A DNA stretch of 24,028 nt from a virus, in IMG/VR virus record IMGVR_UViG_3300032677_000160, positions 1-24,028 of that record; one strand, written 5' to 3'. The position numbers and the translations under genes are program-made. The notes beneath the pieces were generated by a model, which worked only from the letters and a program-made list of their open reading frames with translations, made no database searches and had not been told where the DNA came from. Below are positions 1 through 24,028 of this stretch, piece after piece. The number at the start of each line of letters is the position of its first letter. Position 1 is the stretch's first letter.

Positions 1-1
1 T

Positions 2-610
2 TCTTTAGGGACTAATTTTGCATATGGCCTAAAAGCGACGGGGGATATTTGGGGATGGGGATTAAATACTTTTGGTAATATCGGAAACAACACAACCAAT
101 TCCTATTCATCTCCTGTAAGTGTCGTGGGAAACCATTCTTTTATTCAGATTTCCGCAGGAAAAAGCAGCATTTTGGCATTGAAAGTAGATGGGTCTTGTT
201 GGTTTTGGGGGGATAATTCATTTGGATGCGCTGGTAATCAGACAAACAATACCAGTTATTCTTCGCCGATTAGCGTTGTAGGGGCTCATTCCTTTATTCA
301 GATAGCTAGCGGCGGGCATTCTTCTTGCTATGGTCTAAAAGCGACCGGAGATGTCTGGGCATGGGGAGATAATGCCTCGGGACAATTAGCGCAAAATAAT
401 ACAACGTCCTATTCCAGTCCTGTTAGCGTTATAGGAAACTTTAGTTTTGTAAAAATAGCAAGGAATGGTCAAGACGTGACAATCTCTTCAATGGGAGGAT
501 GGCTTTCGAATGGTCAATTATATGCATGGGGAGCAAACACCTATGGAGAATTGGGCAACAACACAATTACTAATTTTTCATCGCCAATTTTGATTTTAAA
601 CACTCCTTAA
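2..610 (+). CDS. RCC1-repeat tail-fibre-like protein, 5'-truncated by window edge
   Basis: The frame is open from the first base, so the N-terminus lies outside the window; the first ATG, at 125, is internal. The visible part holds four RCC1-type repeats of about 50 residues. Each has a W-G motif (GWG, FWG, AWG, AWG), a GNNTT-like turn and a YSSPxSVVG strand. It ends in SSPILILNTP, the same ending as the two downstream paralogues. Those have seven repeats, so this is probably the last four blades of a seven-bladed beta-propeller. The stop lies 7 bases before the next start, consistent with one operon. By analogy with the complete copies it is probably a receptor-binding or fibre protein. Family recognition is strong; virion location is inferred. 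Confidence 0.8.
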   Translation, partial: SLGTNFAYGLKATGDIWGWGLNTFGNIGNNTTNSYSSPVSVVGNHSFIQISAGKSSILALKVDGSCWFWGDNSFGCAGNQTNNTSYSSPISVVGAHSFIQIASGGHSSCYGLKATGDVWAWGDNASGQLAQNNTTSYSSPVSVIGNFSFVKIARNGQDVTISSMGGWLSNGQLYAWGANTYGELGNNTITNFSSPILILNTP

Positions 611-617
611 GGAAGTT

Positions 618-2195
618 ATGGCAGGATACAACAACTCAGCGAATTATCAGGTAAGCCAGTACAATTTGATTACTGGAGGAACCAATAATCTCCCGAATAA
701 TGTTGCTCCTGGAGTCAGCGGCACTCTACTTACATCAAATGGAGTGTCATCGCAATCGTCTTATCAATCATTTTCATCAGAAACATTTCCATGGTCTGTC
801 GTGAGTGGAACGAGTCAAACCTGTGTTATAAATAATGGGTATATCGCTTCCAATGCAGCCCAAGTAAATATGTATCTTCCCTCTACAGCAGCATTTGGGA
901 GCGAGGAAAAATTCACGAATATAAATGCTGGATTCAATGTCGTTCCAGCCCCAGGACAAACGGTAAGATTTCTAGCTCAATCAGCTACTTACCCAAGCTA
1001 TTTTCAAACCACGGTTGCCAATGCAGCCCTGGACATCATTTGTACCAACGCAAACACCTCATGGAATGTTGTTAATAACGAGGGGACATTTACGAATGGC
1101 GTGATTACTTCGGCTTTAAGTGCTTGTTTTACTGGAAATGACCTTCTCTATTTAAAAGCGGGCGGTCAATCTTGGGGAACAGGATTTAACGGATCAGGAG
1201 AGCTTGGAAATGATACTCGAACCGTTTATTCTTCTCCTATTTCAACAGTAGGTGGAAATAGTTACATTCAAATTTATTCAGCACAAAATGCCACATTAGC
1301 TCTTAGAATAGATGGTTCTTGCTGGTCTTGGGGAAATAACACTTCTGGACAGCTTGGAAATAATTCAACTACAAGCTATTCATCACCAATATCCGTAGTA
1401 GGAGCATTTTCTTTTATTAAAATTCAAATATCCGGACAAACCGTTACTCAGCTAGGTATGTCAGCAGGACTTCTTGCCACTGGAGCTGTTTGGATGTGGG
1501 GAGTGAATAATTATGGGAATTTAGGAAATGACACCTTAACAAACTATTCATCACCTATATCCGTTGTCGGTAATCATAGTTTTGTTCAAATTTCACTTGG
1601 TGCTTTGTCTTCTTATGGTTTAAAAGCAGACGGTTCTTGCTGGGCTTGGGGAGCAGGAGCAAATGGTGCTGTCGGTAACAACACCACCAACTCATATTCT
1701 TCTCCTATATCAGTCATTGGAGCGCATTCATTTATCCAAATCTCAGCCGGAAATCAATGTGCTTGCGGCCTAAAAATAGATGGTTCTTGCTGGTCTTGGG
1801 GATATAATTCACAGGGACAGCTTGGCACACAAAATGGGACGAGCTATTCAAGTCCCGTGTCTGTTGTGGGTGCTCATAGTTTTATTCAGCTTCAATCAGG
1901 AGGAACAGGTAGTTGTTATGGACTTAAGGCAAACGGCCAAATTTGGTGTTGGGGAAATAATTCTTCGGGTCAGCTAGCACAGCAAAATACAACAAATTAC
2001 TCGAGTCCTGTAAGCGTCGTTGGTGGGTTTAGTTTTGTAAATCTCGCAGCAAATGGAATAGATAATGAAACATCGTCTATGGGAGCTTGGATATCAAATG
2101 GACAACTTTGGGCCTGGGGATATAATTTTGGCGTATTAGGAAACAATTCAACAACGAACACTTCTTCTCCAGTTTTAGTCCTAAATACCCCTTAA
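618..2195 (+). CDS. RCC1-repeat tail-fibre-like protein, paralogue 2
   Basis: 525 residues. The start is well placed behind an AAGGAAG ribosome-binding site. Residues 1 to about 165 are non-repetitive: an N-terminal VSQYNLITGG-type segment, then a Gly/Asn/Thr-rich stretch with NNGYI and LPSTAAFG motifs. This style is common in phage fibre N-terminal and trimerisation modules. The remainder is seven RCC1-like repeats, counted by the WG motifs SWG, SWG, MWG, AWG, SWG, CWG and AWG and by YSSPxSVVG strands. Seven matches the blade number of a closed RCC1 propeller. The protein ends SSPVLVLNTP. There is no signal peptide or membrane segment. Its neighbours are paralogues on either side and a glycosyltransferase downstream. 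Receptor binding is the likely role. An RCC1-type exchange-factor or secreted-effector role is possible but less likely given the fibre-like N-terminus. Confidence 0.85.
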   Translation: MAGYNNSANYQVSQYNLITGGTNNLPNNVAPGVSGTLLTSNGVSSQSSYQSFSSETFPWSVVSGTSQTCVINNGYIASNAAQVNMYLPSTAAFGSEEKFTNINAGFNVVPAPGQTVRFLAQSATYPSYFQTTVANAALDIICTNANTSWNVVNNEGTFTNGVITSALSACFTGNDLLYLKAGGQSWGTGFNGSGELGNDTRTVYSSPISTVGGNSYIQIYSAQNATLALRIDGSCWSWGNNTSGQLGNNSTTSYSSPISVVGAFSFIKIQISGQTVTQLGMSAGLLATGAVWMWGVNNYGNLGNDTLTNYSSPISVVGNHSFVQISLGALSSYGLKADGSCWAWGAGANGAVGNNTTNSYSSPISVIGAHSFIQISAGNQCACGLKIDGSCWSWGYNSQGQLGTQNGTSYSSPVSVVGAHSFIQLQSGGTGSCYGLKANGQIWCWGNNSSGQLAQQNTTNYSSPVSVVGGFSFVNLAANGIDNETSSMGAWISNGQLWAWGYNFGVLGNNSTTNTSSPVLVLNTP

Positions 2196-2202
2196 GGAAA
2201 AT

Positions 2203-3786
2203 ATGGCTGGTTACAACAATGACCTCGATTATACTCTAAGTCAATATGCCATTCTCACAGGTGGTGCAAATAACACTCTAAATAATGTTCTCCCTGGAGT
2301 ATCAGGGACGGTCTTAACTTCTAATGGCGTGTCCGCTCAACCTTCTTTTCAATCTGCTCCATCAGGAAATTTTTCATGGAACTCAACCTCAGCAAGCAGC
2401 CAATCTTGTCTCGTGAACAATGGATATGCAACTACAGGTTCTTCTCAACAGAATATGTATTTACCCGGAACAGCAGCTATTGGGGGTGAGATCAAGCTTT
2501 CTAATATCGGATCTGGGTATGTAATACAGCCTCCCTATGGACAAACCGTAAATCTACTTTCTCAAACAGCCACCTATCCAAGCAATTTACAAACAACAAC
2601 AGCCAATGCGGCCGCAGATCTTGTCTGTACCAATGCGAATACTTCTTGGACTGTCGTCAATAATGAAGGAAGTTACACACAAGGGATTGTAACCTCTGCT
2701 CTTAGCGGGTCGTTTTCTTTCGCTGATTTTGTTTACATAAAAGCGAATGGAACCGCTTGGGGATGTGGACAAAACGCTCAAGGAGAATTGGGCAACCAGA
2801 CGGTCACTAGCTATTCATCTCCTATAGCTACCGTTGCTGGACAGAGTTACATCCAAATTTCTATTGCCAACAACACTACAATAGCACTTCGTGGGGACGG
2901 AACCGCATGGTCTTGGGGTTACAACGGTCAAGGACAAATCGGCAATAACTCCACAACATCTTACAGTAGCCCTGTAAGTGTCGTTGGTGGGTTTTCTTTC
3001 ATCCAGATTCAGACGGCTGGAAACGCAACCGTTCCTAATGGTTTTAGTGCGGGATTAACCTCTCTGGGAACCCTTTGGATGTGGGGAACAAATGGAGATG
3101 GGAATTTAGGCACACTGAACCACACGAGTTACAGCAGTCCGGTATCCGTCGTTGGTAATCATAGCTTTGTCCAGTTTTCTCTAGGCCCAACGTATGCTTA
3201 CGGCTTAAAAGCCACAGGTGATATTTGGTCATGGGGATTTAACTCAGCGGGACAACTGGGCACTCAGACCACTACATCTTATTCGAGTCCTGTGTCAGTT
3301 GTCGGGAATCATAGTTTTATCCAAGTAGCTGCTGGAAAAACATATTTTTTAGCTCTTAAAATTGACGGTTCTTGCTGGGGATGTGGTTTAAATAGTGCAG
3401 GACAAATCGGCACTCAATCAACGACTGCATCTTATTCCAGTCCTGTGAGCGTTGTCGGGGGTCACAGTTTCATTCAAATCGCTTGTGGAGGATTTGGAAC
3501 TTCATATGGCCTAAAAGCCAATGGCCAGATTTGGTCTTGGGGGATGAACCCTTCGGGACAAATCGGCAATAATACAACTACGAGTTACAGTAGTCCTGTA
3601 TCCGTAGTTGGGGGGTTCGCTTTTGCTAACCTAGTCACTTGTAGCCAAGATACCGAAGGACAGTCGATGGGAGCTTGGTTGACAAATGGTCAGATTTGGT
3701 CATGGGGACTCAACAATTACGGTCAACTTGGCAATAATACAACAACAAGCTATTCTTCCCCCGTTCTAATTCTCAATACACCATGA
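2203..3786 (+). CDS. RCC1-repeat tail-fibre-like protein, paralogue 3
   Basis: 527 residues, with the same architecture as the preceding gene. The N-terminal module begins MAGYNNDLDYTLSQY and is clearly related to MAGYNNSANYQVSQY. Seven RCC1-type blades follow, carrying GCG, SWG, MWG, SWG, GCG, SWG and SWG at the WG position; two blades have Cys in place of Trp. It ends SSPVLILNTP. The RBS is the same type as in paralogue 2 (TTAAGGAAAATATG). The gap to the upstream stop is 7 bases and the glycosyltransferase follows after 12 bases. Blade surfaces differ between paralogues while the YSSPxSVVG core strand is nearly invariant, as expected when binding surfaces diversify on a fixed scaffold. Placement as a fibre protein is inferred. 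Confidence 0.85.
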   Translation: MAGYNNDLDYTLSQYAILTGGANNTLNNVLPGVSGTVLTSNGVSAQPSFQSAPSGNFSWNSTSASSQSCLVNNGYATTGSSQQNMYLPGTAAIGGEIKLSNIGSGYVIQPPYGQTVNLLSQTATYPSNLQTTTANAAADLVCTNANTSWTVVNNEGSYTQGIVTSALSGSFSFADFVYIKANGTAWGCGQNAQGELGNQTVTSYSSPIATVAGQSYIQISIANNTTIALRGDGTAWSWGYNGQGQIGNNSTTSYSSPVSVVGGFSFIQIQTAGNATVPNGFSAGLTSLGTLWMWGTNGDGNLGTLNHTSYSSPVSVVGNHSFVQFSLGPTYAYGLKATGDIWSWGFNSAGQLGTQTTTSYSSPVSVVGNHSFIQVAAGKTYFLALKIDGSCWGCGLNSAGQIGTQSTTASYSSPVSVVGGHSFIQIACGGFGTSYGLKANGQIWSWGMNPSGQIGNNTTTSYSSPVSVVGGFAFANLVTCSQDTEGQSMGAWLTNGQIWSWGLNNYGQLGNNTTTSYSSPVLILNTP

Positions 3787-3798
3787 CCTGGAGATTTA

Positions 3799-5418
3799 AT
3801 GAAGCGAGCTGTTATAACTCTTGCCATAGGAGATCATTACCAAAAAATAGCCCTCATCACACACCCAACCATCAAACGATACGCTGATAAAATCGGAGCA
3901 GATTTCATCGTTATTTCTGAGAGAAAAATATCTCAGACAACGCCTCATTGGGAAAAGTTCCAGATCCTTGACTTCCTCAATAAATATGACAGGATTCTCT
4001 ATCTCGATACCGATATTCTTATCCGTAAAAATTGTCCCGATCTCTTTGATATTGTCCCTGAGGATGAATTAGGAATCTATAACGAGGCTTCTTTTGTCCC
4101 TTCTAGAGATTATGCAATAGTTCGTATAGCTGAACAATATGAGGTCAACGATTTTAAATGGGATGGCAAATACTATAACACAGGGGTGATGGTCATCTCT
4201 AAATGCCATCGGTCTCTATTCCGTAAGCCGGAGAAGGAAATCTTCAACTTCTACGAGCAATCCTTCATCAACATGCAGATCCAGAGACAGAAACCCAAGA
4301 TCCACGAACTTGACTACAAGTTCAATCGAATGACCTGTGTTGACAAAGTGATCGGGAGGAATCGTTTCGAGAGCTATGTCATCCACTACGCCGGCGTGAA
4401 TTTCGCTTCTAATGGCTTTGGAATCGTCTTAAGCGACTTCAGACATATCGAAACCCTCCCCGATGATTATGTCGCGCCAAAACACATCTGGCTCGTTGTA
4501 CAGGGCGGCATGGGGGATCAAGTACAAGCGGAGCCTACTATACGATTTGCCCTAAATTCAGTATGGAAAGGAGCGGATATAAGAGTCTCAACGCATTTCC
4601 CCGAGTTCTTTACTCATCTCCCTATTGTCTGCAAACGTCATGAAGAGAAGATCTGGGACATCGATACAGAGCCGTTCACTCGTAATACTCTTCCCGGCCC
4701 AGAAACCGTCCAATGGCGCATCGTCTCTAATCTCATGTGCCACACGGTCGATTATATCAGCATGGCGGTGCTCTGCCGCACCCTCCCTGACATCGACAAG
4801 TCTTATCAGATTCCCGTGAATGAAGATGCCGTGAGAAGAGTGAGGGAATTCATGGGGATAAATGATGTAAGTGATTGTGTATTAGTACATTGTGGTCGGC
4901 ATTGGCAGTCGAAATCATTTCCAGCACCTTGGTGGCAAGAAGTCGTAGATGGGATTGTTAATCTTGGGCTAACCCCAGTGTTAATCGGGAAAGACGATTC
5001 TACGAGGGGAGTTGTTAAAGTTGACGGACGAGGCAAGTCAATCGATCTTACCAATCTTCTTACTCTCGAGGAGTTTATCGCTATCGTTTCCCTTGTCCCC
5101 ATTCTTATCTCAAACGACAGCTCTCCGATCCATATTGCTGGAGCATTTGATAATTGGATCGTGCTAATTCCAACCTGTAAACACCCAGATCATATCCTTC
5201 CTTATCGCAAAGGATCTAAGAACTACAAAGCATCGGCTCTCTATAAGCGTCTAGCCCTAGACGATATGATGACCTCTGTAGCTGAAATGATGGGATCTAC
5301 GGCTGATAAGATCCCTGGAGATTGGTCTAACTATTTGACAGATCCTAAAGTAGTTGTCCAAAAGATCAATGAGATCTCACTTCATATCTCCAAATCCTTT
5401 AGGGAGGAGAACGTCTGA
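3799..5418 (+). CDS. Two-domain glycosyltransferase, GT8-like plus GT9-like
   Basis: 539 residues, start behind TGGAGA. Residues 1 to about 205 resemble GT8/glycogenin-type enzymes: a DxD metal and sugar-nucleotide motif in LYLDTD (70-72), YYNTGVMVIS (125-134), LDYKFNRM and VIHYAG (194-199). Residues from about 229 resemble GT9 (heptosyltransferase) proteins: GGMGDQVQAEPTIR near 237-250 corresponds to the GGxGDxxxAxPxLR loop; VLVHCGRHWQSKSF and NDSSPIHIAGAFDN correspond to the HxG...K and DSG-MH-A-A motifs. It may therefore add two sugars in succession to a lipopolysaccharide-like or protein acceptor. It directly follows the fibre genes, so virion-protein glycosylation or receptor masking are both plausible. 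The donor and acceptor cannot be read from the sequence. The last 42 bases overlap a minus-strand gene. Confidence 0.85.
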   Translation: MKRAVITLAIGDHYQKIALITHPTIKRYADKIGADFIVISERKISQTTPHWEKFQILDFLNKYDRILYLDTDILIRKNCPDLFDIVPEDELGIYNEASFVPSRDYAIVRIAEQYEVNDFKWDGKYYNTGVMVISKCHRSLFRKPEKEIFNFYEQSFINMQIQRQKPKIHELDYKFNRMTCVDKVIGRNRFESYVIHYAGVNFASNGFGIVLSDFRHIETLPDDYVAPKHIWLVVQGGMGDQVQAEPTIRFALNSVWKGADIRVSTHFPEFFTHLPIVCKRHEEKIWDIDTEPFTRNTLPGPETVQWRIVSNLMCHTVDYISMAVLCRTLPDIDKSYQIPVNEDAVRRVREFMGINDVSDCVLVHCGRHWQSKSFPAPWWQEVVDGIVNLGLTPVLIGKDDSTRGVVKVDGRGKSIDLTNLLTLEEFIAIVSLVPILISNDSSPIHIAGAFDNWIVLIPTCKHPDHILPYRKGSKNYKASALYKRLALDDMMTSVAEMMGSTADKIPGDWSNYLTDPKVVVQKINEISLHISKSFREENV

Positions 5419-5748
5419 TAGGGAGCATTTAGATTCAGAACTGGTTTCTTTTTTAGGCTCATCAGAATCATGATTTACAGAGATATTTTTTTTCCTAGAT
5501 TCGGAAATAATCTTGTCAACCACTATTCTGTCCACCTTTCTGATCTCTAGCCAATCCCTGACACAAGCGATCAACTCTCCATGCTGGTCATAAAAGCTTA
5601 CAACCTTCCCCTCAAACTCAGCTTCAAGGCGAAATTCAAATGCCTTGATGAAGGTGGTGTTCAGATCTGCAATTGCCTGTTTGACCATGTAATAGCGGTT
5701 TTCTTCTTCTGGAGTTTCTTCAATCTTTTTCTTCATTATTTTTGCCAT
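5377..5748 (-). CDS. Hypothetical charged protein downstream of HTH regulator
   Basis: 123 residues, unrecognised. It has a basic N-terminus (MAKIMKKKIEETPEEE), a central segment with alternating acidic and aromatic residues (about 25-80), and a low-complexity Lys/Ser/Glu tail. A weak RBS (AAAGGAT) precedes ATG 5748. The start lies inside the preceding HTH gene (29-base overlap), so the two are probably translated from one minus-strand transcript. The 3' end overlaps the glycosyltransferase gene by 42 bases, tail to tail. There are no membrane segments. Function unknown. Confidence 0.6.
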   Translation of the reverse strand: MAKIMKKKIEETPEEENRYYMVKQAIADLNTTFIKAFEFRLEAEFEGKVVSFYDQHGELIACVRDWLEIRKVDRIVVDKIISESRKKNISVNHDSDEPKKETSSESKCSLSDVLLPKGFGDMK

Positions 5749-5932
5749 GATCTTTATCCTTTAATATTGTTACCTTTCCCAATGTGACTTGCTTGATCCT
5801 AGCCATTATCCATTTGGACGGCTTTTTGTCTCCCCTTAGCCAGGAATGAATATAACTCCTGTCTACCTTCAACAAGGCAGAGAAGCTGCTAACGGAGATG
5901 AGTGTCTTATTTAACCATTCTCTCAAAGTCAT
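5720..5932 (-). CDS. Small helix-turn-helix regulator (Cro/CI-like)
   Basis: 70 residues. Residues about 10-48 read as a compact HTH: LISVSSFSALLKVDRSYIHSWLRGDKKPSKW, where SFSALLKVD and RSYIHSWLRGDKKPS fit the turn-and-recognition-helix pattern of XRE/Cro proteins. The tail is Lys/Asp-rich and lacks an obvious oligomerisation domain. It is divergently transcribed from the recombination genes and sits beside overlapping back-to-back promoter motifs, the usual place for a repressor controlling its own and the opposite promoter. An AGGA sequence 10 bases before the ATG is a weak RBS. The specific regulator type is not recognised. Confidence 0.7.
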   Translation of the reverse strand: MTLREWLNKTLISVSSFSALLKVDRSYIHSWLRGDKKPSKWIMARIKQVTLGKVTILKDKDHGKNNEEKD

Positions 5933-5947
5933 ATTTGTGGAATCCTG

Positions 5948-5986
5948 TTGACATATATTGTAGACTATCTGATATGATGATGTCCA
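5948..5986. promoter_or_regulatory. Overlapping divergent sigma70-like promoters
   Basis: On the minus strand, TGGACA (5981-5986) and TACAAT (5957-5962) are separated by 18 bases and point at the HTH gene. On the plus strand, TTGACA (5948-5953) and TATGAT (5973-5978) have a longer-than-ideal 19-base spacer. ACATATATTGT (5951-5961) is a near-dyad inside the overlap and a possible operator for the adjacent HTH protein. These are motif matches only. Confidence 0.45.
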
Positions 5987-6162
5987 CTATGAAACACCAA
6001 GAAATGTTCATTCTATCAATGATCTTTATCACTGTAATCACTCTTATCCTATGTGTTTACCACATACAGATCAAGAAGCTAGACGTTAAGCGTTACGACT
6101 CCGCAGCGAAAGCTAAAATCGTAGAACAACAACAACCAAAACCAAAAAAAACACCATGGTAA
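5974..6162 (+). CDS. Small single-span membrane protein
   Basis: 62 residues from the ATG at 5974. Alternative starts at 5977, 5980, 5989 and 6004 are in frame, and none has a convincing Shine-Dalgarno. A hydrophobic span (MFILSMIFITVITLILCVYHI) is followed by a basic, Gln/Pro/Lys-rich tail ending KPKKTPW, suggesting the C-terminus is cytoplasmic. If the plus promoter at 5948 is used, transcription would start near 5985 and favour the 5989 start. The last codons overlap the start of the ssDNA-binding gene, suggesting translational coupling. Family not recognised. Confidence 0.55.
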   Translation: MMMSTMKHQEMFILSMIFITVITLILCVYHIQIKKLDVKRYDSAAKAKIVEQQQPKPKKTPW

Positions 6163-6929
6163 ACCAAATGAACTTTTTACCCACAGATTATGAAGCACCA
6201 AAAACAAACTCCAAATACATGAAATTCGAGGACGGGTCTAACAAATTCCGTATCCTCTCTTCTCCAATCATAGGATGGGAAGACTGGGAGAATAAAAAGC
6301 CTATCAGATTCAAACTCAACTTTAAGCCTGAGAAGCCTGTAGACCCTGAAAAGCCTATCAGACATTTCTGGGCTTTCATTGTATGGAATTACTCTTCCCA
6401 GCGTATAGAGATCTTAGAGATCACCCAAGCCACTATCCGTAAAAAGATTGAGGCTCTCTCCAAGGACTCTGACTGGGGATCCCCCTACAACTATGACATC
6501 AAGGTCTCCAAGTCTGGACAGCGTGTAGATACCGAGTATGAGGTCAACCCCTCTCCCAAGACTCCCATAGATCCTAAGATCAAAGATGCCTTCATAGCTC
6601 TCCCCATAGATCTAGACGAGATGTTCAAGGGAGGAGATCCCTTTGCAGCCGCCCCACTCTACCGTACCAAAGCCTTCTGGGAGAAGGATGAGGTAATGGG
6701 CGAACCCATCATCCAGGATGATCTTATCACCAAGGCCCAGCAAACAGACATCGAGAGGAGTATCGACACCTACATCCATCCCCATGCACCATCATGGAAA
6801 GAGGCTGCCTTCAAAGCCTTCAAGATCACCAACTTCAGCCAGCTCAAGAAACAGCACTATGATCTGGTGATGAAGAGGATAGAGGAGAAGAAGCAGCAGA
6901 TAAAGACCGACGACGAGGTTCCGTTTTGA
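6156..6929 (+). CDS. Phage single-stranded DNA-binding protein
   Basis: 257 residues. The N-terminal KYMKFEDGSNKFRILSSP pattern and the following HFWAFIVWNYSSQRIEILEIT segment (about 70-92) match what I know of phage ssDNA-binding proteins with an OB-fold, found beside recombinases. The C-terminus is acidic and ends DDEVPF, strongly resembling the DDDIPF-type tip of bacterial SSB that recruits replication and repair partners. The ATG at 6156 overlaps the upstream stop; no Shine-Dalgarno is visible, so coupling is likely. An alternative Met is at 6168. It leads a replication/recombination run with an HNH nuclease and a YqaJ exonuclease. Role: coating ssDNA during replication and exonuclease-driven annealing. 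Confidence 0.75.
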   Translation: MVNQMNFLPTDYEAPKTNSKYMKFEDGSNKFRILSSPIIGWEDWENKKPIRFKLNFKPEKPVDPEKPIRHFWAFIVWNYSSQRIEILEITQATIRKKIEALSKDSDWGSPYNYDIKVSKSGQRVDTEYEVNPSPKTPIDPKIKDAFIALPIDLDEMFKGGDPFAAAPLYRTKAFWEKDEVMGEPIIQDDLITKAQQTDIERSIDTYIHPHAPSWKEAAFKAFKITNFSQLKKQHYDLVMKRIEEKKQQIKTDDEVPF

Positions 6930-7285
6930 AATATAGACTTGTTACTGATGGCCATCTCTTTGCAATTCAGAAGGGATGGCTGTTTAAGTTTTATTATGGA
7001 TTATATCCAGATATTGGTTTTTGGTGGCCATACAGACATAGTCGATCATTGGGTTCTATTTGTTGGGGGCCAGAGTATTTGGGTAGAAAATTAAGCGAAT
7101 TTGAGGCCGTTCATCATAAAAATGGGGACAAGTTGGACAATCGAATTGAGAACCTTGAACTATGGACAAGAGACCACCCAACAGGAAGTCGCGTTGAGGA
7201 TAAAATTACATGGTGCGTGGAATTTCTAAAACAATATCCTCAACAGGCGAAAGAAGCATTCAAAATCTTAATGGGAATTAGGTAA
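6926..7285 (+). CDS. HNH endonuclease (homing-type), TTG start
   Basis: 119 residues. The core is [21 protein letters not shown] (about 60-80), with the H-H, N and N-x-x-N-L-x-L-W signature of HNH nucleases. A C-terminal helical extension (VEFLKQYPQQAKEAFKIL) follows. There is no in-frame ATG near the beginning. TTG at 6926 overlaps the upstream TGA stop (TTTTGA) with GAGG about 9 bases upstream, so a TTG start is inferred. It is wedged with no spacing between the SSB and exonuclease genes, as is common for selfish HNH genes. A related truncated copy lies at 16339-16536. Confidence 0.8.
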   Translation: MKYRLVTDGHLFAIQKGWLFKFYYGLYPDIGFWWPYRHSRSLGSICWGPEYLGRKLSEFEAVHHKNGDKLDNRIENLELWTRDHPTGSRVEDKITWCVEFLKQYPQQAKEAFKILMGIR

Positions 7286-7290
7286 ACTCC

Positions 7291-8172
7291 ATGACAAATG
7301 ACAGATACAGAATCATAGATGGGCCGGAGAGTATCCAAGGGACGGAAGCGTGGTTATCCTTCAGGAAGGGTCGTATTGGAGCTAGCGACGCAGCTTCAAT
7401 TTTGGGAGTGTCACCTTGGGAAACTCGTCTACAATGTTGGGAACGAATCCAATACGGAACCCAGAAGTCCCCCAACGAAGCAATGAGACGGGGAACCAAT
7501 ATGGAAGCCAAAGCCAGGAACTGGCTTAATGCTCAGGTTGGGAGTGAATACAAGCCTGTGGTTATTCAAAGCGTAGCTCATCCTGACTTTATAGCCTCCC
7601 TAGATGGGTACTTCGAAATAAATGGTAGGCCTCTTATATGCGAGATCAAATGTCCAGGCATACACGCACATGGAGACGCCCTTGCAGGGCGTGTTCCTGC
7701 ATACTATATGCCACAGCTCCAGCATCAGATGGATATGGTCGGTGTCGATGAAATGCTCTACGTTTCCTTTGATGGAGAGAATGGAGTTACTATCTTAGTC
7801 CCGAGAGATGAAGAATACTGCGAAAATCTGTTTATCTCAGAATTGGCCTTCCTAGCCTCTTTAATCGACTTTCGTCCCCCAGCCCCTACTGACAAGGACT
7901 GGGTTACTGTAGACGATTCTACGGCCCTAGAAAAGGCCGAGAGATACCGCCAGCTAACATTGCTCATCGATGAGCTAGAGAATGAGCGGGCGGAGATTCG
8001 GCACCTCCTAGAGCCGGAGGAAGGCCATCCAAGGTTGATTGTTGGGGATATGAAGATACAAAGAGTCATCAGGAAGGGGGCGATAGATTATGAGAAGATC
8101 CCTGAACTCCAAGGGAAAGACCTAGAGCCTTACAGGAAGAAGCCAATCATGCAGTGGAGATTTAGCGTTTAG
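7291..8172 (+). CDS. YqaJ-type viral recombinase exonuclease
   Basis: 293 residues. The motifs follow the lambda-exonuclease/YqaJ superfamily: GTEAWLSFRKGRIGASDAA near 17-35, RRGTNMEAKAR (metal-binding Glu72), ASLDGYF (Asp105) and the catalytic E-x-K in ICEIKCPG (Glu118, Lys120). After these comes YMPQLQHQMDMVGVDE, the usual QxxHQM-type helix. It degrades one strand of duplex ends to expose ssDNA for annealing. It lies next to the ssDNA-binding gene; I see no separate annealase here. Start ATG 7291 follows an AGG 9-10 bases upstream. Its 3' end overlaps a minus-strand gene by 11 bases. Confidence 0.9.
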   Translation: MTNDRYRIIDGPESIQGTEAWLSFRKGRIGASDAASILGVSPWETRLQCWERIQYGTQKSPNEAMRRGTNMEAKARNWLNAQVGSEYKPVVIQSVAHPDFIASLDGYFEINGRPLICEIKCPGIHAHGDALAGRVPAYYMPQLQHQMDMVGVDEMLYVSFDGENGVTILVPRDEEYCENLFISELAFLASLIDFRPPAPTDKDWVTVDDSTALEKAERYRQLTLLIDELENERAEIRHLLEPEEGHPRLIVGDMKIQRVIRKGAIDYEKIPELQGKDLEPYRKKPIMQWRFSV

Positions 8173-8305
8173 GAATCTTAGCCCCAGACTTCCTAGCGAC
8201 ATTTAGAGCAATGGCAATGGCCTGTTTTTTTGGTTTGCCAGCAGCTTCTTCGGTCTTGATGTTCATTCCAATAGCCTTCTTGGACTTTGATTTTTTGAGA
8301 GGCAT
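8162..8305 (-). CDS. Small basic phage protein, DUF6496-like
   Basis: 47 residues beginning MPLKKSKSKKAIGMNIKTEE, continuing AAGKPKKQAIAIALNVARKS and ending in KRSGAKIPKR-like basic residues (GAKIPKR). The pattern of a basic start, a NIK motif, then GKPxKQAIAIAL is a widespread small phage protein family that I recall as DUF6496. GGAAG lies 7 bases before the ATG, and the start is one base after the stop of the upstream gene, so it is in the same operon. The stop overlaps the exonuclease 3' end by 11 bases. Function unknown; the basic charge suggests nucleic-acid or virion association. Confidence 0.75.
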   Translation of the reverse strand: MPLKKSKSKKAIGMNIKTEEAAGKPKKQAIAIALNVARKSGAKIPKR

Positions 8306-8306
8306 C

Positions 8307-8453
8307 TTAGCACTTCCCTTTCATTTTCTTCATCCCTTTCATTTTCTTCATCATGCTCATATCTTCTTTCATGAGCTTTTTGTCAGCCCTAAATTCTTCC
8401 TTGATGTGAGCTTTCATTTTATTCTTGAGCATAGGTTTTTTCTTGTGTGACAT
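8307..8453 (-). CDS. Nested Lys/Met-rich 48-residue protein (internal start)
   Basis: This shares the frame and stop of the DUF1064 gene but begins at an internal ATG (8451-8453) preceded by AAAGGAAGTGCCAT. That is a good Shine-Dalgarno, nearly identical to the GGAAGTGC sequence in front of the following gene. The product starts MSHKKKPMLKNKMKAHIKEE and ends in an MKKMKGMKKMKGKC repeat-like tail, very basic. The DUF1064 homology stops just before this point. I infer an independently translated small protein, either in addition to or instead of the fused form. Confidence 0.5.
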   Translation of the reverse strand: MSHKKKPMLKNKMKAHIKEEFRADKKLMKEDMSMMKKMKGMKKMKGKC

Positions 8454-8822
8454 ATGGCACTTCCTTTTGTTAGGGCCTTTTGATAAAGATTTAAACCATT
8501 TCCTGTCTATTATCACAAGTTTTTCCTCTGGAAAATATTTCCCAAAGCGTTTGATCTTGGTCTTGGACTTTGGATTCATCCATCCCTTCACTTCTACCCA
8601 GTAATGAGAACCATCCAACCTGATTACTTTGAAGTCGGGAAGATAGGTGACGCAACCTCGCCTGATACCTTCAAACCAGAAGGTATAGGGTTCGTAACTC
8701 CAATCTTTTATTCTTCCAGCTGTTTTTTCTTTCTGTAAGAACTTTGCATATAGAACCTCCCAGGATGACCTAAAATAGATTTTATTTTCTCCAATGGTTT
8801 TCCACCCCTTCTGACTACGCAT
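8307..8822 (-). CDS. DUF1064-type endonuclease with Lys/Met-rich tail
   Basis: 171 residues. Residues 14-110 match the DUF1064 pattern of PD-(D/E)XK-like phage nucleases: YFRSSWEVLYAKFL (Glu22), GRIKDWSYEPYTFWFEG, YLPDFKVI (Asp63) and YWVEVKGW (Glu77, Lys79), then KRFGKYFPEEKLVII. This part is about the usual family length. The last 48 residues are an unusual Lys/Met-rich tail that has its own start codon and strong RBS (see the nested entry), so the full product may be a read-through fusion. It probably processes branched or damaged DNA in replication; that role is inferred from the fold and neighbours. Start overlaps the upstream gene by 8 bases. Confidence 0.75.
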   Translation of the reverse strand: MRSQKGWKTIGENKIYFRSSWEVLYAKFLQKEKTAGRIKDWSYEPYTFWFEGIRRGCVTYLPDFKVIRLDGSHYWVEVKGWMNPKSKTKIKRFGKYFPEEKLVIIDRKWFKSLSKGPNKRKCHMSHKKKPMLKNKMKAHIKEEFRADKKLMKEDMSMMKKMKGMKKMKGKC

Positions 8823-9048
8823 CTTCTCCCCTAGCTATTTCTCTAATATCATAGAGGGCTTCTTCTATCTCATCTACCCCGCTTGCATATCTATCTAGGA
8901 TTTCTATCTGTCTTACCCGTTCCTGTTCCATGAACCATTCTGGGAACTTCTTGGAATTCATTCTAGATTCTTGAAAGAGATGGTGTTCCATCAGATTGTC
9001 TAGCATAACGTAGATCTTGCCTAAGTCTTCCAATCGGTCTTTAGTCAT
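8815..9048 (-). CDS. Hypothetical helical acidic protein
   Basis: 77 residues with a consensus-like RBS (AAGGAGA) upstream of ATG 9048. It is mostly charged helix: LGKIYVMLDNLMEHHLFQES and QERVRQIEILDRYASGVDEI, ending ALYDIREIARGEDA. There is no membrane segment or known motif. It is the first gene of the minus-strand operon that continues through the DUF1064 nuclease and the small basic proteins; the 8-base overlap implies coupled translation. The opposite strand 70 bases away starts the zinc protein and Euo-like regulator. Function unknown. Confidence 0.7.
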   Translation of the reverse strand: MTKDRLEDLGKIYVMLDNLMEHHLFQESRMNSKKFPEWFMEQERVRQIEILDRYASGVDEIEEALYDIREIARGEDA

Positions 9049-9065
9049 GAAGTCTCCTTACTATT

Positions 9066-9088
9066 AGACTGTTCTTTGATAACAGACT
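9066..9088. promoter_or_regulatory. Dyad operator candidate between divergent operons
   Basis: AGACTGTT (9066-9073) and AACAGACT (9081-9088) are inverted copies with seven of eight positions paired, around a 7-base centre. The dyad lies in the 69-base gap between the minus-strand DUF1064 operon and the plus-strand zinc/Euo-like genes, where a shared operator is expected. No clear sigma70 pair was found here. Confidence 0.45.
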
Positions 9089-9117
9089 TACAGGTTTTAC
9101 CTAAAGGAGTGTCTAAA

Positions 9118-9390
9118 ATGTTCTACAGAAATAAAAAATCCCTCAGACAAAGATTTCCTCATCGCAAAAGAAGAATGGACTGGTGTCCAGGATGCCACAA
9201 ACATTTCTGCAACTGCTTTGTTCTAGTCATCTTCAAAGATGTTGTGGAGTGTAGATATTGCGGACTGATCTGGGTTCTGGAAAGCCTGGATGAATTTTAT
9301 CGTTGGTATGGATATACGAGTTGTGGTAAAGATTTTAGTTGTTTTGAAAAAGAGGAGAACAGCAGCCATGAAAGAATGTTTAACACTTAG
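9118..9390 (+). CDS. Small zinc-finger-like protein
   Basis: 90 residues from ATG 9118. That start has an excellent AAAGGAG RBS at 9102-9108, better than the upstream in-frame ATG at 9076. A strongly basic N-terminus (NKKSLRQRFPHRKRR) is followed by Cys at 23, 26, 31, 33, 45 and 48 (WCPGC, FCNC, CRYC), consistent with a zinc ribbon. The C-terminal part is aromatic and acidic. The gene overlaps the Euo-like gene by 23 bases, so the two are likely co-translated. Zinc ribbons of this size often bind nucleic acid or transcription proteins. Specific function is not recognised. Confidence 0.65.
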   Translation: MFYRNKKSLRQRFPHRKRRMDWCPGCHKHFCNCFVLVIFKDVVECRYCGLIWVLESLDEFYRWYGYTSCGKDFSCFEKEENSSHERMFNT

Positions 9391-9775
9391 ACAGGTATCA
9401 GAATTACATGGGGTTACGTATCAATCGATATTTTTGTCAATGAAGAAGGGGAAATTAAAGGCCCACAAAGAGGGGCTTAGATGGATGGTGGATGTTAACG
9501 ATTACAGAACCTTCAAAGAGTTGAGATATTCCCGATCTCTTTCTAGAGACCCAGAGGGAAACCTAATCTACTCTCCTGAAGAAGGAAGATACTCTCCAGT
9601 CCAGATAGCCTCCATCTTGGAAACACCAGATCAGAATATTTACTATCAGATCAGGACGGGTAGACTGAAGTGTAAACGGATAGGTGGAGTAATCGTTATC
9701 CACAAAAATGACTTTCAAGAATTCCTAGACAAATACAAACCTTTCTCAGGGAGAGTGCAGATTTCTGGGGATTAA
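9368..9775 (+). CDS. Euo-like double helix-turn-helix transcription regulator
   Basis: 135 residues from ATG 9368, preceded by GAGGAG; a longer in-frame start at 9290 lies in the upstream gene and has no RBS. There are two excisionase/MerR-type winged HTH domains. Domain 1 (about 4-50) is LTLRQVSELHGVTYQSIF then KKGKLKAHKEGLRWMVDVND. The linker (51-74) is ELRYSRSLS...GNLIYSPEEG. Domain 2 (75-124) is RYSPVQIASIL, then PDQNIYYQIRTGRLK and VIVIHKNDF. From memory of chlamydial Euo, the same order and signature words recur: LHxVTxQxI, KLKAxK, RYSR, GxYSxxQxAS, QxIYYxxRxG and VIH. Euo is the early repressor of late developmental genes in Chlamydiota. A phage copy could hold the host in the replicative stage or control phage genes. 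Family match is strong; role is inferred. Confidence 0.8.
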   Translation: MKECLTLRQVSELHGVTYQSIFLSMKKGKLKAHKEGLRWMVDVNDYRTFKELRYSRSLSRDPEGNLIYSPEEGRYSPVQIASILETPDQNIYYQIRTGRLKCKRIGGVIVIHKNDFQEFLDKYKPFSGRVQISGD

Positions 9776-9803
9776 AATATAACCTTTCATCTAAGGTAGA
9801 AAA

Positions 9804-9832
9804 TTCCCCCACCCGAGTTAAAGGAGGGGGAA
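9804..9832. other. Stem-loop upstream of iterons
   Basis: TTCCCCC (9804-9810) pairs with GGGGGAA (9826-9832), and CC (9812-9813) with GG (9823-9824) across an A/A mismatch, leaving a loop of about 9 bases. There is no U-tract on the plus strand, and only TTTT on the minus side. It may be a weak terminator or part of the origin structure. Confidence 0.45.
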
Positions 9833-9869
9833 ACAAGGAGTCGAATATAATGATAAAAGCCCCGTACAA

Positions 9870-10018
9870 GGAGAGCTTCCACATGGAGAACTTCCACATG
9901 ATGGAGAACTTCCACATGTCACGAATTCTACAGAAAGACGGGATTAACTGTCTACTGAATGAATTTTTAGTACATGTGAAAGTTCTCCTTGTCAACCCGA
10001 AAAGGAGAATTTCTCATG
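9870..10018 (+). repeat. Iteron cluster, putative replication origin
   Basis: A 16-base element GGAGAACTTCCACATG occurs at 9885-9900 and 9903-9918, with a one-mismatch copy at 9870-9885 and an inverted one-mismatch copy at 9973-9988 (CATGTGAAAGTTCTCC). A degenerate fifth copy (GGAGAATTTCTCATG, 10004-10018) covers the RBS and start codon of the initiator gene. Direct repeats directly upstream of a replication initiator are the hallmark of iteron origins. A perfect DnaA-box match TTATCCACA lies at 9696-9704 inside the upstream gene. The 240-base gap 9776-10015 also holds a TATAAC motif (9778-9783) and a stem-loop, and no convincing gene. Confidence 0.65.
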
Positions 10019-10849
10019 GTATTCAAGAGCTTACACCACAGTTTTGACATAGATCTTGCAGCTGAGTATGGAGTTGAAGAAGCCATCCTCATTCATCATT
10101 TCCAGCATTGGATATCTCTGAACCGGAAACGGAAGAAAAACTTCCATGAAGGAAGAACCTGGTCTTACCAGACTATCCAAGAAATAGCTGATCATTTTCC
10201 GTATTGGACTTTGGATGAGGTTAGAAATCTAATAGAAAGACTTTGCGGAGGACATTGCAGGTTTTCAAAAAGCAAGAAAAAAGACTTCCACCCCGTTCTA
10301 AAAAAGGGAAATTTCAATAAAAGGAAAATGGACAAGACCTCTTGGTATGCATTTACTGACGAGGAGAAATTCCTCAATTCAAAAAATGTTTACGAAAGGT
10401 TGCACAACCAAATGCATAAGGGTGGACAACCAAAGCAATACCAGATACTAAATACAGATAAAGTTCCTCCTCTTACTCCTCCTCATCCCAAGAAGAGAGA
10501 GACTTACTCAGAAGAGGAGGAACTTTTTTTCAAAGAAAAAATGAAAAAATGGGATCATGAAGGAAATCCTGTCAAAAGCGAGGAGGGTCTTAAGAAACAT
10601 CTGATAGGAAAGTTTAGGAAAGTAAAGGCAGGAAAAAATGCTGTTATCGAGAATGAAAAACTAATAGAAAAGAACATATCCATAGGAAAAGAAATCTACA
10701 AACACATGATAAAAGACCCTTCCAAATGGAGGGTGATACCACATTTTGATGAGCTTACTGGAATATTCCTCATGGGAAGCTTGTATATAATGCCAAACCA
10801 GTCTACACTTTCTTATGAAGAAGAAATCCACAAATGGAGAAAACCTTGA
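10016..10849 (+). CDS. Replication initiator / replisome organiser protein
   Basis: 277 residues from ATG 10016, which has AAAGGAG 8 bases upstream; the ATG at 9989 lacks an RBS. Residues about 6-85 (FDIDLAAEYGVEEAILIHHF, then FHEGRTWSYQTIQEIADHFP and LDEVRNLIERL) match the winged-helix N-terminal module of phage replication initiators. That module typically reads FxxDLAxxYGVEEAI...W.Y.S...FP.W....IR..L. The middle is Lys-rich with a Pro-rich hinge, and the C-terminus is helical. Iterons lie just upstream and the DnaB helicase just downstream (16-base overlap), so it probably binds the origin and loads the helicase. A degenerate iteron over its own RBS suggests autoregulation. Confidence 0.75.
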   Translation: MVFKSLHHSFDIDLAAEYGVEEAILIHHFQHWISLNRKRKKNFHEGRTWSYQTIQEIADHFPYWTLDEVRNLIERLCGGHCRFSKSKKKDFHPVLKKGNFNKRKMDKTSWYAFTDEEKFLNSKNVYERLHNQMHKGGQPKQYQILNTDKVPPLTPPHPKKRETYSEEEELFFKEKMKKWDHEGNPVKSEEGLKKHLIGKFRKVKAGKNAVIENEKLIEKNISIGKEIYKHMIKDPSKWRVIPHFDELTGIFLMGSLYIMPNQSTLSYEEEIHKWRKP

Positions 10850-12189
10850 TAGACGAATCTATATCTATCCACTCTGAAAACCAAGCAGAGATGTCTCTCT
10901 TGGGAGGTTGTTTACAATCTATCAACTGGGTGAACCAGTCTATAGCTTCCCTTTTGGAATCCGATTTCTTTTCCCAAGAAAACCGTCATATCTTCGCCAC
11001 AATCAAAGATCTCTACTCAAAAGACTCCCAAGTCACTTTTCAAGCGATAGAGGCTAGAATGGACCTTAAAACGTGTTCTTTAGACCATCTAGTGGATTGC
11101 CTGTCTCTTGGAAACCTAGCTTATGACATGCAGGATCTTATTGAAGACATCAAGGAAGCCTCCAAGAAACGCAATCTTCAACGTATTGGTTATGACTTCC
11201 TTAAGGATACTTCATCCCCAACCCGTTCTTCCAAAGAGATTCTTCAGTCTCTTGAGGAACAGATATTTTCAGCTTCTGAAGGAATACAACCTCAGATTCT
11301 TAAGCCAATAAAAGACGTTCTCGACAAGCCCATTCCTTTCCTCCAGGAAATCCAGAACCGTCAGGAACTCCATGCTCAAGGCATATCTGCCTTCAAGGGT
11401 ATCCCAACTGGATTCTATGACCTTGATAAATCACTTAAAGGATTGATCTCAGGACACGTAACGATTATTGGAGCCCGTCCAGGTGTTGGTAAAACAACTC
11501 TTGCTCTTAACATCCTGGAGAATCTCGTTACCAAATACCGATCCCCTGTCATGTTCTTCTCCCTCGAAATGCCAGCTACCGAGGTTGCCAACAAGCTAAT
11601 CTGTCAAAGAGCACAGGTGTCAATGCAAAAACTATCAGATGGTTCTCTCAATGGTGAAGAATTTCAAAGGATCAACGTAGCATACCATGCACTCAAGGAA
11701 CAGATCATCATCATAGATGACCAGCCCTCCATCTTGATCGATCAATTTAAGGCTCGTTGCATACGTTCTAAACGCATTTATGGCATCAAGGCTGTCTTTA
11801 TCGATTACGTTCAGCTTATGCGCTCAAATCGCAAAGGAACAGACCAGCGCCATCTTGAAATCGGGGACATCTCTCGTCGTCTCAAAGAGACGGCTAAAGA
11901 ATTAGAGATCCCCATTATAGCTTTGGCGCAGCTCAATCGCGAAGTGGATAAGCGCACGGACAAGAGGCCATACCTCTCTGATCTACGGGAATCGGGATCT
12001 CTGGAGGCAGATGCTGACGAAATACTTCTGCTTCATCGTCCAGATATGCTAGATCCATACGATCAGCCTGGAGTGATCCATCTTCACATTGCAAAGAATA
12101 GATTTGGGCCTACAGGCATCATTAAGTTAGCTTTTAGTAAGGAAACGGGATGTATTAATAACTATGCGCCATTCACACAGCCAGGATAG
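10834..12189 (+). CDS. dnaB: Replicative DNA helicase, DnaB family
   Basis: 451 residues, the usual DnaB length. The N-terminal helical domain (17-110) includes AEMSLLGGCL and ENRHIFATIKDLY. The RecA-like domain carries Walker A GARPGVGKT (213-221), SLEMP (243-247), Walker B VFIDYVQLM (321-329), IALAQLNREVDKR (sensor) and SDLRESGSLEADADEILLLHR. It unwinds the phage replication fork 5' to 3'. Start overlaps the initiator gene by 16 bases, so both are expressed as one unit. No key residue appears to be missing. Chlamydial plasmids also carry DnaB-type helicases, but this gene looks phage-organised. Confidence 0.95.
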   Translation: MEKTLIDESISIHSENQAEMSLLGGCLQSINWVNQSIASLLESDFFSQENRHIFATIKDLYSKDSQVTFQAIEARMDLKTCSLDHLVDCLSLGNLAYDMQDLIEDIKEASKKRNLQRIGYDFLKDTSSPTRSSKEILQSLEEQIFSASEGIQPQILKPIKDVLDKPIPFLQEIQNRQELHAQGISAFKGIPTGFYDLDKSLKGLISGHVTIIGARPGVGKTTLALNILENLVTKYRSPVMFFSLEMPATEVANKLICQRAQVSMQKLSDGSLNGEEFQRINVAYHALKEQIIIIDDQPSILIDQFKARCIRSKRIYGIKAVFIDYVQLMRSNRKGTDQRHLEIGDISRRLKETAKELEIPIIALAQLNREVDKRTDKRPYLSDLRESGSLEADADEILLLHRPDMLDPYDQPGVIHLHIAKNRFGPTGIIKLAFSKETGCINNYAPFTQPG

Positions 12190-12448
12190 GGCCAAGAACT
12201 ACCTTTACCTTTTTTTGACAGGTAAACTGCCCAAAGAGATATTCAGAAAACTTACTCCTTCAGGATTTGAGGAATATGTAAAATTGATGGTTGCTATCCA
12301 GACTTTGATGGATATGGATATGGGGATTGATACGGAAAATATATACTTACTTACATCAGGCAAATCAATATTATTGTCTTATATTCAGTTAGTGAATCAA
12401 ATTGACACTGATACTATATTGTCTAGAAATCCACTAGCTTCAGTTTGA
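12164..12448 (+). CDS. Hypothetical protein after the helicase
   Basis: 94 residues, unrecognised. It overlaps the dnaB end by 26 bases, with no strong RBS (GGA about 20 bases upstream), so translation probably depends on coupling. Visible features are a mixed helical protein with AKNYLYLFLTGKLPKEIFRK near the start and a Met/Asp-rich MDMDMGIDTEN segment. There is no membrane span. The stop is overlapped by the end of a minus-strand lipoprotein gene, marking the convergence of the replication operon with the accessory operon. Confidence 0.55.
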   Translation: MRHSHSQDRAKNYLYLFLTGKLPKEIFRKLTPSGFEEYVKLMVAIQTLMDMDMGIDTENIYLLTSGKSILLSYIQLVNQIDTDTILSRNPLASV

Positions 12449-12595
12449 AGGGGGTTTCTGCTTGGCTATCGGTTTCACATCGATCTCGATACCTTGTCCT
12501 TTGCCTTTCAACACATCCTCCGATAGCTGTTCCATCTCGAAGGACTGTTTAGTGCAGGATGTGAGCATGATGAAGGCGATGAGTATTGTTTTCAT
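12440..12595 (-). CDS. Small lipoprotein
   Basis: 51 residues. The N-terminus MKTILIAFIMLTSCTKQ is a lipoprotein signal peptide: Lys at position 2, a hydrophobic core and the lipobox LTSC with the modified Cys at 14. The mature part is only about 38 residues, charged, ending KPIAKQKPPSN. AGGAG lies 7-8 bases before the ATG. It is the last gene of the minus-strand accessory operon and its end overlaps the stop of the opposing gene. Candidate roles are an outer-membrane spanin component (these are small lipoproteins) or a superinfection-exclusion lipoprotein; neither can be chosen from sequence. Confidence 0.7.
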   Translation of the reverse strand: MKTILIAFIMLTSCTKQSFEMEQLSEDVLKGKGQGIEIDVKPIAKQKPPSN

Positions 12596-12605
12596 AAGAA
12601 GACTC

Positions 12606-12788
12606 CTATTCCTTATTCCACTCTGGCTCTACAAGGATGTATTTGATCCCATCAGAGCAATAGAACCTTACCAGAACCTCATATCGTTCGTCTACCCATG
12701 TGTAGATCTGCTCAGGATCAGAGCTTTGGAAGCTCATGGAAAAGATCTCGTTCATCTTGCAGGTGTCTTCGTAGTGATAGTCGGTCAT
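12606..12788 (-). CDS. Hypothetical small protein, coupled to DUF551-like gene
   Basis: 60 residues from the ATG at 12786-12788, which overlaps the upstream TGA (ATGA) and has GGAG 8 bases upstream. A longer frame to 12863 exists but overlaps the DUF551-like gene for 79 bases without an RBS. The product is acidic: MTDYHYEDTCKMNEIFSMSF, then IYTWVDERYEVLVRFYCSDG and KYILVEPEW. No known domain. It probably forms a coupled pair with the preceding gene. Confidence 0.6.
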   Translation of the reverse strand: MTDYHYEDTCKMNEIFSMSFQSSDPEQIYTWVDERYEVLVRFYCSDGIKYILVEPEWNKE

Positions 12789-12982
12789 TTCGGAGGCTCC
12801 GGTAATGGCATCCAGTGTGTCGGCTTTTCTGGTTCTCTTCCGCAACAATGTCCTGAATTCCATTTATCAATGTATCCAGGTTGGTATTGAACATTTATCC
12901 TTTCATAAATAGCAGTAACCATCCACCCATCTTTATCGACCATAAGAACCCAGGTGTTGCTTTCTGGCAACATGATCCACAT
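12785..12982 (-). CDS. DUF551-like small phage protein
   Basis: 65 residues. The pattern W-I-x-LPES-x-x-VLMVDKDGWMVTAIYE at the N-terminus and the C-terminal THWMPLPEPPK are typical of DUF551, a common small phage and prophage protein family whose usual ending is HWMPLPEPP. ATG 12982 is the first available start and has no clear RBS. It lies inside a 29-codon reading frame in another register that starts at the stop of the upstream membrane-protein gene, so translational re-initiation is possible. Function of the family is unknown to me. Confidence 0.65.
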   Translation of the reverse strand: MWIMLPESNTWVLMVDKDGWMVTAIYERINVQYQPGYIDKWNSGHCCGREPEKPTHWMPLPEPPK

Positions 12983-13022
12983 TAATATATGAACCAGACG
13001 TGTTTCTTATGAATTTTGACAT
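12933..13022 (-). CDS. Possible 29-residue leader-type peptide
   Basis: ATG 13020-13022 directly abuts the TAA of the upstream membrane-protein gene. The frame reads MSKFIRNTSGSYINVDHVAR then KQHLGSYGR and stops at 12933. It overlaps the DUF551-like gene in another frame. The FIRNTSGSYINVDH segment looks protein-like, so this may be a remnant of a separate small gene or a coupling peptide carrying ribosomes to the DUF551 start. Confidence 0.35.
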   Translation of the reverse strand: MSKFIRNTSGSYINVDHVARKQHLGSYGR

Positions 13023-13184
13023 TTAATCCCCCATCAACATCATAAAGAATATCAAGGCTAACAGAGCTGCGGCTGTTAGGATTCCTAACATATATTGTCC
13101 GATGGTCTTCCATCGTTCTTTGCTTTTATCAGACATTATCATTTGCCGTAGGCGGCTTTTTGTGTCATCTAGATCGTTGTCCAT
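13023..13184 (-). CDS. Small single-span membrane protein
   Basis: 53 residues with a perfect AAGGAGG RBS 5-6 bases before the ATG. The N-terminal half is charged (MDNDLDDTKSRLRQMIMSDK). The C-terminal half is one hydrophobic span (MLGILTAAALLALIFFMMLM), ending MGD. It is the first gene of the minus-strand accessory operon (membrane protein, DUF551-like, small protein, lipoprotein). Its RBS immediately follows a terminator-like hairpin. Holin-like or immunity functions are conceivable, but no family is recognised. Confidence 0.7.
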   Translation of the reverse strand: MDNDLDDTKSRLRQMIMSDKSKERWKTIGQYMLGILTAAALLALIFFMMLMGD

Positions 13185-13198
13185 TTATCCTCCTTTTT

Positions 13199-13225
13199 AA
13201 AAAAGCCCCCAGCTTATCTGAGGGC
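13199..13225 (-). terminator. Intrinsic terminator or attenuator just before an RBS
   Basis: On the minus strand GCCCTCAG (13218-13225) pairs with CTGGGGGC (13205-13212) through eight base pairs with one G-T wobble and a 5-base loop, followed by six T residues (13199-13204). The next bases are the AAGGAGG RBS of the gene at 13184. It can end transcripts from the 13379-14220 operon or act as an attenuator for the downstream operon. Confidence 0.7.
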
Positions 13226-13229
13226 ACGT

Positions 13230-13345
13230 CTATGCTGCCGTCAACCGTCGGAGAGACGACTTCCCCCGACAGCATAGTTGTTTGGGGGAAAGAGATAATA
13301 TGTCGATTTTTCCCCGATTTTTCGACATGTTTTTTCGATGTGCTT
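13230..13345 (-). promoter_or_regulatory. Structured leader and phased A-tract region
   Basis: This covers the 150-base non-coding stretch upstream of the attenuator. CTATGCTG (13230-13237) and CAGCATAG (13270-13277) form an 8-bp stem enclosing GTCG/CGAC (13247-13260). An alternative hairpin uses GTCGGGGG. Further upstream on the minus strand, ATGTCGA/TCGACAT (13300-13306/13322-13328) form a dyad. Three A-tracts (plus-strand T runs starting at 13307, 13318 and 13330) are spaced 11-12 bases, as in curved promoter DNA. A TATTAT -10-like hexamer is at 13295-13300. The minus-strand accessory operon probably starts here. Confidence 0.4.
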
Positions 13346-13378
13346 ATTCCTTCGCTATGTCATCAGGATTTATCATGA

Positions 13379-13720
13379 TTACCCTTTCCCTATTTCCAGA
13401 ATACACCATATTCGAACAGGGCGATAGGGGGCTAGAGCAGCGTCTGACTGTGTTGGAAGAACCCAACCTTTCCCATCCCAGTAGGCAAAAGAAAAACAAA
13501 ATGGATCTGAAGGAACATCATTAAAAAAAGCCCCATATAATCCAGGGTTCTCAGGATTTTTTTCTTCAGAGGAAATCCACTTCATTTGTTTGCCCATACC
13601 AAAACCACGATAAACAAAATCGCTATCAGGGCGCGTATTTCCAATTTGTAGGTGTATTTCATAATCCGTTCCTTTCATGGTCTTGCCATGTTTTTTTAGC
13701 CATGAATGATAATGCTCCAT
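13379..13720 (-). CDS. Hypothetical DUF551-style small protein
   Basis: 113 residues from ATG 13720, chosen because AAAGGAAG lies 5 bases upstream; the frame extends to 13792 without an RBS. The C-terminal part, KNPENPGLYGAFFN then FAYWDGKGWVLPTQ and PVRIWCILE, has the P-x-x-PGxY...YWDGxxW...W layout of small phage proteins related in style to DUF551. Its N-terminal codons overlap the preceding gene for 62 bases. It is the last gene of the 14220-13379 minus-strand operon, upstream of the terminator. Function unknown. Confidence 0.55.
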   Translation of the reverse strand: MEHYHSWLKKHGKTMKGTDYEIHLQIGNTRPDSDFVYRGFGMGKQMKWISSEEKNPENPGLYGAFFNDVPSDPFCFSFAYWDGKGWVLPTQSDAALAPYRPVRIWCILEIGKG

Positions 13721-13892
13721 TCTCTTCCTTTGTCCCACTGTGGGAGTGAGAAAGGATGTAATCCACAAAAGCTTGTAGGTTGTCGAACTCATGAGATTTC
13801 TTGAGGGAGGTCATCAGGTTTTGGATGGTTTCTGGACAGAATTTAATTAAGGTATATTTCATGATTTTTTCCTTTTGTGTGGCTAAATTCAT
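13659..13892 (-). CDS. Hypothetical small protein
   Basis: 77 residues from ATG 13892, which carries GAGGAG and an A7 spacer almost identical to the leader of the upstream gene. An alternative ATG 13862 has AAAAGG upstream and gives 67 residues beginning MKYTLIKFCPETIQNLMTSL. The body is helical, with FDNLQAFVDYILSHSHSGTK. No domain is recognised. It begins 11 bases after the upstream stop at 13903, in the same operon. Confidence 0.55.
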   Translation of the reverse strand: MNLATQKEKIMKYTLIKFCPETIQNLMTSLKKSHEFDNLQAFVDYILSHSHSGTKEENGALSFMAKKTWQDHERNGL

Positions 13893-13902
13893 TTTTTTCT
13901 CC

Positions 13903-14220
13903 TCAGTCCATTCTTCCTTCTCTGTAATAACATTCAATTCCTAGCTCCTTTGCATATTCTAAAACTGAGTCTTTAGTAGCTATAGCTGGAATTTCTCCTG
14001 TTCCTGCACCACCCCCATCGCTAATACGAAGGGAACGTGCGTATCTGCATCCTTTTGGCTTATAGTCGATGTAGAATCCGTTCCCAATAACACAACTCCC
14101 GCTAGATTCGCCGACATGTTCCTCTGCATAATTAGAAAGAAGTGCGTCCCAGTGAAGTTGCAGCAATGTACAGAGAGCTTTGAATTCCTCTGTGAGTTCC
14201 TTATATGTGTAGATTTTCAT
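13903..14220 (-). CDS. Hypothetical protein, first gene of minus-strand operon
   Basis: 105 residues from ATG 14220 with AAGGAG 7 bases upstream. The frame stays open to 14490 but that part covers the promoter region and a plus-strand gene. A helical N-terminus (KIYTYKELTEEFKALCTLLQ) is followed by a Gly/Tyr-rich segment with SGSCVIGNGFYIDYKPKGCR, a GGGAGTGEIPAIATKDSV loop and EYAKELGIECYY. Three Cys are visible but no known motif. It is controlled by a TTGCAT/TATACT promoter that overlaps the opposing late promoter. Function unknown. Confidence 0.6.
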   Translation of the reverse strand: MKIYTYKELTEEFKALCTLLQLHWDALLSNYAEEHVGESSGSCVIGNGFYIDYKPKGCRYARSLRISDGGGAGTGEIPAIATKDSVLEYAKELGIECYYREGRMD

Positions 14221-14242
14221 TTTTTTCTCCTTGTTGTTGACT

Positions 14243-14302
14243 AGAGCATCTTGACTGTTGCTCTTGAAAAAGAGTATAGTAAACATCATGTATTTAATGC
14301 AA
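14243..14302. promoter_or_regulatory. Divergent overlapping promoters with dyad operator
   Basis: Plus strand: TTGACT (14251-14256), 18 bases, TATAGT (14275-14280), reading into the membrane-protein/terminase genes. Minus strand: TTGCAT (14297-14302), 18 bases, TATACT (14273-14278), reading into the small-gene operon. The two -10 boxes overlap, so firing should be mutually exclusive. A perfect dyad AGAGCA/TGCTCT (14243-14248/14259-14264) brackets the plus -35 box, a good operator position. Motif-based only. Confidence 0.55.
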
Positions 14303-14332
14303 GCGATATGTGGTTTTTCATAGAGGAAAAGT

Positions 14333-14494
14333 GTGGAAAAGGATGACCCAACAACCAGGTTTTTGGCCGTTTCTTTTTCCGTTTTGGCCATTCTCTTGAG
14401 TGCAGTGCAGATGTTCCTTGGCCGAGCAGAGGAAGGAGTGCTCATGTGCTTCTGGGCGAGTCTGGTGATGGGAATATATGGAGTATGCAAGTAA
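14333..14494 (+). CDS. Small two-span membrane protein, holin-like, GTG start
   Basis: 53 residues starting at GTG 14333 with GAGG six bases upstream; an in-frame stop at 14321 rules out a longer form. Two hydrophobic spans, FLAVSFSVLAILLSAVQMFL and VLMCFWASLVMGIYGVC, are joined by the short charged loop GRAEEG, with a charged N-terminus EKDDPTTR. Two close spans in a protein this short suit a class II-type holin or a small membrane regulator. It is the first gene after the promoter at 14251 and precedes terminase by 38 bases. It fills most of an otherwise empty 312-base gap. No homologue recognised. Confidence 0.55.
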   Translation: MEKDDPTTRFLAVSFSVLAILLSAVQMFLGRAEEGVLMCFWASLVMGIYGVCK

Positions 14495-14532
14495 ATTATT
14501 GTATGGTAACGTCAGGGAAAATAGAGGTGTGA

Positions 14533-15105
14533 ATGGCTCCAAAAAAGGGTAACAAACATGGAGTAGGCTATGGACGGCCAACCAATCCTGGTTTTTCCGA
14601 TCCAGAAGTTATTATTTTAGGCGAAGAGCTGCTCAAATGGTGTGCTGAGCAAGATGACAACGAAGATAGTAATATAGTTCATTTATCAGAATGGTATTCT
14701 GAAATTAAAGGCATCGCTCCTTCACAATGGGAGTCATTAGCACAGAGGCCATGCTTTTTAGCCTATTACGAAAAAGCAATTAAGTGGATGGGTAAAAGAA
14801 TACTCAAGAATAATCAGATGGCATCAGCTTATGGAAGTCGATTTTTAGGGATTTATTTCAGGGAAGTTCGTGAACATGAAAGAGAGATAGTCGAGCATAA
14901 GGTTGACTATGAGATCAAGAAAAAACAAGAGATTGGAAAAGAAGGATATTCTTTAGACCAGGTCAACGATGCTAATCTAGCTTTGATAAGGGCTCAAGGA
15001 ATTATTGCTGCTCAAGCAGAGCAACTCAAAGAAAAGGATAAGATCATTGATGAACTTAAGCCCAAAGCAGATCCTATCGTTCAACCAAGCGAACAAACGG
15101 TTTAA
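14533..15105 (+). CDS. Terminase small subunit (probable)
   Basis: 190 residues, GAGG 7-8 bases before the ATG. It begins MAPKKGNKHGVGYGRPTNPG, a basic GRP-containing N-terminus typical of phage small terminases. A helical DNA-binding-like region follows (about 25-115; EELLKWCAEQ, LSEWYSEIKGIAPSQWESLA). The C-terminal coiled coil is rich in Lys, Glu and Gln (QAEQLKEKDKIIDELK). The large subunit starts inside it (56-base overlap), the standard arrangement. Role: recognises the packaging site and recruits the motor. Assignment rests on N-terminal style and position. Confidence 0.75.
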   Translation: MAPKKGNKHGVGYGRPTNPGFSDPEVIILGEELLKWCAEQDDNEDSNIVHLSEWYSEIKGIAPSQWESLAQRPCFLAYYEKAIKWMGKRILKNNQMASAYGSRFLGIYFREVREHEREIVEHKVDYEIKKKQEIGKEGYSLDQVNDANLALIRAQGIIAAQAEQLKEKDKIIDELKPKADPIVQPSEQTV

Positions 15106-16333
15106 TATCTGGGTTGGAGCTGTCCGCTCTGGCAAGACCTATATCAGCATCTACAAGCTCTTAGATCTTCTTAAGAATGGCCCCAAGGGCGATGTCATGA
15201 TAATCGGAGTGAATCGCTCCACAGTCCAAAGAAACGTTCTGAAAGAACTCTATGGATTCATAGGAGCACCTATGCCGACATCGAAGACGATGGAAGATCG
15301 CCTCTATGGGCGCAATGTCTACTTCGTTGGGGCGCATGATGAATCGGCTGTCAGGGCTATTCAGGGCTCAACTCTCTCCCTAGCCTATGTTGATGAGATC
15401 ACCTGTATCCCTGAACCATTCTGGCGTATGCTTGGTTCCCGTCTCAGTGTAAAGGGAGCGCAGCTCCTTGGTACATGCAACCCTGAAGGCCCAAGCCACT
15501 GGCTCAAGAAGAATGTGATCGATCGAACAGATCTTGATGTCGCCTACTGGAATTTTGTCCTCGATGACAACCCATGTCTCGATGAGTCCTACAAAGAGAA
15601 TCTCAAGAAGGAATATCAGGGATCTCATTGGTACAAACGATACATCCTCGGGGAATGGGCATCATCAACAGGAGCTGTTTTCGATGGATTTGATGAGGAT
15701 AACCTGTTTACCGATCAGATGGATCAGCCCTCTTTTTATATCGCATCCCTTGACTATGGCACTATCAATGCTACAGCCTGTCATATAGGTGCGATATCCC
15801 CTACTAGATGGCCGCAGATTCGGATCGAGGATGAATATTACTACGACTCACAGAAGACAGGTAGAACCAAATCAGATGCTGAGCTTGCTCAGGATATCAA
15901 GCGGTTCATATCCTGGAGATCCATCAGATCCATCTATGTCGATCCGGCAGCGGCCAGTCTGAAGGTGGAGTTGCGCAATCTCGATCTTCCCGTCCTCGAT
16001 GCCAAGAACGATGTCATACCAGGCATACAGATCGTCAACAAGTTCATATATGGGAAGAACCTCGTCGTGCATCGCTCCTGTAAGAATCTCATCGATCAGT
16101 TGCAATCATACCAATGGGATCCGAAATCCATAGATAGGGGCGAGGATCGCCCGCTTAAGGTAAGCGATCACGCGGTTGACAGCTTACGCTACATGTGCGC
16201 ATCTGCATTTCCTCAGGGGCAATTCAATCATCCAGATGAACACTTAACAATAGAACAGATACGGCGCAATGCCTTTGGTGGAGACGAAGATCTCCTGGGG
16301 TTTGGCGCACAGGCAATGGGAGGGTATCATTGA
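15050..16333 (+). CDS. Terminase large subunit
   Basis: 427 residues from ATG 15050, which begins MNLSPKQILSFNQANKRF; the ATG at 15005 would add an unlikely Lys-rich extension. ATPase: Walker A GAVRSGKT (23-30), Walker B LAYVDE (111-116), and coupling motif GTCNPEGPSHW (141-151). RNase H-like nuclease: IASLDYG (Asp235), IYVDPA (Asp298) and SDHAVDSLRY (Asp373, Asp377). All motor and nuclease residues appear intact. It cuts and pumps DNA into the prohead through the portal encoded next. Its stop lies 5 bases before a truncated HNH reading frame. Confidence 0.95.
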   Translation: MNLSPKQILSFNQANKRFNIWVGAVRSGKTYISIYKLLDLLKNGPKGDVMIIGVNRSTVQRNVLKELYGFIGAPMPTSKTMEDRLYGRNVYFVGAHDESAVRAIQGSTLSLAYVDEITCIPEPFWRMLGSRLSVKGAQLLGTCNPEGPSHWLKKNVIDRTDLDVAYWNFVLDDNPCLDESYKENLKKEYQGSHWYKRYILGEWASSTGAVFDGFDEDNLFTDQMDQPSFYIASLDYGTINATACHIGAISPTRWPQIRIEDEYYYDSQKTGRTKSDAELAQDIKRFISWRSIRSIYVDPAAASLKVELRNLDLPVLDAKNDVIPGIQIVNKFIYGKNLVVHRSCKNLIDQLQSYQWDPKSIDRGEDRPLKVSDHAVDSLRYMCASAFPQGQFNHPDEHLTIEQIRRNAFGGDEDLLGFGAQAMGGYH

Positions 16334-16338
16334 TTTGA

Positions 16339-16536
16339 CTGGGTTACAACGTTCACCATAAAAATGGAATTCGTCATGATAATAGGATTGAAAACTTGGA
16401 ACTTTGGCATAAGTCACAACCTCCTGGACAAAGAATAAGTGATAAGATTAAATGGGCTAAAGAGTTCTTAACAGCGTATGGGTACGAAATATCTGATCCA
16501 AAGGGAATAGATGGGAAGTTATCAAAACAGTTATGA
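16339..16536 (+). pseudogene. HNH endonuclease remnant between terminase and portal
   Basis: This frame is open after a stop at 16336-16338 and has no start codon before the conserved core. It reads [19 protein letters not shown], then [14 protein letters not shown], and stops at 16536, 26 bases into the portal gene. The intact HNH gene at 6926 has [19 protein letters not shown] followed by DKITWCVEFLKQY, so the two are clearly homologous. The N-terminal half is missing. This explains the 177-base gap and suggests a decayed homing endonuclease at the terminase-portal junction. Confidence 0.8.
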
Positions 16537-18535
16537 CAGTTCGGGATCTGTAGATCCTACTGACGGCGGGTCTAGACACCTTAAACAGTTTATGGATCAA
16601 TTTTACCAGGCCAGTTACCCCCAAAACGCCGCTTTTTGGACCCAGGCGGCAATTGACAAGCGTTTTAAAGTAGGCGATCAATCACTTTGGTCAATGATCT
16701 ATGGGGATAACCAATACTTCCAGGCCCGTAGATTCTTCTTCAATCTCATCCGTCGTCACATAAATATGATCTGTGGCTATCAACGACGTAATCGCAAGTC
16801 TACCATTACTCTCCCAACCCAAGGAAATACAGATGCTCTTGCTGACGATTACAACAAGGTACTCAAATGGAGTGAGGAAAGGGATGGGTTTCAAGAATAT
16901 CTATCACAGAGTTTTGAGGGTGCTTGTGACACTGGCAGTAATTGGCTACATCTCTATCCTTCTTATACCCTTGATCCTATTTCAGGTGATCTATTTACCG
17001 ATCAGGTTGCTTATTGCAATATTCTCGTGGATCCGTTCTTTCGTAAGCAGGATCTTACCGACTGTACCGGACTCTGGAGACGTAGGTGGGTAAATAGAAC
17101 GGCTGCTAAGTCTCTTCTTCCTGGACATGCCAAAGAGATTGACAAGATGAACCCTGTTGGTATTAAAGATGGACGCTTTCCCCTCCAAGCAGAGCTAATC
17201 AATCTTAACTCCAATCAACTTTTCGCTCTTGATGAGTTTCATTATCGAACTACTCGCGAAGCAACTATCGTGATCGACCCAAAATCGGGTGAAGCTGTCG
17301 AATGGGAAGAGGATGAAGAAGACTCTGATGACATGATGGAGCGAACTCTCGCTCAGCAGCCATGGCTAGTCATTAAGAAGCAGCAAGTGCCAACAGTGAA
17401 GGTGGGTATTGTTCTTGGAGGGCGTGTATTCTATGATGGGCCTAATCTCCTTGGTATTGATGCATATCCATTTGTGCCTACTCTGTGTTATTATGAGCCT
17501 GATATTCAATCTTATGCATGGAGATTACAGGGAATAGTCCGGAACCTCAGGGATAGCCAATATCTTTACAATCTCCGCAAGGTAATTGAGCTTGATATCC
17601 TCCAATCCCAAATTAATTCTGGTTGGATATATAAAGTAGATAAGATCGTAGATCCTAAAGCCTTTCGTCAGTCTGGCCAAGGTTTTCTCATCCCAGCCAA
17701 AGCAGGCGATGAACCAATAGATAGCTTTCTTAAGCGTATAGATCCTCCAAACATACCCCAGTCCATGATGGAACTATCAAGGAGTCTCAGTGAAGACATT
17801 ACCAGAATCTCAGGAGTCAATGAAGAACTTCTCGGAGCAGCCACAGACGATAAGTCAGGCATCCTGTCTATGCTTAGACAGGGAGCAGGCCTTACAACTC
17901 TCCAGGGCGTATTTGACAAGGTGGACTATACGCAGAGACTCTACGGGAAAATTCGTCTCCAATCCGTACGAAAGAAGTTCTCTAGAGGAAAAATAAGGTC
18001 TATTCTTGGTCATGAGCCAGATCCTCGTTTTTTCACATCTCACTCTCTCAAATACTCCATAGCTGTTGAAGAAGGGAACTATAGCACATCTCAACGTCAG
18101 ATGGAGCTGCAACAGCTTCTTCACTTCAAGGAAATTGGTATCCCTATAGCCAACAAATCCATTCTCCAGGCAGCCTTCATCACCAACAAGAAACAGGTGA
18201 TTGCTGACATGGAAGAGGAATCCCAGCAGCAACAGCAAATGGCCCAGCAAGAGGCGCAGCAACAGGCCAGGGTAGACAATTCCAAGGTTATGGCTGCCTA
18301 TGCAAAATCTAAGCTAGATCTTGCCAAGGAGAAGGAAGCTCTCGCCAACATTGATCAGATAGAATCCAAATCAGAACATGAGAAAGCAGAAGCCGATCTT
18401 AACCTTGTCAAGATGATGGTAGAACTAGAAGATTTAGATCTTGAAACCATGAGAAAATCTTTTGAGCTTGCACAAAGCATCAAAATAGCAAATAATCCCC
18501 AGTTACAACAAAAAGCCCTAAAGGAGGCTATATGA
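16511..18535 (+). CDS. Portal protein, P22-like
   Basis: 674 residues, close to P22-type portal length. AAGGGA precedes the [25 protein letters not shown] (about 75-97), [20 protein letters not shown] and [14 protein letters not shown] match the P22-type portal layout. The C-terminal third has a Gln-rich stretch ([18 protein letters not shown]) followed by a long Lys/Glu coiled coil, plausible as the barrel and tail region. It forms the dodecameric DNA entry ring that docks the terminase. It sits between terminase and small head genes as expected. The start overlaps the HNH remnant, so its extreme N-terminus may have been altered by that event. Confidence 0.9.
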
Positions 18536-18711
18536 AAGAAAAAGGAATGAGAGGCGCGAAGATGCCATCTAAAGAATTCGAAAGACAAGAAGGTAAGCTT
18601 GGGCATACCTCTAACATGAAATATTCATCTGAATTTGGTAACCCAGCTGATCTAGACAAGAACAACGAAGGTCTTGCCAGCTATGCCAAAAAACACAAGA
18701 TGAAATACTAA
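18532..18711 (+). CDS. Small basic hypothetical protein after portal
   Basis: 59 residues. The ATG overlaps the portal TGA (ATGA) and AGGAGG lies about 6 bases upstream in the portal gene. The product starts [20 protein letters not shown] and ends ASYAKKHKMKY. It is basic and soluble, with no known motif. Tight coupling to the portal suggests a minor head protein or assembly factor; that is inference. Confidence 0.65.
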   Translation: MKEKGMRGAKMPSKEFERQEGKLGHTSNMKYSSEFGNPADLDKNNEGLASYAKKHKMKY

Positions 18712-18724
18712 CCGAGGTGTTCTC

Positions 18725-18901
18725 ATGGCTAAACAACCTCCATCAAAAGGTCATGCTATGCCCAAGAATGAACATTGGGAACGGCATTACAAAGACAGCT
18801 ACACCAAAGATACCAAGCACTATGCTGGTGCGGAATGGAATCCTAAGAAGTCAACTGACAGGACATGCACACACGAGAAGGTCAATAAGGAAGATCATTG
18901 A
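18725..18901 (+). CDS. Small basic hypothetical protein
   Basis: 58 residues from ATG 18725 with a CGAGG RBS 9 bases upstream. It is rich in Lys, His, Tyr and Trp: MAKQPPSKGHAMPKNEHWER, then KDSYTKDTKHYAGAEWNP and two Cys/His near the end (CTHEKVNKEDH). No domain is recognised. It follows the previous small gene by 13 bases. It is possibly a DNA-associated minor virion protein because of charge and position. Confidence 0.65.
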   Translation: MAKQPPSKGHAMPKNEHWERHYKDSYTKDTKHYAGAEWNPKKSTDRTCTHEKVNKEDH

Positions 18902-19053
18902 GATGCAGATCCATTGATCTTTTCGTTCGCCATCCCTATTCCTATTCCTTCCGATCAGGCCGTCCCATGTTCTACACTCTCTGGAACATCCCCAAGATCG
19001 AGGCAGCTTTCCGTAGGTATTTTAGGGATGTAGAAACTTATAGGAACTTATAG
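18898..19053 (+). CDS. Possible TTG-initiated 51-residue protein
   Basis: TTG 18898-18900 overlaps the upstream TGA (TTGA) and has AAGGAAG 4 bases before it, the same arrangement as the HNH gene at 6926. The product contains FVRHPYSYSFRSGRPMFYTL, then KIEAAFRRYFRDVETYRNL. It looks protein-like and basic-aromatic and fills an otherwise empty 188-base gap, but the unusual start and lack of recognised homology keep this tentative. ATG at 18967 would give a 28-residue form. Confidence 0.35.
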   Translation: MRCRSIDLFVRHPYSYSFRSGRPMFYTLWNIPKIEAAFRRYFRDVETYRNL

Positions 19054-19089
19054 CGAGTTTTTGGTATAACCGTGTATAAGTGGGTATAA
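19036..19089 (+). promoter_or_regulatory. Ten-base-phased TATAA/TTATA half-site cluster
   Basis: ACTTATA occurs at 19036-19042 and 19046-19052, and GTATAA at 19064-19069, 19074-19079 and 19084-19089, each series spaced exactly 10 bases. The middle GTATAA sits in TATAAGT, the exact inverse of ACTTATA. The last copy abuts the ATG at 19090. This looks like an operator array or non-canonical promoter. No matching -35 was seen. Confidence 0.45.
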
Positions 19090-19296
19090 ATGAGAGACGA
19101 GATCAGAGACCTAGACATATTCAACCAAGAAGAAATCGACACCTATCTCCTCATTACTAAGCTCATATCCGAATCAGATCATATTGATATTATTTACGAT
19201 GCTTGCTGCACTGCCTTGAAAAATCATTACTGGGAAGTTGCTTCTCGTCTCTTCCACGAGCGTATAGGTGTAAGAGAAAGCAAGGGGAAAAAGTAA
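19090..19296 (+). CDS. Hypothetical small acidic protein
   Basis: 68 residues. There is no Shine-Dalgarno before ATG 19090, where GTATAA repeats directly abut the start, so a leaderless or nearly leaderless message is possible. The product is helical and acidic at first: MRDEIRDLDIFNQEEIDTYL, then DHIDIIYDACCTALKNHYWE, ending in a basic ESKGKK tail. No domain recognised. It lies in the head gene block between the portal and scaffold genes. Confidence 0.6.
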   Translation: MRDEIRDLDIFNQEEIDTYLLITKLISESDHIDIIYDACCTALKNHYWEVASRLFHERIGVRESKGKK

Positions 19297-19297
19297 A

Positions 19298-19340
19298 TTT
19301 CCGATTTTCCGATTTCCTAGGGTTTTAGGAAAATCGGAAA
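19298..19340. other. Perfect 13-bp inverted repeat
   Basis: TTTCCGATTTTCC (19298-19310) and GGAAAATCGGAAA (19328-19340) are perfect inverted copies around 17 bases. A competing stem uses GATTTCCTA (19311-19319) with TAGGAAAATC. It starts right after the stop at 19296. There is no U-tract on the plus strand, and TTTACTTTTT follows on the minus side, so it may be a terminator for the antisense gene at 20125 or an mRNA end-structure. Confidence 0.55.
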
Positions 19341-19359
19341 ACGGAAAAGGCACACAAAA

Positions 19360-19376
19360 GTTATAGAAAGTATAAC
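19360..19376. promoter_or_regulatory. GTTATA/TATAAC dyad before a start codon
   Basis: GTTATA (19360-19365), a 5-base centre, and TATAAC (19371-19376) form a perfect dyad two bases before ATG 19379. The half-site matches the GTATAA elements at 19064-19089, suggesting one regulator for both genes. There is no Shine-Dalgarno between dyad and start. Confidence 0.4.
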
Positions 19377-19378
19377 AA

Positions 19379-19981
19379 ATGGACAGACGTAAAACCGCAG
19401 GTGAACTCTCCCTCAAAGCCAAGTCTGACACCACCCGTTACGATCCCCTAGAGATAGGAGTAGCCCTAACCGATGACATCTGCGAACAACTCCAAATATG
19501 TGCCAAACGTCATTACCACATATTCGATGAAGATGAATATTGCCTCGTGTTGGTCATTGCCTCCGACCCTCTTATCGCTGGTGTTAGGAGGCACAAATAC
19601 TATGCTTACCCATATCTCCCTTCTCCCCGTCCAGAGCAGTCTGTATTCCTCTACAATAAGCTTAATGGCAACTGCAAACGCCTGTGGTCTCTCCCCAATG
19701 CTAAGGTAATGGCTATCATCTCTGAGATGCCCTATGTGGATAAGAGATGGACACTAACCAAATTCTGGAGTGATTCTTTCTTCAATGGGACATTCTGGCA
19801 AGAAATTAGAGACCAACACAAGATTTCCATGCTCTCTGAGATTGAATACCTAAATGCAAATCGTTCCGAACTCATCAAGGCGGGATGCAATGAGGTCAAA
19901 GGTGACCTTCCCGATACCCCTTACTTCCCTGAAGTCTCTGTAAAGAAGGTCGTAGATAAGTATGAACCCATCCTTGATTAA
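19379..19981 (+). CDS. Conserved phage head-module hypothetical protein
   Basis: 200 residues. Distinct segments: MDRRKTAGELSLKAKSD at the start; FDEDEYCLVLVIASDPLIAG (about 49-68); RRHKYYAYPYLPSPRPEQSV; FLYNKLNGNCKRLWSLPNAK; FFNGTFWQEIRDQHKISMLS; and LIKAGC near the end. I recall similar proteins (FLPSPRPNQSVFLYNK, KRLWVLPNA, FFNGTFW) encoded near portal and capsid genes of uncultured phages, with no established function. No RBS is visible; the TATAAC dyad lies just upstream. The last 132 bases are antisense to the alpha-CTD-like gene, yet the conserved-looking C-terminus reads through it. Confidence 0.75.
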   Translation: MDRRKTAGELSLKAKSDTTRYDPLEIGVALTDDICEQLQICAKRHYHIFDEDEYCLVLVIASDPLIAGVRRHKYYAYPYLPSPRPEQSVFLYNKLNGNCKRLWSLPNAKVMAIISEMPYVDKRWTLTKFWSDSFFNGTFWQEIRDQHKISMLSEIEYLNANRSELIKAGCNEVKGDLPDTPYFPEVSVKKVVDKYEPILD

Positions 19982-20125
19982 TGCCTTCTCTACCTTCTTC
20001 GGAAGACAAAGACACTCTATCGGAACATTTGCTCCTAAGCAATTTACAACATTCCGGTAATGGTTTAAGTTTTTCTGTAGTTCTTCCTTATCTAAAATAA
20101 CCGAATCATCAGGAGTTTCTTTCAT
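19850..20125 (-). CDS. RNA polymerase alpha-CTD-like protein
   Basis: 91 residues from ATG 20123-20125. Residues about 35-88, PIECLCLPKKVEKALIKDGF, then DLLYRDFREVRGIGKVTFDL and IASRLDEFG, follow the alpha C-terminal domain fold word by word: L-x-L-x-x-R-x-x-N-x-L, I-x-x-I-x-D-L, L-L-K-x-x-N-L-G-K-K-S-L-x-E-I, L-x-x-x-G. Lys replaces the DNA-contacting Arg, and G-K is kept at the helix-hairpin-helix. There is no alpha N-terminal domain. It fills the 144-base gap between two plus-strand genes and then runs 132 bases antisense into the upstream gene. The start is back to back with the scaffold ATG (CATATG). No strong RBS is visible. It may bind DNA, RNAP or activators as a decoy or adaptor. Confidence 0.7.
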   Translation of the reverse strand: MKETPDDSVILDKEELQKNLNHYRNVVNCLGANVPIECLCLPKKVEKALIKDGFILIYDLLYRDFREVRGIGKVTFDLIASRLDEFGTICI

Positions 20126-20860
20126 ATGACAATACAACCAGAAGCTAAACAGCAAGAGACAAAAGTAGCAGAAATACCTGCTGCAACACAACCGAAAACA
20201 ATTCCAGAGGCAACTCCCTCTGCACAGCCTGAAGAAACAACAGAGCAGATCAATTGGAGGAAGTTCCGTCAAGTCCGCGAGAAGGAGCGCAAAGAAAAGG
20301 AAGAATCGGATCGGAGAGCTTCGGAGAAGGAAGCAGAGGCGAAGGCTCTGAAGGATGCTATGGAGGCTCTACTTTCCAAGCCACAGCCCGCTCAATCGTC
20401 AGAAGACATTGGAGAGACAGAAGAGCAGCGTATTGATAAACGCATCCAACAAGCTCTAGACAAAGAAAGACAGAGACATCAAAAAGAACTCCAAGAGAGG
20501 GAAGTAAGAGAGTTGCCGCAGAAGCTCAAATCAACCTTCAATGATTTCGATCAGGTATGCACACAGGAGAACTTAGATTATCTTGATTATCACTATCCAG
20601 AAGTTGCTCGTCGCTTTAGAAACTCTCCAGAATCTTTTGAAACATGGTCTGACTTTTATAAGGTCATCAAGAGATTTGTCCCAAATCATGACAGCAAGAA
20701 AGACCAGAAACAAATGGAGAAGAACCTAGCTAAACCTCAATCTATGTCTCTTCCAGGAGCCACACAAACAGGAGATCAAGCTCCAGCAAAGAATCTAGAT
20801 GATAAAAGAAGACAAGAAAATTGGGCCAGGATGCAACGTACACTTAAAGGTGCGAAGTGA
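20126..20860 (+). CDS. Head scaffolding protein (probable)
   Basis: 244 residues with AGGAG about 10 bases before the ATG. Composition fits scaffolds: a Pro/Ala/Thr/Glu-rich N-terminus (TIQPEAKQQETKVAEIPAAT), a long Lys/Glu/Arg coiled coil (about 45-130; REKERKEKEESDRRASEKEA), a more ordered middle (LKSTFNDFDQVCTQENLDYL, YHYPEVARRF) and a basic C-terminus ending ENWARMQRTLKGAK that could bind capsid protein. It lies between portal-proximal genes and the major capsid gene, the canonical position. It has no protease motif. The downstream gene overlaps it by 4 bases. Confidence 0.75.
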   Translation: MTIQPEAKQQETKVAEIPAATQPKTIPEATPSAQPEETTEQINWRKFRQVREKERKEKEESDRRASEKEAEAKALKDAMEALLSKPQPAQSSEDIGETEEQRIDKRIQQALDKERQRHQKELQEREVRELPQKLKSTFNDFDQVCTQENLDYLDYHYPEVARRFRNSPESFETWSDFYKVIKRFVPNHDSKKDQKQMEKNLAKPQSMSLPGATQTGDQAPAKNLDDKRRQENWARMQRTLKGAK

Positions 20861-21120
20861 GCATAGAAATTAGCGAAGAGGATGAAAGATATCTCCGAAC
20901 CAATTTTCATCGTTTAATTGATGATCTTACCGAAGGGGAAAGAATCGAATTTCTGCAATGGGCATTAGGAGATGATTATGGTGAACTCACCTTTCCACAA
21001 AGTCCAGAGCGTTGGAATAAATTACACGGGAATCTTTTACATATTTATTCAAACGGAAAGATGAGTCAGGATCTTCCAAAAATGATAAAAATATGGAAGG
21101 AAGCTTGCAAACAATCCTAA
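20857..21120 (+). CDS. Hypothetical small protein, GTG start
   Basis: 87 residues starting at GTG 20857, overlapping the scaffold TGA (GTGA) with AAAGG 6-7 bases upstream. The product is acidic: SIEISEEDERYLRTNFHRLI, then LTEGERIEFLQWALGDDYGE and LHIYSNGKMSQDLPKMIKIW. No domain recognised. A TTGCAA/TATAAC promoter for the capsid gene begins within its last codons. Confidence 0.65.
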   Translation: MSIEISEEDERYLRTNFHRLIDDLTEGERIEFLQWALGDDYGELTFPQSPERWNKLHGNLLHIYSNGKMSQDLPKMIKIWKEACKQS

Positions 21121-21133
21121 TCTAAAATATAAC
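21105..21133 (+). promoter_or_regulatory. Sigma70-like promoter for major capsid gene
   Basis: TTGCAA (21105-21110) and TATAAC (21128-21133) are separated by an ideal 17 bases. Transcription would begin about 85 bases before the capsid ATG, giving a structured leader. The context TAAAATATAAC also occurs at 9773-9783 before the origin region. Confidence 0.55.
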
Positions 21134-21179
21134 AAAGTCAATTAGGTAGTATACCCGTTCACCTGGGTGCTGATTTAGT

Positions 21180-21221
21180 CGCTTTCGCAAGCGTCACATA
21201 ATAAATCTTCACCGCAGGTGA
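21180..21221 (+). promoter_or_regulatory. Capsid gene leader hairpins, RBS in stem
   Basis: CGCTT-TCGC-AAGCG (21180-21193) is a compact hairpin. TCACC (21209-21213) pairs with GGTGA (21217-21221) around GCA, burying the AGGTGA Shine-Dalgarno of the capsid gene in its 3' arm. This could tune capsid translation or respond to ribosome traffic. Confidence 0.5.
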
Positions 21222-21225
21222 TACC

Positions 21226-22191
21226 ATGACCAGTTCTACTGGAATCACAAATATCAATAACATGGCTCCTGAGCTACCTCTTCAGTTTTCTGAAGATCTC
21301 TTGAGCACACCAATGTTTAACTTGATCCACTCTTTTGGAGCGGATCTACACTATGCAGAAGCGCATATCGGTAAAACAACCCGTATGTCACGCTTTGAGC
21401 GTTTGTCTACCGACGGAGGCCAACTTGATGGGTCTGGTATTGATCCAGCACCAGAAGTTGTTGTTCGTACAGACATTGATGCAACAATGGAAATCTATGC
21501 CAAGACAGTTGTCATCAACGAGCAAGTAACTCTCTATGAGAACGACAAAGTCCTTACCAAATTCACTGCTCTACTTGGTCAGTGGCTTCGGGAGAAAGAA
21601 GATCTTCTCATGAGAGATCTATATGCCAGCTCTGTCAGCTATATCAATGCTACAGGCGGTATCAATGGACAACAGCCATCAGAGATATCTCGTCAGGATG
21701 TGAATAACATCGAGAGGATTCTCCTAGGAAATGATGCAAGGACAATGCTTGAAGTGGTAGAAGCGGAATTGAAGTTTGCGACAAGCCCCACCAGGGATGC
21801 CTTCATTTGCCTAGCATCTACTAATATCACTCCAGACCTTCAGAACGTGCAGGGTGTGATTCTTAAAAACGCATATCCATCACAAGAAGGACTAAGACCA
21901 GAAGAATATTGCTCGATTTCTAGATTCAGGGTATTTGTATCGTCCAAGGCAGCTTTCATTCCTGGCATATCTAGCCCAGGCGGACAAACTGTTTATACAT
22001 TGCCTATGTATGGTCTAGAAGCAGCTGCAAAAGTAGAGCAAAACAACTATACAGCGATCTTGGGGTATAGACCTCCTTACGTTGTTTCATCAGTTGCTCA
22101 AAACAGTCAGCTATACGCTAAGTTTGGAATAGCTAGAGCTATCACCAACCAAAACTGGGTTTCTGGACTTAACGTAACACAAAGACTATAA
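21226..22191 (+). CDS. Major capsid protein, N4-gp56 family
   Basis: 321 residues. After an N-terminal arm, FSEDLLSTPMFNLIHSFGA and TRMSRFERLSTDGGQLDGSG lead to a strand-rich segment, VVVRTDIDATMEIYAKTVVI (about 86-105) and ENDKVLTKFTALLGQWLREK. That pattern is what I know from N4-gp56-type HK97-fold capsid proteins. The C-terminus is Gly/Tyr-rich. The gene has its own promoter and leader, sits right after the scaffold block, and is followed by virion proteins, all as expected. RBS AGGTGA lies 5-7 bases upstream. Family call moderately strong. Confidence 0.85.
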   Translation: MTSSTGITNINNMAPELPLQFSEDLLSTPMFNLIHSFGADLHYAEAHIGKTTRMSRFERLSTDGGQLDGSGIDPAPEVVVRTDIDATMEIYAKTVVINEQVTLYENDKVLTKFTALLGQWLREKEDLLMRDLYASSVSYINATGGINGQQPSEISRQDVNNIERILLGNDARTMLEVVEAELKFATSPTRDAFICLASTNITPDLQNVQGVILKNAYPSQEGLRPEEYCSISRFRVFVSSKAAFIPGISSPGGQTVYTLPMYGLEAAAKVEQNNYTAILGYRPPYVVSSVAQNSQLYAKFGIARAITNQNWVSGLNVTQRL

Positions 22192-22202
22192 GGAGAATTT
22201 AT

Positions 22203-23270
22203 ATGGCTTTCACCCTAATAACCCAAGGTTCCTTTCTCTCAGCAGGAATTAACGTAAAGATTCCCCTCCCAAGCTCAGTAGATTATTTCAAAACATATAA
22301 TCTAACTCAGATGCCACTTGCTCCATCTACAGCTGTAGTTGTAATGGGAGAATGGTTTGGCGGGAATTTAATCAATCCAGCTAGCGGACTACGATGGAAA
22401 AAATCCACATCTACTAGTGTATTGAACTTAGATACATTTGCTACTTCTACAGCTTCCAATGGATTTACCTATGTAACGGCATCTCCAGTTGTGGAAGCAC
22501 AGAATTCAAATGCTATCACAAACATCACCGCTGTTAACCCAGCTGTGGTTACTCAAACAAATACCTACAATAACGGGGATATCATCCAGATCTATAATAC
22601 GACTGGAGATCTTACGATTGGCGGAATGAACTTTCAGATCTCTTCAGTATCTAGTAGTGGATATACTCTTCTTGGACTCGCTAACGTAGCTGGCAACGGC
22701 CTTGCAGCGGCTACAGCTGGCTATACAAGACGAGTATCTACTAACTGGTCTGTAGATCCTCAGTTCCTCTTTATCACTAACATCAGCCAGGCTACACAAG
22801 CTGTTGTGTCTACTTCTGTAGACCCATCACAGTATTATGTAGTGGGACAGAATATACACTTCAGCGTTCCCTCTTCATTTGGCATGACTCAAATCAATCA
22901 AATGACAGGAACTATCGTGGCTGTCAACGCTGTATCTGCTACCGGAAATATTGGTGCGTACAACCTTACGGTTAACATCAACTCCTCAGCGTTTACAGCA
23001 TTTGCTTTCCCAGCTAGTGCTCTGTCACCAACAGCACAGTTGTTTGCTACACTAGCTCCTCAGGGATCTAGCACACAATACAACCCAATGACCAACACCT
23101 ATACAGGATATAACTTCACCCTAGCGCCTTTCCATACAGGGCAGTTTACTCCTTATATGCTGGTCTATGGAGGAGCACAATCTCCTGGTGGTGCTTCTGG
23201 TGATACAATTTTGTGGCAAGCCTACAAAATGGAAGCAACTTCCTATAGTAACGGAACAACTTCTGTTTAA
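22203..23270 (+). CDS. Virion protein with FCCH-like beta domains
   Basis: 355 residues, AAGGAG before the ATG, 11 bases after the capsid stop. It is Thr/Ser/Asn-rich and all-beta in appearance. Residues about 98-160 (ITNITAVNPAVVTQTNTYNN, DIIQIYNTTGD, GMNFQISSV) have the aITxIt-NPavVT-hxf-nGd-v-i-GM-xinG-xy-v layout of the E1-FCCH-like fold often seen in phage decoration proteins. A second related unit follows at about 195-285 (ITNISQATQAVVSTSVDPSQ, QNIHFSVPSSFGMTQINQMT). It is probably a head-decoration or head-tail protein. The following gene repeats the second unit. Confidence 0.65.
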   Translation: MAFTLITQGSFLSAGINVKIPLPSSVDYFKTYNLTQMPLAPSTAVVVMGEWFGGNLINPASGLRWKKSTSTSVLNLDTFATSTASNGFTYVTASPVVEAQNSNAITNITAVNPAVVTQTNTYNNGDIIQIYNTTGDLTIGGMNFQISSVSSSGYTLLGLANVAGNGLAAATAGYTRRVSTNWSVDPQFLFITNISQATQAVVSTSVDPSQYYVVGQNIHFSVPSSFGMTQINQMTGTIVAVNAVSATGNIGAYNLTVNINSSAFTAFAFPASALSPTAQLFATLAPQGSSTQYNPMTNTYTGYNFTLAPFHTGQFTPYMLVYGGAQSPGGASGDTILWQAYKMEATSYSNGTTSV

Positions 23271-23280
23271 TCGATTCCAT

Positions 23281-23310
23281 TGGATGCCTCTCTTCACCGA
23301 GAGGCATTCA
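23281..23310 (+). other. 12-bp stem-loop between virion genes
   Basis: TGGATGCCTCTC (23281-23292) pairs with GAGAGGCATTCA (23299-23310), all twelve pairs with one G-T wobble, around TTCACC. No T-tract follows. It is either a weak terminator or an mRNA-stabilising or processing element in the intergenic gap. The next gene's RBS starts 10 bases later. Confidence 0.6.
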
Positions 23311-23333
23311 TTCATCGTACAAAGGAGAAAGTG

Positions 23334-23705
23334 GTGTCCAGTAATACTTACCTTCCTCCTTCTCCAGTAGTCCCGATGTTTCTTGTGATCTCATCGATCA
23401 CTAATTCCTATACAGCCGTTGTCACGGTGATCACTCCAAATGCATATATCCCTGGTCAGATAATCTACTTTAGCGTTCCATTTGACTATGGAATGTTTCA
23501 GATTAATGGATTGACAGGACAGATAATTGCAGTAGATTCTACTAATCTCATTCTTACGACTAACGTAAATACTACTGAGTTTGATACATTTGTTCTTCCT
23601 ACAGGAGGAGAGCAACCGGCTACGGTATCTCCTGCTGGAGCGAGAAACATCTATAACACGACCACAGTCCCCTTTCATTCATTGAACGGACAGGTGGGAA
23701 ATTAG
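23334..23705 (+). CDS. FCCH-like virion protein, paralogue of upstream gene, GTG start
   Basis: 123 residues from GTG 23334, with AAAGGAG six bases upstream. An ATG at 23280 would begin inside the stem-loop and has no RBS; GTG 23331 is too close to the Shine-Dalgarno. The product is MSSNTYLPPSPVVPMFLVIS, then ITNSYTAVVTVITPNAYIPG and QIIYFSVPFDYGMFQINGLT, ending GQVGN. The IPGQIIYFSVPFDYGMFQINGLTG region aligns with VVGQNIHFSVPSSFGMTQINQMTG of the preceding protein, so it is a single-domain derivative. Likely a structural protein. Confidence 0.7.
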   Translation: MSSNTYLPPSPVVPMFLVISSITNSYTAVVTVITPNAYIPGQIIYFSVPFDYGMFQINGLTGQIIAVDSTNLILTTNVNTTEFDTFVLPTGGEQPATVSPAGARNIYNTTTVPFHSLNGQVGN

Positions 23706-23713
23706 GAGAACAT

Positions 23714-24028
23714 ATGTCTTTATCTCACATTAGAGAACCAAACCCAATGAAAACGCCAACAGGACAAGAACATGGATTAGTGAAGGTAGTGGGCAATTCT
23801 GTTGTTTTTAACGACTACAAACGATTCAAGGAATCTGACAGAGAAAAGATGAAGAAGATGCACCTTGATGAATGCAAAATGGTCAAGGTGACCTATATCA
23901 ACACAAAGGGTGCAGATCTCCCTCTAGAACTTATTTATTGTAACTGGGATGGAGATCCTCTTCTCTCTTACAAATTCTTACCCGATCATGAATATGAGAT
24001 ACCAAAGGGTCTTAAAGATATGGTAAAC
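23714..24028 (+). CDS. Hypothetical protein, 3' end outside window
   Basis: ATG 23714 follows AGGAG by about 6 bases. 105 codons are visible, with no stop before the window edge. It begins MSLSHIREPNPMKTPTGQEH, with a Lys-rich helix FKESDREKMKKMHLDECKMV and a strand-rich end (YINTKGADLPLELIYCNWDG). No domain recognised. It is the next gene of the structural operon. Confidence 0.65.
   Translation, partial: MSLSHIREPNPMKTPTGQEHGLVKVVGNSVVFNDYKRFKESDREKMKKMHLDECKMVKVTYINTKGADLPLELIYCNWDGDPLLSYKFLPDHEYEIPKGLKDMVN

Follow-up and report, generated by a model that had tools for sequence, protein, structure and literature searches.

A stretch of 24 kb from a virus record (the window, 24,028 nucleotides; the record is incomplete) carries a gene for a 135-residue protein with two tandem wHTH domains, the layout of the chlamydial regulator Euo. 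Euo is the early upstream ORF protein, which keeps chlamydiae in the growing stage. The protein belongs to a family of seven viral members encoded in early regions, with no integrase in the records tested, and repeats and dyads lie beside its gene. We think it somewhat probable that, taken as a whole, these features describe an early or replication regulator of a phage that shares a common ancestor with Euo. The protein would then be a phage-encoded DNA-binding protein of the early and replication region, built from two excisionase-type wHTHs and a short conserved linker, as reported for Euo. It would most likely bind repeated sites in the phage DNA and switch the transcription of, or origin access to, the adjoining replication module. 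The tandem-wHTH ancestor would probably be one that it shares with Euo.

All of the sequence words that had drawn attention to this protein in an earlier note (HGVTYQSI, KLKAHK, RYSR, RYSPVQIAS, QNIYYQIRTG and VIHKND) are present in the open reading frame (Table 1). The two tandem HTH domains claimed there were confirmed as an excisionase-type wHTH pair, both by Pfam, where HTH_17 matched in two stretches (E 6.4e-11), and by the structure prediction that the note had proposed. AlphaFold2, given a six-row alignment of natural family members, returned two consecutive wHTH units at a mean pLDDT of 81.6, while prediction from the single sequence with no alignment gave an unusable model (pLDDT 39.9). 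The first unit consists of helices at residues 7-14 and 18-26, strands at 33-35 and 38-42 and a helix at 43-53; the second repeats this order with helices at 77-84 and 88-96, strands at 103-105 and 108-112 and a helix at 113-123.

Table 1. Features of the regulator gene and its surroundings in the window
Feature	Position	Strand	Basis or remark
Small Xre-like regulator gene of the same module, divergent to the gene for the ssDNA-binding protein	5720..5932	-	PHROG 35, E 4.8e-5
Small CxxC zinc-ribbon-like protein gene, upstream neighbour	9118..9390	+	conserved in G001, G003, G005
Tandem-wHTH (Euo-like) regulator gene	9368..9775	+	135 aa, ATG start; ORF and homologues with the same start position
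First wHTH domain, residues 3-56	9374..9535	+	AlphaFold2 model; BldC and Xis matched by residues 1-56 in VIA-align
Linker following RYSR (residues 57-74), containing G64 and Y68	9536..9589	+	six-row and seven-row alignments
Second wHTH domain, residues 75-124	9590..9739	+	best Pfam HTH_17 stretch 75-123; AlphaFold2 model
Repeat copy 1, GGAGAGCTTCCACATG	9870..9885	+	repeat search
Repeat copy 2, GGAGAACTTCCACATG	9885..9900	+	repeat search
Repeat copy 3, GGAGAACTTCCACATG	9903..9918	+	repeat search
Inverted repeat copy 4, one mismatch; long hairpin with copies 1-3	9973..9988	-	repeat and fold analysis
Replication initiation protein / DnaD-like helicase loader gene, 3' of the repeats	10017..10849	+	PHROG 11233, E 1.4e-25
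DnaB-like replicative helicase gene	10834..12189	+	PHROG 19, E 4.6e-86

Most PHROGs and NCBIfam matches of the protein were to excisionase-type families and to other DNA-binding families of a generic kind, and the six-member alignment compared with the profile libraries likewise matched only generic excisionase/HTH_17 families. No Euo model was among the Pfam, PHROGs and NCBIfam matches of the regulator, which were to generic excisionase/HTH_17 families only. A sequence search of the PDB gave no convincing match. By VIA-align, the best single-domain matches of the first unit were BldC (Z 8.6) and Pukovnik Xis (Z 8.4). BldC of Streptomyces binds direct repeats head to tail and holds back development; it differs from the phage protein in having one domain and in belonging to the Actinobacteria. 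The best full-length match by Foldseek was TraN of Enterococcus, a DNA-binding protein of type IV secretion that also has two wHTH units (E 0.0036 over 132 columns, with 13% identity). TraN acts in a conjugation context, whereas none was seen here, and a TraN-like conjugation protein was rejected: the gene is surrounded by phage genes for recombination, replication and packaging instead of type IV secretion genes or oriT. A MerR regulator was also rejected: after its wHTH it would have a dimerising coiled coil and an effector domain, where the predicted model has a linker, a second wHTH and a short tail.

Full-length relatives were found on six other viral contigs, G001, G003, G005, G032, G033 and L158 (the first five at loci P0002, L006, L094, L096 and L097, respectively), by scans of viral contigs and by profile searches of loci fetched via the terminase and single-strand-binding protein. 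Because of these relatives, the open reading frame is a real gene and more than a product of chance. Pairwise identity within the family is about 22-39%, and ten columns of the six-row alignment are invariant; these include two in the linker region (R56 and G64) and Y92 in the second recognition helix. Two further candidates were discarded: the match in L003 was a short stretch within an unrelated open reading frame, and L100 reached just E 0.058 with the family profile. Chlamydial plasmids contained no relative, and tblastn of phages and plasmids gave weak matches only. A scan of genome contigs with the phage family found no match, nor did the Waddlia plasmid primase match there.

In all seven members the gene lies in the early region, close to an Xre-like repressor gene and to a gene for replication or recombination. 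The window, G001, G003 and G005 share an early module of exo, ssb, a small Xre-like gene, a zinc-ribbon gene, the tandem-wHTH gene and a replication gene, in which the regulator sits after the zinc-ribbon gene and before the replication gene; the Xre-like gene of the window is conserved in these three relatives. In the window, the 3' end of the zinc-ribbon gene overlaps the start of the regulator, so that the two may be translationally coupled. In L158 and G032, the tandem-wHTH gene instead directly follows and overlaps the Xre-like gene. By its position the gene corresponds to a lambdoid-style early regulator, not to a recombination factor. G001 and G005 resemble the window phage closely in their genes for packaging (terminase, 87 and 76% identity) and for the capsid (83-92%), while identity drops to just 33-63% in early genes, including the regulator.

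The gap between regulator and replication gene is occupied by a cluster of GGAGAACTTCCACATG, the sole repeat cluster adjoining the regulator. With up to three mismatches allowed, the window holds four copies where 0.34 are expected, all of them within 9870-9988. The repeats and dyads of this gap were matched in 0 of 100 shuffles for the window, 0 of 100 for G001 and 1 of 100 for G005, and the gap folds far more stably than its shuffles in the window (z -5.4) and in G001 (z -7.6). The gap dyads of G001 and G005 differ in sequence from those of the window and from each other. Regulators and sites that diverge together would fit operators; an origin recognized by the replication protein fits the repeats too, and they could belong to that protein. 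No significant dyad was found in the xre|ssb gaps, that of L158 among them, and none of the kind lies beside the tandem-wHTH gene of G032. The earlier note had proposed that the phage uses Euo sites in its own promoters, and the DNA lends this no support: a scan of the window for the Waddlia-type Euo box (TTAAAAACAAATTTT) gave two matches against 2.4 expected, with no enrichment, and the neighboring repeats have a different sequence. Given that these repeats do not resemble the Euo box, the targets of the regulator probably differ from those of Euo.

Two other roles within the phage have to be weighed here. One is that of an excisionase (recombination directionality factor), to which the closest described folds and the PHROG names point: TorI, Tn916 Xis and Pukovnik Xis share the wHTH fold with each of the two domains. 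However, Pukovnik Xis is a single domain in a 54-residue chain, while this protein has two in tandem, and neither PF00589 (tyrosine integrase) nor PF00239 (resolvase) was found in the six gene-carrying records searched (G000, G001, G003, G005, G032 and G033, four of them 36-39 kb; the window record is incomplete). Because no recombinase accompanies the gene in these records, the excisionase role was rejected as very improbable despite the excisionase-type fold, and the protein is probably a regulator of transcription or replication. The other role is that of a replication-origin factor, which would bind the repeats or the hairpin and aid helicase loading and would not act on transcription. Its appeal lies in the place of the repeats and long hairpins, directly before the replication initiation and DnaB genes, and in the replication gene that is also found downstream in G001, G003 and G005. 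Yet the gene follows the Xre-like regulator in L158 and G032 with no adjoining replication gene, dyads of this sort were found neither beside the gene in G032 nor in the xre|ssb gap of L158, and the replication protein is an equally good candidate for binding the repeats, all of which leads us to consider an origin factor unlikely.

The comparison with Euo itself concerns layout, key residues and short peptides. In Waddlia Euo, tandem TorI/Xis-like wHTHs lie at residues 6-62 and 78-137, and mutating Y31, R47 and Y100 together impairs DNA binding (PMC4989314). This published layout is matched by the predicted units at residues 3-56 and 75-124 of the phage protein, with similar size and spacing. 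The columns aligned to the three key residues hold F22, R38 and Y92 in the window, spaced by 16 and 70; thus R38 and Y92 agree with Euo, while the window has phenylalanine for the first key tyrosine, which is Y in the other five rows of the six-row alignment. The spacing from first to second key residue is 16 in five of the six rows, as in Waddlia Euo, and that from first to third is 68, 69, 69, 70, 72 and 76, compared with 69 in Waddlia Euo.

Published primers and a TaqMan probe for C. trachomatis euo (PMC2835644, PMC5727650, PMC6360031, PMC11323709, PMC10734534) translate to VTRQAIYVA, SVGQVAS and KGERRG. Our comparison with Euo uses the published layout and residue spacing and these oligo-derived peptides. 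When VTRQAIYVA was run against the 20,800 open reading frames of all fetched loci, the first four ranks were taken by family members (G001, L158, G003 and G033), whose segments read VTRQSVYVA, LTRQAVYIA, ISRAAVYIA and INPQAVYVA. The window copy, VTYQSIFLS, differs from the recognition helix of Euo at several positions and came 30th with a score of 22, while one generic phage HTH protein scored 24. When all three peptides had to be matched in their order among the same 20,800, the family took ranks 1, 3, 4, 6, 7, 24 and 66. Furthermore, the best registers on a seven-member profile fall at homologous places, V16 for VTRQAIYVA, S76 for SVGQVAS and K101 for KGERRG, which correspond to helix 2 of domain 1, helix 1 of domain 2 and the wing of domain 2. 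Singly, the two second-domain peptides were not significant (p 0.12 and 0.19), and such single-oligo values are only rough, since an oligo used as control, which lies upstream of the domain, gave p 0.007 in a wrong frame.

The claim that the protein is a Euo homologue, made in the earlier note, is supported by the spacing and by the peptide matches in several family members, but the window copy matches less well and the profile libraries return generic families only. The tie of the window protein to Euo appears to run mainly through its better-matching relatives. On these comparisons the likeness of the phage family to Euo is supported, not proven, and we regard a common origin of the tandem protein and Euo as likely. 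Differences accompany the likeness: the regulator is encoded by a phage, in an early/replication module, and its nearby repeats are not like the Euo box.

The likeness could also be that of any HTH_17 pair, carried by a generic excisionase-type protein whose wHTH was duplicated independently. The purely generic results from Pfam, PHROGs and NCBIfam would agree with this, and any HTH_17 domain would be expected to carry its two key residues 16 positions apart. Additionally, TraN is a tandem wHTH protein found elsewhere, and for that reason the tandem layout alone is not diagnostic of Euo. Against an independent duplication, the Euo recognition-helix peptide scores 38, 37, 29 and 28 in the family and 8-24 in generic HTH_17-like open reading frames, of which the comparison set, poor in such proteins, holds five; the inter-domain distance and the order of the three peptides also fit Euo. 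We consider this generic origin doubtful. If instead the likeness to Euo is taken at its fullest, the protein might be directed at the host, binding chlamydial late promoters and holding the host replicating while the phage multiplies. However, the recognition helix of the window copy departs from that of Euo, the gene is embedded in the regulatory module of the phage with its own repeats, and similarity searches with terminase, portal, capsid and tail proteins gave matches to phages of mixed hosts, or no match. A host-directed factor is therefore an improbable reading, and the chlamydial host and delayed differentiation put forward in the earlier note are possible but unsupported by the sequences compared.

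Several other features of these phages were recorded. Positions 125-3786 of the window encode three consecutive RCC1-repeat proteins, 50-67% alike and with a tail-fibre-like N-terminus, the first of them truncated at the window start; RCC1 is best known from eukaryotic proteins. Adjoining these genes, a 539-residue protein (3799-5418) matches glycosyltransferase families GT8 and GT9 and possibly modifies receptor or host surface sugars. A further stretch (16351-16479), between the terminase and portal genes, shares 63% identity with the HNH endonuclease at 6926-7285. Contig 3300031759_001713 (L123) comes from the same virus: it is 99.98% identical to the window across 7,961 bases and extends about 20 kb past the window's left end. 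In G005 (L014 16685-16921) and G003 (L011 3259-3996), the major capsid gene is broken at one shared codon region by 0.2-0.7 kb of sequence that has stops in every frame; the interruptions look like group I-type introns, and Rfam gave no match above cut-off for them. Upstream of the G005 capsid gene, L014 15584-15645 matches the Rfam int-alpA RNA (42.6 bits; gathering 35.8). In sister phages without the tandem-wHTH gene, a resolvase-type serine recombinase is encoded instead (G008 12725-13126 and G015 29244-29645).

A published reconstruction places Euo in the last common ancestor of the chlamydiae and regards it as a putative gene invention of that group (PMC9816063). Our literature search found no paper joining Euo to a phage homologue; Euo is known as a chlamydial regulator, and what is new is a phage family of Euo-like layout. 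Its novelty would be raised by kinship confirmed in a tree with full Euo sequences, which would give a supposed chlamydial invention relatives in a tailed phage known from metagenomes only. More tentatively, Euo may descend from, or share its tandem-wHTH ancestor with, an early regulator of tailed phages that infect Chlamydiota, with cross-talk possible at promoters between the phage copies and the master regulator of the host. If these phages do infect chlamydiae, they would be tailed phages with a relative of the developmental master regulator of their host. If the kinship is true, the phage relatives would supply Euo with an outgroup and with an origin outside the chlamydiae, and would serve as simple in vitro models of DNA recognition by Euo.
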